From positions 1 through 64,000 of the forward strand of contig JBCCCR010000005.1 of the NCBI GenBank assembly GCA_039033415.1: a stretch of 64,000 nt of DNA, in the 5' to 3' direction. This DNA comes from Pseudomonadota bacterium. GTDB taxonomy: Bacteria; Pseudomonadota; Gammaproteobacteria; Xanthomonadales; SZUA-38. Under the pieces are notes generated by a model. The model did no database searches and was not told the DNA's origin. It saw nothing but the letters and a program-made list of their open reading frames with translations. This document shows, piece after piece, positions 1 through 64,000 of this stretch. The position numbers were made by a program, and so were the translations under genes. Position 1 is the stretch's first letter. Every line of letters starts with the position of its first letter.

Positions 1-489
1 CTCCGATGCGGGATCAGCATTGCCGGGGTTCTGCGCCTGGCGGCGCTGAATCTCTTCCTCCGTCGCCTCCCGCACATCCTGAATGTCGATAGCGAAGGTT
101 AGCGTCATGCCGGCCATCGGATGGTTGGCGTCCAGATCAACCATAAAGCGCCCGGCCTTGATCACCCGCATCATCTGGGGCCCCCGGCGAGTCTGAATGC
201 GCAGCACCATGCCGGGCTTCAGCTTGCGGGCGTCAACGCGCAGATGCTTCGCGGAGATCCGGCTCATCAGCCGCTCCTGGTGCGGACCGTAGGCTTTTTC
301 CGGCGGTATGGTGACGCTGAAGCTGTCGCCGCTACGGTGACCCAGCATGGCCTCTTCGAGACCCGGGATGATGTTGCCGGCGCCGATCAGGCAGACCATT
401 GGCGCCTGATTTTCTGAGCTTTCCAGCAGCCGGTCGTCTTCACTGAGCTTGTAGTGAAACGAAACGACGTGGTTTTTTGCGATTTCCAA
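1..489 (-). CDS. FKBP-type peptidyl-prolyl isomerase, SlyD/SlpA-like (3' end outside the window)
   Basis: Prolyl cis-trans isomerase and folding helper of the SlyD/SlpA branch of FKBPs, expected in the cytoplasm because no signal peptide is seen. The 163 visible codons show the FKBP half with IPGLEEAMLG (about residues 41-50) and the active-site region AYGP (66-69). An inserted-flap region follows, then the return strand with NHPMAGMTLTF. The acidic end EATEEEIQRR is typical of SlyD relatives. The frame is open to the window edge, so the C-terminus is missing. No in-frame ATG or GTG precedes the conserved start; TTG at 489 (LEIAKNHVVSF) is the best start but has no strong ribosome site. Family sure, start uncertain. 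Confidence 0.85.
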   Translation of the reverse strand, partial: MEIAKNHVVSFHYKLSEDDRLLESSENQAPMVCLIGAGNIIPGLEEAMLGHRSGDSFSVTIPPEKAYGPHQERLMSRISAKHLRVDARKLKPGMVLRIQTRRGPQMMRVIKAGRFMVDLDANHPMAGMTLTFAIDIQDVREATEEEIQRRQAQNPGNADPASE

Positions 490-951
490 AGTCCGGATCC
501 GTTGCCTGGATAACGCGACGATGGTAACCGAATCCGCCCGGCGTCAATATCGTGCTGGCCAGCGGCCCTGGTCATCGGAGCGTAAGCAATCGGTGCCCGG
601 CGGGTCAGAAGGAACAGGGGGTACTCCATGGACCGGGGGTATCCGGGCACCGATTGATCACCAGTCAATGCGTGATAGCGCAACCCTACCTGCCCACGAG
701 GGCACAGACCGTGAACTGGTTCAAAAATCTGAGGCGATACGGAAAAAATCCTTAATTGTGTTTAAAAACAACGGCTTAAACCGATATTCAGCAATTTTGG
801 CAGCCTCGCTGCCCGCCGATTTCGGTCCCATAGCGGGGGCTTGCCGTCGCGCCGCCAAGGCGGATGTGATGCGCGCGGGGTTGGCGATTTTGACCTGCTC
901 GGTGGAGCTGATTGGGCTAAACTGCAGTCGGTGCCTACGGAGTGAAGCACG
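490..951. other. 462-bp intergenic region without a convincing gene
   Basis: This divergent gap lies between the FKBP isomerase (leftwards) and the glutaredoxin (rightwards). Open frames of 60-144 codons exist on both strands but have no family resemblance, no good ribosome site and a shuffled composition. The visible structure is a long-loop inverted repeat at 587-656 and an AT-richer stretch around 730-800, where promoters for one or both neighbours may lie. Confidence 0.5.
587..656. repeat. 14-bp perfect inverted repeat with a 42-nt loop
   Basis: CAATCGGTGCCCGG at 587-600 is the exact reverse complement of CCGGGCACCGATTG at 643-656. The 42-nt loop is G-rich. No T-run follows on either strand, so it is not a standard intrinsic terminator. 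It could be an RNA stem, a protein-binding element or the remains of a small repeated element. No second copy was noticed in this window. Confidence 0.6.
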
Positions 952-1194
952 GTGAAGATCGAAATCTACAGCAAAGGCTGGTGCCCCTTTTGCCAACGCG
1001 CCAAAGCGCTGCTCGAAAGGATCGGCCTGGAATACACGGAGTACAACGTCGAGGCGGAAGAGGGCCGGCTGGAAGAGATGCTCCAGCGGGCGGACGGTCG
1101 ACGCACGGTGCCACAGGTATTTCTTGATGATCGGGGAATCGGCGGCTACACGGAGCTGTATCGCCTGGAGCAGGACGGCGGACTGAGCCGCTGA
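952..1194 (+). CDS. grxC: Glutaredoxin, GrxC type
   Basis: Small glutathione-dependent thiol-disulfide oxidoreductase of the cytoplasm, 80 residues, the usual size of class I bacterial glutaredoxins. The dithiol active site CPFC is at residues 11-14 (GWCPFCQRAK). The cis-proline motif TVPQVFL and the glutathione-binding glycine pair (IGGYTEL) follow, in family order. The GTG at 952 is the only start that gives the proper beta strand before the active site. The gene stands alone, with unrelated neighbours. Confidence 0.93.
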   Translation: MKIEIYSKGWCPFCQRAKALLERIGLEYTEYNVEAEEGRLEEMLQRADGRRTVPQVFLDDRGIGGYTELYRLEQDGGLSR

Positions 1195-1289
1195 GAATCC
1201 TGACGCAGTTTCGGGATCGTTGACGATCGCGGCAGCCAGGTCAATGCCCTTAAGGTTCGGGCCTTCCCCAGCAAATGGAAGTGCTGCCC

Positions 1290-1511
1290 ATGAACCCGCA
1301 ACCCGCTGAACACATTGTTATGACCAGTGAGCCCGTCTATCGAGCCCTGACACCCAACGAGCACCTTGCCCTGCAGCGCATCCGCCAGCGGGCCCGATCC
1401 TCCCGACGCCCCAGTGTCTGCGCGCCCGTCTCGGAGCGACTCGCCCGGGCCTGGTTTTCGGCGCTGGTCGCTTTGATGACGCTGCGGTGGCTGCTGGCAA
1501 TCACCGCTTAA
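1290..1511 (+). CDS. Possible small protein with a hydrophobic C-terminus
   Basis: Hypothetical 73-residue product. GGAAG sits about 8 nt before the ATG at 1290, a plausible ribosome site. The middle is Arg-rich (IRQRARSSRRPS) and the C-terminal 20 residues are hydrophobic (FSALVALMTLRWLLAIT), which suggests a single membrane helix with the N-terminus in the cytoplasm. No family is recognised. A longer frame on the opposite strand (about 1146-1613) looks worse. It may be chance; composition alone does not prove coding. Confidence 0.35.
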   Translation: MNPQPAEHIVMTSEPVYRALTPNEHLALQRIRQRARSSRRPSVCAPVSERLARAWFSALVALMTLRWLLAITA

Positions 1512-1892
1512 TCCAGCCGGCCCTTCACCCGACACGACCGCTGCCATAACATCATCTAGCGCACGGCCCACCAAGGGCGCTGCGGACGGGATTTTGTTGC
1601 ACTGATTGCGCAACTACTGCCCGGCATGACCATCGGCCCAGATACAGCAACGGCGCGCGCTCGCTACGGTGCTACGGTCCACACAACGTATGTTCGTCGA
1701 ATGTTAACGCAGGGCACAGGGCCGGAGTCATGGCGCGCAAAGCGGTAGACGCGCGGGATCCGCGGAAGCAGGGCACGCTTGGGGCGCGTCACATTCGGCG
1801 ACCCGCAGACCTTGCGAAACACTCCCATCGTCAACCTCGCCACACTCTGCCATGGGCAGGCATGTCTCAAGCGCCGCGCATGGGGCCGCGGC
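1512..1892. other. Intergenic region upstream of the TPR-sulfotransferase
   Basis: About 380 bases with no supported gene if the sulfotransferase begins at one of its TTG codons. The stretch around 1680-1720 is the least GC-rich part and may hold the promoter. The downstream frame is open back to TTG 1779, so the protein could begin earlier and take up part of this region. Confidence 0.4.
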
Positions 1893-3662
1893 TTGGATAG
1901 CAACTTGGAATCGACCGATTACCTCGCCACGATTCGCTCCCGCGCCGAGGAGGCGCTGGCCAGCCACGACGTTGCGACGGCCGAGCGTATTTATGGTGAG
2001 CTTCAGGGCGAGCAGGACGAACCCTGGCGCCTGCGCCTGCTGCAGGCGCGCATTCTCACCGCCAAAGGGCGCGTGTATCAGGCGATTCGCAGCCTTCGAT
2101 CGCTACCGGTCGGTCAGCGTCAGGAGCCTGAGGTCCAGCTGGAGCTGGGTCGACTCAACTATGCCCAGGGCCAGCTTTCCGAAGCGCGCACCGCGCTGCA
2201 GTCGTATCTGAAACAGCGTGACGATCAAGCGGATGCCTGGCTGCTGTTAGCGGAGGTCCACCGACGCAGCGCTTCCTGGGGTGCAGCATCCAATGCATGC
2301 TCACGCGCCATTGCGCTTGATCCAGAGAACGTGGACGGGTACCTGAAGCTAGGGCAGGTGCTGCAGGAAGGGCGGCAGTTCGAGCGTGCGATCCAGGTCT
2401 ACGCCAACGGCCTCAAAGTCGTTCCCAACTCGGCTGAGCTGCTCTGCGACATGGGCGCAGCCCAGCTGGCTCTGGGTGAAGCCGAGGACGCCATCCGTTC
2501 ACTGCGGCAGGCGCTTCGGCTGAGGCCATTGAACATTGCCGCGGTGTATAACCTGGGTTCAGCCTTCGTCAAGATCGGCCAGTTCGAAGAGGCTCAGCGA
2601 CGCTTCGGCCAGGTTCTGAGACTCCGCCCCGGTCATGCCGACGCCTGGTACAAGCTGATGCACTGCCGGCGTCAGACGCGTGATGACCAGCCCGCAATTC
2701 ACAAGCTCAACGCGCTCACCGGCCGGCGCTCGGAAAACACCAACCCCCGACTTTGGTTCGCGTTGGGCAAAGCCCTCGACGATCTGGGTCAATATGACGA
2801 CGCGTTCAGTGCCTTTGCACGAGCCAACGAATTGAGAGCCGCGCAAAACCCGCACGACTGCGCCATCCTGGAGCGCGCGATCGAGCTCACGACCCAGACG
2901 TTCTCAGACGAACTGATCGGCCGGCTGGACGCGGGCGCAGGCAACTCGCCACCGATGATTTTTATTGTCGGGCTGCCGCGTTCGGGGAGCACCCTGCTCA
3001 GCCAGATCCTGGATGGTCATCCGAATATGACCTGCGTGGGGGAGCACCAGCGGATCAACTGGGTGAAAATGGCCGTAGCTCAGCCGTTTGGCGGTCGCGT
3101 GCGTTACCCCGACATGGTCCCGCTGCTCAGTCGGCTGGATCTGTCCCGGATGGCCGCGGACTACCTCCAGGAGATGCCTCGCGTCGACGGCTGGCTGGTC
3201 GACCAGTCTCTGGAGCATTTTCAGGACATCGGGCTGCTGCACCTGCTGTTTCCCCACGCGTGGTTTATCGATATGCGCCGAGACCCCAGGGACTGCGGAC
3301 TGTCGATGTACTTTTCCGACTTCTCCGCCGGCCACGCCTACAGCTATCGCTTCAACACCCTGGCCCGCCACATCCGCTCTCACCAGGCGCTGATGGAACA
3401 CTGGCACAGCGCGCTATCCGACCAGATTCTTCGGGTGCGTTACGAGCACCTGGTTTCTGACCTGGACGGACAGATCGGGTCGTTGACCCGCCGCGTCGGA
3501 GCGCCAGCACACCCCGATCCCGGGCGTTTCTATCTGCGCGACAGCGTGGTGAACACCGGCAGCGCGTGGCAGGTCCGTCAGCCGCTCTACGAACATTCCG
3601 TTGGCCGCTGGCGAAACTACGCTGAGCACCTCGAACCGTTTCTCACGCTGCTCGAGGAGTAG
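1893..3662 (+). CDS. TPR-repeat protein with a C-terminal sulfotransferase domain
   Basis: Two-part protein of about 590 residues. The N-terminal 340 residues are tandem tetratricopeptide repeats (for example AVYNLGSAFVKIGQFEEA), a protein-binding scaffold. The C-terminal part is a PAPS-dependent sulfotransferase domain: the 5'-phosphosulfate loop VGLPRSGSTLL is at about 359-369 and the 3'-phosphate region MRRDPRDCGLSMY at about 461-473. Such TPR-sulfotransferases are common in proteobacteria and presumably sulfate proteins or surface glycans; the acceptor is unknown. There is no ATG: TTG at 1893, 1905 or 1779 are the possible starts, none with a clear ribosome site. No signal peptide is seen. 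Confidence 0.85.
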   Translation: MDSNLESTDYLATIRSRAEEALASHDVATAERIYGELQGEQDEPWRLRLLQARILTAKGRVYQAIRSLRSLPVGQRQEPEVQLELGRLNYAQGQLSEARTALQSYLKQRDDQADAWLLLAEVHRRSASWGAASNACSRAIALDPENVDGYLKLGQVLQEGRQFERAIQVYANGLKVVPNSAELLCDMGAAQLALGEAEDAIRSLRQALRLRPLNIAAVYNLGSAFVKIGQFEEAQRRFGQVLRLRPGHADAWYKLMHCRRQTRDDQPAIHKLNALTGRRSENTNPRLWFALGKALDDLGQYDDAFSAFARANELRAAQNPHDCAILERAIELTTQTFSDELIGRLDAGAGNSPPMIFIVGLPRSGSTLLSQILDGHPNMTCVGEHQRINWVKMAVAQPFGGRVRYPDMVPLLSRLDLSRMAADYLQEMPRVDGWLVDQSLEHFQDIGLLHLLFPHAWFIDMRRDPRDCGLSMYFSDFSAGHAYSYRFNTLARHIRSHQALMEHWHSALSDQILRVRYEHLVSDLDGQIGSLTRRVGAPAHPDPGRFYLRDSVVNTGSAWQVRQPLYEHSVGRWRNYAEHLEPFLTLLEE

Positions 3663-3839
3663 CGCGCCGGGTCGGTCTTCCGCCGGTGCCAACAGTGAGG
3701 ACGGGGTTGGCGGCAAAACGCGATTTATTCTGCTAGGCTTCCGAGGTTTCGTGACTGTTGACACGGGCGGGGGGTGTGTTACTAGAGTACAACACTAGTA
3801 CACCAACGTTTCATTCAATATCTATGTGGGAAGTTCCAG

Positions 3840-5546
3840 ATGATGAGTAACTTATTCCGGCCGCTGGTCGGCCTTTCGGTGGTCGCCATGCTGCTCAGCG
3901 CTTGCGGCGGCGACGATGAATCGACGGAGGCATCAACCGCCGCGCCCGCAGCCAAGGCTGCCGGGGCCAGCGCGTCCAGTGGCGGCGCGTCGCCCCTGCT
4001 GGCCTACGTGCCGGCTGATACGCCGTACTTTATTGGCAATCGGGAAAAGATGGACGACAAGTCCATGGACCTGATGTGGGAAATGGCGGCGCCGGCGCTT
4101 GAGTACGCTGAATCCGCGGTCTCCAAGGCCATGGAGGACCCGGAAGCAGAAGAAAACCCCGTGGCCAAAGCGGTCATGGAAGAGCTGGCCGGCAAAATGA
4201 ACCGCGACGGGCTCGTCGAGCTGGGCCTGGATCCGGCCGGTAGCCTCGCTGTTTACGGTCTCGGGATCCTCCCCGTGATCCGCGCTGAAATCGCCGACGG
4301 CGACAAGCTGAAGGAAACCATCAGCCGCATCGAGGCGAAATCAGGCAAGACGTTCACCGTCAGTGAATTCGAAGGCAATGAGTTCTACGAGAACGGCGAC
4401 GAAAAGGCGCAGGCCATCATCGCCATCAACGACGATCAGGTATTGATGAGCATTATTCCTACCGCCGCGCGGGAGGAAGGCCTGAAGCAGCTGTTCACCG
4501 ACAGCAAGCCTGCCGAGAACATCACCGCCCGTCTTGACGAAATCAACAGCGAATATGACCTGCTGCCGATCTTTACGATCTTTATGGACTCGATGGCGCT
4601 GGTCGACGCGGTGCTGACGGACGAATCGCCGGTTGCGAGCACGCTGTTCGAGCAGGGCCGGAGCCAGCTCGGGCCCGAGTGCACCACCGAGTTCAAGGAG
4701 ATGGCCGGCATCGCGCCCATGGTCGTGTCCGGCTACACCCAATTCAACGACGAAGCGGTCGACTCTATCGCCGTCATCGAGCTTCGTGACGACATCGCCA
4801 CCGCCACGCAGCAGCTGGCTGCGCCGATGGGCGGCATGGGGGATATCGACGACGTGCTTTTCCACATGGGCTTTGCCATCGACGTCCTGAAAGCCAAGCA
4901 GTTTCTGACCGACCAGGCCAATGCGGTTTCCAGCGACCCCTATCAGTGCAACGCGCTGGCAGAGCTGAACGAGGGAATGTCTCAAATGTCGGCCCAGCTG
5001 GCTCAGCCGCTGCCTCCGATGGTCGGCAACTTCCAGGGGCTGCGGTTCAGCCTCAAGGACATGGATCTGTCCACCGGCATGCCGCAAAACCTGCGCGCGA
5101 TCGTGATGGTGGGTATCACCAACCCGCAGCTAGTGGTCGGCATGGCCAGCGCCATGGTGCCTCAACTTGCGTCGCTGCAGCTCCCGGCTGACGGTACGCC
5201 CACCCCACTGCCCGACGGCCTGATTCCCTTCCCGCTCGATACGCCGCACCTGGCGATGACCGAGCAGGGTATCGGCATGTCTGCCGGCACCGGGGAAGAG
5301 TCCATGCTGAAGGACTACCTAAGCTCGCCGCCGGCGTCCGGCGATCTGCCCTTTATGGTTGTGGGCTACGACGAAGCGGGCCTGGCCATGTATCAGCAGC
5401 AGATTCAGGAGGCGATGGCCGCTATGGCGCCGGGCGAGGAAATGCCCGAGTTCCCGATGTCTGACCTGTTTTCGCGGCAGACCATCAGCGCCAGCTTCAC
5501 CGGCCGCGGGATGGAAATGTTCTCCCGCGCCTACCTGAAGGAATAA
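3840..5546 (+). CDS. Putative lipoprotein of unknown function
   Basis: A 568-residue protein with a lipoprotein signal: hydrophobic stretch then lipobox LLSAC, lipidated Cys about residue 22. A Ser/Ala/Gly-rich linker follows, then a large domain that opens LLAYVPADTPYFIGN. That opening resembles DUF3352-type proteins, but I do not claim the match. GGGAAG lies just ahead of a doubled ATGATG, so the start may be 3840 or 3843. The gap before it holds a TTGACA at 3758-3763, a possible -35 element. The body is acidic and Met-rich. It probably faces the periplasm from the inner or outer membrane. No catalytic motif is recognised. Confidence 0.75.
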   Translation: MMSNLFRPLVGLSVVAMLLSACGGDDESTEASTAAPAAKAAGASASSGGASPLLAYVPADTPYFIGNREKMDDKSMDLMWEMAAPALEYAESAVSKAMEDPEAEENPVAKAVMEELAGKMNRDGLVELGLDPAGSLAVYGLGILPVIRAEIADGDKLKETISRIEAKSGKTFTVSEFEGNEFYENGDEKAQAIIAINDDQVLMSIIPTAAREEGLKQLFTDSKPAENITARLDEINSEYDLLPIFTIFMDSMALVDAVLTDESPVASTLFEQGRSQLGPECTTEFKEMAGIAPMVVSGYTQFNDEAVDSIAVIELRDDIATATQQLAAPMGGMGDIDDVLFHMGFAIDVLKAKQFLTDQANAVSSDPYQCNALAELNEGMSQMSAQLAQPLPPMVGNFQGLRFSLKDMDLSTGMPQNLRAIVMVGITNPQLVVGMASAMVPQLASLQLPADGTPTPLPDGLIPFPLDTPHLAMTEQGIGMSAGTGEESMLKDYLSSPPASGDLPFMVVGYDEAGLAMYQQQIQEAMAAMAPGEEMPEFPMSDLFSRQTISASFTGRGMEMFSRAYLKE

Positions 5547-5859
5547 ACCGATCGCCGCTCGCTGCGGGACCCACCGCAGCGGGCGGCCCTTTCTCCACCG
5601 CCGACCACCGGCATCGGCCGAAAGGGCACCTGGATTCTGCCGGAGCCCTCGCGAACGTCCCGCCGCAACAAGATTGTCAGGGCCGCTGCAGTGGACCACC
5701 GCAAAGACATGCGGGGCCCCCTTCTGCTAGGGTTGCCGACATCGGGCTGACGTCGGTCCGCCGTTGATTCCGCCTTACTGCGGATTCTCAACAGGCAGCC
5801 GGGCGACAGCGAGCTTCCAAGCCGAAAGCGATCCTTCGGCAGGCTGCGAGAGTTGATTT
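5547..5859. other. 313-bp intergenic region with a hairpin
   Basis: The gap separates two plus-strand genes. Near its left end CGCTGCGG (5560-5567) pairs perfectly with CCGCAGCG (5574-5581) around a 6-nt loop, just after the lipoprotein stop. The sequence after the hairpin is C/T-rich rather than a T-run, so termination would be weak or Rho-assisted. Nothing else is recognised. Confidence 0.5.
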
Positions 5860-7164
5860 ATGGCCAAGTCCGCAAAATATCGCCGCAAACGGGGCATGCT
5901 AGGTTCTATCTTTTTCTGGCTGCGCAACGTTGTGCTGGTCGCGGTGGTCGCGGTGATCGGCGCGAAGTTTTACGCCGACTATCGGCTGAACCGGTCCCTG
6001 GAGCAGCTGGCCGGCATGGTCGCGCCGGTGGGCACACTGACCGTCGCCGACAACGCGGCCGGTTTTGACGGGACCCTGTCGGCTGACAACATTTCTTTTA
6101 TCCCGGACCCCGGCGTCGACCTGCCCCCGATCACTATGCGCCGGGCTGAGCTGCAAACGCCAGGCCTGCTCTGGGTGCTCGGAATCGGACGCAGCGAGCT
6201 GCCCAACAGCATGGGCCTCAACCTCGGCGGCATGCGCGTTGAGCTCGGAGACCTCCTCGGCCAGGAGCAGCGCTCTTCGATCAGCGGGCTCACCACAGAA
6301 ACCCTCGCGTGTGGCGACGTCACCCGTTTCGAGACGATCGATCTCAACAACATGGGCTTCGACAGCATGGAAAGCACCGTTGAAGCCCGTTACCGCCTGC
6401 TGCCGCCTGACGTCATCGACGTCCAGATGGTCATTCAGAACGCTAATGCGGCCGAGATTCATATGGAGCTGAAGCTGGCCGTGGAGAACCTTAACGAGGT
6501 ACGACGGAGCCAGGCGCCGCCGGAAGCCGGCCTCAAAAGCCTCGGCGTGACGCTGCAGGCCAGCGAGTTTAACCGTCGGCGCAACAGCTATTGCGCCGCG
6601 CAAAGCGACATTTCCAGCGACGAGTTTCTGGATAACCACATGGCAGCGGTCGCCGAGGAGACCGCCGGCATGGGTTTTGAGCTCAGCGATGAGCTGACGT
6701 ATCAGTACCGACGCTTCGCCGCCGGCGAGGGCGTCTGGACCTTTCTCAGCCGCCCCGACCGACCGCTCGCCATGGAGGAGATTGCTGCCCTCGGCCCGGA
6801 TAAGCTTTTGGAGGGGCTCAACGTTAATTCCGCCGTGGCTTCCGGAGTGCCGCAACGAGTCAGCATCATCTCGCTGGCGCCGGAGCCGGCAACGGTGCTG
6901 GCCGACAGCGGCGTCCCCGGCGCGGCTGCTGTCACTGGCGGCAGCGCAGCGCGGGCGTGGAAGCTGGTGGAGACGGGCAGCCTGGCGTCCTACACCGGCC
7001 GCAACGTGCGACTCAACTCGAAGTTCGGCAAGGAATACACCGGCGTGCTGGTCAGCGTCAGCGACGGCAAGGCGGTGATCGACACCCTACTCCCCGGCGG
7101 CTCTGCCCAGATACCGATTCCGCTCGACCAGATTTTCCGCGTACGCGTACTCACGCGCGGCTGA
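5860..7164 (+). CDS. Membrane-anchored protein with a small beta-barrel-like C-terminus
   Basis: Hypothetical 434-residue protein. A basic N-terminus (MAKSAKYRRKRG) is followed by one membrane helix at about residues 18-38, leaving a long periplasmic domain. The middle (GTLTVADNAAGFDGTLSADN) looks beta-rich, in the style of AsmA/DUF945-like periplasmic proteins. The last 65 residues (SYTGRNVRLNSKFGKEYTGV ... [12 protein letters not shown]) read like an Sm/KOW-type small barrel. The reading frame ends inside the converging comF gene (14-bp overlap of coding ends). Function not recognised. Confidence 0.7.
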   Translation: MAKSAKYRRKRGMLGSIFFWLRNVVLVAVVAVIGAKFYADYRLNRSLEQLAGMVAPVGTLTVADNAAGFDGTLSADNISFIPDPGVDLPPITMRRAELQTPGLLWVLGIGRSELPNSMGLNLGGMRVELGDLLGQEQRSSISGLTTETLACGDVTRFETIDLNNMGFDSMESTVEARYRLLPPDVIDVQMVIQNANAAEIHMELKLAVENLNEVRRSQAPPEAGLKSLGVTLQASEFNRRRNSYCAAQSDISSDEFLDNHMAAVAEETAGMGFELSDELTYQYRRFAAGEGVWTFLSRPDRPLAMEEIAALGPDKLLEGLNVNSAVASGVPQRVSIISLAPEPATVLADSGVPGAAAVTGGSAARAWKLVETGSLASYTGRNVRLNSKFGKEYTGVLVSVSDGKAVIDTLLPGGSAQIPIPLDQIFRVRVLTRG

Positions 7165-7870
7165 CCACCCAGACGCGAACCTCCGCCGCTCCGGCTTGCT
7201 TCAGCGCCCGCGCGCAGGCGGTCGCGGTGGCCCCGGTGGTCAGCACGTCATCAATCAAGGCGACCCTGGCACCGTCCAGCGGCCGTCGAACCTGAAACAC
7301 CCCCCGCATCGCGCGTCGACGGTCCGCGGCCAGCAGCGTTGACTGCGGCACGCCCGACCGACCGCGAAGCAAGAGGTTCTGCACCAGGGGCACACCCAAC
7401 CGTCTCGCCATCGGCCGGGCGAGCTCTGCAGATTGATTGAAGCCCCGCAGCGTAAGCCGCTCGCGGTGCAGCGGCACGGGCACGATCAGGTCCGGCACCG
7501 CGGGCCGGCAGCGAAGCAGAAATAACTCGCTCAGCAGCCGACCCAGGTGCAGCGTTCCGTCGTATTTGAAGCGCCGAACCCACCCGTCGACGGGCGGCGC
7601 AAAAGCGAATGCTGCGGTCACCTCGTCGAACCCGGGCGGTTCTCGGAGGCAGCGGCCACAGACTCCAGCGGCAGTTTTCTCAACCTCTCCGCCAGCGGTG
7701 ATCCCGGGCAGCGCGTCACCGCACAGGCGGCAGCCCGCGGCATGCCAGGGCAGATCACCCAAGCAATCGCGACACAGACTTAGGCCACGATAGCCCTGGG
7801 CGTGGCAGATGGCGCAGCGTGACGGGAAGATATGGCCCCAGCTTCGATCGATCCATTCGTAAACCTTCAT
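7151..7870 (-). CDS. comF: ComF family phosphoribosyltransferase-like protein
   Basis: Homologue of ComF, needed for DNA uptake in naturally competent bacteria and thought to act on incoming single-stranded DNA in the cytoplasm. The 239 residues show the family layout: N-terminal zinc-ribbon cysteine pairs (CAIC at about 19-22, CRDC 33-36, CRLC 47-50), then a phosphoribosyltransferase fold with [18 protein letters not shown] and the PRPP loop [17 protein letters not shown]. The frame is open far upstream into bioB, but the zinc ribbon begins just after the ATG at 7870, so that is the start. The first codons lie inside the BirA-like operator, so a bound repressor could also block comF. Confidence 0.9.
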
Positions 7871-7889
7871 GTCACTCTCTGGTTGACAG
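7857..7889. promoter_or_regulatory. Putative BirA operator between comF and bioB
   Basis: TCGTAAACC (7857-7865), a 15-nt spacer, then GGTTGACAG (7881-7889). The known BirA site in proteobacteria is TTGTAAACC, 14-16 nt, GGTTTACAA. The left half matches at 8 of 9 positions and the right at 7 of 9, with correct spacing. It sits exactly where bio operators sit, between the divergent gene and bioB, and the right half contains the bioB -35 element. BirA is not encoded in this window, so the assignment rests on the motif and its context. Confidence 0.72.
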
Positions 7890-7911
7890 GCGTAGAAACC
7901 GGTCCAATACT
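7883..7911 (+). promoter_or_regulatory. Predicted sigma-70 promoter of bioBFHCD
   Basis: TTGACA at 7883-7888, a 17-nt spacer, and AATACT at 7906-7911. The -35 is a perfect consensus, the -10 only fair. Transcription would begin near 7918, leaving a short leader with GGAG about 5 nt before the bioB ATG. The overlap with the right BirA half-site implies direct repression when biotin is plentiful. Confidence 0.6.
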
Positions 7912-7939
7912 TGGCGCCCCGGACCGCTGTGGAGTTGCC

Positions 7940-8908
7940 ATGACCTCTGTGCGACACGACTGGACCGCCGAACAGGCGGTTGCGCTGTTTAATCAGCCAT
8001 TCAACGACCTGTTGTTTGACGCGCAAACGGTTCACCGAAACACTTTTCCGCCCAACACGGTGCAGATCAGCACGCTGCTGTCGATCAAAACCGGCGCCTG
8101 CCCGGAAGACTGCAAATACTGCCCGCAGAGCGCTCACTACAAGACGGGGCTCGAGGTCGAGCGGCTGCTGCCCGTCGAGCAGGTTGTCGCTGCCGCCAGC
8201 GCCGCAAAAGCACGCGGCGCCAGCCGCTTCTGTATGGGCGGCGCGTGGCGAAGCCCGAGGGCGCGGGATCTCGAGCCGCTGGCAGAAATGATCGCTGAGG
8301 TGAAGGCCCTGGGCCTGGAAACCTGCCTGACCGTCGGCATGCTCGACTCCGAACAGGCCGACCGACTGCAGGAAGCGGGCCTCGATTATTACAACCACAA
8401 CATCGACACCTCGCCCGAGTACTACGACGAGGTGATCACCACCCGGGACTTTTCCGAGCGCATCGAGACGCTGAACAACGTGCGCAAGGCGGGCCTCAAG
8501 GTCTGCTCGGGCGGCATTGTCGGCATGGGAGAAAGCCGGGCCGACCGTGCCAGCATGCTGGCGGTGCTGGCCAACCTGCCCGAACACCCGGAGAGTGTGC
8601 CGATCAACCGCCTGGTGCAGGTCCCCGGTACGCCGATGCACGGGCAGCCGGAAGTGGATCCGCTCGAGTTTGTCCGGACCATCGCGGTCGCCAGGATTAT
8701 GCTGCCGCGGTCGGTGGTGCGGCTGTCAGCCGGGCGCACGGAGATGTCGGACGAGCTGCAGGCGTTATGTTTTCTGGCCGGCGCTAACTCGATCTTTTAC
8801 GGCGACAAGCTGCTCACCACACAAAATCCGGCCCAGCAGGACGACATGGAGCTGCTGGCGAGGCTGGGGCTGACCGCCGGGACGCCGGAACCCGTCCCAG
8901 CGGGCTAA
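7940..8908 (+). CDS. bioB: Biotin synthase BioB
   Basis: Radical-SAM enzyme that inserts sulfur into dethiobiotin to give biotin, the last step of the pathway, in the cytoplasm. The 322 residues carry the [4Fe-4S] motif CPEDCKYC with cysteines at 54, 58 and 61, then [13 protein letters not shown] and the GGIVGMGE motif, all in family positions. ATG 7940 has GGAG just upstream and gives the normal length. An upstream extension of the frame to 7832 would run through the operator and into comF. First gene of the bio operon; bioF follows after 9 nt. Confidence 0.97.
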
Positions 8909-8917
8909 CGCCACGCC

Positions 8918-10171
8918 ATGCCTCGTTCGGGACCGGTTTCGCCTGCGCCTGGCCCACACTCTGCAACGGTCGCACCAGGACATGAGGCGCCGGCCAGCAG
9001 TGCACTGCCCAACGACTGGGCGTCCTGGCTGAGCGCGCAGCGCGCGACGCTCGAGCACGCCAACCAGTGGCGCCAGCGGCGGATCCCCGCCGATGACGCC
9101 AAAGATTTTGCCAGCAACGACTACCTGGCGCTGGCGAAACACCCGGCGCTGGCCAAGGCGCTGGCGGCGGCGGCCGAGGACCTGGGCTGTGGCGCCGGCA
9201 GCGCGCAGCTGCTGGGCGGCTACCGCCCGATACATCAGGAGCTGGAGGAATGCCTCGCTGAGTGGGTTCAGCGACCGGCCGCAGCGCTGTTTTCCACCGG
9301 CTACATGGCTAACCTCGGACTGATTACCGCGCTCACCGGCGCCGAAGACCTGATTGTCCAGGACAAACTGAACCACGCCTCACTCATCGACGCCGCCCGT
9401 TTGTCAGGCGCCAGGCTGCGACGCTTCCAGCATAACGACATGAGCAGCCTGCACCGGCAGCTGACGTTGCCCGGGCGACGGCGCCTGCTGGCGGTTGAAA
9501 GCGTGTTCTCGATGGATGGCGACCTGGCGCCGCTGGCGGAGATCGCCAGGCTGGCGACAGCCCATGATGCGCTGCTCTGCGTTGACGAAGCCCACGCGCT
9601 GGGGGTTTTGGGTCAGCACGGCTCCGGCTCGCTGGGCGAAGCGGGGCTCGGTGCCGCTGATGCTCCCGTGGTGGTCGGCACCTTCGGCAAATCGCTGGGC
9701 ACGCACGGCGCGTTTGTCGCCGGTCCGCAGGAGATCATCGACCAGCTCGTCAACCGAGCACGGAGCCACGTTTACACCACCGCACCCGCGCCGCCGCTGG
9801 CCGCCGCCACCCTCGCTGGCCTTCAGCTCGTGCAGCGTGACCAGTGGCGGCGGGATCATCTGCAGGACTTGATCGAGCGGTTTGTGCGGCGGGCCGGCGA
9901 GCTGGGATTGCCGCTGGGTGCTTCGCGATCGCCGATTCAGCCGCTGCTGCTGGGGGAGGCGGGTTGTGCGCTGGACCTCAGCCAGTCCCTGGCCACGCAG
10001 GGTTTTCACGTTCCTGCCATCCGACCCCCGACCGTGCCTGAGGGCACCTCGCGACTACGCATTTCCCTCAACGCCGGTCATCAGCCCGACGATATCGAGC
10101 GGCTTTTGGTGGCGATCTCCCGGCACCTTGAACAGCCCGCACAGGCGGCGGGCTCAGAGACGCGTCCATGA
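8918..10171 (+). CDS. bioF: 8-amino-7-oxononanoate synthase BioF
   Basis: PLP enzyme that condenses pimeloyl-ACP with alanine to form 8-amino-7-oxononanoate. At 417 residues it is longer than most BioF proteins because of a Pro/Ala-rich N-terminal 30 residues; a later start is possible, but the ATG at 8918 is the natural one. Family motifs: SNDYLALAKHP, GAGSAQLLGGYRPIHQELE, VDEAHALGVLG, and the PLP lysine in GTFGKSLGTHGAF (about residue 258). It follows bioB by 9 nt, and its end overlaps bioH by 4 nt, indicating coupled translation. Confidence 0.96.
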   Translation: MPRSGPVSPAPGPHSATVAPGHEAPASSALPNDWASWLSAQRATLEHANQWRQRRIPADDAKDFASNDYLALAKHPALAKALAAAAEDLGCGAGSAQLLGGYRPIHQELEECLAEWVQRPAAALFSTGYMANLGLITALTGAEDLIVQDKLNHASLIDAARLSGARLRRFQHNDMSSLHRQLTLPGRRRLLAVESVFSMDGDLAPLAEIARLATAHDALLCVDEAHALGVLGQHGSGSLGEAGLGAADAPVVVGTFGKSLGTHGAFVAGPQEIIDQLVNRARSHVYTTAPAPPLAAATLAGLQLVQRDQWRRDHLQDLIERFVRRAGELGLPLGASRSPIQPLLLGEAGCALDLSQSLATQGFHVPAIRPPTVPEGTSRLRISLNAGHQPDDIERLLVAISRHLEQPAQAAGSETRP

Positions 10172-10998
10172 CCGAACCGACGGCACTAAGTATCGAGGTC
10201 GCCGGATGTCGAGAACCGGGCACACCGACGCTGGCACTGATCCACGGCTGGGGTATGCACTGCAACGTTTTCGCTGAAGCCATCGAGACGCTTGCCCCGC
10301 GGTTCCGGCTGCTGTTGATCGACCTGCCTGGCCACGGTCGCAACCATCAGCTTTCCCGCATACCGCCGCTGGCTGAGCTCGCTGATCAGGTCGCAGGCGC
10401 GGTGGCAACAATCGTCGACGAGCAACCGATCACCTGCCTTGGCTGGTCGCTGGGCGGGCAGCTGGCGTTGTCCCTGGCGCTGCAACATCCACAGCACATC
10501 AGACGGCTCGTGCTGGTTGCCAGCACGCCGCGTTTTGTGCGCGACGCGACCTGGCCTCACGGCATGCCCGCCGCCGTGTTCGACCAATTCGCCGCGGACC
10601 TCCGCGAAGATCATGTCGCCACCTGGCAGCGCTTTCTGGCGCTGGAGGTCCACGGCACCGCCACCGCCAAGCAGGATCTTCGTCGGCTGCGGCAGGTTGC
10701 GACCGCCTGGCCCCCGCCGAACCCGACAGCGTTGGCTGACGGACTTCGGATTCTGGGGAACAACGACCTGCGGGACCACCTGCGCCAGATCCCCACGCCG
10801 ACGCTGATCGTGAGCGGCGGCCGAGATCGGCTGGTGCCACCCGCAGCCGGGCGGTGGATGGCCAGCCAGCTGCGCCGAGCGGACCATCAGGTGCTGTCCG
10901 CGTGCGGCCACGCGCCCTTTATCGGCGACAGCGCCGCCTTTCTCAAGCTGTTGGAGCCGTTTGCGCTGGCTGACCACGCGAGGCCGGCCCATGTATGA
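10168..10998 (+). CDS. bioH: Pimeloyl-ACP methyl ester carboxylesterase BioH
   Basis: Alpha/beta hydrolase that removes the methyl group from pimeloyl-ACP methyl ester, ending the elongation phase begun by BioC. The nucleophile elbow is GWSLGG (Ser about residue 94), the acid lies in SGGRDRLVPP and the histidine in CGHAPF near residue 250, so the triad is complete. Length 276, close to the 256 of E. coli BioH. ATG overlaps the bioF stop by 4 nt, and the tail overlaps the bioC start by 8 nt. Its place between bioF and bioC supports BioH over a generic hydrolase. Confidence 0.93.
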   Translation: MTEPTALSIEVAGCREPGTPTLALIHGWGMHCNVFAEAIETLAPRFRLLLIDLPGHGRNHQLSRIPPLAELADQVAGAVATIVDEQPITCLGWSLGGQLALSLALQHPQHIRRLVLVASTPRFVRDATWPHGMPAAVFDQFAADLREDHVATWQRFLALEVHGTATAKQDLRRLRQVATAWPPPNPTALADGLRILGNNDLRDHLRQIPTPTLIVSGGRDRLVPPAAGRWMASQLRRADHQVLSACGHAPFIGDSAAFLKLLEPFALADHARPAHV

Positions 10999-11842
10999 CA
11001 CGACCAGCGTCGGACGCGCGTTCAGCCGGGCGGCCGACAGCTACGGCGACGCTTCGGTGCTGCAGCAAGCTGTTGAGGACGAACTGCTGACGCGGCTCAC
11101 AACGCTGAATCCGTCAGCCGACACGATCGTGGATCTCGGCGCCGGCCCCGGGCGGGCCAGCCGATCCCTCGCCGGCAGGCCGGGCAACCCTCAGGTGGTG
11201 GCCGTGGATTTAGCCTCGGGGATGCTGGAAGGCTGGTCACATCCCGGCGTCCAGCGGATTTGTGCCGACGCGGCCTGGCTGCCGCTGGCTGACGGCTGCG
11301 CTGACCTCGTCTGGTCCAATCTGATGCTGCAATGGAGCCCCGATCCCGGGCGGCTTTTCGCTGAGGTTCGGCGGAGCCTCAGACCTGAGGGTTGCTTTCT
11401 CTTCAGCACGTTCGGCCCGCTGACGCTGACCGAGCTGCGCAGCGCCTGGGCCGCCGTCGATGCCGGGAGCCACGTGAGCGACTTTATTGACATGCACGAT
11501 CTCGGTGACGGCCTGCTGGCGGCCGGCTTCTCCGATCCGGTCATGGACAGCCAGCTCATCACGCTAACCTACGGCGATGTCCGGGCGCTGATGATGGATC
11601 TAAAAGCGTGGGGCGCCAGCAACCGGCGCCAGGATCGCCCGCGCGGCATGATGGGAAAGCGCCGAATGAAGGCGATGATGGCGGAATACGAACGGCATCG
11701 CGCCGACGACCGTATTCCCGCCACCTTTGAGGTGATCTATGGCTTTGCGCGCGGAGCACCGACCGGGCGCCCCGTCCGCCAGGAAGCAGGTGAGGTAGCC
11801 ACCTTTCCCGTCGATTCCCTGCGGGGCAGCCGCCGCCAGTGA
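10991..11842 (+). CDS. bioC: Malonyl-ACP O-methyltransferase BioC
   Basis: SAM-dependent methyltransferase that masks the free carboxyl of malonyl-ACP so that fatty acid synthesis can build pimelate. The N-terminal FSRAADSYGDASVLQ is the BioC signature. SAM motif I is VDLGAGPGRAS (about residues 47-57), followed by ADAAWLPLADGCADLVWSN and MLQWSPDP. The ATG at 10991 matches this conserved beginning. The gene overlaps bioH by 8 nt at its start and bioD by 4 nt at its end. Confidence 0.95.
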   Translation: MYDTTSVGRAFSRAADSYGDASVLQQAVEDELLTRLTTLNPSADTIVDLGAGPGRASRSLAGRPGNPQVVAVDLASGMLEGWSHPGVQRICADAAWLPLADGCADLVWSNLMLQWSPDPGRLFAEVRRSLRPEGCFLFSTFGPLTLTELRSAWAAVDAGSHVSDFIDMHDLGDGLLAAGFSDPVMDSQLITLTYGDVRALMMDLKAWGASNRRQDRPRGMMGKRRMKAMMAEYERHRADDRIPATFEVIYGFARGAPTGRPVRQEAGEVATFPVDSLRGSRRQ

Positions 11843-12501
11843 AAGGTTTTTTTGTCACCGGAACCGATACCGAGATCGGCAAGACCTGGTCGAGCGTGGC
11901 GGTGCTTCACAAGCTGCGAGAACGCGGCTTCCGCGTCAACGCCATCAAGCCGGTCGCCGCCGGCGAGGACCACCCGAGCGACGCCTCTCTGCTGGAAAGC
12001 GCCTGCGGCCATCCGATTGACCCAGCGCTGCTCAACCCGTTTGCCTTTCGGGAACCCGTCTCACCGCACCTGGCGGCGCAGCTAGAAGGTCAACACGTTG
12101 AGCTTCCGCCGATTGTGACGGCCGCCCGCCGGCTCGCGGACGATGCGGACCTGCTGCTCGCAGAAGGCGCCGGAGGCTGGATGGTGCCGCTCGGCGGTCC
12201 GGACGGTCAGCTGCTGATGCCCGACCTCGTGAAGGCGCTCGACCTCCCGGTCATCCTGGTGGTTGGGCTCAAGCTGGGCTGTCTCAACCACGCGTTGCTC
12301 AGCGCGGCTCAAATCACCGCCAGCGGCTGCACCTTGGCCGGCTGGATTGGCAATACGGTGGATCCGGCGATGCGCCTCAAGCGCGAAAACATCGACACGT
12401 TGACCCGCCTGCTGCCGGCTCCGTCTCTTGGCATTCTGCCGAGGCTAAAGGCACCGGCTGACGGTGCGTCTTATCTCGACCTCTCGCCACTCAAACTCTG
12501 A
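11839..12501 (+). CDS. bioD: Dethiobiotin synthetase BioD
   Basis: ATP-dependent ring closure of 7,8-diaminononanoate with CO2 to dethiobiotin. The P-loop GTDTEIGKT is at residues 8-16, followed by the second family block IKPVAAG and the AEGAGGWMVPL segment. Length 220 is typical. The GTG start overlaps the bioC stop by 4 nt. It is the last gene of the operon. The aminotransferase step (bioA) has no gene in this window and must be encoded elsewhere. Confidence 0.95.
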   Translation: MKGFFVTGTDTEIGKTWSSVAVLHKLRERGFRVNAIKPVAAGEDHPSDASLLESACGHPIDPALLNPFAFREPVSPHLAAQLEGQHVELPPIVTAARRLADDADLLLAEGAGGWMVPLGGPDGQLLMPDLVKALDLPVILVVGLKLGCLNHALLSAAQITASGCTLAGWIGNTVDPAMRLKRENIDTLTRLLPAPSLGILPRLKAPADGASYLDLSPLKL

Positions 12502-12561
12502 CGACAACTCCGGCACGCCAATCAACGCTGAGGAGCGTTGGCGCCGTCACGCCGATCGGCC

Positions 12562-12596
12562 AAAAAAAAGCCCCCGCCGCGAAGCGCGACGAGGGC
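12562..12596 (-). terminator. Intrinsic terminator of the TonB-receptor gene
   Basis: Read on the minus strand, a GC-rich stem (12570-12596; GCCC/GGGC and CGCG/CGCG arms with two mismatches, GAA-type loop) is followed by eight T residues (12569-12562). It lies about 25 nt beyond the receptor stop codon. The T-run is only on this strand, so bioD would need a different signal. Confidence 0.75.
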
Positions 12597-12621
12597 ATTG
12601 GTAAAGGCAGACCTTTTTTTC

Positions 12622-15144
12622 TTAGAAGCTGTAGGTCACCTCAATTCCAGCTCGGCGCAGCGTGCCCGGATGGATGAACGAACCGCCGAACTCCGGCGCC
12701 GGGATCACCTCCTCCAGATAGTTCTCGTCGGTGGCGTTGCGCACGAAGCCGACAATCGTCCAGTTGTTGCTCTCAAAGCCTGCCCGCAGATTCACGAGCG
12801 TGTAGGTATCGCGCTGCGCGCGGGAGTACTCGCCCGGAGCTCCAAAGAGGGTCGGCCGCTGCTGATCCTGGACAACGTGGAAATAGGTCTCGCCCACGGT
12901 GGCCACGTCGACGTTGATGAAGTAATCCCAATCGGCCCAGGCGTCGTCTTCCCAGCGACCACCGACGTTGAAGGTAAACTCGGGCGTATAGGGAGACTCA
13001 TTGCCGATCGTGTCGGGACGCGTCGTGTTCGCCTTGATTTCACTGTCGATGAACGCCGCTGACGTGTAAAGGCTGAGGTTGTCGTTGGGCGCCCAGTTAG
13101 CTGAAAACTCCACGCCGTCCATCTCAACCTCATCGACGTTGGTCACCACGCGCAGCAAACCGAAGGCGCCGACCAGGAACTCAAAAAACTGCAGGTCATC
13201 GACTTCGGTGTGATAGTAAGCGGCCTCCAGGTTCAGGGTGCCGTCGAGCAGCCGCGACTTGAAACCCACCTCAAACGCCGTGGAGGTCTCCTCGTCAAAC
13301 TGGTCCTGGATCGCCACCGGGGCAAACCCTTCGTTGGGTGAACCCGGCACGCCGATACCCAGCCCTTGGTTGATGAAGATGTCGGTGGTTGCGGCCGCAC
13401 CCAGGTTGTTGAAGCCGCCACTCTTAAAGCCGCGACCGAGGCTGGAGAAAATCGTCGTGCTGTCGCTGACGTCCCAGCTCACCGAAACCTTGGGCTGGAA
13501 TTCCGAGAACGTTTCGTTCTGCGGAGCGATGAAGCCGTTAGGATTGACGCTAGGGCACAGGCCGGTGTTGATCGGGTCGCCCCCTTCAAAGGGCGGGCCG
13601 TCGCAGTCGATAAACTGGCTGCGGGCGTCCACCGGCACCAGGTTGGTCACGTCCCGGTCCTCACGGTCGTAGCGGGCAGCAAACGAGAGCTCCACCGTCT
13701 CGGAGACGTCGTAGTCGACGTTACCGAAGATGGCGATCACCTCTGACTCGAACCGGTCGTTCACCAGCTGTTCGGTTGGGTTCGGGCCGCCCTGGGGCAC
13801 AAACAGGCTTTCGGTGATGCCGTTGCCGAGGTCGATACCGGTGTTCACGCCCACCTCCCGATCGATATCCAGATAGTAGATACCCGTCTGCCAGCGCAGC
13901 TCGGAATCCTGGTTCGACGACAGGCGAACCTCGAAGCTGAAGTCTTCCTGGTTTCGCTCCTGATACTGGGTGCCGTCACAGGTGGTTGGCGTGTAGGGTC
14001 CCAGGATCGGGCCGTTTTCCACCGGCACCAGCAGCTGAGGCGCGGGCAGACTCACGCCCGCCGCCAGCAGCGCATTGATACTGTCCGGGCAACCGGTGGA
14101 CGGATCGAAGAAGAAGCCGAAAGCACCCGAGGTGCCGTCCGCACTGAAGGAGTTCTCGATGTCTGAGTACAGCAGCCAGCCGGTGAGATCGGCGTTGGCG
14201 AAGCTGTGATCAACCTTCAGCGAGAGCTCGAGTGCCTCCTGATCGTTTTGCGGGTCGATGTTGTTCTGGAACACGAAGTCGTGATCGTTCACGTCTTCGT
14301 AGAACCGGCTGGCAAACTCTTCGCCGAACACGGGTGCCAGGCCGGCAGCGAAGCCCGGCAGGGCGAACGCCGCGTTGAAGGAGATCGACGCCGCGTCGAC
14401 TTCGCCGTAGCGCAGCTTGGCGTCCCAGCGCGTCGTTTCGTTTTCCCAGATCAGGCGTCCGCCGAGATTCCAGTTTTCAAAGTCGTCGACGATGTCGTCG
14501 TTCAGGAAGCTGTTTCGATAAAAGCCGTCGCTGGATCGAAAATCGGCATTGAGGCCGTACCACATGCTGCCTTCGGTGATCGGGCCGCTGATCGAGCCCG
14601 CAACCAGCGTGGTGCTGTCCTCAGCGAGCGACGCCTTGAGCCGGCCGCGCCGTTCGTCGTTCGGCGTTTCGGTAGAAATGATGATGGCGCCAGACGACGC
14701 GTTTCGACCATAAAGTGCACCCTGCGGCCCCTTCAGAACTTCGATCTGCTGCAGGTTGGTGTATTCCCGGTTCAGGGCAGCCGGGTTGGTCATAAGAATA
14801 CCGTCGAGAATCAAGGCGAAGCTGTTCTCGGCGTCGCGCGCGCCGTTGATGCCCCGAATGTTGACCTGCGTGTCGCCAACCTCCGCCGCGTCCACCAGCG
14901 AAACGCCGGGCGTCAGGTAGATAAAGTCAGCGGCCCGCTCAACGCCGGAACGTTGGAGCTGCGTCTGAGTGAATACCGTAATCGCGGCCGGAACGTCCTG
15001 GAGCGACTCGGCGCGCTTCCGAGCTGTTACGACAATCTCCTCCAGCGATCCCGACGCCTGGGCGTGAACGGGCTGCTGGTAAGCAACGGACAGGGCGGCC
15101 GCGATGGCGCCACTGATGAGGGAAAAACGGGGCAATGAACTCAC
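12622..15144 (-). CDS. TonB-dependent outer-membrane receptor
   Basis: Outer-membrane beta-barrel that imports a substrate with energy from TonB-ExbBD. The signal peptide (about 30 residues, ending VHAQA) is followed by a TonB-box-like EEIVVTARKR, a plug domain (VPAAITVF, GVSLVDAAEVGDTQVNIRG, QIEVLKGPQGALYGRNASSGAI) and a long barrel ending in the aromatic VTYSF. About 840 residues, of the kind common in marine and sphingomonad-like receptors. A TTG at 15150 is possible, but GTG 15144 is 8 nt after AGGAG and is preferred. The gene is divergent from hyuAB with a palindromic operator between them, so the substrate may be a hydantoin, ureide or a compound that releases one; this is inference. 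Confidence 0.93.
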   Translation of the reverse strand: MSSLPRFSLISGAIAAALSVAYQQPVHAQASGSLEEIVVTARKRAESLQDVPAAITVFTQTQLQRSGVERAADFIYLTPGVSLVDAAEVGDTQVNIRGINGARDAENSFALILDGILMTNPAALNREYTNLQQIEVLKGPQGALYGRNASSGAIIISTETPNDERRGRLKASLAEDSTTLVAGSISGPITEGSMWYGLNADFRSSDGFYRNSFLNDDIVDDFENWNLGGRLIWENETTRWDAKLRYGEVDAASISFNAAFALPGFAAGLAPVFGEEFASRFYEDVNDHDFVFQNNIDPQNDQEALELSLKVDHSFANADLTGWLLYSDIENSFSADGTSGAFGFFFDPSTGCPDSINALLAAGVSLPAPQLLVPVENGPILGPYTPTTCDGTQYQERNQEDFSFEVRLSSNQDSELRWQTGIYYLDIDREVGVNTGIDLGNGITESLFVPQGGPNPTEQLVNDRFESEVIAIFGNVDYDVSETVELSFAARYDREDRDVTNLVPVDARSQFIDCDGPPFEGGDPINTGLCPSVNPNGFIAPQNETFSEFQPKVSVSWDVSDSTTIFSSLGRGFKSGGFNNLGAAATTDIFINQGLGIGVPGSPNEGFAPVAIQDQFDEETSTAFEVGFKSRLLDGTLNLEAAYYHTEVDDLQFFEFLVGAFGLLRVVTNVDEVEMDGVEFSANWAPNDNLSLYTSAAFIDSEIKANTTRPDTIGNESPYTPEFTFNVGGRWEDDAWADWDYFINVDVATVGETYFHVVQDQQRPTLFGAPGEYSRAQRDTYTLVNLRAGFESNNWTIVGFVRNATDENYLEEVIPAPEFGGSFIHPGTLRRAGIEVTYSF

Positions 15145-15252
15145 TTGCAAATCTCCTGCTAGGGAAGGGTCAGCGTATCAGCAGCGTGCATGTTCTTATG
15201 CATGTCTTGGCTACCTCAACCGTCACACTTCATTATGATTCACCTTTTTTGT

Positions 15253-15270
15253 CAAATGTCTGGACATTTG
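15253..15270. promoter_or_regulatory. Perfect 18-bp palindrome between the TonB receptor and hyuA
   Basis: CAAATGTC-TG-GACATTTG is an exact inverted repeat in the divergent gap. Its size and 2-nt centre fit a dimeric TetR- or GntR-type repressor. A TTGACA-like element on the minus strand (15254-15249) touches its left edge. The core AATGTC-TG-GACATT has the same layout as the palindrome at 36270-36289. No regulator gene lies beside it. Confidence 0.65.
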
Positions 15271-15380
15271 GCGCTGGCTAGGCGGTAATTGGGAGTTCAG
15301 CATTGACGCTTAAACGTCCTTGCGGTACACCGACCATCGCCGCGCCGCGGCTTCAAAAAGAACTGACAACTGGAATCTCT

Positions 15381-17435
15381 ATGGCTTACCGACTTGGCGT
15401 CGACGTCGGGGGAACATTCACCGACCTCATCTTAGTAAAAGAAGAAAGCGGCGATACCTTCTCCGCGAAAGTACCCAGCACCCCTGAGGACTCTTCCATC
15501 GGGGTATTCAACGGCATCAGTAAGGTCTGTGCTGAAGCGGGAATTGATCCCAAAGACATTACCCACGTCATGCACGGCACCACGGTTGCCACCAATACCG
15601 TGCTGACCGGAACCGGCGCCAACGTAGGCCTGGTCACAACCAAAGGCTATCGACAGGTGCTGCAGATCGCGCGGTCCTTTGTGCCGGGAGGTCTCGGCGG
15701 CTGGGTGATCTATAACAAGTCGCTGCCGCTGGCACCGCTCGGTCTGACGATCGAAGCGGATGAGCGCATGAGCGCCGGCGGCGAGATTGTCGATGAGGTT
15801 AACGATGCTCAGGTTCGCGAAGAGCTGAGCAAGCTGAAGGACAAGGGTATCGAGGCGCTGACCGTCTGCCTGATCAACGCGTTTGCCAACGACGCTAACG
15901 AAAAGCGCATCGCTGAGCTCGCGGCTGAAGTCATGCCGGACATCCCAGTCTCGCTGTCCTCGGAGGTGGTTCCCGAGATGCAGGAGTACGAGCGCGCTAT
16001 CACCACGGTCGCTAACTCCTACGTCCGCCCGCGGGTCGAAAAATACATGCAGAACCTGCAGACCGAGCTCAGCGACAAGATGGAGAACGTCCAGCTTCAC
16101 GTGCTGCGCTCCGACGGCGGTCTCGCGTCATCCGCTGCCGCTAAATCGTATCCGGTTAACCTGCTGATGAGCGGGCCGGCCGGCGGCGTCACCGGCGCGG
16201 TGTGGATTGCCGGCCAGTCCGGCTACAAAAACCTTCTGACGCTCGACATGGGCGGCACCTCGACGGACGTGGCCCTGGTACAGGACGGCGTGGCTCAGCT
16301 CCGGCGCGAAACCACGGTGGGTGACGTGACCGTCCGGGCCTCCTCGGTCGACGTAAGAACGGTCGGCGCGGGCGGCGGCTCGATTGCTCACGTTCCGGAG
16401 CTGACCAAGGCGCTGCGCGTCGGGCCGCAAAGCGCAGGCGCTGCGCCCGGCCCTGCGGCTTACAACAAAGGCGGCACCGAGCCGACCGTGACCGACGCCA
16501 ACGTCATGCTGGGCTACATGCCGCAATCTGTGCGTCTCGGCGGCGATATGGAGATCCGCAAGGATCTGGCTGAACAGGCGCTGCAGAGCGTTGCCAACGG
16601 CCTGGATCTTTCGGTCCAGCGAGCCGCTGAGGGCGTTTATGACATCGTCAACGAAAACATGTTTGGCGCATTGCGTTTGGTATCGGTTGAGCAGGGTCAC
16701 GATCCGCGCGACTTTGCGTTGATCGCCTTCGGTGGCGCGGGGCCGCTGCATGCAAACGCGCTGGGCAAACTCATGAACTCCTGGCCGGTGCTGATTCCGC
16801 CCGGTCCCGGCGTCCTGTGTGCCTACGGTGACGCCACGACCCGCGTCCGAGACGAAGCGTCCCGCACGTTCATCCGCCGGTTCTCTCAAACCAGTACGGA
16901 AGAAGTCGCGGGGATCTTTGAAGATCTGGCGACAACCGCCGCCCAGACGCTTGTCGACGAAGGGGTGCCCGAAGACGAGCAGGTGGCGGGCTACGAGGTG
17001 GACATCCGCTACCAGGGCCAGGGCCTGCTGCTGACCATCTCCGTCGATCTGGACGAGCTGCGCAAGACCGGCCTCGAGGCGATCGGCAAACGATTCGACG
17101 ACCAGCACGAGCAGCTCTTCACGTTTGCGCTGGACGCCGAGCAAGAGGTGGTCAACCTTCGCGCGGTGGTGCAGGGCAAGTCCGCTGAGGTGAAAGCGAT
17201 GACCCTCGACGAGGGTGGTACCGATCCGTCAGACGCCGTTATCGGCAAGGAAACCATCCACGTAGAGGGCACCGATCAGGAGGCCAACATCTATGATCGC
17301 TCCAAGCTCAAGGCGGGCAACCAAATCGCCGGCCCGGCAATCGTGATGGAGATGGATTCCACTACCCTGATTCTTCCCGGCCATACCGGCAGTGTCGACA
17401 AGGTCGGCATGATCCTCATCAACCCGAACGAATAG
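15381..17435 (+). CDS. hyuA: ATP-dependent hydantoinase/oxoprolinase subunit A
   Basis: HyuA-type subunit of an ATP-dependent amidohydrolase that opens hydantoin, N-methylhydantoin or 5-oxoproline rings. The 684 residues begin with the family's nucleotide-binding signature LGVDVGGTFTDLILVK, then HGTTVATNTVLTG, the second sugar-kinase-like loop LTLDMGGTSTDVALV, and FGGAGPLHA. ATG 15381 places the signature at residue 4; a TTG at 15303 would add 26 unconserved residues. hyuB follows after 10 nt, so the two subunits are made together. Substrate cannot be read from sequence. Confidence 0.95.
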   Translation: MAYRLGVDVGGTFTDLILVKEESGDTFSAKVPSTPEDSSIGVFNGISKVCAEAGIDPKDITHVMHGTTVATNTVLTGTGANVGLVTTKGYRQVLQIARSFVPGGLGGWVIYNKSLPLAPLGLTIEADERMSAGGEIVDEVNDAQVREELSKLKDKGIEALTVCLINAFANDANEKRIAELAAEVMPDIPVSLSSEVVPEMQEYERAITTVANSYVRPRVEKYMQNLQTELSDKMENVQLHVLRSDGGLASSAAAKSYPVNLLMSGPAGGVTGAVWIAGQSGYKNLLTLDMGGTSTDVALVQDGVAQLRRETTVGDVTVRASSVDVRTVGAGGGSIAHVPELTKALRVGPQSAGAAPGPAAYNKGGTEPTVTDANVMLGYMPQSVRLGGDMEIRKDLAEQALQSVANGLDLSVQRAAEGVYDIVNENMFGALRLVSVEQGHDPRDFALIAFGGAGPLHANALGKLMNSWPVLIPPGPGVLCAYGDATTRVRDEASRTFIRRFSQTSTEEVAGIFEDLATTAAQTLVDEGVPEDEQVAGYEVDIRYQGQGLLLTISVDLDELRKTGLEAIGKRFDDQHEQLFTFALDAEQEVVNLRAVVQGKSAEVKAMTLDEGGTDPSDAVIGKETIHVEGTDQEANIYDRSKLKAGNQIAGPAIVMEMDSTTLILPGHTGSVDKVGMILINPNE

Positions 17436-17445
17436 GTCAATCGAA

Positions 17446-19344
17446 ATGCCAGCAAAACTGATTCAAGCCAACGAGACGCCGTTTAACCGGGTGGACGTGG
17501 ATCCCATTGCCCTCGACATTGTTGAAAATGCGCTCAAAAACGCCCGCTACGAGATGGACACAGTGCTGTTCCGGACCGCCATGTCGCCCGGTATCCGTGA
17601 GCAGCATGACGAGTTTCCGATGATCGCAAACGTCGAAGGCAAGATGGTCGTCGGCCAATTTGGCTCGTTTATCCACGGCTTCAAAGAAGCCTTCAACGGC
17701 ACCATCGAAGAAGGGGACGTGTTCCTGACCAACGATCCCTACGCCTGCAACGGCGCGGTGAGCCATATCAACGACTGGCTTGTGCTGGTCCCCGTGTTTA
17801 AGGACCACCGCCTGATTGCCTGGGCCGCCATGTTTGGCCACATGACCGACGTAGGCGGCAAGGTGCCCGGCAGCCTGCCGACCGACGCGCGGCAGATCTA
17901 CGAGGAAGGCATTCGCGTGCCGGTCACCAAGATCTTCAAGAAAGGTGAGCTGCAGGAAGAGATCCTTGAGCTGGTGCTGTACAACTGCCGGCTGCCGCAC
18001 TGGAACCGCTCAGACTTCAACGCCATCATCGCCGCCTGCCGCACCGCCGAGAAGCGCTGCGTGGAGATCGCCGAGCGCTTCGGCGACGACGTGTTCTATT
18101 CAGCGATGGACGAGCTGCTGGAGCGCAACAAGCGCGCCATGGCGCAGCTGATCAAGAACACCGTGCCGGAGGAAAAGCAGTACTTCGAAGACTACATCTG
18201 CGACGACGGCTTAGGCATGGGCCCCTATCGCATCAAATGCGCCATGTGGCGCGAGGGTGACAAGGTCAAGTTCGACTTTGAAGGCACCGATCCGCAATCC
18301 ATCAGCTCCATCAACTTCTATCTGAACGAAGAGATGTTCAAGATGTTCTGCGGGGTCTATATGATCATGGTGTTCGACCCGCAGATCATGTTCAACGACG
18401 GCTTTTATGACCTGATGGAGGTCAACATTCCGGCCGGCACCCTGCTGAAGCCGATGGAGCCGGCGGCCCTGTCTTGCCGAACCCATGCGCTGGGCCGGAT
18501 CTTCGACGTGCTCGGCGGCCTGCTTGGCCAGGGGAGCCCGGACTTCCTGTGTGCCGCCGGCTTCTCTGACAGCCCGCACTTTATGTACTCCGGCTACGAC
18601 AAGAACGGCGAGTGGTACCAGCTGTACCAGATCGGCTTCGGCGGTGTTCCCGGCAAGCCCTCGGGTGACGGTCCGGACGGCCACTCCCTGTGGCCCAGCT
18701 TCACCAACGTGCCCAACGAGTTTCTGGAAAGCTATTTCCCGCTGCGTATCGACGTGTACGAGACGCTGCCCGATTCCGGCGGCGCCGGCCTGCACCGTGG
18801 CGGTAACGCCCTGCGCATCGGCTACCGATTCCTGGAGCCCGGCGAGATCTCGATCCATGACGATCGCTGGCTGACCTACCCCTGGGGCGTCAACGGCGGC
18901 CATCCAGGTCAGCGCAGCCAGAAGATCCTGGTGCGCACCGACGGCACGGAAGAGCTGTGTGAGTCCAAGTGCGACCGCCTGCACGTCAACGCCGGCGATT
19001 TGCTCTATTTCGACACCTGGGGCGGCGGCGGCTGGGGTGACCCCTTCCTGCGACCCACCGAGCAGGTGGCGTTCGACGTCGACGCGGGTCTGGTGACCGT
19101 CGAGGGCGCCAAAAAGAACTATGGCGTGGTGATCAACGCGGACGGCAGCGCCGACGAGGAAGCCACCACCGCCCTGCGGGCTCAGATGAGCAGCGACCGT
19201 GGCGACACCAAGCTGTTCGACAAAGGCTTCGAGTCGGTGGATGAGCTCAAGGCGCGCTGCGAGTCTGACACCGGCCTCAAGGCGCCGCAGCAGCCTCGCT
19301 TCGAAACCTGGGTGGACGTGCAGCGCCAGCGCGTAGCGGGCTAA
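17446..19344 (+). CDS. hyuB: ATP-dependent hydantoinase/oxoprolinase subunit B
   Basis: Partner of HyuA in the ATP-dependent ring-opening enzyme, 632 residues. Family landmarks in order: VDPIALDIVENAL, TVLFRTAMSPGIREQHDEF (the usual SxxIxE/xxD region), GDVFLTNDPYACNGAVSHINDW, FGHMTDVGGKVPGS with the likely metal-binding histidine/aspartate, and near the end PDSGGAGLHRGG and FDTWGGGGWGDPF. It forms a two-gene operon with hyuA. The complex nested inverted repeat just after the stop probably serves as its transcript end. Confidence 0.95.
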   Translation: MPAKLIQANETPFNRVDVDPIALDIVENALKNARYEMDTVLFRTAMSPGIREQHDEFPMIANVEGKMVVGQFGSFIHGFKEAFNGTIEEGDVFLTNDPYACNGAVSHINDWLVLVPVFKDHRLIAWAAMFGHMTDVGGKVPGSLPTDARQIYEEGIRVPVTKIFKKGELQEEILELVLYNCRLPHWNRSDFNAIIAACRTAEKRCVEIAERFGDDVFYSAMDELLERNKRAMAQLIKNTVPEEKQYFEDYICDDGLGMGPYRIKCAMWREGDKVKFDFEGTDPQSISSINFYLNEEMFKMFCGVYMIMVFDPQIMFNDGFYDLMEVNIPAGTLLKPMEPAALSCRTHALGRIFDVLGGLLGQGSPDFLCAAGFSDSPHFMYSGYDKNGEWYQLYQIGFGGVPGKPSGDGPDGHSLWPSFTNVPNEFLESYFPLRIDVYETLPDSGGAGLHRGGNALRIGYRFLEPGEISIHDDRWLTYPWGVNGGHPGQRSQKILVRTDGTEELCESKCDRLHVNAGDLLYFDTWGGGGWGDPFLRPTEQVAFDVDAGLVTVEGAKKNYGVVINADGSADEEATTALRAQMSSDRGDTKLFDKGFESVDELKARCESDTGLKAPQQPRFETWVDVQRQRVAG

Positions 19345-19356
19345 ACCTCACCCGTA

Positions 19357-19443
19357 TTTGGGTCCCAAAAGGGGTCAGGTTAACTTTCGCGACGCGAAAC
19401 AGGCCTGACCCTTTTTTTATGGGGCGAAAGTTAACCTGCCCCC
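19357..19443. repeat. Nested inverted-repeat element / terminator between hyuB and the amidohydrolase
   Basis: Several stems share one 87-bp stretch. TTTGGG-T-CCCAAA is at 19358-19370. CAGGTTAACTTTCGC (19376-19390) matches GCGAAAGTTAACCTG (19424-19438) over 15 bp. Inside, TTTCGC-gac-GCGAAA is a perfect small hairpin (19385-19399). GGGTCAGG (19372-19379) pairs with CCTGACCC (19404-19411), followed by a run of seven T. The last is a credible plus-strand terminator for hyuB, but the stems are mutually exclusive. The architecture resembles dispersed extragenic palindromes more than a simple terminator. Confidence 0.7.
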
Positions 19444-19446
19444 TGT

Positions 19447-20097
19447 TTAGCCCGCGGCGCGCTCCGTTTCGGCCAGAGGAAACGATTCAACGTAATCCAT
19501 CACCTGCGATTTCGGCAGCACGTCCGCGTAGCGTCGGCCGACGTCACGCAGGTTGGCCTCATGCGCATCGCGCTCCTGATCCCCGACGCATTCCTCGGGC
19601 ACCATCGTGCGGAAACCATAGGAAAAGCTGTCGACGATCGATGCTCGGACGCAGCCGCTGGTAGTGCACCCCGTGATGATCGTCGTGTCCACCTGGTGGG
19701 TAGTCAGAAACGTCACCAGCGGCGTCAAAAAGAAAATCGACGGCGCGGATTTCGTGAACGTGAAGTCGTAGTCCTCGTCCACCAGCGTTTCTTCGATCTG
19801 CGTCGACTCCTGGCCGATGAAGCAGTGGCCGTCGGACAGCGGCCCCACCTTCCAATAGGCCATATCTTTTTTGCTTTGCCATGCGCAGTTGCACGACGCC
19901 ACCGGAATCCCTCGCGCCCGGGCCGCCTTCAGCAGCGGCTCGGTATGCTCAACCGCTGAGGTGATGTGCGGTGAGCCGCCAATCGGCCACTTGTCTCGGG
20001 TAAACGAGTGCTGGAAATCAACTACCAAAATGGCCGGTCGCTGACCAAAGCCGATGGTCTCGGAGCCATAGCCGGCCTGCTTGAATCGATCTGACAT
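19447..20097 (-). CDS. Isochorismatase-family cysteine amidohydrolase, N-carbamoylsarcosine amidase-like
   Basis: Cytoplasmic cysteine hydrolase of 216 residues. The Asp-Lys-Cys triad of the family is visible: Asp in ILVVDFQHSF (about residue 27), Lys in DFTFTKSAPS, Cys in GCTTSGCVRAS. Family members cleave isochorismate, nicotinamide, N-carbamoylsarcosine or maleamate. Beside an ATP-dependent hydantoinase the best guess is release of ammonia and CO2 from an N-carbamoyl amino acid, the step after ring opening in creatinine/N-methylhydantoin breakdown (inference). ATG 20097 has AGGAAG upstream. Converges on hyuB. Confidence 0.85.
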   Translation of the reverse strand: MSDRFKQAGYGSETIGFGQRPAILVVDFQHSFTRDKWPIGGSPHITSAVEHTEPLLKAARARGIPVASCNCAWQSKKDMAYWKVGPLSDGHCFIGQESTQIEETLVDEDYDFTFTKSAPSIFFLTPLVTFLTTHQVDTTIITGCTTSGCVRASIVDSFSYGFRTMVPEECVGDQERDAHEANLRDVGRRYADVLPKSQVMDYVESFPLAETERAAG

Positions 20098-20251
20098 AGA
20101 CTTCTTCCTGTTCGTGTGGAAGCGATGGCCCGGCCGCCCACGACCAGCGCCGGCCGGTGTTGAGGCAAAAAAGCTGGTCGGTTCCTATACTACCTTTAAT
20201 TCCACGCCGGGCGACGCAACCGCCAGGGCCGCCCGTCATGCCGGATAACCT

Positions 20252-20271
20252 GCTGATCAAAGGTGATCAGC
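20252..20271 (-). terminator. Perfect hairpin abutting the DUF1838 stop codon
   Basis: GCTGATCA (20252-20259) and TGATCAGC (20264-20271) form an 8-bp stem with a 4-nt loop. It touches the stop codon of the minus-strand DUF1838 gene and has no T-run, so it may slow rather than end transcription into the amidohydrolase downstream. Confidence 0.4.
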
Positions 20272-21093
20272 TTACGGACTGGGCGTCTGCTGCAGCCGAC
20301 GAATCTCTCGCATATCGGCCGGCGGCTTCAGCCACATCGGCTTTTCTTTCTTCGCCCAAGCCAGCAACTCCGGCGGAAACTCGTCCAGCGACTCCACCCG
20401 CCAGGAGTGCAGATGCATGATGGCCACGTCACCGCCGGCCCACGGGGGAAGCGCGCCGTACCGCTGCCAGCTCATCTGGTGCGGCTCCTCCACTGCGCCC
20501 TCGGGATGGATGAAAAAGTCGTAGTTCTCCCAGGCCTCGTAGGTGCCGCCCGACGGCAGGGGGAAATCGAGCCAGACCGCAGCGGTGAATACCCAGGTGT
20601 TGCCCATCTTCCTGGAGGGAATACCATTCTTAGCCTCGATCACCTGCACGCGATCGCCGCTGCCCTGCTCCACGTCACCGTAGATCAACCCGTCCTTCAG
20701 TCGGTAGCTGATCATCTGGTAGGGATAGGCGATCGGTTCCACGGGCTGACCGTTATGCGTTTCCAGCACGGCGCCGGTCTCCGGGTCGGTGTAGGCGAAC
20801 GTCTTGCGGGTCAGGTGCACCACCGGCTCGCCGGCGGTCTCGGGCCAGATCACGGTAGAGCTGTCGAAGCCGATCATGCCGAACAGCTTCTCGCCGGACG
20901 GGTAGGCATAAACGCCGCCCTCAGCGATCCAGTGCACCGGTTCGCCGGTGCCCGCGCGTGCATCAACCCAGGCGCGCAACACCTCTGGGGCCGCTTCACG
21001 CCCCTGGGCGGCATTCGCCTCAGCGAAGGCGATTCCTGGCAGCAACGACAAGTACAGCAAACTAAAGAGCAGCAGGGGGGTTCTAATCGGCAT
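20272..21093 (-). CDS. Exported DUF1838 protein (first copy)
   Basis: A 273-residue exported protein with a clear signal peptide (LLLFSLLYLSLLPGIAFA). The body carries the DUF1838 pattern: FAYTDPETGAVLETHNGQPV, PYQMISYRLKDG, NTWVFTAAVWLDFPLPSGGTYE, YDFFIHPEGA, QMSWQRYGALPPWAGG. The biochemical role of this family is unknown to me. It lies upstream of the amidohydrolase on the same strand (174 bp apart), so the two could be cotranscribed. A second DUF1838 gene lies at 36318-37208, also by a catabolic operon. Confidence 0.8.
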   Translation of the reverse strand: MPIRTPLLLFSLLYLSLLPGIAFAEANAAQGREAAPEVLRAWVDARAGTGEPVHWIAEGGVYAYPSGEKLFGMIGFDSSTVIWPETAGEPVVHLTRKTFAYTDPETGAVLETHNGQPVEPIAYPYQMISYRLKDGLIYGDVEQGSGDRVQVIEAKNGIPSRKMGNTWVFTAAVWLDFPLPSGGTYEAWENYDFFIHPEGAVEEPHQMSWQRYGALPPWAGGDVAIMHLHSWRVESLDEFPPELLAWAKKEKPMWLKPPADMREIRRLQQTPSP

Positions 21094-21266
21094 GACAACA
21101 CGTCCTCAACGCTTGGCGTAAATCGTTCTCGAGTATAACGGCCCGCCGCGTGCACCGCCGGTGATGATCGATAGGCCATTGCTCAGGGTGCCGCCGACCG
21201 GAGAGGCGCGTTACAATAAGCCGCCGGGCGTTCGACCCGCAAAACCACAGCCAGCAGAGCTAACCC

Positions 21267-21752
21267 ATGACCAGTATCGTCAAACGCACCACCCTGTTTG
21301 TCCGTGACATGGAGGCGTCCCTCGCCTGGTACCAGAATGTGCTCGGAATGAGCGTCTGGTTCGACAAGCCGTTCACCCTATCCGGGATTGGCCTGGCTGC
21401 CGGTAAGGCAGGAGACGAGACGCGGCTGGTGATCCTCAAGTGCGAGGACGACGTGGTGGGCATGATCGGCCTGTTGCAATGGCTCAAGCCCGACGAGCCG
21501 CCGCCGGCGCCTCCGACAGCGGTGACCTATGGCATGCCGACCTTTGTCGTCGCCAGCGACGACGCAGCGGCTTGCCACAGCGCAGCCGTGGCCTTGGGAA
21601 CCCGGGTCCACGCGGAACCCCACGAATGGTCGACCGAGGGTGCTGACGGCAATATCAAACACTTTATCGGCGTCTCTTTGTTTGACCCGGACGGGCATTT
21701 CTTCGAGATTAATCAGCTGCTGAGAGTCAGCGAAAAATCTAGTGACAGCTAG
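21267..21752 (+). CDS. VOC (glyoxalase/bleomycin-resistance) family protein
   Basis: A 161-residue member of the vicinal oxygen chelate fold. Two beta-alpha-beta modules are seen: VKRTTLFVRDMEASLAWYQNVLGM at the start, and DPDGHFFEINQLL at the end, where the usual metal-binding Glu lies. The family includes glyoxalases, dioxygenases and isomerases; the exact reaction cannot be told. The hydrolase gene begins 6 nt downstream, so the two are one operon. Confidence 0.85.
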   Translation: MTSIVKRTTLFVRDMEASLAWYQNVLGMSVWFDKPFTLSGIGLAAGKAGDETRLVILKCEDDVVGMIGLLQWLKPDEPPPAPPTAVTYGMPTFVVASDDAAACHSAAVALGTRVHAEPHEWSTEGADGNIKHFIGVSLFDPDGHFFEINQLLRVSEKSSDS

Positions 21753-21758
21753 GGCGTC

Positions 21759-22529
21759 ATGCAGGACATGGACAGCCATTTTTCACGCCGCTACCTGAGC
21801 AGCCCTTTCGGGCAGACGCACTGGCTGCTGCGCCAGCCGGCGGACACCAGCCGGCCGCCGCTGCTCTGCCTGCACCCCATTCCCTACAGCGGGGTATTTT
21901 TTCGCACCTTTATGGGCTTGGTCGACGACCGGGAAACCCTGGCGCCGGACTATCCCGGCTACGGCGGCTCGGACGGTGCGGACGAGGTCATCTCGATCAA
22001 GGAACACGCCCAGGCGATTGCGCCGGGCATTGAGACGTTCAAAGAGCTTCATGTCCTGGGCTTTCATACAGGCTGCCTGGTCGGCGTTGAACTGGCGCTC
22101 AGCTACCCGTCGGTCACCCAGCTAACGCTGGTGGACATCCCCTACTTTGAGGCGGAAGCGAGGAGCAAGATGACCGTGTCAGATCACGAGCTGACGCCGG
22201 AGCTCAGCTGCCTGGAAAGCCTGTGGTCGTTTTCCGTCAGCCGCAATGTGCCCGATCTGGCGTTGACCCGCGCATACGAGCTGTTCATCGAGCAGGCGAG
22301 AGCAGGCGAGCGCGAACGCTGGGGCTTCAAGGCGGCTTTCGCCTACCCTTGCGAGGAGCGGTTTGCCAAAGTTACGACCCCAACCACCATCATCGCCACA
22401 GAATCCGGGCTGAAGGACCCGACTATTACTGCCAGCCAGGCCATGAGCCACGCCACTTTTCGGCAGCGGCCCGATATTAATGCGCTGGTCTTTGAAACAT
22501 TTGCCGCCGAGATTGCCGCCGAGCTGTAG
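21759..22529 (+). CDS. Alpha/beta-hydrolase fold protein with His at the nucleophile position
   Basis: A 256-residue alpha/beta hydrolase-like protein. The oxyanion-loop region LLCLHPIPYSG and the strand/loop APDYPGYGGSDG are typical. The nucleophile elbow, normally G-x-S-x-G-G, reads LGFHTGCLVG here, so the Ser is replaced by His. The usual C-terminal G-H motif is also not evident (the end reads PDINALVFETFAAEI). It may be non-hydrolytic, or use a different chemistry, like some cofactor-free fold members. It follows the VOC gene by 6 nt. Confidence 0.8.
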   Translation: MQDMDSHFSRRYLSSPFGQTHWLLRQPADTSRPPLLCLHPIPYSGVFFRTFMGLVDDRETLAPDYPGYGGSDGADEVISIKEHAQAIAPGIETFKELHVLGFHTGCLVGVELALSYPSVTQLTLVDIPYFEAEARSKMTVSDHELTPELSCLESLWSFSVSRNVPDLALTRAYELFIEQARAGERERWGFKAAFAYPCEERFAKVTTPTTIIATESGLKDPTITASQAMSHATFRQRPDINALVFETFAAEIAAEL

Positions 22530-22559
22530 CTCGGCGGGCCGCTTCAGATCTCCCCTAGG

Positions 22560-23126
22560 CTAGCCGTCTTCGAGCTGAACCTTGAGCCAAACGCGGGCCG
22601 CCCGCCAGGCGCGATTCACGCTGCGGGGTGAAACAGTGAGCGCCTGTGCCGTCTCGTCGACGGTCAGCCCCCCGAAGTAGCGCAGCTTGACCACCGTCGC
22701 CATGGCCGGATCCACCCCCTCCAGGTCGGTGAGCGCTGAATCCAGGGCCATCAGGTCGATGGCGTCTGCGGCCGCCGGCACCGAGCCGGCCAGACCGGCT
22801 TGGTCATCCAGACTGATCCGCGTCGGCCGCTGGCCCCGCTTGACCGCCGCCAGTGCCCGTGCACGCTCCACCAAAATTCGCCGCATGGCCTCACCGGCCG
22901 CGGCGAAGAAATGGGCTCGATTATCAAAGCCGGCTTTGCCGCCCGCCATCCTCAGGTACGCCTCATGCAGCAGGCCGGTGGCGCCCATCGTGATCACGTC
23001 ACTCTCCTGGGCAATCCGGCGCCGCGCCATGCCCTTGAGCTCCGCGTAAACCGCCGGTAGAACCGCCTCCAGCTTCTGCTGATCTCCGGCGACCTCCTTG
23101 AGCGCCCGCGTGATGTCGTCGGTCAT
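22560..23126 (-). CDS. ECF-type RNA polymerase sigma factor
   Basis: Alternative sigma factor of the ECF-like group that is often paired with Ser/Thr kinases. Region 2 is GATGLLHEAYLRMA and HFFAAAGEAMRRILVERARA; region 4 is KLRYFGGLTVDETAQALTVSPRSVNRAWRAARVWL, a helix-turn-helix that binds the -35 element. No anti-sigma gene is adjacent. ATG 23126 (MTDDITRAL) matches the normal beginning; an ATG at 23177 would add 17 unconserved residues. Divergent from the kinase gene, with about 107 bp between the two starts. Confidence 0.9.
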   Translation of the reverse strand: MTDDITRALKEVAGDQQKLEAVLPAVYAELKGMARRRIAQESDVITMGATGLLHEAYLRMAGGKAGFDNRAHFFAAAGEAMRRILVERARALAAVKRGQRPTRISLDDQAGLAGSVPAAADAIDLMALDSALTDLEGVDPAMATVVKLRYFGGLTVDETAQALTVSPRSVNRAWRAARVWLKVQLEDG

Positions 23127-23233
23127 CGACGTACTCCGCGGGCGGAACCACTTCGCCTTACGCTCAATCCATTGCATGGCAAACCGTTCATCGGCACAGG
23201 ATAACTCAGCCGCTGACGTAGAATGTAGCGAGC

Positions 23234-26038
23234 ATGACCGATCCGCGCTGGGAAAAACTCTGGGCGATCTACCACGAGGTGGTCGAGCTGCCCCCTAACC
23301 TTCGGCCCGAGGCCCTGGCGCGGGCGTGCGCCGACGACGACGCGCTGCGCGCCGAGCTGGAGCGGCTGCTGGCGGCCGACGATGATGATTCACCGCTCGA
23401 CCGCCCGCCCGCACAGCTGTTTGAGCTGGCCGCCAATCTCGAGGGTCGCGACATCGGCCCCTGGCGCCTGGATCAGGAGCTTGGCCGCGGCGGCATGGGC
23501 GCGGTCTACCTGGCGCATCGGGAGGACGGTGCCTACCGCCAGCAGGTCGCCATCAAGTTTATGGCCCGGCATCGGGACGAGGACGCAAGGCGACGCTTTC
23601 TCACCGAACGGGCGCTGCTGGCCAGGCTCGACCATCCGTGTATCGCCCGGCTCATCGACGCCGGCGAAACCTCTGACCAGATGCCATATCTGGTCATGGA
23701 GTATGTCGACGGCACCACCTGCGATCGTTGGTGCCAGGCGCCGTCGCGCACCACCCGGGAGCGGCTCGAACTTTTCAGGAAGATCTGCGAAGCGGTCCAG
23801 TTTGCTCACCAAAACCTGGTCGTTCACCGCGACCTCAAGCCGGGTAACGTGCTGGTCACGCAAGACGGCCAGCCCAAGCTGCTGGACTTCGGAATCGCCC
23901 GCCCCCTGAACGAAGGTGCCGACGGCACCGTAACGCGCCACGCGATGACGCCGGACTTTGCCAGCCCCGAGCAGGTTCGCGGGGAGCAGGTGACCACGGT
24001 CAGCGACGTTTATTCGCTGGGCGTGCTGCTCTACCTCACGCTCAGCGGAGTCAAACCCTACAACCTGGCTGATGCCGCGCTGGCCCAGGTCGTAAAATCG
24101 ATCTGTGACGACGAGCCGCCGCTGCCCAGCCGGACGGCTCGCGGACGACTGGCAGAACAACTGACCGGCGATCTGGACGCCATCGTCAGCCGGGCGATGG
24201 CGAAGCGGCCGGCGGAGCGCTACGGCTCCGCGCAAGAGCTGGCGGACGACATCAGTCGCCACCTGAACGACCTGCCCGTGACCGCGCGGCGACCGAGCCG
24301 CATGTACCGATTGGGCCGCTTCGTTCGGCGTCACCGCCTCGGCGTGACCGCGGGCGTCACCACAGCGCTGGCACTGATCGTACTGAGCGGCTCGCTGTTT
24401 TTTCAGGGCCGGCAGCTCAGCGCAGCGCTGGTTCAGTCCGAGGCTCAGACCCGACGTTCGAACGCGGCGTTCGAGTTTCTGGCTGACCTGCTGCTTCAGG
24501 CTGATCCGGAAACCAGCCAGGGCAACCCGCTGACCGTGGCGCAGGTGCTGGATCAGGGCGCTCAGCGGCTCGTCACCCGGTTTGAAGATGAACCCCTCCT
24601 CAAGTCGGAGCTGGCGCAGACGGTGGGACAGGTTTATCTGCATCTCGGTGAGCTCAGCGCCGCCGAGGAATTTTTTCAGCAGGCGCTGGCGGTCGACCCG
24701 GAGTCACCCGCTGCGCTTGCCGGCATGGCGCTGGTGCAGGATGGACGGGGTGACCCAGGGGCTGGCGAGCAGCTGCAGCGGCAGGTGATCGAGATCCTCA
24801 GCGAAACCGGTGATAGCGGCGCGCTCGCCGAGGCCCGGCTGCGCCTGGCGGCGCTGCTCCAGGCCCAAAGCAAGCTGGACGCCGCCGAGCAAGAAATGAC
24901 CGCCGCACTCGCAACGCCACGCGTGGATCCGCTGGCCGCCGCGCGGGCACGCATCCGGCTGGGCTCGCTGCGCTGGGCGCAGGGGGATATCGCCGAGTCG
25001 GCGCAGCAGTATCGGCAGGCACTGGCGACCTTTCGCGACCACCTCGGGGACGAGCACCAAGAAACGGCCCGGGCTCGCTTTGCGTTGGCCTCTGCCCTGC
25101 ACCGGCAGGGTGAATATGCCCTGGCGGAAGCAAATTATCGTCAATCGCTGATCACCCGCGAAGGCATCTACGGACCGCACCACCCACTGGTCGCGCGCGT
25201 GCTCGAAGGCCTTGGCGGCCTGCTGTATGACGCGGGTCGCGCTGAAGAATCTTTACCGGTCAGCCGCCGGGCGCTGGCGATCCAGCAGGCGCTCCACGGC
25301 GAGGAGGCGCCCCGCACAGCGCTCGCCCTGAACAATCTAGCGCTGGCCGAGCATGATCTAGGTCGCTTTGCGCTCGCCATGGACCACTACCAGCGGGCGC
25401 TCAAAATCAACCGAACAACCTACGGTCCGCGCCATGCCAGGGTGGCGGCCAATCAGAATAACGTTGGCCTGATCCATCTCGACCTTGGCGAGCCCGAGGC
25501 GGCCCTTCAGCCCTTCGGAGAGGCGCTGACGATTCACCAAGAGATTCTGCCGGACGACCACCCGGCGCTCGCCTATTCCGCCCATTTTCTCGGCCGCAGT
25601 CACCTGCAGCTGGGACAACTGTCGGAGGCTGAACGCTGGCTTGAGGAGGCGGTCACCCGGCGCGCGCGCCTCCGAAATGGCGAACACCCGCAGCTCGCCG
25701 ACTCGCTGATCTGGCGGTCGGTGCTGAGGATGCAACTCGGCCAAAAGGCGCTGGCGCTCGAGGACGCGGAACGCGCGCTGGCGATTCGACAGGAAAACCT
25801 GGAGGCCGGAGACTGGCGCCTGGCCGAAGCGACACTGACGGCAGCCGCCATCGCCTGGCAGCAGAACACGCCAAGTGGCGCGACTGTCCAGCGCGCAATC
25901 GCCCAGCTCAACGAGTCCCGCGGCCGAGACGACTGGCGCGTCGTTGAGATCACCGGCCGACTCGCCAGCGTGCTCTGCGCAGCGTCTCGCGGCCCGACCG
26001 ACGGCAACGCCGCCCACCCGATTTGCGGGGTAGAATAA
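23234..26038 (+). CDS. Membrane-anchored Ser/Thr protein kinase with TPR repeats
   Basis: A 934-residue Hanks-type kinase. Residues about 77-345 form the kinase: glycine loop GRGGMGAVY (84-92), VAIK lysine near 108, HRDLKPGN (198-205, catalytic Asp about 200), DFG (218-220), and SPEQVRG. One membrane helix lies near 369-390, so the kinase is cytoplasmic and the rest periplasmic. The C-terminal half is a row of tetratricopeptide repeats of the kinesin-light-chain type (ALALNNLALAEHDLG). The kinase probably senses through the TPR part and signals to the divergent sigma factor; that link is inference from the usual pairing. Confidence 0.93.
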   Translation: MTDPRWEKLWAIYHEVVELPPNLRPEALARACADDDALRAELERLLAADDDDSPLDRPPAQLFELAANLEGRDIGPWRLDQELGRGGMGAVYLAHREDGAYRQQVAIKFMARHRDEDARRRFLTERALLARLDHPCIARLIDAGETSDQMPYLVMEYVDGTTCDRWCQAPSRTTRERLELFRKICEAVQFAHQNLVVHRDLKPGNVLVTQDGQPKLLDFGIARPLNEGADGTVTRHAMTPDFASPEQVRGEQVTTVSDVYSLGVLLYLTLSGVKPYNLADAALAQVVKSICDDEPPLPSRTARGRLAEQLTGDLDAIVSRAMAKRPAERYGSAQELADDISRHLNDLPVTARRPSRMYRLGRFVRRHRLGVTAGVTTALALIVLSGSLFFQGRQLSAALVQSEAQTRRSNAAFEFLADLLLQADPETSQGNPLTVAQVLDQGAQRLVTRFEDEPLLKSELAQTVGQVYLHLGELSAAEEFFQQALAVDPESPAALAGMALVQDGRGDPGAGEQLQRQVIEILSETGDSGALAEARLRLAALLQAQSKLDAAEQEMTAALATPRVDPLAAARARIRLGSLRWAQGDIAESAQQYRQALATFRDHLGDEHQETARARFALASALHRQGEYALAEANYRQSLITREGIYGPHHPLVARVLEGLGGLLYDAGRAEESLPVSRRALAIQQALHGEEAPRTALALNNLALAEHDLGRFALAMDHYQRALKINRTTYGPRHARVAANQNNVGLIHLDLGEPEAALQPFGEALTIHQEILPDDHPALAYSAHFLGRSHLQLGQLSEAERWLEEAVTRRARLRNGEHPQLADSLIWRSVLRMQLGQKALALEDAERALAIRQENLEAGDWRLAEATLTAAAIAWQQNTPSGATVQRAIAQLNESRGRDDWRVVEITGRLASVLCAASRGPTDGNAAHPICGVE

Positions 26039-26074
26039 GGCTCTCCGACACACTCGCCGTCTCGAGGGCTGATC

Positions 26075-28672
26075 ATGACGCTGCTTCCGCTGCTTTTTGT
26101 GCTCCTGCTGCTGCTGGCCATCAGCTTTCGACGCCTGACGATCACCATGGCCGCGGCCGTCATGGCAGCGACCTCGCTGCTGTTTCTCATCTCCGACGGC
26201 GTGTCAGGCTTTGCCACCTTTCTCACGATGCTCATCACCGCGGCGATGGCCTTTTTTGCCGTCGTGCCGTGGCGCCGTCAGCTGATCAGCGATCCGGCGC
26301 TCGGCTGGTTTCGGAAGGTGCTGCCGGCGCTGTCCAGCACGGAGCAGGAGGCGCTCGAGGCGGGCACGGTCTGGTGGGACGCCGAGCTGTTTTCCGGCGA
26401 CCCCAACTGGCAGGAGCTGCTGTCCACCCCCAAGGCGGCGTTGCGCGACGACGAACAGGCCTTCATGGACGGCCCGGTCAACGAGCTGTGCCAAATGCTC
26501 GACGACTGGGAGATCCGCGAGGATGCCAACCTCCCGGACCCGGTCTGGGAGTTCCTCAAGGAGAAGCGGTTTTTCTCCATGATCATCGATCCGGAGTACG
26601 GGGGCCTGGGCTTCACGGCGCAGGGCAACTCGGCGGTAGTGATGAAGCTGGCGAGCCGCAACCTCACAACGGCCGTGACCGTGATGGTGCCCAACTCGCT
26701 GGGGCCAGGCGAACTGCTGAGCCACTACGGCACCGACGAGCAGAAAGCCCACTACCTTCCACGGCTGGCCCGCGGGGAAGAGATTCCTTGCTTTGCCCTG
26801 ACCGCACCGTCCGCCGGCTCCGATGCGGGCGCCATGCCCGACACCGGCATGGTCTGCAAAGGTGAGTTTGAAGGCCGTGAGGTGCTCGGGCTCCGGCTCA
26901 ACTGGAACAAGCGTTACATCACGCTGGCGCCCGTCGCCACGGTGCTTGGCCTGGCCTTCAAGGCCTATGACCCCGACCATCTTTTGGGCGATAAAGAAGA
27001 TCTCGGCATCACCTGCGCGCTTATTCCCACCAGCCTGCCCGGGGTCTGGACGGGCAACCGGCATCTGCCGGTGGGCGCGGTCTTCATGAATGGCCCCACC
27101 CGCGGGGAAGACGTGTTTGTGCCGCTGGACTACGTCATCGGCGGCGCTCAGCGCATCGGGAAGGGCTGGTCCATGTTGATGTACAGCCTGGCCGCCGGGC
27201 GGGCGGTATCCCTGCCCGCCCTTGGCGTTGCGGGGGGCAAGGTCGCCTCGCTGGTCAGCGGCCAGTACGCCCGAATCCGCAAGCAGTTCAAGATGCCCAT
27301 CGCCTACTTCGAAGGCGTGGAGGAGCCGCTCGCGCGCATGGCGGGCATCACCTACCGGATGGACGCGGCCCGTCGGCTCACGCTGGTTGCCCTGGGCCTC
27401 GGTGAAAAGCCTGGCGTCCTGTCAGCGATCCTCAAATATCAGCTCACCGAAGGCAATCGGGTCTGTATCAACGACGCGATGGATATCCACGGCGGCAAGG
27501 GCATCATCCTGGGCCCAAACAACTACCTAGGCGCGTTTTATCAGGCGGTGCCCATCGCGATCACGGTGGAGGGGGCCAACATCCTGACCCGCACCATGAT
27601 CGTCTTTGGCCAGGGCGCGATTCGATGCCACCCGTTTCTGCTGCGGGAGATGAACGCCGCCCAGGCACCGGACAGCGAGGCGGCACGCGCCGAATTTGAT
27701 GAGGCGCTGTTCAGCCACGTTGGCTTCACGGTGAGCAACGGGGTGCGCGCACTGGTGATGGGGCTGACCGGCGCACGCTTTGTCGCGGCCCCGACCGACG
27801 ACCCAACCCAGGATTACTATCGCCAGCTCACCCGCATGAGCGCGGCGTTTGCCTTCACCGCCGACGTGGTCCTGCTGGCGCTGGGCGGTGCTTTCAAGTT
27901 TCGCGAAAAGATCTCGGGCCGCCTGGCGGATGTGCTGAGCCACCTGTACATGGCGTCTGCGATGCTGAAAAACTTCGAAGACGCCGGTCGCCCGAAAGAA
28001 GATCTGCCGCTGCTGCGCTGGGCGATGGCCGATAGTCTCTATACGATCCAGCACTCGCTGATCAACACGCTGCGCAACTTCCCGATCCGGTGGCTGGGCC
28101 AGCTCATCAAGCTGCTGGTGTTTCCGACCGGCAACTCTTACCGCGAACCCTCCGACTCGGACGGCAAGCACGCGGCTCGGCTCCTGATAACAGACAACCC
28201 AGCACGCGATCGGCTGACCGAAGGCATTCATCGAAGCTGCGGTGACGATGCTGCCGGCAAGCTGCACTGCGCTTTTGCCGCCGTCATGCAGGCGGCCAAC
28301 GCGGAGCGCTGCCTCAAGAAGGGGCTCGGTGAGGTGGTGACCGTCGACAACTATGAGCGGCTGATCAAAGATGGACTCGAGGCAGGCCTGATCAACCAAG
28401 AGGAAGCGGGCTGGGTGGCGGAAGCGCAGCGGCTGACGCTCGAAGTCATCAACGTGGACGATTTCCCCCGATCCGAGGTGGAGCGCAGCCTCCGGCCCAC
28501 CGGCGACAGCGACAAAAAGATAAGCAAGAAAACGACGAAGAAGGCGGCCAAGAAAGCCGCCAGAAAAAGTCAGCCTCGCAAGACGGTCGCGAAGAAAGCG
28601 ACCGCCAAAAAGACATCTGGCAAGAAGACTCGCAGCAAGAAGAAGACGTCAGCAAAGCCGGCTGAGGGCTGA
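26075..28672 (+). CDS. fadE: Membrane-associated acyl-CoA dehydrogenase, FadE type, with a lysine-rich tail
   Basis: First step of beta-oxidation: FAD-dependent formation of 2-enoyl-CoA. Two hydrophobic helices fill the first 65 residues, as in E. coli FadE (814 residues). The dehydrogenase core follows (YGGLGFTAQGNSAVV, FALTAPSAGSDAGAM, GITYRMDAARR, DIHGGKGIILGP), then a DUF1974-like C-terminal part. After about residue 813 comes an added 52-residue tail with 20 Lys, built of KKTTKKAAKKAARK-like steps, in the same frame. Such tails are typical of histone-H1-like proteins and some nucleic-acid binding proteins, not of FadE. The enzyme call is firm; the role of the tail is unknown. Confidence 0.93.
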   Translation: MTLLPLLFVLLLLLAISFRRLTITMAAAVMAATSLLFLISDGVSGFATFLTMLITAAMAFFAVVPWRRQLISDPALGWFRKVLPALSSTEQEALEAGTVWWDAELFSGDPNWQELLSTPKAALRDDEQAFMDGPVNELCQMLDDWEIREDANLPDPVWEFLKEKRFFSMIIDPEYGGLGFTAQGNSAVVMKLASRNLTTAVTVMVPNSLGPGELLSHYGTDEQKAHYLPRLARGEEIPCFALTAPSAGSDAGAMPDTGMVCKGEFEGREVLGLRLNWNKRYITLAPVATVLGLAFKAYDPDHLLGDKEDLGITCALIPTSLPGVWTGNRHLPVGAVFMNGPTRGEDVFVPLDYVIGGAQRIGKGWSMLMYSLAAGRAVSLPALGVAGGKVASLVSGQYARIRKQFKMPIAYFEGVEEPLARMAGITYRMDAARRLTLVALGLGEKPGVLSAILKYQLTEGNRVCINDAMDIHGGKGIILGPNNYLGAFYQAVPIAITVEGANILTRTMIVFGQGAIRCHPFLLREMNAAQAPDSEAARAEFDEALFSHVGFTVSNGVRALVMGLTGARFVAAPTDDPTQDYYRQLTRMSAAFAFTADVVLLALGGAFKFREKISGRLADVLSHLYMASAMLKNFEDAGRPKEDLPLLRWAMADSLYTIQHSLINTLRNFPIRWLGQLIKLLVFPTGNSYREPSDSDGKHAARLLITDNPARDRLTEGIHRSCGDDAAGKLHCAFAAVMQAANAERCLKKGLGEVVTVDNYERLIKDGLEAGLINQEEAGWVAEAQRLTLEVINVDDFPRSEVERSLRPTGDSDKKISKKTTKKAAKKAARKSQPRKTVAKKATAKKTSGKKTRSKKKTSAKPAEG

Positions 28673-28751
28673 GGTTTAGCTCGACTTGGGTTGGCTCGGA
28701 TTCGCTATCGCCGCCCGAGCCGCCGCCACGGCCAGTGGCGCTCAGGTCGGC

Positions 28752-28783
28752 ATCGGTCCAGCCGGTAAAGCGGCTGGACCGAT
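28752..28783. terminator. 13-bp perfect hairpin after fadE
   Basis: ATCGGTCCAGCCG (28752-28764) pairs perfectly with CGGCTGGACCGAT (28771-28783) around a 6-nt loop. It is strong but has no T-run, and lies about 80 nt after the fadE stop and 127 nt before selD. It may mark a Rho-dependent or processing end. Confidence 0.5.
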
Positions 28784-28909
28784 TCCATGCCCGCTCCCCA
28801 CGGCGAAGCAAAATCTGCTGATGCACCCGAAACTCCCACCGGTTCAAGAATGGCCGACCCGTGGGCGGGTTTCGACGCCTATGGCCATCTTCAACGGGTA
28901 TCATGGGGT

Positions 28910-29944
28910 ATGAAAAACATCCGCCTTACCCAGTTCAGCCACGGCGCCGGCTGCGGCTGCAAAATTGCGCCTGGCGTGCTCGAGAACATTCTCCGCAGCG
29001 AGCTCGACCTGCCCGAGTTTCCCAACCTGGTTGTCGGCAACAGCACCCGGGATGACGCCGCGGTCTACGACCTGGGTGACGGCACCGGCATGATCAGCAC
29101 CACCGATTTTTTTATGCCGATTGTTGACGACCCGTTCGACTTTGGACGGATTGCCGCCACGAACGCGATCAGCGACGTCTACGCCATGGGCGGCGAGCCG
29201 CTGATGGCGATTGCCATCCTGGGATGGCCTGTGGACAAGCTGGAGTCGGACGTCGCGCGAAAGGTGGTGGACGGCGGACGGCGGACCTGCGCGGACCTCG
29301 GTATCGCGCTGGCGGGTGGCCACAGCATCGATTCACCCGAGCCCATCTTTGGGCTCGCGGTCAGTGGTCGGGTCAAGCTGGACCAGCTGAAGCGCAACAG
29401 CGGCGCCCGCCCCGGCGACCGTCTCTACCTGACCAAACCGCTGGGCGTGGGGATCCTGACCACCGCCGAAAAAAAGGGCCTGCTGACCAGTCAACACGAA
29501 AACCTCGCGCGGGACGTGATGTGCCAACCCAACGTCATCGGACAGCACCTGGCTCCGCTGGACGGCGTCACCGCCATGACCGACGTGACCGGCTTTGGAC
29601 TCGCCGGCCACCTCCTGGAGATGTGTCGAGGCAGCCGGCTTCGAGCATCGGTGAATCTGGCCAGCGTGCCGCAGCTCGACGGCGTTCAGCATTACATCGC
29701 TGCAGGCAGCCTGCCCGGCGGCAGCGCACGCAACTATGCCAGCTACGGTTTCGAGCTGAGCACGCTCGATTCGAACCAGCAGGCGCTGGTTTGCGATCCT
29801 CAGACCAGCGGAGGGCTGCTGCTAGCCGTTGACGCTCAGGCAACCGACGCGGTCGAACGGCTGCTGCGCGAACACGGCTGCGGCGTTTACCAGATTGGAG
29901 CGCTGACCCCGGCGGGCGATGGTCCGACGGTTCACTTTCAGTGA
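28910..29944 (+). CDS. selD: Selenophosphate synthase SelD
   Basis: Makes selenophosphate from selenide and ATP, the selenium donor for selenocysteine and 2-selenouridine. The 344 residues start [15 protein letters not shown]: Cys15 is the catalytic residue and Lys18 the essential lysine of E. coli (Cys17/Lys20 there). The active site is Cys, not Sec. [21 protein letters not shown] and [14 protein letters not shown] follow in order. ATG 28910 gives the conserved start; upstream codons in frame are not conserved. mnmH follows with a 4-nt overlap, so the selenophosphate is probably used for tRNA modification. Confidence 0.95.
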
Positions 29945-31047
29945 GTCAGCGCGAGCTCGTCGAGGCGTCTGAGTTCGGCGAGCTGCTGACGGCGGGCATT
30001 CCGCTGGTTGACCTGCGCGCACCGGTTGAGTTTGCCTGCGGTGCGTTTCCGGCATCCATCAATCTCTGGCTGATGGATGACCGCGAACGGGCCGAGGTAG
30101 GCACCTGCTACAAGCGGCGTGGGCATGATGCGGCGGTGGCGCTGGGCCATGAGCTGGTCAGCGGCGCGGTTCGCGAGCGCCGCATGGGGCGCTGGATTTC
30201 GCAGCTTGAGCGCGACCCGGAAACCCTCTTCTACTGCTTCCGGGGCGGCCAGCGATCCGAGCTCGTGCAGGCCTGGCTGAGCGAAGCCGGCTTCCCCACC
30301 CGCCGGATTGCGGGCGGCTATAAGGCGCTGCGCCGCTTCGCCCTGACCCGTCTGGCGGAACTCTGTGAGTCCCAGCGGGTGGTGGTGCTCGGCGGGCTGG
30401 CCGGCAGCGGCAAGACCGATCTGCTCAGGGAACTTCCGGCCACGGTGGACCTGGAGGGTCATGCCAATCACCGCGGTTCAGCGTTCGGCCGCCGGGTTGC
30501 CGGGCAGCCAGCGCCGATCGATTTTGAGCACCGGCTGATCATCGACTGGATGAACCACGAGCGGCAGGGATACACCGGGATGATCACGGAAGATGAGAGT
30601 CGCACCATCGGTCGTCTGGCGCTGCCTCAGCCGCTGTGGGACACCCTGGTCGAAGCCCCGATTGCGGTGGTGGACGAGCCCTTCGACGATCGAGTGCAAC
30701 GCATTATCCGCGACTACGTTGAGCACAATCTGGCCGACTGCCGATCAGTCGACCCGGAGCACGGTTTTGCCGCGTTTTCTGACGAGCTGCTAGCGAGCCT
30801 CGCCCGCGTGGAAAAGCGGCTGGGCGGTGAGCGTCACGCCGGGCTGCATCGGGCCATGGTGGGTGCGCTGGAACAGCAGCGCGCGGGGTCGGACACTTCG
30901 GTACACGCCGCCTGGGTCGAGCCGCTGCTGCGCGACTATTACGACCCGATGTATGAATGGCAGCTGGAGAAGAAGATGCCTCGCGTGGTGTTTCGGGGCA
31001 GCGCCAATGACGTTGCGGACTACGCCCGGTCGGCAATCAGTCGATAA
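29941..31047 (+). CDS. mnmH: tRNA 2-selenouridine synthase (MnmH/SelU)
   Basis: Converts 2-thiouridine to 2-selenouridine at the wobble position of tRNA, by way of a geranylated intermediate, using selenophosphate. An N-terminal rhodanese domain contains the catalytic Cys in [10 protein letters not shown] (Cys99). A P-loop GGLAGSGKT (about 151-159) follows, then [11 protein letters not shown]. The 368 residues are the usual length. The GTG start overlaps the selD stop by 4 nt, so it is translationally coupled to its selenium donor. Converges on lepB with an 11-bp overlap of coding ends. Confidence 0.95.
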
Positions 31048-31696
31048 CGCGCTTGGCGAAGCGGTCTCGCCAGGGTCGCTCGCTGGCAAACGACACCGCA
31101 ACGTGGGTCACCCGACCCTGAATCTGGTCCTCGCTGGCGAATCCCCAAACCCGCGAGTCGACGCTGTTGTTGCGATGGTCGCCGAGCATAAAATATTTGC
31201 CCTCAGGTACCCGAAAAGTCTGGGCTCCGGGCGCCACGCGCAGATTGGCAGAAAACTGAATATCGTGGGTAATGCCGTTGATCGTTTCCGAAGCGATGAT
31301 GTTGCCGTCGGGCCGACGCTCTGCGGTCTGCGACAGGCGCTCGCCGTTGACCCAGACCGCCGCGCCCTCCACCACAATCTCGTCGCCCGGGACACCGATG
31401 ACCCGCTTGATGTAAACATCATCCGTATGCGGCGGGACAAACGTCACGATGTCGCCTCGCTCCGGGCTGCCCCAGCCCGGCAGCCGCTTGTTGACCAGCG
31501 GAATCGACGGACCATAGCTGAACTTCTCCACCCAGATGTAATCGCCCGGGTAAAAGTTCGGCTCCATGGACGTACTCGGAATATGAGACCAGTCGGCCAC
31601 GGCGGTGCGAAAGGTAGCGATGCCAATCAGCACAAACAGGACCGGCAGATTGTCCTTGGCGAAGCGACGAAGGCGTTTTGCGCGCGGTTGAGTCAT
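31037..31696 (-). CDS. lepB: Signal peptidase I
   Basis: Inner-membrane protease that removes signal peptides from exported proteins. The Ser/Lys dyad is visible: Ser43 in IPSTSMEPN and Lys97 in YIKRVIGVPGD. The conserved GDHRNNSVDSRVWG (box E) is near the end. Only one N-terminal membrane helix (about 16-31) is present, unlike E. coli LepB with two, and the length is 219 residues, the short form. It sits behind the thioesterase gene on the same strand, 103 bp away, so may have its own promoter. It is unlinked from lepA. Confidence 0.94.
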   Translation of the reverse strand: MTQPRAKRLRRFAKDNLPVLFVLIGIATFRTAVADWSHIPSTSMEPNFYPGDYIWVEKFSYGPSIPLVNKRLPGWGSPERGDIVTFVPPHTDDVYIKRVIGVPGDEIVVEGAAVWVNGERLSQTAERRPDGNIIASETINGITHDIQFSANLRVAPGAQTFRVPEGKYFMLGDHRNNSVDSRVWGFASEDQIQGRVTHVAVSFASERPWRDRFAKRVID

Positions 31697-31799
31697 GGTC
31701 AGAGCCTACGGGTAGCGTGTCTTCTCAGACCGGTGCAGCGTCGTTTGGTTCATCGGACCATGGAGCCGCTGCAGGTCAGCGGGGGGGCCACGCGGCCCG

Positions 31800-32561
31800 C
31801 TAACGAGGCCTGGGCTCAACCGCCAGCTGTCGCGACTGAGCGACCAGCTGGTCAGCGCTATCCCAAAGCTCCACGCTTTCCTCCAGCAGCCCGTCGCGAA
31901 CAAAGCGCGTTGAGCAGCGGGCCCGCAGCCAGCCAGGCGCCGGAACGCCTCGAACATGCACGGTCAGCTCGACGGTTGGGGTCCAGTTGATCGGCAAATC
32001 GAGATCGAACACGGGCGGCGGGAAGCAGTCGACCAGCAACAATAGATCGTCACAGGTAGCAACCTCGGCGCCCTCGGGCGGCGCAATCCACGCCTCGAGA
32101 GCGCCCGTACCTCCGCGCTTACCGCCCAGGATCGTTGGATCGTCGGCTGCGCAGCGAATCTGAATCCGTCGGTAGAGCGCGTCGGCGGTCGGCAGGTGCC
32201 ACGCCGGAACGCATTCTTCGAGCGGGGGCAGCGCCGGCGGCGAACCGGCATAGAAACGGCTGCCCTGTCCTTGGCGGTCCAGATCCGAAAAAGCGCCCAG
32301 CAGCGTCAGCGCCGGCCGACCATCCACGATCAGATCGCCGCGCATGGTGGTTAGCAGTCGGCCGCGCTTGATTTCTTCGCAGGTGAGTCGCGCCGGGCCT
32401 GCGGCCACCGGCCGCAGAAAGTGCCCGGTGACGGTCACCGCCATGTCCCGCTGCGCCTGTTCCCGCATAAACTTTGCGGCCCGCAGCATCAGGTAGCCGC
32501 CGTTGGTGTTGCCTCCGATATCCCAGCCTTCGGGGATATCGATGGGCGTTTCTTCGCTCAT
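31800..32561 (-). CDS. Acyl-CoA thioesterase family protein
   Basis: A 253-residue double-hotdog protein of the TesB-like/thioesterase-superfamily group. Typical pieces are GNTNGGYLMLRAAKFM near the start, HFLRPVAAGPARLTCEEIKRGR, and in the second half DLPINWTPTVELTVHVRG with RARCSTRFVRDGLLEE. The active Asp/Gln set cannot be fixed by eye. Its start is 12 nt after the amine oxidase stop, so it is the last gene of the four-gene operon and probably hydrolyses a CoA ester formed in the same pathway. Confidence 0.85.
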   Translation of the reverse strand: MSEETPIDIPEGWDIGGNTNGGYLMLRAAKFMREQAQRDMAVTVTGHFLRPVAAGPARLTCEEIKRGRLLTTMRGDLIVDGRPALTLLGAFSDLDRQGQGSRFYAGSPPALPPLEECVPAWHLPTADALYRRIQIRCAADDPTILGGKRGGTGALEAWIAPPEGAEVATCDDLLLLVDCFPPPVFDLDLPINWTPTVELTVHVRGVPAPGWLRARCSTRFVRDGLLEESVELWDSADQLVAQSRQLAVEPRPR

Positions 32562-32573
32562 CGCTGTGTCCTG

Positions 32574-34004
32574 TCAGGCGGTCATCTCGCTGAACTGCAC
32601 TACCGCGCGATCCGCCGATTCCATGGCGCCCTCCATGCCTGACGCGTGCAGCGCGGTATGTTCCCCGGCGAACAGGACCCGTTGCGTGGGCCGTCGCACG
32701 GCGTTGGCCAGGCGGGCGGTGTGACCCGGCGGCCAGTGAGCGTACGCGCCGCCGGCACCGGGCTGTGCAACCCAGCTGAAGCGTTTGACGTAGCGTACGC
32801 GCCCAGCCAGTGACGGCCGGAGGCGAACCATCGTCTTTTCCACCAGCTGACGAGCGTCGTCCTCCGCCAGCTCGTCAATCGCCTTGGCCCCGCTGCCGTT
32901 GATCCACAGCTTGTACCCGACCAGCAAGCCGCCGGCGTCGACCCGCGGGAACCAGCGCTCCACGGGCGAGTCGGTCCACATCATGATCGGCAGGCCGTCG
33001 CGCTCCCAGAATTCGCCGCGGGTGTCGACAAACACCAGGCTGATCCGGGTGTAGGGGACTTCAGCGATCGCGTCGCGCTGATCCTGATCGAGCGCGAGGC
33101 TGAGGTCGAGCTGGCGCAGCGCCGGCAGGGGCAACGTGCAGATGCAGTGCTCTGCCCGAAAGCTTCGACCGTCGTCGCACAGAACCCGCACGCCCGCTGC
33201 GTCTTCGGCCACGCTGACCACCGAGGTCTTCAGCAGCAGATCGCCGGCGAGCGGCTCGGCCATCGCGATCGGCAGCGCGCCGCTGCCGCCTAGAATCTGA
33301 TCGGACGACGTGGTCTGCCGGAACAGCACCTGGTTGCGCCAGGTCCGGATCACCGAAGTCGCGGCCAGCCCGTTGTTGTCCGCGTTGACGTTCATCAGGC
33401 GCAGCGCCTCGTCGGACGCGCCGGCCCGGGTAAGCACCGTGCTCAAGGCCTCGTCTCGGCTGGCAAAGGCCGGATCAGACCAGTCGCCGGTGCCCTGGAA
33501 CGGATTGAGCGGCATGAGCGTCTCGTGCAGCATCCGAAAAGGCAGGCGGTGCCTTTCCTCGGGCGGCAACCGATTGCCCGCCGAGACTGCCCAATCGTTA
33601 ACCGTCGCCGTTTCACCATTCACCGCAATCCCAAAGCCGCGGGCTGCTCCCTGAGTTTGAAACGTTGTCATCCCCGGTGCGCTGCCAAACGACACGCCGT
33701 GACGCTGACCGGCGGCGCGGACCCGAGCGTAACCGCTGCCGACCGTAACGCCGCCATATTCCGGCTGGTCGGGCAGCTCGCGATCGGTCCACAGTCGACC
33801 TCCAACCCGATCGCTGGCCTCCAGAATACGGACGCTGAGCCCCATCTGCTTGAGCCGCGCCGCCGCGCTCAAGCCAGCGAGGCCGGCCCCCAGCACCAGC
33901 ACGTCCACCCGCTCCTCGCGGGACCGAACGCATCCGGTCAGCCCGGTTGTCGCACCGAGGGCTGCCGCCCCCAGCCCCAGCAGCACCCGTCGACGATCAG
34001 GCAT
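32574..34004 (-). CDS. FAD-dependent amine oxidase family protein, Tat-type lipoprotein signal
   Basis: Flavin amine oxidase of about 476 residues. The N-terminus has a twin-arginine-like RRRVLLGLG, a hydrophobic stretch and a lipobox-like LTGC, so it is probably exported folded with FAD and kept on a membrane. The FAD-binding signature VDVLVLGAGLAGLSAAARL and the GG motif (ASDRVGGRLWTDREL) follow. The end has VLFAGEHTALHASGMEGAMESADRA, the flavin-contact block of monoamine-oxidase relatives. ATG 34004 overlaps the aldehyde dehydrogenase stop by 8 nt. Substrate unknown; with the dehydrogenase it suggests amine-to-aldehyde-to-acid oxidation. Confidence 0.9.
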   Translation of the reverse strand: MPDRRRVLLGLGAAALGATTGLTGCVRSREERVDVLVLGAGLAGLSAAARLKQMGLSVRILEASDRVGGRLWTDRELPDQPEYGGVTVGSGYARVRAAGQRHGVSFGSAPGMTTFQTQGAARGFGIAVNGETATVNDWAVSAGNRLPPEERHRLPFRMLHETLMPLNPFQGTGDWSDPAFASRDEALSTVLTRAGASDEALRLMNVNADNNGLAATSVIRTWRNQVLFRQTTSSDQILGGSGALPIAMAEPLAGDLLLKTSVVSVAEDAAGVRVLCDDGRSFRAEHCICTLPLPALRQLDLSLALDQDQRDAIAEVPYTRISLVFVDTRGEFWERDGLPIMMWTDSPVERWFPRVDAGGLLVGYKLWINGSGAKAIDELAEDDARQLVEKTMVRLRPSLAGRVRYVKRFSWVAQPGAGGAYAHWPPGHTARLANAVRRPTQRVLFAGEHTALHASGMEGAMESADRAVVQFSEMTA

Positions 34005-35433
34005 TTTCGCGCACCGCGTCGATGGGCATGACGTCACCCCGATTGAGGTAGAGCGCTTTTTTCCGCAGAAAGCGCGTGAGCCCGCTGGGGCCCATGCGGG
34101 AGGCGCCCAGGCCGGATTCACCAAACGCGTTTTTCTCCGCCTCAAATATCATGCTTGTCATGCTCGCATCGTTGATGCTGACCCCACCGGCGTTTAGGCG
34201 ATGGGCCACGGCCAGACACGCGGCCTCGTCACCGCCGAAGACGCAGCCGGACAGCCCGTAGATTGAATCGTTGGCCAAGGCCAGCGCCTCGTCCACCGTA
34301 TCGAAAGCCATCACCGGCAGCACTGGCCCAAAGGTCTCATCGCGCATTACCGCCATATCATGATCGACATGGGTCAACACCGTAGGCGCCAACCACTGCC
34401 CTCCGCGATCGACCAGCTCACCCCCACAGTGGACGATGGCGCCGGCCTCCCGGGCCTGACGGATCTGCTCAGCCACTTTGTCTGCCTGCGGTGCAAAGAT
34501 GAACGGCCCAAGGTGTCCCTCAGCGGGATCCTGAGCGGTCAGCTCAACGGCCTTTGCCTTGGCCACCAGCAGCGCCACAAACTCATCAAAGCGGCTTCGG
34601 GCGACGTAGATCCGCTCGATCGACTGGCAAGCCTGCCCGGTGGCAACCACGCTGCCCCGCAGGAGCGCGGTGGATGCGCGCTCAAGGTCGGCATCTTCCA
34701 GCACAATCGCTGGGTCTTTGCCGCCCAGCTCCAGGAACGCCGGTATAAAGTTTCGCGCCGCGGCTTCCCCCACCTTGCGGCCCGTGGCCACACTGCCGGT
34801 AAACGCAACGGCGCTCACCCGCTCGACCAGTGCCTGACCGGTCTCTGCGCCGCCGGGCGTAAACGCCAGAACTCGCGCCAGGTCGGGCACTTCGGCGAGC
34901 GCATCGTTGAGCGGTTCGACAAAACGCGGCGTCACCTCGCTCGGCTTGATCATGACTGCACAGCCGGCCAGCAGGGCCGGAATGGCGTCGATGAGCGACA
35001 GCGTCAAAGGGAAATTCCAGGGACTGATCACACCGAGCAACGGATAAGGCACCAGCTGTTCACCAAGCTCCACGTGCGGCATCGCCTGGCTGGGCCGACT
35101 GCTTGAGGTGAGCAGCGTAGGTGCCAGCCCACACCAGCGTTCGATGGCCGCGAGCGTGCCGGCAAACTCGCCGGCGCTGATCGCGCGGCGGCCGGTATCC
35201 CGGGCCAGCGCGTCAACGATGGCCGACTGGCGCTTCTTCAGCGCCAGGATCCATTCGCGCATCGCCTGGCAGCGGCGCTCCACCCCACCAGACTCCCACA
35301 CCATCTGCGCCGAGCGCAGCGCGTCAGCGACCTGCCCCAGCTGCTCCGCCGTGTAGGGCTCGAACTCGTAGTCGATCTCGCCGCTACGCGGGTTGCGCAC
35401 CGTCATCAACGCCGCATGGGTCGCGCTGTTCAT
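33997..35433 (-). CDS. Aldehyde dehydrogenase, coniferyl-aldehyde-dehydrogenase-like
   Basis: NAD(P)-dependent oxidation of an aldehyde to a carboxylate. The 478 residues carry [36 protein letters not shown], the general-base Glu in LELGGKDP (Glu235) and the catalytic Cys in GQACQSIER (Cys269). The form is shorter than classical ALDH (about 500) and has the [10 protein letters not shown] end segment of coniferyl-aldehyde-type enzymes. It is the second gene of the operon, overlapping both neighbours by a few bases. Confidence 0.93.
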
Positions 35434-36254
35434 GGATCCGTTGCCTCCGCGGCCTGGCTGAGCCGCTCATCATCAGCTTTTGCCGGGTCGATCACAAACA
35501 CCGCGTCGTCGACCGGACCGTTCACCCGGAACGTGTGCCAGAAAATATCGTTGGTTTTGCGCCCGTCGTAGAACAGACGTACGCGCTGCGGCTGCCGAAA
35601 CTTCGGTGAGTCGTGCCAGGCAAACTCCGAGTAGATGCGATGATGCCAGCCACGCGGGGTGTCAAAACCCACCAGCCGCACCGCCAAGCTGCCTTTGTCG
35701 ATGCCGAAGATTGTCTCGCTCCCCGTAGCGTCGGTCACCTTGATGAAATAGCAGGGGTCGCCGGTCACCTGATCGTCGGCGAGCCGGCTCACCGTAAATC
35801 CGGGCTGGTCCGCAAAGCGGATAATCCCGAAACCAAACGCTGCAGACCACTGGGCCGCCGCCGTATTTTTCTCGAGTAGACCGTCCTGGTTGTAGGTGTT
35901 GGCGCCGTCATAGGCGATTTGAAAAATGACCTGATCGCCGCTTCGCGCGTCAAAGCGAACCTTGCCGTTGGCGGAATGAGCGGCGGTGGATTGATCGGGG
36001 AAACGCCGCCACATGCGGTAGCGATCCACCTGGGTCTGCTGGTCAGCGGCGCCGCTGCTGTACATGGTCATGCGGCCCTCCAGGTAGAGCGTCTGCGGCC
36101 GCTTCCAGCCCTGACCGCCGTTGGCTTGGGTGGCCATCCTCACGATGTCCAATCCGGTGAGCGGCGCAGCGATTACGGCCAAACTGGGCAGCACTGCCGC
36201 GATCGCGAACCCGATCAGAGCTAGTCGAAGCAGGGTGCGATGGTTCATTGGCAC
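35430..36254 (-). CDS. Exported LolA-like/outer-membrane-lipoprotein-sorting-type protein
   Basis: A 274-residue exported protein with an N-terminal hydrophobic segment (LALIGFAIAAVLPSLAVIAAP). The rest is beta-rich (GRMTMYSSG, VRFDARSGDQVIFQIAYDG, VTGDPCYFIKVTDATG, FRVNGPVDDAVFVIDP) and looks like the LolA/LolB half-barrel fold that binds hydrophobic ligands. It is the first gene of the amine oxidase operon and is divergent from the DUF1838 gene. ATG 36254 or the second Met at 36248 could be used. It may hold a hydrophobic substrate in the periplasm; this is inference. Confidence 0.7.
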   Translation of the reverse strand: MPMNHRTLLRLALIGFAIAAVLPSLAVIAAPLTGLDIVRMATQANGGQGWKRPQTLYLEGRMTMYSSGAADQQTQVDRYRMWRRFPDQSTAAHSANGKVRFDARSGDQVIFQIAYDGANTYNQDGLLEKNTAAAQWSAAFGFGIIRFADQPGFTVSRLADDQVTGDPCYFIKVTDATGSETIFGIDKGSLAVRLVGFDTPRGWHHRIYSEFAWHDSPKFRQPQRVRLFYDGRKTNDIFWHTFRVNGPVDDAVFVIDPAKADDERLSQAAEATDP

Positions 36255-36289
36255 TCCGGGTCAAGCAGTTATAATGTTCTAACATTATA
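36248..36289 (+). promoter_or_regulatory. Promoter with overlapping perfect 20-bp palindrome
   Basis: TTGGCA (36248-36253), 16-nt spacer, TATAAT (36270-36275) makes a strong sigma-70 promoter for the second DUF1838 gene. The -10 is part of an exact palindrome TATAATGTT-CT-AACATTATA at 36270-36289, so a bound dimer would block polymerase. A mirrored TATAAT on the minus strand could serve the divergent operon. The core AATGTT-CT-AACATT matches that of the palindrome at 15253-15270. Confidence 0.75.
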
Positions 36290-36317
36290 TCATTTGCCCC
36301 AGGAGGGCTCTGTGCCA

Positions 36318-37208
36318 ATGAGAACTTGGAAACTGCTGCCTCTGCTAGGCCTGCTGACAGCGGCGGGCGCCATGGCTGACGATCAGCTCGACCCGGCCAA
36401 ACCGGCGGATGCGGTCAAAATTCAGCGCAAGATTCAGTGCTCCCTAACCGACGGCGAGCAGGTCACCTTCTGGTGGTATGGCAATGCGTATTCGCGCCGC
36501 ATGGGCGAAAAAGATCGCCTCCTGTTCAAAGTCGAAGGGATGAACACGCGGGCTTGCGTCAGCGAGAAGCATCCCGAGCGGGGCAAAGGGTTCCGCCTCG
36601 TATCCCGAGAAATCCTGCTCTACAAGGATCCCGAAACCGGGGAGGTTCTGAATCACTGGGAAAACCCCTGGACCGGCGAGAAGGTCGACGTGCTGCACGT
36701 AGAGAACGACCCGGTGAACTTCCAGTCTTACGAGATTGGCCGTAGCGGCCAACCGGCTAGCTGGGATGGCGATATGCACAACGGCGGCTTTTGGCAGCGG
36801 AGTACGGTGCCCCTGTGGTACCCCAACACCCTTGCCGGCGACTTCCAGGGAGAGATCGGCGGCACCTACCACGCGACCGAGATGTTTAATTTCTTCGGCC
36901 CGGTCGACAAGCTCCTCGATCCGGCGGTGGCAACCGCCGAGGTCCGGGTGGGCTGGTCGCGCATGTCAGACTGGCTGCCGTGGATGAAGATGGGCGGCCG
37001 CGAAGGCATTATCTATATGCACACCGCCGGCACGAAACTCGGAGCCTGGGACGAGCTGTCGGACACCATGAAAGCGGAAATCCGCAATCACTACCCCAAG
37101 TACGAAACCCCGCCGCCGCTCGACGACGAGCGTCGCAACGTGACCAGCTGGTCTTACTATCGTGACGTCAAAGAAGGCAAGCGCGAGCTGCCTGATCGCT
37201 ATAAGTAG
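36318..37208 (+). CDS. Exported DUF1838 protein (second copy)
   Basis: A 296-residue protein with a signal peptide (LLPLLGLLTAAGAMA) and the DUF1838 body: DAVKIQRKIQCSLTDGEQV, VSREILLYKDPETGEVLNHWENPW, FGPVDKLLDP and VGWSRMSDWLPWMKMG. It is a paralogue of the gene at 20272-21093 but longer at the C-terminus. AGGAGG at 36301 gives two options: GTG 36312 (5-nt spacing) or ATG 36318. It is controlled by the palindrome promoter and is divergent from the amine oxidase operon. Function of the family unknown. Confidence 0.83.
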   Translation: MRTWKLLPLLGLLTAAGAMADDQLDPAKPADAVKIQRKIQCSLTDGEQVTFWWYGNAYSRRMGEKDRLLFKVEGMNTRACVSEKHPERGKGFRLVSREILLYKDPETGEVLNHWENPWTGEKVDVLHVENDPVNFQSYEIGRSGQPASWDGDMHNGGFWQRSTVPLWYPNTLAGDFQGEIGGTYHATEMFNFFGPVDKLLDPAVATAEVRVGWSRMSDWLPWMKMGGREGIIYMHTAGTKLGAWDELSDTMKAEIRNHYPKYETPPPLDDERRNVTSWSYYRDVKEGKRELPDRYK

Positions 37209-37220
37209 GTGATCGCCTGA

Positions 37221-37281
37221 GGGGCTGCGGACCGCAGTCCCCGACAAGCCAGGCAAGGGGTCGGCGTCTCGCGCCGACCCC
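37221..37281. terminator. Two hairpins between converging genes
   Basis: GGGGCTGCGG pairs with CCGCAGTCCCC (37221-37242, one bulged base), then GGGGTCGGCG pairs perfectly with CGCCGACCCC (37257-37266 with 37272-37281). They fill the gap between the DUF1838 and GST stops. Neither is followed by a T-run, so they are probable transcript ends of the weaker, Rho-linked kind. Confidence 0.5.
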
Positions 37282-37285
37282 AGCT

Positions 37286-37918
37286 TCAGCCTTCCATCTC
37301 GGCGCCATAGTGGGCGTGCACCTGCTGATAAAAAGACTGCGCCATGATGCCGCTGCGCCAGCGCGTGATTTGAGGATAAGCCTCTAAACTGATCTGGGCC
37401 TTGTCGAACGGCTCCAACGCAGCGATCAGCGCGATATCGGCGAGCGTCATCTGGTCACCCGCGATAAACGCAGAGTCAGCGAGCTGACCCTCGACCATCG
37501 GTAGGTACTGATCGAGAAAACCCTGCCCTTCGTTGACCGAGTCCTCGTCCACCGGTAGCCCCATCATCGGCGCGAACATCCGGTTAAACAGGATCTTGTT
37601 CATGTTGGTGCGGATGTGGTTGACCGCAAACTCCATCCACTGGTCGATCTTGGCCTGCTCGTTCAGGTCGGCGGGATACATCGCTCCCCCCACCTTGCTG
37701 CCCAGATAGCGGCAAATGGCGTTGCTTTCGGCCAGCTTGAATTCGCCGTCAACCAGCGCGGGCACTTTCCCGAAGGGATTGATGGCGAGGTAGTCCGGCG
37801 TCTTCTGCTCGCCGGCCTGCAGGTCAACGTGGTGGTAGGTTGCGTCAATGCCCAGCGCGCTGACCGCCAGTCGCACCTGATTGGCGGGCGCAGAGGCAAA
37901 GTGTCCGTAGATTTCCAT
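37286..37918 (-). CDS. Glutathione S-transferase family protein
   Basis: A 210-residue GST with an N-terminal thioredoxin-like half (YGHFASAPANQVRLAVSALG, NPFGKVPALVDGEFKLAESNAICRYL) and an all-helical C-terminal half containing MTLADIALIAALEPFD, the N-capping box motif. The cis-proline and Glu-Ser of the glutathione site (VPAL, ESNAI) are present. The first-strand residue after the active-site loop is Ser/Ala, as in theta/beta-like bacterial GSTs. Substrate not predictable; single gene. Confidence 0.92.
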   Translation of the reverse strand: MEIYGHFASAPANQVRLAVSALGIDATYHHVDLQAGEQKTPDYLAINPFGKVPALVDGEFKLAESNAICRYLGSKVGGAMYPADLNEQAKIDQWMEFAVNHIRTNMNKILFNRMFAPMMGLPVDEDSVNEGQGFLDQYLPMVEGQLADSAFIAGDQMTLADIALIAALEPFDKAQISLEAYPQITRWRSGIMAQSFYQQVHAHYGAEMEG

Positions 37919-38035
37919 GGGGCTGAGGGCCTGTGTGATTGTCAGGCCGAGAGACTGTCACGCAGGACGCGCGAAGACAACGAACTAATCCTTATATCCG
38001 TCGCGGCGGATTCGGCAGTTCGTAGTCTGGCGCAC

Positions 38036-38064
38036 AAAAAAAAGGGCAGCACGATGTGCTGCCC
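38036..38064 (-). terminator. Intrinsic terminator of the ompW-like gene
   Basis: On the minus strand GGGCAGCAC, a 3-nt loop and GTGCTGCCC (38064-38044) are followed by eight T residues (38043-38036). A perfect 9-bp stem with a T-run, 28 nt after the outer-membrane protein stop: textbook form. Confidence 0.9.
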
Positions 38065-38092
38065 GGGTCCAAACTCGGACTCAAAAGTCCCC

Positions 38093-38689
38093 TCAGAACT
38101 TGTAGCCGAAGCTGATGCCGTAGACCAGCGGATCGATCTCAACGTCACCCAGGCTCGCGCCATCGAGCTTCGCCTCGGTGTCGATGTCCATCCACCGCGC
38201 GTCGACGTTCAAGAACCAGCGCTCATTGATCTTCCAGTCGGCACCGATCTGCGCTGACAGGCCGAAAGAGTTGTCCAGCGACAGGTCTGAGCCTTCCAGC
38301 GGTCCAGCCGTTTCTTCACTGAAGAACGTGGTGAAGTTAACGCCCAAGCCCACGTAGGGATAGAAGCGCTCGCTACTGGCAAAGTGATACTGGAGGCTCA
38401 CCGTCGGCGGCAGCTGGTCCGTTTCGCCCACCCGGGTGCCGTCTTTCAGCACGATGTCGTGGTTAAACGGAATCGCGGCCAGCACGTCGATCGCCCAGTT
38501 CTGGTTCAGAAAATAAACCGCGTTGAGGTTCAGCGCTGCGCCGGCATCCGCGTCCACAATCGGGTTGTTGTTGGACTTGGGATCGACATTGGTAATGCCA
38601 ACCCGGCCGATCCACGTGCCGGCCTCATGAGCGGTCGCCGCACCGCAAAGTGCCAAGGCTGCAGTCAGCGCAATCAGTGTTCTCTTCAT
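38093..38689 (-). CDS. ompW: OmpW family outer-membrane protein
   Basis: Eight-stranded outer-membrane barrel that lets small hydrophobic molecules cross; 198 residues with signal peptide ending ATAHEA. OmpW landmarks: GRVGITNVDPKSNN (WxVRxGxxxVxP-like), LNAVYFLNQNWAIDVLAAIPFNHDI, QYHFASSERFYPYVGLGVNFTTFF, and a terminal strand ending in SFGYKF. ATG 38689 is right for the signal peptide; the frame runs 10 codons further without conservation. The gene has its own terminator. Confidence 0.93.
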   Translation of the reverse strand: MKRTLIALTAALALCGAATAHEAGTWIGRVGITNVDPKSNNNPIVDADAGAALNLNAVYFLNQNWAIDVLAAIPFNHDIVLKDGTRVGETDQLPPTVSLQYHFASSERFYPYVGLGVNFTTFFSEETAGPLEGSDLSLDNSFGLSAQIGADWKINERWFLNVDARWMDIDTEAKLDGASLGDVEIDPLVYGISFGYKF

Positions 38690-38870
38690 CGGATAAATTC
38701 CTTTTTGTAGGTGGGTCAACGATGCTTAATATGCCGACGCCCGCGATCGCGAGTAATGGGGGGAAGCCGCAGACCCACCTGTGGAAAACCGAGAGGCGCT
38801 CAGGGGCCGCCGAAGGCCGCCCGTAAACAACGCGTTTCATGCCCCAGGCAGCACCCTCTATAGATGAAAC

Positions 38871-38899
38871 TTGCTAATCTATCTATCGATAGGTATATT
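38871..38899 (+). promoter_or_regulatory. Predicted promoter giving an almost leaderless cupin mRNA
   Basis: TTGCTA (38871-38876), 17-nt spacer, TATATT (38894-38899). Transcription would begin at about 38905-38907, on the ATG at 38906. The spacer includes the 10-bp palindrome CTATCGATAG (38883-38892). No Shine-Dalgarno sequence precedes the ATG. Confidence 0.45.
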
Positions 38900-38905
38900 C
38901 ACGAC

Positions 38906-39568
38906 ATGAACGTTAACTCAGACTATTCTCAGCGAGCGGTTGATCTGCCCCAAGACGCTTTGTGGCAGCCATCACCGGCCCCGGGCGTGGAGCGACGCAT
39001 GCTGGATCGGATCGGTGACGAGGTGGCGGTAGCAACCAGCGTCGTCCGCTACGCGCCGGGCAGCAGCTTTGCCGCCCACACCCACGACGCGGGTGAAGAG
39101 TACCTGGTGCTCGACGGCGTTTTCTCCGATGAGCACGGCGACTATCCCGCTGGCACCTACGTGCGAAATCCGCCGGGCAGCAGCCATTCACCGTTTACGC
39201 GCGGTGGCGCAACCATTTTCGTCAAGCTGAGGCAGTTTGATCCGGGTGACGACCAGCAGGTCACGATCGACACCCGGCAGTCGTGGTTCAGGCCTGGCGT
39301 TGCGCCAGGCCTGGAGGTCCTCCCGCTACATCAGTTTGGCCACGAAAACGTGGCCCTGGTGCGCTGGGCGCCCAGCACCCGCTTCAGTCGACATGTGCAC
39401 CCGGGCGGCGAAGAGATTTTTGTGCTGGAAGGGACTTTTGAGGACGAGCATGGCGTCTATCCGGCCGGGAGCTGGCTGCGGAGCCCCGCCTATAGCGAGC
39501 ACACGCCGTTCTCCAACGAAGGCTGCCTGATCTACGTCAAAACCGGGCACCTGCCGCTGGCCGCATAG
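38906..39568 (+). CDS. Double-cupin protein, ChrR-cupin type
   Basis: A 220-residue protein made of two similar cupin barrels. First: RYAPGSSFAAHTHDAGEEYLVLDGVFSDEHGDYPAGTYVRNPPGSSH; second: RWAPSTRFSRHVHPGGEEIFVLEGTFEDEHGVYPAGSWLRSP (motifs split here by position: about 46-92 and 154-196). His/His/Glu metal ligands are kept in both, so each may bind a metal such as zinc. ChrR anti-sigma factors have this cupin as their C-terminal sensor, but the N-terminal sigma-binding part is absent here, so this is a free-standing cupin with an unknown signal or substrate. ATG 38906 lacks a ribosome site. Confidence 0.83.
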   Translation: MNVNSDYSQRAVDLPQDALWQPSPAPGVERRMLDRIGDEVAVATSVVRYAPGSSFAAHTHDAGEEYLVLDGVFSDEHGDYPAGTYVRNPPGSSHSPFTRGGATIFVKLRQFDPGDDQQVTIDTRQSWFRPGVAPGLEVLPLHQFGHENVALVRWAPSTRFSRHVHPGGEEIFVLEGTFEDEHGVYPAGSWLRSPAYSEHTPFSNEGCLIYVKTGHLPLAA

Positions 39569-39584
39569 CCGGCCAGACGGCTGA

Positions 39585-40571
39585 TCACTCGGCGGACAAA
39601 CCCTTTAGGGCTTCAGCCGCCTGTTGGTTGTCCGGATCGAGCGCCAAAGCCTGCTCAAAGGCCGTGCGGGCATCCGCCGTTCGGCTTTGCTGCGCCAGCA
39701 CCATCCCTAAGCGCCACCAGGTGGGAGAGGGCGGCACGGGTGGGTCTGCTGCGTCAGCCGACAGCTCGAGGTAGCGCCGGAAGGCAGCCTCGGCTTCCGT
39801 CAGGTTCTGCCCTGAAAGCGCGCCGGTCCGGCCAAGCTGGTAGAGCGCCATCAGATCGATCTGCTCACCGGTCGTAAACGGCGTCAGCGTCTCAACCGCT
39901 TCGGACCACCGTTCCTGCTGCTGCAGCAGCAGGGCCAGGCCCACCGCAGCCTGGCTTTCACCCGGGTCCTCCGTCAGCAGCGTCCGATAAAGCGTCTCTG
40001 CCGATTCGATCTTGCCCTCCGCCAGATCGATGCGGGCTTTCCAGCGCTTGCCCAGGCTCGGGTTGGTCCGCCCGATGGCTTCCGCCTGCCGATACGCTTC
40101 TTTGGTTCGACCGCCGGCGATCCAGGGAGCCTGAAGATGAAACTGAATCAGCCCCACCCGTCCGTCAAGGTTTTCCGGGTCGATCTTTACGACGCGCTCC
40201 AGCGCTTTTTTTGCCGTCTTGGCCAGGCCGCGCGCCTTCATCATGCCGGCGCTACCGGCAACCTCCCCCGCAGCTTCCGCCAGGGAAAGCCAAATCTCCG
40301 GGCGGTCGGGGCTTAGCTCGGTGGCCGCCTCCAGATCCTCCAGCGCCGCTTCGGCGCGATCGGTCCGGATTAGCAGCTGGCCTCGGATATAGAGTTCGTC
40401 GATGTTCAGCTTTCCGGCGCGGCCGTCCAGACCGTCCGCCCAGGCCTGGACGGATTCGATGTCATCCGAATCCAACGCGCGCTGCAGCTCATCGATCGAC
40501 TGCGCCTCAAGCGCGGGGGTGAGAAACAGCAAGGCGGTGGCAACCGAGAAAACCCAGGCAAACTTCATCAA
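39585..40571 (-). CDS. Exported TPR-repeat protein
   Basis: A 328-residue protein with signal peptide (FAWVFSVATALLFLTPALEAQ) and about six tetratricopeptide-like units (AEAALEDLEAATELSPDRPEIW, AESLYRTLL-like, TADARTAFEQALALDPDN). A conserved central segment LQAPWIAGGRTKEAYRQAEAI is not itself a TPR. Expected in the periplasm as a binding scaffold. Converges on the cupin gene with a 16-nt gap and is divergent from the NmrA-type gene. No specific function recognised. Confidence 0.82.
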   Translation of the reverse strand: MMKFAWVFSVATALLFLTPALEAQSIDELQRALDSDDIESVQAWADGLDGRAGKLNIDELYIRGQLLIRTDRAEAALEDLEAATELSPDRPEIWLSLAEAAGEVAGSAGMMKARGLAKTAKKALERVVKIDPENLDGRVGLIQFHLQAPWIAGGRTKEAYRQAEAIGRTNPSLGKRWKARIDLAEGKIESAETLYRTLLTEDPGESQAAVGLALLLQQQERWSEAVETLTPFTTGEQIDLMALYQLGRTGALSGQNLTEAEAAFRRYLELSADAADPPVPPSPTWWRLGMVLAQQSRTADARTAFEQALALDPDNQQAAEALKGLSAE

Positions 40572-40732
40572 GCGACAATCCTATTTGTAGACAGTGCTGG
40601 CCCGCGATAACCGGCACCGATCTCCGGCGCCTGGCGCTTTTGACCAGGCAGCATAGCTTCGCGGCATCGCGCAGCGGTTCCCAGTGACGGGAGTCATGCT
40701 GTAATGCCCCTTTGTGGTGAGGAGCGCACCCC

Positions 40733-41620
40733 ATGTCGATTGCCGTAAGCGGAGCCAGCGGGAGGCTGGGATCCCGAATCATCGAAGCCTTGCTGGCTTC
40801 CGACGATCCGGAAAAGCAGCCGCTGATCGCGCTGAGCAGAGACACAAGCACAACGAGCTTTGCAGGCGTGGACGTCCGTCAAGCCGACTACGCACAGCCT
40901 GATCAGCTGGCCTCGGCGCTGGCCGGCGTCGAGGTGCTGGTGTTGATCTCCGCACCGGTCAAAGCCGGTGTCGACCGGGTGCAGCTGCACCGCAACGCGA
41001 TCCAAGCAGCGCAGGACGCCGGCGTTGAGTGTGTGCTGTACACCAGCGTGATCGGCAACGGCGATGAGTCGGGCACCTGGTATGCCGAAACCCAGGAGGT
41101 GAACCGCGTCGCCGAACGCGATCTCATGGACAGCGGACTGCGCTGGATCATCTGCCGCAATGGTTTGTACCTGGATCTGGACCTCATGCACCTGCGCGCA
41201 GCCGGCCCGGACGGCGTCTACAGCAACAATGCCGGAACCGGGCGCTGCGGCTACATCGCGATCAGCGAACTCGCTTTTGCCATCGCCAGGCTGGCGCTGG
41301 AGGCGCAAAAGGGTCGCGGCACCAATCGCACGCTCAACCTGATTGGCGAAACGGTCACCCAGCAGGAGCTTGTTGCCCTCGCCAACCAGGTGTTTGGAAT
41401 GGAGGTCCGTTATCAACCGATCAGCGAAGCAGCGAACGTTGACCGCCTGATGGCACACCCGATGATCGCCCGGCGAGGCCTTGAGGTTGCCCGGATGCTG
41501 ACCGGGTGCTTCCAATGCATGAGCCGTGGCGCCTTCGACGTAGAGCCGCAATTTCACCTCGCCGCCGGTCGTCCGGCCAAGCCGCTGGCGCAGCAGATGA
41601 GTGAGCTGGATCCGCTGTGA
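40733..41620 (+). CDS. NmrA/QorB-type NAD(P)-binding reductase
   Basis: A 295-residue atypical short-chain-dehydrogenase fold. The nucleotide loop is VSGASGRLGSRI at the start, with the later YTSVIGNG and ETQEVNRVAERDLMDSGLRW segments that resemble NAD(P)H:quinone oxidoreductase QorB. No Tyr-x-x-x-Lys active site of classical SDRs is seen, as usual for NmrA relatives. The TRAP transporter genes follow on the same strand within about 20 nt, so it may work on the transported substrate or only share the promoter. Confidence 0.87.
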   Translation: MSIAVSGASGRLGSRIIEALLASDDPEKQPLIALSRDTSTTSFAGVDVRQADYAQPDQLASALAGVEVLVLISAPVKAGVDRVQLHRNAIQAAQDAGVECVLYTSVIGNGDESGTWYAETQEVNRVAERDLMDSGLRWIICRNGLYLDLDLMHLRAAGPDGVYSNNAGTGRCGYIAISELAFAIARLALEAQKGRGTNRTLNLIGETVTQQELVALANQVFGMEVRYQPISEAANVDRLMAHPMIARRGLEVARMLTGCFQCMSRGAFDVEPQFHLAAGRPAKPLAQQMSELDPL

Positions 41621-41642
41621 TTGTCTGGGTCCGCACCCTACA

Positions 41643-42794
41643 ATGACGCCGGAAGCTTCATCAGAAAAACCAATGCCGCACGATCACTCTGTATCGAGAC
41701 TCGCCCTGCTGGTCGCTGTTGTGGTGGCGCTGTTTACGGGCGTTTTGGCATCGCTGGCGCTTCGCCCGCCGGGTCAACCGGTTTCGCAGCAAGCTACGGC
41801 TGACCCAAGTTCGGTCGACGTCATCCGCTGGCGCGCAGCGTCGTCTTTCACTGGCGCCATGCCGATTATCGGCACAGCCCCCTACCGCTTCGCGGACACC
41901 ATGCGCGCGATGACGGGCGGCGCCATCGACATCACCGTTTATGACCCGGGAACCGTGGTGCCCGCCCTGGAGATTACCGAAAGCGTCAAAGACCGAAAGG
42001 TTGAAGCCGGCTTCCAGTGGGTCGGCTACGACCAGGGACGCATACCGGCTTCAACGCTGATTGCCGCGGTGCCCTTCGGGATGGAGCCGACCGAGTTTAC
42101 GGCCTGGTGGTACATCGGCGGCGGCCGGGAACTGGGTGAGGAGCTGTATGAGCCCCACCAGGTGATGCCGATTCTCTGCAGCATCACCGGGCCTGAGACC
42201 GCCGGCTGGTTTCGAGAACCCATTCAGGACATCGACGACCTCGAAGGGCTGAAGATCCGGTTTGCCGGCCTGGGCGGCAAGGTGCTGCAGCGTGCGGGCG
42301 CATCCGTCACTATCATTCCCGGCGGGGAGATCTTCCAGGCGCTGGAGAAAGGCGCCATCGACGCCACCGAGTTTGCGCTGCCCGTGATCGACCAGATGCT
42401 CGGCTTTTCTCAGGTCGCTCGCTACAACTACTTTCCGGGCTGGCACCAGCCGTTTTCAACCGGGCATCTGCAGGTCAACCTGGAGATCTGGCGGGGCTTG
42501 AGCGAGACCAGCCAGGCGATGATTCGTACCGCCTGCCAGGCCATGGTGGCCTACTCGCTGGCGGAAGCGGAAGCGCTCCAAGGCGCCGTCGTCAGAGACT
42601 TCCAGTCGTCGGGTGTCACCACCAGCTCGCTCCCGCTGCCCATCCTTGAAAGGCTGCGCGAACTGGCTCGCGAGGTGCTGGATGAGGAAGCCGCCGCTGA
42701 CGCCGATTTTGCGAAAATCCTGACGGCTCAGCGCGAATTCTCGGCCACCTATCGCTATTGGAAAACCCTGGGCTATCTGCCCCGGGACTTCTGA
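41643..42794 (+). CDS. dctP: TRAP transporter solute-binding protein (DctP family)
   Basis: Periplasmic binding protein of a tripartite sodium-coupled carboxylate transporter, with an N-terminal hydrophobic signal/anchor (LALLVAVVVALFTGVLASLAL). Family traits: YRFADTMRAMTGGAIDITVYDPGTVVPALEI, ETAGWFREPIQDIDDLEGLKIRFAGLGGKVLQRAGASV and ALEKGAIDATEFALPVID (the Arg that clamps carboxylates lies in LKIRFAG). The look is that of 2-oxoacid/lactate-type TRAP binders, inferred only. Start at 41643 or ATG 41673. dctQ and dctM follow. Confidence 0.9.
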   Translation: MTPEASSEKPMPHDHSVSRLALLVAVVVALFTGVLASLALRPPGQPVSQQATADPSSVDVIRWRAASSFTGAMPIIGTAPYRFADTMRAMTGGAIDITVYDPGTVVPALEITESVKDRKVEAGFQWVGYDQGRIPASTLIAAVPFGMEPTEFTAWWYIGGGRELGEELYEPHQVMPILCSITGPETAGWFREPIQDIDDLEGLKIRFAGLGGKVLQRAGASVTIIPGGEIFQALEKGAIDATEFALPVIDQMLGFSQVARYNYFPGWHQPFSTGHLQVNLEIWRGLSETSQAMIRTACQAMVAYSLAEAEALQGAVVRDFQSSGVTTSSLPLPILERLRELAREVLDEEAAADADFAKILTAQREFSATYRYWKTLGYLPRDF

Positions 42795-42805
42795 AGCACC
42801 TAGCG

Positions 42806-43369
42806 ATGTCCAGCGCTATCCAACCCGCCGAAACCGCGCCGCCCGCCACCTACCCGCATACGCGGCTGTCGCGTCTCAGCCGACGATTTTTCAGCCGAAT
42901 CAGCCAAGCCCTATCCTGGATCTGGCTCGCGCTGATCGGGGTGGTCATGCTTAATGTGGTCATGCGCTACCTGTTTGGCGAAGGGCGCATCGAGTTTGAG
43001 GAAATCCAGTGGCACCTGTTCGCCTGCGGCTTCATGGTGGGCATGGCGGTCTGCATGGACAGCGATCAACATATCCGGGTGGACGTCCTCCATGACCGGG
43101 TCAGCCATCAGACCCGGGCGTGGATCGAACTCTATGGATTGCTGCTGCTGTTCTTCCCTTTTGTGGTGGCCATGATCGTTTTTTCGCTGCCGTTCGTGCA
43201 GTACTCGTTTGCGAGCGCTGAGGTATCGGACGCGGCCGGCGGACTGCCCTACCGCTGGCTGATCAAAAGCGTGCTGCCCTTGAGCATGGTGCTGCTCACC
43301 TTTGCGGGCCTAAGCCGCCTGTCGCGGGTGACGGCCTATCTGTTCGGCTGGCCTCATCGTGTCGATTAA
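42806..43369 (+). CDS. dctQ: TRAP transporter small permease (DctQ)
   Basis: Small membrane subunit of the TRAP transporter, 187 residues with four membrane helices. The DctQ signature is present: WLALIGVVMLNVVMRYLFGEG, then EEIQWHLFACGFMVGMAVCMDSDQHIRVDVL, in which the acidic residue and DVL motif are family features. ATG 42806 begins 11 nt after dctP. The tail overlaps the dctM start by 11 nt. Confidence 0.93.
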   Translation: MSSAIQPAETAPPATYPHTRLSRLSRRFFSRISQALSWIWLALIGVVMLNVVMRYLFGEGRIEFEEIQWHLFACGFMVGMAVCMDSDQHIRVDVLHDRVSHQTRAWIELYGLLLLFFPFVVAMIVFSLPFVQYSFASAEVSDAAGGLPYRWLIKSVLPLSMVLLTFAGLSRLSRVTAYLFGWPHRVD

Positions 43370-44708
43370 CGATCTACTTTCCATCGCGATGTTCGTCTCG
43401 TTCATCGCGCTCATCCTGACCGGTTTTCCCGTGGCCTGGGTGCTGGGCGGGCTCGCCATTTTTTTCACGGCGGTCGCCATTGTTCTTGAGATCGACCTCG
43501 GCTTTGCCCTCAACGTCGACTGGGCCTACACGTCGCTGGCCGTCAATCGCAGCTGGGAGGTCATGAAAAACTGGGTCCTGGTGGCCCTACCCCTCTTTGT
43601 CTACATGGGGATGATGCTGGAAAAATCGGGCATCGCCGGAGATCTGATGACCAGCCTGTCGCGGGTTTTCGGCCGCGTCCGCGGCGGCCTGGCCGTCACC
43701 GTCACCCTCATCGGCGTGCTGCTGGCGGCGACCACCGGCATTATCGGCGCCTCGGTGGTGCTGCTGGCGATGCTCGGCCTGCCGGTCATGCTGAAACAGG
43801 GTTATCGACCGGAGCTGGCAAGTGGCACCGTGTGCGCGGTCGGCACGCTGGGGGTGCTCATTCCGCCAAGCATCATGCTGGTACTGATGGCCGATCGGCT
43901 CGCGATGCCGGTGGGTGACCTGTTCTTGGGCGCCATGTTCCCTGGCCTGCTGCTGGGCGCGCTGTACGTCACCTATCTGCTGGTGATCGCTCTACTCAAC
44001 CCGGACGCCGCGCCAGCTCCGGAACATGCCGAGAAACTGGACTGGACGGCGCTGGTCAACGTGCTCAAAGCGGTGCTCGCCCCGACAGCGCTGATCCTGG
44101 CGGTGCTGGGCAGCATCTTTTTTGGCATTGCCACCCCGACGGAGGCGGCGGGTATCGGCGCTTTTGGGGCGACGGTCCTGGCGGTCCTGCGGCGCAAGCT
44201 CAGTCGGCCGGTCCTGGACGAGGTGCTGCGACAAACCACCACCACCACGGCGTTTGTCTTTGCGGTGTTTATCGGAGCGACGGCTTTCTCCCTGGTACTG
44301 CGAGGCCTCGGTGGCGATGAGCTGATCAAGTCAGCACTGCTGGAGCTGCCCTTTGGACCCAACGGAATCGTGATCACCATTCTCGCGTTCACTTTCCTGC
44401 TTGGCTTTTTTCTCGACTGGATCGAGATCTCGCTGATCATCCTGCCGCTGGTGGCTCCGGTGGTCCAAAGCCTCGGGTTTGATCTGGTTTGGTTTACCGT
44501 CATGTTTGCGGTGTGCCTGCAGACTTCGTTCCTGACGCCACCGGTGGGATTTGCGATCTTTTATCTCAAGGGCGTTGCGCCTGAAGGCATCACCGCTGGG
44601 ACCATCTATCGCGGCGTGATCCCCTTCATCTTGCTACAGCTGGCGGCGATGGCGCTGATCTATCTCTACAAGCCGCTGGTTACCTGGCTGCCGGCACAGG
44701 CCTACTGA
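43359..44708 (+). CDS. dctM: TRAP transporter large permease (DctM)
   Basis: Transport subunit of the TRAP system, 449 residues, about 12 membrane helices. Motifs: LTGFPVAWVLGGLAI, LVALPLFVYMGMMLEKSGIAGDL, GIIGASVVLLAMLGLPVML, PPSIMLVLMADRLAMPVGDLFLGAMFPGLLLG, ATPTEAAGIGAFGA, and PPVGFAIFYLKGVAPE. GTG 43359 overlaps dctQ by 11 nt, giving tight coupling of the two permease subunits. Its last bases overlap the end of the converging small membrane gene. Confidence 0.95.
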   Translation: MSINDLLSIAMFVSFIALILTGFPVAWVLGGLAIFFTAVAIVLEIDLGFALNVDWAYTSLAVNRSWEVMKNWVLVALPLFVYMGMMLEKSGIAGDLMTSLSRVFGRVRGGLAVTVTLIGVLLAATTGIIGASVVLLAMLGLPVMLKQGYRPELASGTVCAVGTLGVLIPPSIMLVLMADRLAMPVGDLFLGAMFPGLLLGALYVTYLLVIALLNPDAAPAPEHAEKLDWTALVNVLKAVLAPTALILAVLGSIFFGIATPTEAAGIGAFGATVLAVLRRKLSRPVLDEVLRQTTTTTAFVFAVFIGATAFSLVLRGLGGDELIKSALLELPFGPNGIVITILAFTFLLGFFLDWIEISLIILPLVAPVVQSLGFDLVWFTVMFAVCLQTSFLTPPVGFAIFYLKGVAPEGITAGTIYRGVIPFILLQLAAMALIYLYKPLVTWLPAQAY

Positions 44709-45025
44709 GCTTTCGGCCGCAGCAGCGCGGCGACCGCCAACACCGCGTTGAACCCCAGAAAGGCAGCCGTCGTGGTGGCAATCACGGCCCACATATCGCC
44801 GTGAGGGAGCGCCGCCGGCCCGCCAACAACCACTGCAGCGAGCCAAACGCCCAGCGCAAGCGCAAGCGCCAGCAGGTCATGGCCAAGCCGACGCCTGACC
44901 CCACCCTGGTCGCGGCCCGACCACCAGTACAGGCTGCCCCAGCCGAGCTGGACTGGGAGCAAAACCAGCTGTGCCATCCAAACGTGATGCATGTAGACCC
45001 GGTTGTTCCGACTGCTAAAGATCAC
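44702..45025 (-). CDS. Small membrane protein of unknown function
   Basis: Hypothetical 107-residue protein with three likely membrane helices (MAQLVLLPVQLGWGSLYWW, LLALALALGVWLAAVVVGG, AFLGFNAVLAVAALLR). No family recognised. The coding end touches dctM. The start could be the ATG at 45025 or the later Met at codon 12; no strong ribosome site. The regular hydrophobic pattern and lack of a better frame support it as coding, but moderately. Confidence 0.5.
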   Translation of the reverse strand: MIFSSRNNRVYMHHVWMAQLVLLPVQLGWGSLYWWSGRDQGGVRRRLGHDLLALALALGVWLAAVVVGGPAALPHGDMWAVIATTTAAFLGFNAVLAVAALLRPKAQ

Positions 45026-45221
45026 TCATTTTACCCTTACGGCAGACGGTGGTGGGGCTCCCGCTGCGCCAGAGATAGAGGCCGCAGCCTTGTCGCCCCT
45101 GACTGGCCGGACCTTAGCGCCGCTACCGTCATGATCATCCCTGCTGGCGGACGCGCCGCTCCCAACGTGTCTCAGATCAATATAGATGGCCGCAGGGAAA
45201 AACTGTCGCAAACAAGGGGGC

Positions 45222-45416
45222 CTACCACAGCCCCATACAGTTGGCGTAGTACGTTACTGTCGCCGGCCAATCCGAGAATACGCCGGTCACGCCCGCCTGC
45301 CGTACCAGCACGTCGAGGACCCGATAGATATCGCCGTCGCCGGTGTGCGCAGGTTTGATGGTCAGGTAGTAAAAACTCTGCTCGCCAGCGAGCACGTCCT
45401 CAGCAATTCGCCCGGA
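45222..45416 (-). pseudogene. C-terminal segment of the glycerophosphodiesterase, past an in-frame TGA
   Basis: Beyond the TGA at 45419-45417, the same frame stays open for 64 codons to a TAG at 45224-45222. These codons keep a sensible C-terminus (AGEQSFYYLTIKPAHTG, GVFSDWPATVTYYANCM) of the kind that ends this GDPD group. A single C-to-T change (CGA to TGA, Arg) or a G-to-A change (TGG) would explain it. It is either decayed, read through, or a base error. Confidence 0.7.
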
Positions 45417-46595
45417 TCACTCCAGAGTCCAAGTTTTGAGCTCCAGGCCCGCTTCGCGCGCGGCCTCGGCGTAAAGTGACGGTACGATGGTGCCGTCAGC
45501 GTCAAGCGACAGGAGCGCAAACAGCGGCGGCGCGATGATGTTCAGGCCCTGAGCCTTCAGCGATGCAAAGTCCGCTACCCGCGGCAGAAACTGCGGGTCG
45601 GTGTAGGGTCTGGCGTCCAGCCAGACCGCCTGTCGCGCAAACGCCGGATCGACTTCGCGAAACAGGTTGATGTCCTCGAGACTGAACGACTGAAGCCAGA
45701 CGTCTTCCGCGGGGATGCCCGCCTCGCGAAAGTCGTCGATCAGGCGCCGCGCGTAGTCAGCCTGCGAGTAGCTACCCGCAAAAGGCATTGCCACCTCCGG
45801 CGCCTTGAGCTCCGGCACAAACTTGACGTTTAGCTCACTCAGGAGCGCGATGCTCTGTCGGTGGGTGAGCAGCGTGCCGCCAGTAGCGTAGAGGTCCGTC
45901 CGAAACGCCGGCGTACCTTGAATATAATCCTCCACCGTTTGTGCGGCCGGGTTGGATCCCTCCATCTTCCCTTTGAGACTCAGGAACTGCTGGGTGGTGA
46001 GGTCGGCTGTGCAGCAGGTCGCGCTGGCGGGCTCCAGCACCTCACCGGTAGCGGGGTCCAGTCGAGCCGGACGAAATGGCTCTCGGCAAGTTGCGGCCAA
46101 CGGCGTCAACAGGATGTTCGTGGTCTCGTGCAGATCGCATTGGGCGTGGCGACAGACCAGCTCTAAGTCTTTCGTGAACGTGACGTCGCACTCCACCAGC
46201 CCCGCCCCCTGCCGGGCCGCTGCCCGGTAGGACTCCTCGGTGTGCTCTGGAAACAGCAGCGGCGCACCGCGGTGTCCGATCGAGAGCTGGCTAGGCCTGC
46301 TGGGCTGATCCTTGCAGGCCTGCAGCCGACGCTTGAGCGCGCCGCGAGGAAGCTTGTCAATGAGGTATGCGGGCCTTACGCCGAGCTGAATCGCTGGAGC
46401 CCTCGCCGGGTTGCTGCCCACCGGCGAGGGCACCACGTCTCGCGACTGACAGGCCGCCATAGTCATGGCAAAAACCAGCCAAACCCAGCGCTCAAGGTTT
46501 GACCGCAAAAAGAAGGTTGGCCTGCCGGCTCGAAGCCGGTATCGGCGCCAGCCAAAGAGCCTGTCGGCACAACTTTCACGATAGCGATGGGACAC
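45417..46595 (-). CDS. Glycerophosphodiester phosphodiesterase, cut short by an in-frame TGA
   Basis: GDPD-family enzyme that splits glycerophosphodiesters into glycerol-3-phosphate and an alcohol, probably exported or membrane-bound (hydrophobic stretch WVWLVFAMTMAAC with a weak lipobox). The catalytic set is intact: SIGHRGAPLLFPEHT, the Glu-x-Asp in LVECDVTFTKD, and the second His in CRHAQCD. 392 residues are coded before the stop, which comes at ELKTWTLE, about 65 residues short of the family's natural end. The GTG start 46595 gives a long leader; TTG 46508 gives a neater signal peptide. The enzyme core could still fold, but the last barrel elements are missing. Confidence 0.85.
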   Translation of the reverse strand: MSHRYRESCADRLFGWRRYRLRAGRPTFFLRSNLERWVWLVFAMTMAACQSRDVVPSPVGSNPARAPAIQLGVRPAYLIDKLPRGALKRRLQACKDQPSRPSQLSIGHRGAPLLFPEHTEESYRAAARQGAGLVECDVTFTKDLELVCRHAQCDLHETTNILLTPLAATCREPFRPARLDPATGEVLEPASATCCTADLTTQQFLSLKGKMEGSNPAAQTVEDYIQGTPAFRTDLYATGGTLLTHRQSIALLSELNVKFVPELKAPEVAMPFAGSYSQADYARRLIDDFREAGIPAEDVWLQSFSLEDINLFREVDPAFARQAVWLDARPYTDPQFLPRVADFASLKAQGLNIIAPPLFALLSLDADGTIVPSLYAEAAREAGLELKTWTLE

Positions 46596-46625
46596 TCTGA
46601 GACACTCTAAAAACGTATTTTCGCT

Positions 46626-47072
46626 ATGAGCTTACCCGATCAAGACCGCGCAACACGGCGTTCGGTGCCCGCAGCAGCCGCGTTGCTCGGCTACGCCGGA
46701 CTGATTCCCTTTCTGGGTCTCGCGGCAGCTTTGGCTGCCGACGTAAATGTGTCGCTTGCGTCGCCGCTTTTCACCACCTACTCGGCCGTTATTCTCTCTT
46801 TTCTCGGCGGAATTCGCTGGGGCGTCTATGCCGGCGCGGCGGAACCGAAAGACCGCGACCTTTGGATTTCGATTGCCGTGAGCCTGGCTGCGTGGGCAGC
46901 GCTCGCGCTTCCTGCCGGTACCGTCGTGACCGCGCTGCTGGGAGGTCATCTGGCGACTGCCTTCGTGGACCAGCTCACGCCCCCCGCCGGCCAGCAGCCG
47001 TGGCTTAAGTCGCTGCGCTGGCGACTCTCGGCCGGCGCGATCGCCGGCCACTTAGTGGTGCTTTTCGCCTAG
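46626..47072 (+). CDS. DUF3429 membrane protein
   Basis: A 148-residue protein with four or five membrane helices: ALLGYAGLIPFLGLAAAL, YSAVILSFLGGIRWGVYAG (the family's most conserved stretch), ISIAVSLAAWAALALPAG, and a final GAIAGHLVVLFA. The function of DUF3429 is not known. It begins 30 nt from the divergent glycerophosphodiesterase start and stands alone. Confidence 0.85.
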   Translation: MSLPDQDRATRRSVPAAAALLGYAGLIPFLGLAAALAADVNVSLASPLFTTYSAVILSFLGGIRWGVYAGAAEPKDRDLWISIAVSLAAWAALALPAGTVVTALLGGHLATAFVDQLTPPAGQQPWLKSLRWRLSAGAIAGHLVVLFA

Positions 47073-47098
47073 GAACAGGTGGCCGCAGCCGGGCGTCA

Positions 47099-47761
47099 TC
47101 AGGTCAGCGGCACCAGCGTTAGCTCGACGCGCCGGTTGGCCGCGCGACCGCGATCGGTACTGTTGCTGGCGATCGGGTAGGCTTCGCCATACCCGGCTGT
47201 AGCGACGCGCCGCGGCATCACGCCTTCACGCATCAGATAGGTACCCACCGCGTCAGCGCGCCGCTCCGAGAGGAGCTGGTTGTAGCTGTCGGTGCCGGTT
47301 GAGTCGGTGTGGCCCGTCACCTCCACCAGCGTCTGGTCGTACTCATCCAGGACCAACGCAACAGAATTCAAAACCTGGGCAAAATCGGGTCGCAAATCTG
47401 AACGGTTCACGTCGAAAGTGATATTGCTCGGCATGTTGAGCAGGATCTCGTTGCCGTTACGGGTCACCGACACGCCGGTGCCGTCCAGCTGCTGGCGCAG
47501 CTTCGCTTCCTGCACGTCCATGTAGTAGCCGATGGAACCACCGGCCAGCGCGCCAACGCCGGCGCCGATCAGCGCGCGCTTGCGCCGCTCCCGGCTGTTG
47601 TCGCCGCTCAGAAGGCCAACCACCGCGCCGGCGGCAGCTCCGATAGCCGCACCGCTGGTAGCCTTGGCGGTCTGCTCCTCGCGGGTATAGGGGTTCACCG
47701 TGGTGCAGGCAGCCATCGAAAAAGACAACGCGCCTGCGGCGAGCAGTTGGGCAACTTTCAT
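47099..47761 (-). CDS. OmpA family lipoprotein (YiaD-like)
   Basis: Outer-membrane lipoprotein of about 220 residues that holds the peptidoglycan layer. Signal with lipobox SMAAC, then glycine-zipper segments (GAAIGAAAGAVVGLLSG, GAGVGALAGGSIGYYMD), then a C-terminal OmpA domain with the peptidoglycan-binding pattern NVNRSDLRPDF-like, VTGHTDSTGTDSYNQLLSERRADAV and GRAANRRVEL (Asp and Arg that bind diaminopimelate). ATG 47761 is just before the signal peptide. Glycine zippers point to YiaD-type multimeric lipoproteins. Confidence 0.93.
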   Translation of the reverse strand: MKVAQLLAAGALSFSMAACTTVNPYTREEQTAKATSGAAIGAAAGAVVGLLSGDNSRERRKRALIGAGVGALAGGSIGYYMDVQEAKLRQQLDGTGVSVTRNGNEILLNMPSNITFDVNRSDLRPDFAQVLNSVALVLDEYDQTLVEVTGHTDSTGTDSYNQLLSERRADAVGTYLMREGVMPRRVATAGYGEAYPIASNSTDRGRAANRRVELTLVPLT

Positions 47762-47868
47762 GATTGTTCTCCAGCCTTGTTTCCCCAACAGGCTAGCAAC
47801 GCAAACCTTAACCGCAGGTTAACAGCGGGTTAATGGCGAAGGGCGCCACTTTGCGTATCCGGCGAGCC

Positions 47869-47907
47869 AAAAAAAAGCCGGCGCTGAAATCCCAGCGCCG
47901 GCTTTTT
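47869..47907. terminator. Bidirectional intrinsic terminator
   Basis: AGCCGGCGCTG (47876-47886) pairs perfectly with CAGCGCCGGCT (47893-47903), preceded by eight A and followed by five T. On the minus strand it ends the sortilin-repeat operon 20 nt after its stop; on the plus strand it would block transcripts reading in from the left. Confidence 0.85.
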
Positions 47908-47925
47908 CTCGGTTGGTGAAGAGCT

Positions 47926-50900
47926 TTAGGGCAACGGCTGACCAGGCGTCCAGGGCGCTCCCGCCTCACGCAGGCTGGCCTCAAATGCCGGGATCCGCTG
48001 CTCGGTCAGCTGGTTCATCTGATCGCGAATCTCAGCAAACTGATTTCTCGCCAGCTCGAGGCTGCGCTGGTGAGAAGGGGTTGGGCCATAGGTGGATCGG
48101 CCGGTCCCGAGCATGGCGTGGAACAGGCGGTCGCTGACCGTCGGTTCGGTCAGTGAGCCCAGGTACTCCCGCTGCAGGCTGCCGCCGAGAGCCAGCGCCA
48201 GATCTTCCAGCGATTGCTCGATGCCGTGCAGCTCACCATCCAGCGCTGCCGGGGCCGCCGTCGACCGCTCCAGCGCCAGGCGAAGCGTTTTGACGCGCTG
48301 CCGGGTCTGACCCAGAGCCTGTCCGGCCGCCGTCGCGCCGCGCTGCACGCTGCCCAGCTCCTGCCAGAAGGCAGCCACCTCGGATGACTCAGCGCCGTCG
48401 AGCGCACCGCGATTCAGGGAGACCACATCGAAGCTCACCGCGTCAGCCACCTTCTGGGTGTCCCCGTTCAGCGTTTGGCTCAGGTCGACGCTGTAGGTGC
48501 CCGGCGCCGCCATCGGGCCCGACACGTTGGAGAAGTAGTCGCCGCCGGTGCCGATGGCATGAGGTGCGGGGAAGCGCAGGTCCCAGGCGATCCGGTGGAA
48601 GCCTTTCTTCGCCGGTCCGGTCAGGCGGCGCACGACGTTGCCGTCCGCGTCACGCACGGTCAGGATCATTTCAGGCTCACGCTCGCGCCGCTCCGCCTCG
48701 ATGGCGTCCCACCCAGGAAACGGCACGTCTTCGTCGCTGTCGAGCGCCTTTTCGCGCTCACGCCGCGTTGCCTTGGCGGTCTTCAGGTCCTCTGGCAGGT
48801 AGTAGGTCAGCACCGCGCCGTAAGGCGGGTTCGGCGCGTGGTAATGCGCATGTCCCTGCGAGGAGTTGCCACCGCCACCCAGCGGGGAACCCTGCATGTA
48901 CCAGTCCGCGTCGCGAGGCGTAAACAGGAGTGGGCCCGACTCGAGCTGCGTTTCGGTCAGACCCCGGAGCGGGGTGTAGTCATCGAAGACAAAGAAGCCA
49001 CGACCGAAGCTGGCGCCGACGAGATCATTCTCCCGCCGCTGAATCGCCAGATCTCGGAACGAGATGGTGGGCACGCCGCCGGTAAGCTCCACCCACTCAT
49101 CACCGCCACCCAAAGAAAAGAACACGCCAAACTCGGTGCCGAGGAACAGCAGGTTCGGCTCAACGTGATCCTGAACCACTCGCCAGACCAGGTGCTTCTC
49201 GGGGAGGTTGCCCGCGATCGACTGCCAGCGGCGGCCCCGGTCGGTGCTCTTGAGCAGGTAAGGCTGATAGTCACCATACTTGTGGTTGTCGAGCGCCACA
49301 TAAACCGTGTCGGCGTCGAACAGATCGGCCTTGATGTCGTTGACGAACGCGGTATCCGGCACGCCGGGCAGGCTGCCGACCTCGATCTCGCGCCAGCTCT
49401 CGCCGCCATTCTCCGACACCTGGATGAGACCGTCGTCGGTGCCCGCGTAAAGCAGACCCGCCTCCAGCGGCGATTCGGCCAGTGAGGTGATCGTGTTGTA
49501 TTGAGACATCGCGTACATGTCCCAGGGGGCGTCGAAGCTCTGCTGACGTCCCATAATCGGCAGCGTTTCGCGCTGCTGATCGCGGGTCAGGTCACCGGAA
49601 ATCGGGGTCCAGCTGTCCCCCCGGTTGTCCGAACGCCAGACCCGCTGCGAGGCGTGGTAAATCCGCGTGGGGGAATGGGGACTGACCAGGATCGGGGCGT
49701 CCCAGTTCAGCCGTTCCGGCGCATCCCCTGGCTCTGCCTGAGGCTTGATGTAAACCAACTCTCCGCTGCTGCGATCCACCCGCACCAGGTTTCCTTGCTG
49801 CCACTGGGCGTAGACGATGTCCGGATTACCCGGCTCGGTCGCGGGCTGATGACCATCGCCGAAAAGCACCACCTCCCAGTCGGAGTTGCGGATGCCGTTG
49901 ACGTTGTCGGTGCGCGCGGGTCCACCCTGCGTGTTGTTGTCCTGGGTGCCGCCGTAGACGTTGTAATAAGGTTCCGCATCGTCCAGCGCCAGCTTATAGA
50001 ACTGGGTAATGGGCAGGTTGGCCACAAAGCGCCAGGTTGCGGTGTGGTCGAAGCTTTCATAGAGACCACCGTCGCTGCCAAACAGCAGGTACTCCGGATT
50101 GTCCGGCCGGAAGGCCACCGCGTGGTCATCTCCGTGTTTGTTCTCGTTGCTCATCGGCACAAAGGTTTTGCCGGCGTCATACGAGATCTGGGTGGTGTTG
50201 TTCATCAGGTAGAGCCGACCCTCGTGGTGGGGGCTCGCGTAGAGTTCCTGATAGTAGTGCGGACCGGTGCCGCCCGACACGGTGTCGGAGCGCTTCTCCC
50301 AGGTGGCCCCTCGATCGGTTGAGCGAAACACACCGCCCTCGCGCAGGTCGAGCTCCACCGCGGCGTAGACGGTGTCCGGGTTGAGCGGTGATATCGCCAG
50401 ACCAATTTTGCCTTTGTTGCCCTTTGGCAGGCCCTGGGTGAGTTCCTTCCAGGTGCGTCCGCCGTCGGTGGATTTGTGGATCCCCGATTTGGGTCCGCCA
50501 CCCATGTAGGCCGCGACCGTGCGGTGGTGCTGCCAGGTGGCTGCATAGAGCACGTCCGGGTTTCGGGGATCCGCAATCAGCGACGCCACGCCGGTCCACT
50601 CGTCGTCTCCGAGCGTCTGCGTCCAGTTCTCGCCGCCGTCTTCCGTGCGGTAAACGCCGCGTTCACCGCCGGAACTCCACAGCGGCCCCTGCGCCGCCAC
50701 CAGCACCACGTCCGGGTTGTCCGGATGCACAATGATCTGCGTGATGTGTTCCGAAGCAGCGAGACCCACGTTGCGCCAGTTCGCGCCGCCGTCTTCGCTG
50801 AGATAAACACCGTCACCAAAACTCACGTGACGACCACCCACGTCTTCACCGGTGCCCACCCAGATGCGGCTGGGGTTGCTGGGGTCGATCGTCAGAGCGC

Positions 50901-51219
50901 CAATCGAGTAGACCGACTGCTTGTCGAATACCGGCTGCCAGGTGGTGCCGGAATTCACCGTCTTCCAGACGCCGCCCGAACCCACCGAGATGTACCAGGT
51001 GTTCGGGTCGTTAGGGTGAAGATCAATATCCGCGATCCGCCCGGACATCAGCGCCGGGCCGATACCGCGCAGCTTCAGGCCGGCAAACGTGCCGGCAGAC
51101 AGCGTTTCCGCTTCGCCCTCCTGCGCCAGGGCAGCGGGACCCGCAACCAGCAGGGCTGCCGCCAGCAGGCCGGAAAGAACGTTGCGCGCTCCGGGGTTTC
51201 TTAAGTTCATCAGTCTCAT
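47926..51219 (-). CDS. Secreted sortilin/VPS10-type BNR-repeat protein (second of tandem pair)
   Basis: Exported protein of 1,097 residues with signal peptide ending AALAQEG. Many Asp-box/BNR units (SxDxGxTW type: TVNSGTTW, SEDGGANW, TEDGGENW, STDGGRTW, STDRGATW) form a ten-bladed propeller like the sortilin VPS10 domain or BNR glycosidases. The C-terminal 300 residues hold a helical part and an all-beta segment (GTYSVDLSQTLNGDTQ). No sialidase Arg triad is evident, so a binding rather than catalytic role is likely. ATG 51219 overlaps the stop of the upstream paralogue by one base (TAATG). Confidence 0.9.
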   Translation of the reverse strand: MRLMNLRNPGARNVLSGLLAAALLVAGPAALAQEGEAETLSAGTFAGLKLRGIGPALMSGRIADIDLHPNDPNTWYISVGSGGVWKTVNSGTTWQPVFDKQSVYSIGALTIDPSNPSRIWVGTGEDVGGRHVSFGDGVYLSEDGGANWRNVGLAASEHITQIIVHPDNPDVVLVAAQGPLWSSGGERGVYRTEDGGENWTQTLGDDEWTGVASLIADPRNPDVLYAATWQHHRTVAAYMGGGPKSGIHKSTDGGRTWKELTQGLPKGNKGKIGLAISPLNPDTVYAAVELDLREGGVFRSTDRGATWEKRSDTVSGGTGPHYYQELYASPHHEGRLYLMNNTTQISYDAGKTFVPMSNENKHGDDHAVAFRPDNPEYLLFGSDGGLYESFDHTATWRFVANLPITQFYKLALDDAEPYYNVYGGTQDNNTQGGPARTDNVNGIRNSDWEVVLFGDGHQPATEPGNPDIVYAQWQQGNLVRVDRSSGELVYIKPQAEPGDAPERLNWDAPILVSPHSPTRIYHASQRVWRSDNRGDSWTPISGDLTRDQQRETLPIMGRQQSFDAPWDMYAMSQYNTITSLAESPLEAGLLYAGTDDGLIQVSENGGESWREIEVGSLPGVPDTAFVNDIKADLFDADTVYVALDNHKYGDYQPYLLKSTDRGRRWQSIAGNLPEKHLVWRVVQDHVEPNLLFLGTEFGVFFSLGGGDEWVELTGGVPTISFRDLAIQRRENDLVGASFGRGFFVFDDYTPLRGLTETQLESGPLLFTPRDADWYMQGSPLGGGGNSSQGHAHYHAPNPPYGAVLTYYLPEDLKTAKATRREREKALDSDEDVPFPGWDAIEAERREREPEMILTVRDADGNVVRRLTGPAKKGFHRIAWDLRFPAPHAIGTGGDYFSNVSGPMAAPGTYSVDLSQTLNGDTQKVADAVSFDVVSLNRGALDGAESSEVAAFWQELGSVQRGATAAGQALGQTRQRVKTLRLALERSTAAPAALDGELHGIEQSLEDLALALGGSLQREYLGSLTEPTVSDRLFHAMLGTGRSTYGPTPSHQRSLELARNQFAEIRDQMNQLTEQRIPAFEASLREAGAPWTPGQPLP

Positions 51220-54200
51220 TATTGCTGTGCCTCTGCGGTGACCGGCACTCGGCCCGGTGTCCAGGGTGCGCTGCTGCCCAGCGCCTCGTCGATTTCGTCC
51301 AGCGATTCGCGGGCCGCTCGCAGCGCGGCGGTGACGCCGGTCAGCTGCTCGCGCGCAACCTCCAGCGACGCTCGCTGGTTGTCGGTGACCTGAGCCAGGG
51401 CGTCCCAGTGGGCAAACCCAAACATGCCGAGCCGGCCGTTGATAGACATAGGCGCCGGTTCCGCAATGCCCGCGATGACGCGGTCACCGTTCAACGTCAG
51501 ACTCGTCTCGCGCAGTCCCGCTTCCACTTCTACCAAACGCTGGTAGAGCGCTTCGCTGTCTCCTGGGGCGTCACGCAGCGCAACCTTGAGGTGCGCGATC
51601 CGCTGATTCAGCTCAGACATTGAACCGCGAGCTGCCGCAACGCTTCGCGCTAGCTCGTTTGCGGCCGCCATCTCGCGCGCGTGATCCGCCGGCGACGAAG
51701 GCCGGAACTGACCTTCATCCAGGGTTTTCAAGACAAACTCCTGCGCCTCACCGAGCGGGGTAACTTCCCCTCGCACCCGCATGGCCATGCTCACCCGGTA
51801 GGTACCCGGACCCACGAGCGGCCCTTTGGGCGTGCTGTCCCAGGGCGCAATCGAGCTGGACGGTTTGAGGTTCACCGCGTCCGGCGCCGGCAGGCGCAGG
51901 TCCCAGGCAACGCGATGCATGCCTTTGCCGGCCGGACCGGTGATGCGCCGGACCAGCGTTCCGCTGGCGTCGAAAACGCTGAGTTCGATGGTGGGATCGT
52001 CTTCCGCGGCCTCAGCGCGAAGGTCGGCCAGCGGCGGGTACGGGTTGTCCTCACCGTCTTTCTGGCGCGTACGCTCGGCTTTCCGGCGCTGCTTCTTGAG
52101 CGAAGTGATGGCGTCGGTGAGGTGATACGTAAAGATCGCCCCAAATGGCGGGTTGGGTGCGGTGTAGTAGGATGCCCCCAAAAAGCCTTTGGGGCCGTAG
52201 CTGTAGTAGGCCTTCTCGGCGTACAGCCAGGTATCTTTGACCGGGAACAGGTAGCCGGCCTCGGCTTTCACGTCAGCCGCGCTCACCCGCAGCGGCGTGT
52301 AGTCATCCAAAATCCGAATGCCGCGGCCGAAGGTGCCGAGCACCAGGTCGCTTTCGCGGCGCTGAATCTCCATGTCGCGGACCGCAATCGTGGGCATGCC
52401 GCCCGTCAGCTCACCCCAGTTCTCTCCACCATCCTGGCTGTAGAACACACCAAACTCGGTGCCGGCAAACAGCAGATCGGGATTGACGTGGTCCTCGGCC
52501 ACCGTGTGCACCGTGCCACGCTCCGGCAGGTTGCCGACAATCGACGTCCAGCTTTCTCCGCGATCGTCGCTGCGCAGCAGGTAAGGTTTGAAATCCCCTT
52601 GCTTGTGATTATCAAAGGCGGCGTAGACGCGGTTCACGTCGTGGCTGGAGGCGACGAGGTCGCCGACGTAGCTCATCTCCGGCACCCGGCCGAAGCGATC
52701 CTCGCGACGCCAGGTTGCGCCGCTGTCATCACTGACCTGGATCAGTCCATCGTCGGTTCCGACGTAAAGCAGTCCTTCCTGCAGCGAGCTTTCGTCCAGC
52801 GAAACGATGCTGCCGTACATAGAGGTTGAGTTGTTTTTGGCGACAGCGTTGACGCCCCAGACCCGGCCCATAACCTCGAGCCGATTGCGGTCGAGCTTGC
52901 GAGACAGGTCGTCACTGACCTTCCGCCACGCGTTGCCGCCATCTTCGCTGACAAACAGCTTCTCCGCAGCAAAGTAGAGCCGCTGCGGATTGTGCGGGCT
53001 GATGATAAAGGCCGAATTCCAGTTCCATTTGTAGTCATTTTCGTCAGCACCCGGGGCTGGGGTGATGATCACCCGCTCGTAGCTCTGGCGGTCGAAGCGG
53101 GCGAGCATGCCGTACTGCAGCTGGGAGTAAACCGTGTCGGGGTTAGTCGGGTCGACCTGAGTCTTGAATCCGTCTCCACCGAGGGTAAAGGTCCAGTCCT
53201 CGTTGGTAATGCCTCGATCGAACAGGGTGCGCGACGGCGCGCCAAGGCTGCTGTTGTCCTGCGTGCCGCCGTAGACGTTGTAAAACGGCTCGGCGTTGTC
53301 GGGGGTGGCTCGGTAGAACTGGGCAATGGGCAGGTTCTGCACAAAACGCCAGTTGGCGCCGCCGTCCCAGGTGTCATAGATGCCGCCGTCGTTGCCGGTG
53401 ATCATGTGCTGGCTGTTGGCCGGATCGATAAACAGCGCGTGCTCGTCAACGTGTTTGTAGGCACCACCCACAGGCTTAAACGACTTACCGGCGTCGTTGC
53501 TGACCTGCATGAAGGTATCCATCGAATAGATGCGGTCCGGATTATTCGGATCGACAATCAGCTCGTTGTAGTACTGCGGGCTGCTGGACATGTAGCCGGA
53601 GCGCTTTTCCCAGCGCGCGCCGAAGTCCGTGGACCGGTAGACCCCTTCATGTTCGTCGTCGGTCTCCACGATCGCGTAAACGGTGTCCGGAGCTGACGGC
53701 GCAAACGCGAGCCCGATCCGGCCTTTATCATGGGGCGGCAGGCCGGCGGTGATTTCACTGAAGGTGGCGCCGCCGTCGGTCGAGCGGTAAACACCGCTGC
53801 CCGGGCCGCCGTTGATCAGAGTCCAGACATGACGGCGTCGCTGATAGGTGGATGCCAGCACCAGATTGGGGTGGTCGGGGTGAATCAGCACGTTATTGGC
53901 GCCGGTGTCCTCGTCCACTTCCAGCACGCGCTCCCAGTTCGCGCCGCCGTCCTGAGTCCGATAAACGCCGCGGTCACCACCCGAATTCCACAGCGGCCCC
54001 TGGGCCGCAACAAACACAACGTCGGAGTTGTCGGGGTGGATCGCAATATCACCGACGTGCTCGGAGTCTTTCAGGCCAACGTTCGACCAGCTTGCTCCGC
54101 CGTCCAGCGATTTATAGACACCGTCTCCGTAAGCAACGGACCGCTGGGCGTTGTTTTCGCCGGTACCGACCCAAACCACGTTGGGGTTGGCCGGGTCCAG

Positions 54201-54497
54201 CTCCACCACGCCGATGGAGTACGAGCCTTCGTTATCGAAGATGGGCTTCCAGGTAATGCCGCCGTTGTCGGTTTTCCACAAGCCTCCCGAGGCGGTGGAC
54301 GCATAAAACTGATGCCAGGCGTCGGGATGCATGGCGAAATCGCTGATGCGTCCGGATGTTACGGCGGGGCCAATGTCTCGGATCTTCAGACCTGCGGCGA
54401 GGTCGGTGAGTGGGTTTTTATCGGCGGCGGTTGCTGCGCTGAGCTGAAATGCGCCCAGCAGGACGGCCAAGCAGCACTTGGCGGCGGTCTGAATCAA
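51219..54497 (-). CDS. Secreted sortilin/VPS10-type BNR-repeat protein (first of tandem pair)
   Basis: A 1,092-residue paralogue of the next gene with the same layout: signal peptide (CLAVLLGAFQLSAATAA), Asp-box repeats (TDNGGITW, SLDGGASW, TQDGGANW, STDGGATF), YNVYGGTQDNSSLG, and a C-terminal helical part. TTG 54497 has GAGGAA 7 nt upstream and yields a normal signal peptide; the open frame continues to 54608 without a signal. The two genes have one-base TAATG overlap, so they are made together, probably as partners on the cell surface or in the periplasm. Confidence 0.9.
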   Translation of the reverse strand: MIQTAAKCCLAVLLGAFQLSAATAADKNPLTDLAAGLKIRDIGPAVTSGRISDFAMHPDAWHQFYASTASGGLWKTDNGGITWKPIFDNEGSYSIGVVELDPANPNVVWVGTGENNAQRSVAYGDGVYKSLDGGASWSNVGLKDSEHVGDIAIHPDNSDVVFVAAQGPLWNSGGDRGVYRTQDGGANWERVLEVDEDTGANNVLIHPDHPNLVLASTYQRRRHVWTLINGGPGSGVYRSTDGGATFSEITAGLPPHDKGRIGLAFAPSAPDTVYAIVETDDEHEGVYRSTDFGARWEKRSGYMSSSPQYYNELIVDPNNPDRIYSMDTFMQVSNDAGKSFKPVGGAYKHVDEHALFIDPANSQHMITGNDGGIYDTWDGGANWRFVQNLPIAQFYRATPDNAEPFYNVYGGTQDNSSLGAPSRTLFDRGITNEDWTFTLGGDGFKTQVDPTNPDTVYSQLQYGMLARFDRQSYERVIITPAPGADENDYKWNWNSAFIISPHNPQRLYFAAEKLFVSEDGGNAWRKVSDDLSRKLDRNRLEVMGRVWGVNAVAKNNSTSMYGSIVSLDESSLQEGLLYVGTDDGLIQVSDDSGATWRREDRFGRVPEMSYVGDLVASSHDVNRVYAAFDNHKQGDFKPYLLRSDDRGESWTSIVGNLPERGTVHTVAEDHVNPDLLFAGTEFGVFYSQDGGENWGELTGGMPTIAVRDMEIQRRESDLVLGTFGRGIRILDDYTPLRVSAADVKAEAGYLFPVKDTWLYAEKAYYSYGPKGFLGASYYTAPNPPFGAIFTYHLTDAITSLKKQRRKAERTRQKDGEDNPYPPLADLRAEAAEDDPTIELSVFDASGTLVRRITGPAGKGMHRVAWDLRLPAPDAVNLKPSSSIAPWDSTPKGPLVGPGTYRVSMAMRVRGEVTPLGEAQEFVLKTLDEGQFRPSSPADHAREMAAANELARSVAAARGSMSELNQRIAHLKVALRDAPGDSEALYQRLVEVEAGLRETSLTLNGDRVIAGIAEPAPMSINGRLGMFGFAHWDALAQVTDNQRASLEVAREQLTGVTAALRAARESLDEIDEALGSSAPWTPGRVPVTAEAQQ

Positions 54498-54695
54498 TGC
54501 GTTGTTCCTCGAGTGATAAGCGGGCGGCCCCCCTCGGGCCCGTTCGTGCGGGCGGCAGCAGAGTGCGCCCGGGACGCAGATCATAAGAGTGTGCAGCCCG
54601 AGTTGCAAAAATGCGCGCAGCGCCCGCTTCTATGCGGATTGCGCAGCCGGTTGCTAAAGTAGCCGCCGGCAAGGCGGGGCAGTCAGGAGCGATCG

Positions 54696-54959
54696 ATGCA
54701 GGAAGTCATCCAGAGCGGCAACATTGTCTGGGTCATGCTGGCGGTGGTGGTGCTGGAGGCCATCACGCTGATCGCCTACTGGCAGCGGACTGGACGCGGG
54801 GTAAGGCCCCTGTCGCTGCTGCTGAATCTGGGCGCAGGCACCAGCCTGATGCTGGCCCTGGGGGCTACCTTAAAAGGGTTTGACTGGCGGATTACCGCGG
54901 TGCTGCTGGTCGTGTCAGGGGTGTTTCACCTGTCCGACGTGCGGCAGCGCTGGGCCTGA
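54696..54959 (+). CDS. Small membrane protein of unknown function
   Basis: Hypothetical 87-residue protein with three membrane helices (IVWVMLAVVVLEAITLIAYW, LSLLLNLGAGTSLMLALGATL, ITAVLLVVSGVFHLSDVRQ). AGGAG sits about 6 nt ahead of the ATG. The layout resembles small DoxX- or DUF-type inner-membrane proteins, but no family is claimed. It overlaps the converging DUF2306-like gene by 45 bp at the 3' ends. Confidence 0.65.
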   Translation: MQEVIQSGNIVWVMLAVVVLEAITLIAYWQRTGRGVRPLSLLLNLGAGTSLMLALGATLKGFDWRITAVLLVVSGVFHLSDVRQRWA

Positions 54960-55700
54960 AGCGCGCGCCGGCGGCGTGGGTCTTGCCGCGCGCTTGCGGT
55001 AGCGGGCCAGCATGATGCGGACCTGGTGATACAGCAGATACGTGACGCCGAGAACGCAGGGTGTGGCCCAAAGCACCGGACTGAACGCAAACTGCGGCAT
55101 CAGGTTGACTGCACCAAAGGCCAGAAACGCCGTATAGACCGAGATCCCCGCGCCAACCAGGCCACGAGAATGCTGAATCAGCCACTCGTTGGCGGGCGGG
55201 TTGCGGCGCAAAATAAAACGCGTATTCAGGAAGCCGGCCGCCAGCCCAACGATGGACATCCCAACCAGCAGAGGCTGCTCGACGCGCCAGCCTTGAATGG
55301 CGCAATTCAGCGCCGTGAAAAACGTCGCTGCCTGCAGAAACAGGTTCACCGCCGTCCGATTTGCCCCGTGATTCTGCCGGTTTTGGATACATAGCCGACC
55401 GTAGTTGGCGAGGTTGATCGTCATGGTGGCCAGATACAGCATCATCCAGCCAAAAACCGCGCTGACCAGCACCGGATCATCCCAGAACGGGTGGGTTTCG
55501 AGCGGCGCAATCAGCGTGCAGATGCTGATACCGACGGCAAATCCTCCGGTCAGTAGCAGCGATCGAGCAAAAACCACGCCCCACTTCTTGTGGACGGCTC
55601 CGCCCTTTCGACCCACGATCGGCACCCAAAGGCTGATCAGGCCAACGGTCCCGGTGACGATATGCGCTGCCACCAGCGCTTTAAAGAGCCAAACGACCAT
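54915..55700 (-). CDS. DUF2306-like membrane protein
   Basis: A 261-residue protein with about seven membrane helices. The opening VVWLFKALVAAHIVTGTVGLISLWVPIVGRKGGAVHKKWG is like DUF2306 proteins (His in AHIVTG, Lys-Gly then His in GGAVHKKWG). Function unknown; some members are suspected heme-binding. Its ATG 55700 is divergent from crtI, with about 115 bp between, so they share a control region. Confidence 0.75.
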   Translation of the reverse strand: MVVWLFKALVAAHIVTGTVGLISLWVPIVGRKGGAVHKKWGVVFARSLLLTGGFAVGISICTLIAPLETHPFWDDPVLVSAVFGWMMLYLATMTINLANYGRLCIQNRQNHGANRTAVNLFLQAATFFTALNCAIQGWRVEQPLLVGMSIVGLAAGFLNTRFILRRNPPANEWLIQHSRGLVGAGISVYTAFLAFGAVNLMPQFAFSPVLWATPCVLGVTYLLYHQVRIMLARYRKRAARPTPPARASGPALPHVGQVKHP

Positions 55701-55726
55701 AGAAACTTCGACAATGCTGGCTTAAC

Positions 55727-55780
55727 TGTCCAGCTAACATTACATTATCACCTGTCATTGTTCCTAAGCACGGCACGTGC
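55727..55780. promoter_or_regulatory. Divergent control region of crtI: TGT-N12-ACA and GCACGTGC sites
   Basis: TGT (55727-55729), 12 nt, ACA (55742-55744) fits the consensus of PpsR/CrtJ, a light/oxygen regulator of carotenoid genes in phototrophs. GCACGTGC at 55773-55780 is a perfect 8-bp palindrome. The matches are short and may be chance. No photosynthesis genes are present in the window. Confidence 0.3.
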
Positions 55781-55814
55781 GTCAACATGGTCTGACACTT
55801 GGAGGTCCCCTCGA

Positions 55815-57293
55815 TTGAGTAATTCTGCGGCAATTGTCATTGGCAGCGGCTTTGGCGGGCTCGCGGCGGCCATGCGGCTGGCAGCCCGGGGCTACCAGGT
55901 CACGGTCTGCGAACAGCTGGACAAGGCCGGCGGCCGGGCTTACGTCTACGAGCAGGATGGGTATACCTTCGACGCCGGCCCCACAATCGTGACGGCCCCG
56001 TTTCTCCTGGAAGAGCTCTGGGCCCTGTTCGACCGCAAGCTCGCGGACGACGTGGACCTGATCCCGGTAGCCCCCTACTATCGAATCCGCTTTGCTGACG
56101 GCACCCATTTCGACTACAGCGGCGACATCGAGGCCATGAAAGCGGAGATCGCCCGCTTCAATCCGAATGACGCGGCGCACTACGACCGCTTTCTCAAGGC
56201 CAGCCAGAAACTCTACGAAGTGGGATTTGACCAGCTGCTGTACGAGTCTTTCGACACGCCCTGGAAGATGATCAAGTGCCTGCCCGACCTCATCCGCACG
56301 CGCTTTTACAGCACCGTTTATCGCATGGTGAAGACGTTTTTCTCGGATCCGAAGCTGCGCATGGTGTTCAGCTTTCATCCGCTGCTCATCGGCGGTAATC
56401 CGATGACCACCACCGCCATCTACCTGCTGATTGCGCATCTGGAGCGCAGCCATGGCGTGCACTACGCCATGGGCGGTACCGGTTCCATCGTTAAGGGGAT
56501 GGTTAAACTCATCGAGGAAAACGGCGGTAACTTTCGCTACAACAGCAAGGTCGAAGAGGTGATGATCCGCGACGGCCGCGCTGCCGGTGTGCGGCTGGCC
56601 GGCGGCGAAACGCTCGATGCGTCGCTGGTCGTGTCCAACGCAGACGCTGCGGCCACCTACAAGTACCTGATCCCCGAACAGCACCGCCGGCGCTGGACCG
56701 ATCGGAAGCTGGCGAAAACCAAATACTCGATGAGTCTGTTCGTCTGGTATTTCGGCACCAAACGCCAGTACGTCGACGTGCCGCACCATATGATTGTGCT
56801 CGGGCCACGCTACGACGGCCTGCTCCACGATATCTTCAATCGCAAGGTGCTGGCCGACGACTTCAGCCTCTACCTGCATCGCCCAACCGCCAGCGATCCG
56901 CACATGGCCCCGGAGGGCTGCGACGCGTTCTACGTGCTGTCGCCCGTCCCCAATCTTCAGGCCGGCATCGACTGGCGGGAGCAGGCTGAACCCTATCGAA
57001 AAGCCATCGAGGAACACCTGGAAGCCACGGTGCTGCCGGGCCTGAAGGACGAGCTCGCCACCTCACTGATGCTCACGCCGCAGGAGTTTCAGGATCGGCT
57101 AGGCTCGGTGGAGGGCGCTGGCTTCAGCATCGAACCGGTGCTAACCCAAACGGCCTGGTTCCGGCCGCACAACATCAGCGAGGATATTCCGGGGCTATAT
57201 CTGGTCGGCGCGGGGACCCACCCTGGTGCCGGCATGCCCGGGGTAATCTCGTCAGCTAAAGTGTTGGATAACCTGCTGGCTGAGGCTTCTTAG
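55815..57293 (+). CDS. crtI: Phytoene desaturase CrtI
   Basis: FAD-dependent desaturase that turns colourless phytoene into lycopene or neurosporene, at the inner membrane. The 492 residues begin with the dinucleotide-binding loop VIGSGFGGLAAAMRLAARG and continue GGRAYVYEQDGYTFDAGPTIVT, the phytoene-desaturase signature, with the C-terminal YLVGAGTHPGAGMPGVISSAK. TTG 55815 has GGAGG 9 nt upstream; the frame is open earlier, but homology starts here. It converges on crtD (4-bp overlap). The synthase genes crtE and crtB are not in the window. Confidence 0.94.
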   Translation: MSNSAAIVIGSGFGGLAAAMRLAARGYQVTVCEQLDKAGGRAYVYEQDGYTFDAGPTIVTAPFLLEELWALFDRKLADDVDLIPVAPYYRIRFADGTHFDYSGDIEAMKAEIARFNPNDAAHYDRFLKASQKLYEVGFDQLLYESFDTPWKMIKCLPDLIRTRFYSTVYRMVKTFFSDPKLRMVFSFHPLLIGGNPMTTTAIYLLIAHLERSHGVHYAMGGTGSIVKGMVKLIEENGGNFRYNSKVEEVMIRDGRAAGVRLAGGETLDASLVVSNADAAATYKYLIPEQHRRRWTDRKLAKTKYSMSLFVWYFGTKRQYVDVPHHMIVLGPRYDGLLHDIFNRKVLADDFSLYLHRPTASDPHMAPEGCDAFYVLSPVPNLQAGIDWREQAEPYRKAIEEHLEATVLPGLKDELATSLMLTPQEFQDRLGSVEGAGFSIEPVLTQTAWFRPHNISEDIPGLYLVGAGTHPGAGMPGVISSAKVLDNLLAEAS

Positions 57294-58771
57294 CCGAGAC
57301 CTAAGCTGATGGCCGCCTCCGCCGCGGCCAGTCGGCCCGACTGGGCGGCCATCGGAATGCCGGCGCCAGGGTGGACGCTGCCGCCGGCCAGGAACAAGCC
57401 CGCAACCGGTGTCGCTGAGCCCGGCCGCGTGAACGAGCCCCAGGGGCCGTGCGTGGGCCGACCGTAGAGCCCGCCGCGGCTGCCCGGAAATCGAAGGCCA
57501 AACTCCGCGGGACTAGTGACCACCTGGGCGTCGTCTTCCACCACCAGCGTCAAACCGTGTTGGGCCAGATGGTCGCGGAGCGATGTCACGTGTCGGGCCA
57601 CGACGTCTTCCGGCAGCGCTTTGGGCGGCGCGTTGATCAGGCAGAAAAGCCGCTCGCTGCCCGACTCGGGCGCCTGATGATCCGCCCGGTCCTGGGCGCA
57701 GATGTAGACCGTGGGACGCGCGCAGATTTCGCCACGTTGGAACACCGCTTCAAACTCATCCACATAATCGTCGCCAAAGAACACCGTGTGGTAGCCCAAC
57801 GGGAATCCCTCCGGTCGGCCGACGGCGCTCAGCGTAATCGCCGACAGCGTGTAGCCTTGTTCGGTTCGCGGTTTAGCTCCCGACACCACGCCCCGGCCCA
57901 GCAAGCCCTCCACCAGTGCCTGGCTATCGCCATTAAACACCACCGCGTCAGCGGCAAGCTGCGCACCATCTTTGAGCGTGACCCCCGAGATACGGCCACC
58001 ATTGGAATCGATCGCGGCAACCTCTGCCTCGCAGCGTACTTCGCCACCCGCGCTAGCCACCGCCGCCGCCATCGCGTCAGCCACGCGCTGCATCCCGCCG
58101 CCCACCAGCCAAACTCCCCGCCGCTCCGCCTCAGCGATCAGCATCAGCGTTGAGGGGGCAAGAAACGGACTGGAGCCGCAGTAAGTTGAGTACCGGCCAA
58201 ATAGCTGGACCAGCCGCGGATCCGAGAAGATCTTGCTCAGCTCTTTCCACAGCGAAACGAACGGATTGGCGGCCATCAGCCCCGGCAGCCCTCGCAGGCC
58301 AACGCGAAGCCCGAGCTGCATCGCGTTGGGCCGGGACGCCCGCATGAAGCTCTGATCCAGCGTATCGAAGGTCTTGGCCGACTTGGCGACAAACTGGTCG
58401 TAGGCCCGCGCCTCGCCGGCGCCGGCAAACTCGGTGATCGCGTCGCGGCTGCGTCCGCTGTCGGTGAACAGATCCAGCCGGCTGCCGTCCAGCCAGCTGT
58501 GCCGAGCCAGGAGGTTCGAGCTGTTGAGCTCTACGTGCTCAGAAAACTTGAGGCCTGCGCGGGCGAACAGGTCGTCGAAAACCCAGCGCATGGTCATGAC
58601 GGTGGGCCCCGAATCGATGGGCTGGCCGGCGACGGTCACCTCGCGCATCTTGCCGCCAGGGCGGGCCTGGCGTTCCAGCAGCGTGACTCTGGCGCCTGAG
58701 CTCGTGAGGTCCAGGGCTGCCGCCAGGCCACCCATGCCAGCGCCGATCACCACCACGTGCGGGGCGGTCAT
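57290..58771 (-). CDS. crtD: CrtD-type carotenoid 3,4-desaturase
   Basis: A 493-residue FAD desaturase of the CrtI superfamily, best fit methoxyneurosporene/1-hydroxycarotenoid dehydrogenase. Seen: VVVIGAGMGGLAAALDL, DSGPTVMTMRWVFDDLFARAG, FGRYSTYCGSSPFLAPSTLML, RRGVWLVGGGMQRVADAM and FLAGGSVHPGAGIPMAAQSGR. CrtD usually acts after a hydratase CrtC, which is not seen here. The ATG overlaps the P450 stop by 4 nt, so it is the last gene of the ATP-grasp/P450/crtD operon. It converges on crtI. Confidence 0.9.
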   Translation of the reverse strand: MTAPHVVVIGAGMGGLAAALDLTSSGARVTLLERQARPGGKMREVTVAGQPIDSGPTVMTMRWVFDDLFARAGLKFSEHVELNSSNLLARHSWLDGSRLDLFTDSGRSRDAITEFAGAGEARAYDQFVAKSAKTFDTLDQSFMRASRPNAMQLGLRVGLRGLPGLMAANPFVSLWKELSKIFSDPRLVQLFGRYSTYCGSSPFLAPSTLMLIAEAERRGVWLVGGGMQRVADAMAAAVASAGGEVRCEAEVAAIDSNGGRISGVTLKDGAQLAADAVVFNGDSQALVEGLLGRGVVSGAKPRTEQGYTLSAITLSAVGRPEGFPLGYHTVFFGDDYVDEFEAVFQRGEICARPTVYICAQDRADHQAPESGSERLFCLINAPPKALPEDVVARHVTSLRDHLAQHGLTLVVEDDAQVVTSPAEFGLRFPGSRGGLYGRPTHGPWGSFTRPGSATPVAGLFLAGGSVHPGAGIPMAAQSGRLAAAEAAISLGLG

Positions 58772-60144
58772 GCCCGAAGCCTCACGCGGCAGGCGATCTC
58801 TTTGGACGGGCGCGTTGTCAGGCGCGCCACGGGGCGAACCTCCGCAGGGTTTTCCGGCTCGAAGTCATAGCGACGAACGAGGCTTGCCAGAATCAGGCCG
58901 CTTTCGATCGTCGCGAACGCCGCGCCGATACAGACCCGTGGCCCGAGACCAAACGCCAGGAAGGTATTGTCTTTTTCCGCCTGCTCGCCGCCGCCGAGAA
59001 ATCGATCGGGAACAAAGCGGTCCGGGTGGTCCCAGAGCAACGCATTTCGATGAGTGGTCCACGGCGAAATCATCACCATGGCGCCACGCTTGATGCGTCG
59101 ACCAGCGATGGTCGTACTTTCGGTGGCGACCCGAGGAATAAAAGTGATCGGCGGGTACAGCCGCAGCGCCTCGCGAAACACGCTGCGCACGAGCGCCAGC
59201 TTCTTCACGTGCTCGAAGCGTACCGGGCCCTCGCCAACCACCTCGTCCACCTCCTCACGCAGCCGGGCCACCGTATCAGGCTGCTGCGACAGCATAAAAA
59301 AGGTCCAGGTGAGCACGCTGGCGGTTGTTTCATGGCCGGCAAGAAAAAACACCCCGATCTGATCGATCAGCTCCTCACGGGTAAACCCTTGACCACTTTC
59401 CTCGTCGCGGGCAGCCATCACGGCGCCGACGATGTCGTCCACCGGCTTAGCGTCCGGCGCCAGGCGAGGCGCCAGCATCTCGCCGATATGGCCGCGGATG
59501 CGTTCACAGGCGTCCAGCACCTGCTTGGGCTGGTCGACATGATCAAAGGCTTTGCCAAAGATCAGCCGACGAATTTCGACGCTCGCTACGGCGCGCTCAA
59601 ACGCGGTAAACGCGTTGAAGACGTCTTTGGCGCGCTCGGACTCCAGCGACTGAGAAAAAATGGTGCGGCAAATGACGTCGGCCGTGAGCTGACTCATCGC
59701 AACGTCCAGCGACAGCGGTTCGCCGGTGGCGGCGTGCCGATCGAGCGTTTCCTGGTATTCCGCCACCGCGTCCGCCATCGCCGGAAAGGCCAGGTTGATC
59801 CGCATATGAGAAAACGCGGGGTCGATCATGCGCCGCTGGCGACGCCAGGTTTCGCCGCTGCTGACAAAGATCGAGTCACCCACCAGCGGTTCGAGGGCAC
59901 CGACAAACAGATCGTTCTTGGGAAAGATCTCCAGCGGATCGGTCATCACGTCGCGAATACACTGCGGATCGTTGATCAGCACGATCGATCGTCGGGAGTA
60001 TCCCAGCGGCGTGATCCGTTCACGATACGCTGCCTTGGGCACCAGGCTGAGCAGGTTGCCGTCCCCTTCGCCCATCACCCGGAGCAGCGACCGAAGGGGG
60101 CTCATAGGTATCGGCGCCGGCGGGCGGTACAACGAATCAGTCAC
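58768..60144 (-). CDS. Cytochrome P450 in the carotenoid operon
   Basis: Heme-thiolate monooxygenase of 458 residues, soluble (no membrane helix). Diagnostic parts: I-helix oxygen-activation motif AGHETTAS (269-276), K-helix ExxR as EALR (325-328), and the heme loop FGLGPRVCIGAAFA with the thiolate Cys at 405. The overall style is of the CYP102/CYP110-like fatty-acid or terpene hydroxylases. It needs separate redox partners. It overlaps crtD and the ATP-grasp gene by 4 nt each, so a carotenoid or its precursor is the probable substrate (inference). Confidence 0.93.
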   Translation of the reverse strand: MTDSLYRPPAPIPMSPLRSLLRVMGEGDGNLLSLVPKAAYRERITPLGYSRRSIVLINDPQCIRDVMTDPLEIFPKNDLFVGALEPLVGDSIFVSSGETWRRQRRMIDPAFSHMRINLAFPAMADAVAEYQETLDRHAATGEPLSLDVAMSQLTADVICRTIFSQSLESERAKDVFNAFTAFERAVASVEIRRLIFGKAFDHVDQPKQVLDACERIRGHIGEMLAPRLAPDAKPVDDIVGAVMAARDEESGQGFTREELIDQIGVFFLAGHETTASVLTWTFFMLSQQPDTVARLREEVDEVVGEGPVRFEHVKKLALVRSVFREALRLYPPITFIPRVATESTTIAGRRIKRGAMVMISPWTTHRNALLWDHPDRFVPDRFLGGGEQAEKDNTFLAFGLGPRVCIGAAFATIESGLILASLVRRYDFEPENPAEVRPVARLTTRPSKEIACRVRLRA

Positions 60145-61298
60145 TCAACCGCCTCCGTCGGCCCGGTCCATTCGATATCCCAGGTTGCTGCCTCGCCAAA
60201 GCTCATGTTCCCAAAAATGGTCCGCGACAGAATGGACCAGGCGGTGAACGGCAGCAAGAGAAAGGGCAGCGGGTCGCGAAGCTGGAAGCTCACATCTTTA
60301 GCGCGCAGCAGCTGGCCAAGCTTTTGTCGAAAGTGATCCCGGCGAAACAGGGACGCCTGAGTCTCCGTCAGGCACGGGTAGAACTGCTGAAACAGCCGCT
60401 GGCGCCGAAAGCGCAGCCCGCTGCAGCCAGCCGGCTCGAGCAGCGCCGCTGCAAGGTCCTTGGACTCAAAAAAATGAACGCCGCTCGTGGCGCGCGGATT
60501 ACACTCCAGCCCGAACACGCCGCCGTCGGCATCCACCATCAGGTCCAGGCCGATAAACCCGCTTAAGGCCCCACCCTCGACAAACCGCTCAACCCAGTCA
60601 ACCACCTGCGGCGGCGGGTCGATGCGCTCAAAGCAAACCGCCACCGTGCCCGACACGACCGTGCCCCGATAGACAACCGTCGCCAGCGCTCGGCCCTCGT
60701 GAGCAACCGTAAAGCTGCAGAGCTCTTCGCCCGCCACGCGCTGCTGTACCAGCCACTCCTCCGGGGCCTCGCGCTTTGGTAACGGCGCCCCCGCTGACAC
60801 CTCCTCGAGCCCAACGCCGGCACAGGAAAACTCTCGTTTAACGATGACCGGCTGGTCGCGATTGAGCTCAGCGGCCTGGGGGTCACTGAGACGGGCCGTG
60901 GCGGGAACCCCGAGATCAAGTCGCTCGCAGAGCTCAACAAAAGATCGCTTCCCGTGCACCTGAAGCAGGCGCTCCAGCGGCATCGATCCAATTCGAACCT
61001 TCGGATCCAGCCGCCCGTGAAGGGCGGCCACGTGGAGGATTTCCTCCGATACCGGCAGCACCAGGTCCACGTTTTCCCGCTGAACAATGCGACAGAGCGC
61101 CTCGAGATAGGCTTCGGGTTCGCTGACAGGCGCAGGGACCTGAAAGCTTCTCGAAACCGCCCGCGAGCTGCCGCATAGGTGGCGCCGGCCCGGCTCCGCC
61201 ACCAGCACGCGCCAGCCAGCCTCGGCCAGGCATCGAGCAAGGTCCAAGCCCTTTGGCAGGCGCCCCAGGGTGAGCAAAACGGTGCGAGATGGCGTCAC
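60141..61298 (-). CDS. ATP-grasp ligase in the carotenoid operon
   Basis: A 385-residue ATP-grasp carboxylate-amine/thiol ligase. The N-terminus has VLLTLGRLPKGLDLARCLAEAGWRV, then the preATP-grasp fold. ATP-binding residues appear in QPVIVKREFSCAGVGLEEV and the Mg-binding region IGLDLMVDADGGVFGLECNPRATSGV. ATP-grasp enzymes activate a carboxylate as acyl phosphate and join it to an amine. No such enzyme is a normal member of carotenoid pathways, so a carboxylated product conjugated to an amine is the simplest idea, not proven. First gene of the operon; divergent from selO. Confidence 0.9.
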   Translation of the reverse strand: MTPSRTVLLTLGRLPKGLDLARCLAEAGWRVLVAEPGRRHLCGSSRAVSRSFQVPAPVSEPEAYLEALCRIVQRENVDLVLPVSEEILHVAALHGRLDPKVRIGSMPLERLLQVHGKRSFVELCERLDLGVPATARLSDPQAAELNRDQPVIVKREFSCAGVGLEEVSAGAPLPKREAPEEWLVQQRVAGEELCSFTVAHEGRALATVVYRGTVVSGTVAVCFERIDPPPQVVDWVERFVEGGALSGFIGLDLMVDADGGVFGLECNPRATSGVHFFESKDLAAALLEPAGCSGLRFRRQRLFQQFYPCLTETQASLFRRDHFRQKLGQLLRAKDVSFQLRDPLPFLLLPFTAWSILSRTIFGNMSFGEAATWDIEWTGPTEAVE

Positions 61299-61384
61299 GA
61301 TGGCGGGCTTCGCCCATCTCCTGGCGCGCCGGCGGAGGCGCAGCCGCGGTGTCGAATCAACGGGATCCTGCCGACAGCTGGAGC

Positions 61385-62920
61385 GTGCATCGGGTTATCC
61401 TATCGGACTTGCAGCCATTTGAGCAGAGCCGCGTGTTTGCCCAGTTTGACAATACCTACCGCCAGCTGCCCGAAGGCTTCTTCGCCCTGCGATCACCGCG
61501 CGCGCCGGCAGCGCCGCAGCTGATGATCTTTAACCAGGACCTGGCGACCGAGCTAGGGCTGGACCTGTCTCAGCTGGACTCAGACCAGCTCGCAGAGATG
61601 CTTTCCGGTAAGCGTCTGCCGGACGACGCTGAGCCCCTGGCGATGGCTTACGCCGGTCATCAGTTTGGCCACTTCGTGCCGCAGCTGGGAGACGGTCGTG
61701 CGCTGCTGCTGGGTGAGGTTGTGTCGCCGGCCGGTGAGCGGCGGGATATTCAGCTCAAAGGCGCTGGGCCAACTCCTTTTTCCCGCGGCGGCGACGGGCT
61801 CGCCGCCATGGGGCCGGTGCTGCGGGAGTATCTGCTGAGCGAAGCGATGGCCCGGCTCGGCGTTCCGACCACGCGGGCGCTGGCCGCCGTGGCAACCGGG
61901 GAGCCGGTTTATCGAGAGCGCGGGGCGGAGCCCGGCGCGGTTCTCACGCGGGTGGCATCGAGCCACGTGCGGGTGGGGACGTTTCAGTATTTTGCCGCCC
62001 GCGGGGATAGTGCGGCGCTCAGCACGCTGCTCGACTACGTCGTTCGCCGCCATGACCCGGAGCTTGCTGGGGCAGATGAGTCAGACAAGGCGCAAGGCCT
62101 CATCAAGGCCGTGATCCAGCGGCAGGCAGCGCTGGTCGCCCAGTGGATGCGGCTGGGCTTTGTGCACGGCGTCATGAACACCGACAACTGCGCGATCAGC
62201 GGTGAGACCATTGACTACGGGCCGTGCGCCTTCATCGACCGCTTTGACCCTCGCACCGTGTTCAGCTCGATCGACCACCAGGGTCGATACGCGTACGCCA
62301 ACCAGCCGGGCATCGCGCAGTGGAATATCGCCCGGCTGGCCGAAACGCTGCTGCCGCTGCTGGACACGGACGAAGAAAAGGCGCTGTCGACGGCCAACGA
62401 ACTGATCACGGGCTACACCGAAGTTTGGCACGCCGCCTATCGCCGGGCGATGGGCCAAAAGCTCGGGATCAGCGAAGCAACGCCTGATGACGACAAGCTG
62501 ATTGAGGATTTCCTGAGCCTGCTGTCCGACGGAAAACTCGACTTCACCGCCACGTTCCGGCAGCTCGCCGAGCTGACCGTCGAGACGGAGGAGGACGCGT
62601 TGCCGGAGACGATTGCGACGCGGGATGCGGGGCGTTGGAAACTGTGGCTGTCACGCTGGCGGCAGCGCTTGGCCGAACCCGCGGGCGCTGAATTCAATCG
62701 GATCACCGAGCGCATGAATCAGGTCAACCCGGCCATTATCCCGCGCAATCATGAGGTTGAGCTGGCGCTGACAGCGGCAGCCAGCGAAGGAAACCTCAAG
62801 CCGTTTCTGAAGCTGCACAAAGCGCTGCAAAACCCTTTTGAGAGCACGCCAGACAACCTCTGGCTGCAGAAGCTGCCTGTTGCGGGCCTGCCGCCCTATC
62901 GAACGTTCTGCGGCACCTGA
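61385..62920 (+). CDS. selO: SelO/YdiU family protein AMPylase
   Basis: Pseudokinase-fold enzyme that transfers AMP to protein Ser/Thr/Tyr in response to redox stress. SelO landmarks: MAYAGHQFGHFVPQLGDGRALLLGE, IQLKGAGPTPFSRGGDG, LREYLLSEAM, HGVMNTDNCAISGETIDYGPCAF (metal and base) and the C-terminal YRTFCGT, where the Cys replaces the selenocysteine of animal SelO. The start is unclear: GTG 61385 (used here), TTG 61409, or further upstream. Compared with E. coli YdiU (478 residues) this product is about 511, similar. Confidence 0.95.
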   Translation: MHRVILSDLQPFEQSRVFAQFDNTYRQLPEGFFALRSPRAPAAPQLMIFNQDLATELGLDLSQLDSDQLAEMLSGKRLPDDAEPLAMAYAGHQFGHFVPQLGDGRALLLGEVVSPAGERRDIQLKGAGPTPFSRGGDGLAAMGPVLREYLLSEAMARLGVPTTRALAAVATGEPVYRERGAEPGAVLTRVASSHVRVGTFQYFAARGDSAALSTLLDYVVRRHDPELAGADESDKAQGLIKAVIQRQAALVAQWMRLGFVHGVMNTDNCAISGETIDYGPCAFIDRFDPRTVFSSIDHQGRYAYANQPGIAQWNIARLAETLLPLLDTDEEKALSTANELITGYTEVWHAAYRRAMGQKLGISEATPDDDKLIEDFLSLLSDGKLDFTATFRQLAELTVETEEDALPETIATRDAGRWKLWLSRWRQRLAEPAGAEFNRITERMNQVNPAIIPRNHEVELALTAAASEGNLKPFLKLHKALQNPFESTPDNLWLQKLPVAGLPPYRTFCGT

Positions 62921-63822
62921 CGGGCACTGCGCCAGCGTCCGAGTGCGTCCCAGGCAAACAGCGCAACGCCACACCAGATCAGCGCAAAACAAATCGCCGT
63001 CGCCGGCGTGATGGGCTCGCCGAAATAGACGCCCAGCAGAAACTGAATCGTCGGCGCCATGAACTGCAGGAACGCAATAGCGGAAAGCGTCAGCCGCCGG
63101 GCCGCGACCGCAAAAAACAGCAGCGGCAGGACGGTCAGCGGCCCACCGAGCATCAGGCCGATGTTCTGGTTGGTGGCGGTGTTGAGAAACACCAGCTGTT
63201 CGCTGCTGACGAGCCAATAAAGGTAACCGACGGCCAGCGGCGCCAGCAGCAGCGTCTCGATCAACAACCCCGGCATGGCGCCGACAGCAACCTGTTTTCG
63301 GACGACACCGTAGACGGTGAAAGACACGGCCAGCCCGAGGGCGAGCCACGGAACCTGACCGCCGCTAACTGTCAGCACCGTGACACCGGCCGCCGCCAGC
63401 AGTACGGCCAGCCACTGCGGACGACCCAGCCGCTCGCCGAAAAACATCACGCCAACCAGGACATACATCAGCGGATTGATGTAGTAGCCGAGGGATGCCT
63501 GGAACACCTGTTCGCGCTGCACGGCCAGAATGTAGGTGATCCAGTTCAGCGCAATCACCGTGGCCGATAGGCAAAGCCATGCGAGCGTCGACGGCTTGCG
63601 CAGGATCCCAACAAGCTCACCAAGCTGCCGTCGAACGATCACTATCGCCAGCCCGAAAGGCACAGCCCAGACCACGCGATGGGCCAGCATCTCCAGTGCG
63701 GGCACAGTGACCACCCACTTGAAATAGAGCGGCATAAAACCCCAGAGCAGATAGGCTGCCACCGCCGCCGTCAGGCCGTCATTGGCCTGAGGCTGCTGAG
63801 CTGCGCGAGGTGTTGCGTTCAA
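62896..63822 (-). CDS. rarD: EamA family transporter RarD
   Basis: Inner-membrane transporter of the drug/metabolite superfamily with ten helices in two five-helix EamA repeats; 308 residues. RarD signature parts: AAYLLWGFMPLYFKWV, LNWITYILAVQREQVFQASLGYYINPLMYVLVG (with FGERL), and SAIAFLQFMAPTIQFLLGVYFGEPI. The substrate is not known (early link to chloramphenicol tolerance). The 3' end overlaps selO by 25 bp in convergent order. Confidence 0.93.
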   Translation of the reverse strand: MNATPRAAQQPQANDGLTAAVAAYLLWGFMPLYFKWVVTVPALEMLAHRVVWAVPFGLAIVIVRRQLGELVGILRKPSTLAWLCLSATVIALNWITYILAVQREQVFQASLGYYINPLMYVLVGVMFFGERLGRPQWLAVLLAAAGVTVLTVSGGQVPWLALGLAVSFTVYGVVRKQVAVGAMPGLLIETLLLAPLAVGYLYWLVSSEQLVFLNTATNQNIGLMLGGPLTVLPLLFFAVAARRLTLSAIAFLQFMAPTIQFLLGVYFGEPITPATAICFALIWCGVALFAWDALGRWRSARQVPQNVR

Positions 63823-64000
63823 AGCGAGAAGGTCCCGAGGAGGAGAGCGGGCACATTACCAGCTTTCGTGTGAATGCCCGGACAACAATTCGATAGCGCA
63901 CGGCTGCCGGTGGACAGATCACGCTGAGCGCCAAACTGTGCTCGCGGTCACACGACGAGACAAAGGTCCTCGCTACCCTCGGAGATCAACGCTTGAGGTA
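63823..64000. other. Upstream region of rarD to the window edge
   Basis: 178 bases with no gene that I can support. The rarD promoter should be here. No tRNA, repeat or strong promoter is seen. Confidence 0.4.

Follow-up and report, generated by a model that had tools for sequence, protein, structure and literature searches.

The founding paper on predicted BirA regulons in the Gamma- and Deltaproteobacteria is said to be that of Rodionov et al. 2002. In such regulons the predicted operator, TTGTAAACC-N14/15-GGTTTACAA, lies upstream of bioB and often carries GTTGAC in one half, and lineages whose BirA has lost the DNA-binding domain lack the regulon, according to the available portions of two studies (PMC545781; PMC5343134). 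The consensus, the location before bioB, the GTTGAC half and the loss of the regulon together with the helix-turn-helix (HTH) all recur in the case described here. The E. coli bioA/bioBFCD operator and its BirA likewise share with this locus the same palindrome, an HTH regulator and a single operator between divergent genes. However, the divergent partner in E. coli is bioA, a biotin gene, whereas here it is comF; unlike in E. coli, one half-site lies inside the comF coding sequence, and bioA lies elsewhere without an operator. In Pseudomonas aeruginosa, bioH lies inside the biotin operon, as it does here, and the BioH protein is repressed by excess biotin; in the portion of that source available, no operator mapping for the operon was found (PMC5438404).

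The operator described below is a real, ordinary BirA operator of a known kind. By itself it enlarges a well-known regulon by a single case, and the comparison across genomes is more informative. Its overlap with a neighbouring coding sequence is a modest new observation. The word comF does not occur in PMC5343134, and no description of an overlap with the comF coding sequence was found in the available portions of PMC545781 and PMC5343134. Nor was a published report of a recurring coding overlap between comF and the operator found within a limited literature, available in part.

The operator and the bioB promoter

The window (the whole stretch of DNA analysed, 64,000 nucleotides) was scanned with the proteobacterial BirA consensus as quoted in PMC545781, TTGTAAACC-N15-GGTTTACAA, which has 18 scored positions. 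The only site with three or fewer mismatches is TCGTAAACC-N15-GGTTGACAG (Table 1), and 100 dinucleotide shuffles of the window yielded none. A PWM trained on 42 operators, all from other species, gives this site a score of 25.1, and the runner-up in the window scores 10.8. The initial annotation, which had described a BirA-type operator with 15 of 18 matches and correct spacing, is borne out on both counts.

Table 1. Coordinates of the operator, the predicted promoter and the genes around them in the window.
Feature	Position	Strand	Remarks
BirA operator	7857..7889	none	TCGTAAACC-N15-GGTTGACAG; 15/18 to consensus, unique in window
Left half-site	7857..7865	none	TCGTAAACC; its minus-strand reading falls in comF codons 2-5 (K-V-Y-E)
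Right half-site	7881..7889	none	GGTTGACAG; holds the bioB -35
bioB promoter, predicted	7883..7911	+	TTGACA, 17 nt, AATACT; 10/12 sigma-70 match
comF/gntX family protein	7154..7870	-	NF008616 E 3e-42, TIGR00201 E 4e-29, both below curated cut-offs
bioB, biotin synthase	7940..8908	+	TIGR00433 413.6 bits
bioF	8918..10171	+	TIGR00858 424.3 bits, cut-off 426.45
bioH, operon-encoded	10168..10998	+	TIGR01738 234.3 bits
bioC	10991..11842	+	TIGR02072 193.1 bits
bioD	11839..12501	+	TIGR00347 154.6 bits

Across the whole 6.4-Mb genome, with spacers of 14-16 pooled, there are five three-mismatch sites, namely 7857-7889 and four elsewhere, and a reversed control pattern gives four, a chance rate of about 6e-7 per base. 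Because the control yields as many, the four further sites are taken as chance occurrences and rejected as BirA targets; for the same reason, a 15/18 match would be unconvincing by itself at a random place. The three mismatches and the four equally good sites might suggest that 7857-7889 too is a chance match to the consensus. Yet simple arithmetic from the genome-wide rate puts the probability of such a match within the approximately 100 bp before bioB at about 6e-5, the site is conserved in the congener (both half-sites unchanged except for one base) and in the family, and it co-occurs perfectly with the BirA HTH, as described below. A chance match has a negligible probability.

The genes comF and bioB, starting at ATG 7870 and ATG 7940 respectively, are divergent and separated by a 69-bp gap, with bioF, bioH, bioC and bioD following bioB. 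The -35 hexamer of the predicted bioB promoter (7883-7888) falls inside the right half-site, just as had been proposed from the first reading of the sequence, and the -10 hexamer is at 7906-7911. This was the one promoter-like site found near the operator (0.2 expected in shuffles), and both hexamers are identical in the congener. On the other side, the predicted comF start reads ATG AAG GTT TAC GAA across the left half-site. The initial annotation had placed the left half and the spacer over the first codons of comF; this holds for the left half and for spacer bases 1-5, but the remaining 10 bases belong to the comF leader. The comF product has the Pfam domains DZR_2 and Pribosyltran (a double zinc ribbon and a phosphoribosyltransferase domain).

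The regulator and its pairing with the operator

The birA gene of this genome is located on contig 35, and its product has the N-terminal HTH that the initial annotation had suggested looking for. The domain scores 72.9 bits with TIGR00122 (cut-off 70), Pfam recognizes HTH_11, the BPL ligase domain and BPL_C (the HTH, catalytic and C-terminal domains, respectively), and the alignment to E. coli BirA (1bia) runs from residue 9 to 324 and covers the HTH. The protein is thus of the group II type, with an N-terminal winged HTH. In the congener, birA is split over two contigs (L160 and L198; residues 2-221 and 189-328), probably by an assembly break.

The site recurs before bioB throughout the Gammaproteobacteria. 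Among 110 bioB loci, an operator, called at PWM >= 14, precedes bioB in 77. It is found in 45 of the 55 loci with a divergent comF, so that relatives with the gene order of this locus share it, a comparison that the initial annotation had proposed, and in 32 of the 55 without one. The usual right half across these loci is GGTTGAC, in which GTTGAC corresponds to the -35. A contig labelled as a Rickettsia typhi MAG (L037) carries a bioB 64% identical to the gammaproteobacterial bioB of the host; the label is probably wrong.

The pairing with the HTH was assessed in 29 genomes of the host's order, the host's own among them, in which bioB is present and BirA could be scored. All 17 genomes whose BirA has the HTH carry the operator (scores 14-30), versus none of the 12 without it, which score -11 to 8.5. 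The Fisher p of 2e-8 is uncorrected for phylogeny and overstates independence, because related genomes are counted as independent. Families f4 and f9 each contain both states, and HTH-less genomes turn up in seven families; several of the losses are therefore probably independent. Within a single order, the BirA HTH and the operator are thus exactly paired, and losses recur. In HTH-less genomes the half bearing the -35 is often retained (L091, L096, L100, L102 and L103), whereas the half on the comF side has degenerated, as expected if BirA alone maintained that half.

Two genomes of the comparison, G003 and G019, have lost bioB, and the operator site is lost in both. Apparent remnants of the biotin operon face comF in each, a bioC-like gene in G003 (L118) and a bioH-like gene in G019 (L125), identified from their translated products; the genes between comF and these remnants were apparently deleted. 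The BirA of G019 is missing the HTH. In G003 the N-terminal domain can be aligned at 66 bits, with a model whose seed included the G003 sequence itself, and by eye it is without the conserved SRAA-V/I-WK helix.

The proposal of the initial annotation that biotin status would control bioBFHCD is well supported by sequence, as the HTH is present, and the site is conserved and is absent exactly where the HTH is absent. The site at 7857-7889 is very probably the operator through which BirA controls bioBFHCD, with its right half on the bioB -35 and the overlap with comF as a by-product. Binding, the co-repressor and repression at this site are modelled on E. coli BirA. When biotin is plentiful, BirA would be loaded with biotinyl-5'-AMP and dimerise, and the two winged HTH domains of the dimer would bind the two half-sites. 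Bound BirA would cover the bioB -35 and the operon would be repressed; when biotin is scarce, BirA would act as a ligase and the operon would be expressed. The right half would serve as both operator and -35, and the left half, which lies in the first codons of the divergent comF, would also be read as Val-Tyr (with Asn or Asp as the second residue in relatives).

The unlinked bioA (G000:C12:131686-132918, L199) was considered as a second BirA target and rejected. No operator lies within 1.5 kb of bioA in the genus, and scans of whole loci in HTH-bearing relatives gave none that was convincing (best PWM 7.0). This gene therefore seems to escape the repressor in the genus and its relatives.

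Operator bases read as ComF residues

Of the 45 operators adjacent to comF, 42 have a left half through which the comF frame runs open. In 38 of these 42 the left half is read in a single comF phase, giving Val and then Tyr, Asn or Asp; Ala-Tyr occurs once. The three alternatives at the second residue are those that the variable operator base 5 allows. A start codon in frame precedes the half-site in about 40 cases and is ATG in some 30; all of these starts are predicted. Pseudomonas relatives depart from the present arrangement in that the whole operator lies inside the predicted comF frame (MxCQP...VYNWL). The shared phase partly reflects common descent.

Of the comF-adjacent genomes of the order, all 13 with the HTH have both the operator and the motif, and none of the 8 without it has the operator. 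The half-site degrades where BirA has lost the HTH, and the beginning of ComF therefore seems to be set by the operator. Counting V[YND] at any place in the N-terminal part of ComF is uninformative, with four of the eight HTH-less genomes still scoring; only the position of the left half is informative, because all four of these cases seem to derive from the right half, on the -35 strand that has been retained.

The dependence could also run the other way, with ComF requiring an N-terminal Val-Tyr and the likeness to a BirA operator being secondary. This would fit G003, a genome of the same family that has lost bioB and still encodes ARVYGWLDRLW in ComF without an operator. Nevertheless, the second residue varies among Tyr, Asn and Asp, which are chemically unlike and yet all compatible with the operator, 43 comF genes located elsewhere have no operator, and a ComF requirement does not sit easily with the 13/13 and 0/8 counts given above. 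A half-site owed to a need of ComF for these residues is thus very improbable.

On balance, the reading that we favour, with some reservation, is that the operator of the bioB operon dictated N-terminal residues (Val-Tyr/Asn/Asp) of the unrelated ComF across much of the Gammaproteobacteria, that ComF was released when the repressor lost its DNA-binding domain, and that comF may in addition be passively repressed by biotin. The locus would then show cleanly, in nature, how a regulatory site can fix residues of the protein encoded beside it, and would warn against taking these conserved ComF residues as functional.

comF as a possible BirA target

The initial annotation had extended biotin control to comF as a possibility, and as evolved regulation this extension is not supported. 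None of the 43 comF genes that do not adjoin bioB has an operator. In two genomes that keep the BirA HTH and have no bioB over the cut-off, G011 (L163) and G029 (L171), the comF region scores at background. By contrast, bioB retains the operator where comF lies elsewhere. Where the operator sits relative to the comF start varies, the extremes being outside the gene and 38 nt or more within it; the right half stays on the bioB -35. Since the site tracks bioB, never accompanies comF away from bioB and varies in its distance to the comF start, comF is unsupported as a selected BirA target.

An operator selected to co-regulate comF with biotin would make comF a genuine BirA regulon gene, like bioA in the divergent E. 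coli arrangement. It would account for an operator that spans the comF start and leader, any comF promoter within the 69-bp gap would overlap or adjoin the operator, and the gene pair and the overlap recur in many families. Against it stand the observations on comF away from bioB, in G011 and G029 and on the variable distance, and on the minus strand of the gap no comF promoter better than 7/12 was found. Selected control of comF is, accordingly, improbable. Comparison across genomes instead suggests that the overlap is a by-product, one that restricts the N-terminus of ComF, with no selected regulation of comF.

Passive repression of comF, in which BirA on the operator would cover the start or block the polymerase without having been selected to do so, is compatible with an operator serving bioBFHCD, and we give it slightly less than an even chance. 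The operator physically overlaps the comF start codon, the leader and the probable promoter region, and the E. coli operator offers a precedent for one site repressing two divergent transcripts, according to the available portion of the source (PMC5438404). On the other hand, the comF transcript may begin well upstream. The overlap of the operator with comF provides a ready test of such passive repression.

An alternative BirA target was sought in the two genomes with the HTH and no bioB over the cut-off. There are two three-mismatch sites in G011 (C9:13516 and C43:100026) and none in G029, and these candidates are unconvincing.

On its other side, comF is convergent with a gene for a 434-aa protein (window 5860-7164, plus strand) that has no NCBIfam match. 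A similar protein adjoins comF in G003 (L118 2234-3595), and this neighbour of comF therefore seems to be conserved in the family.
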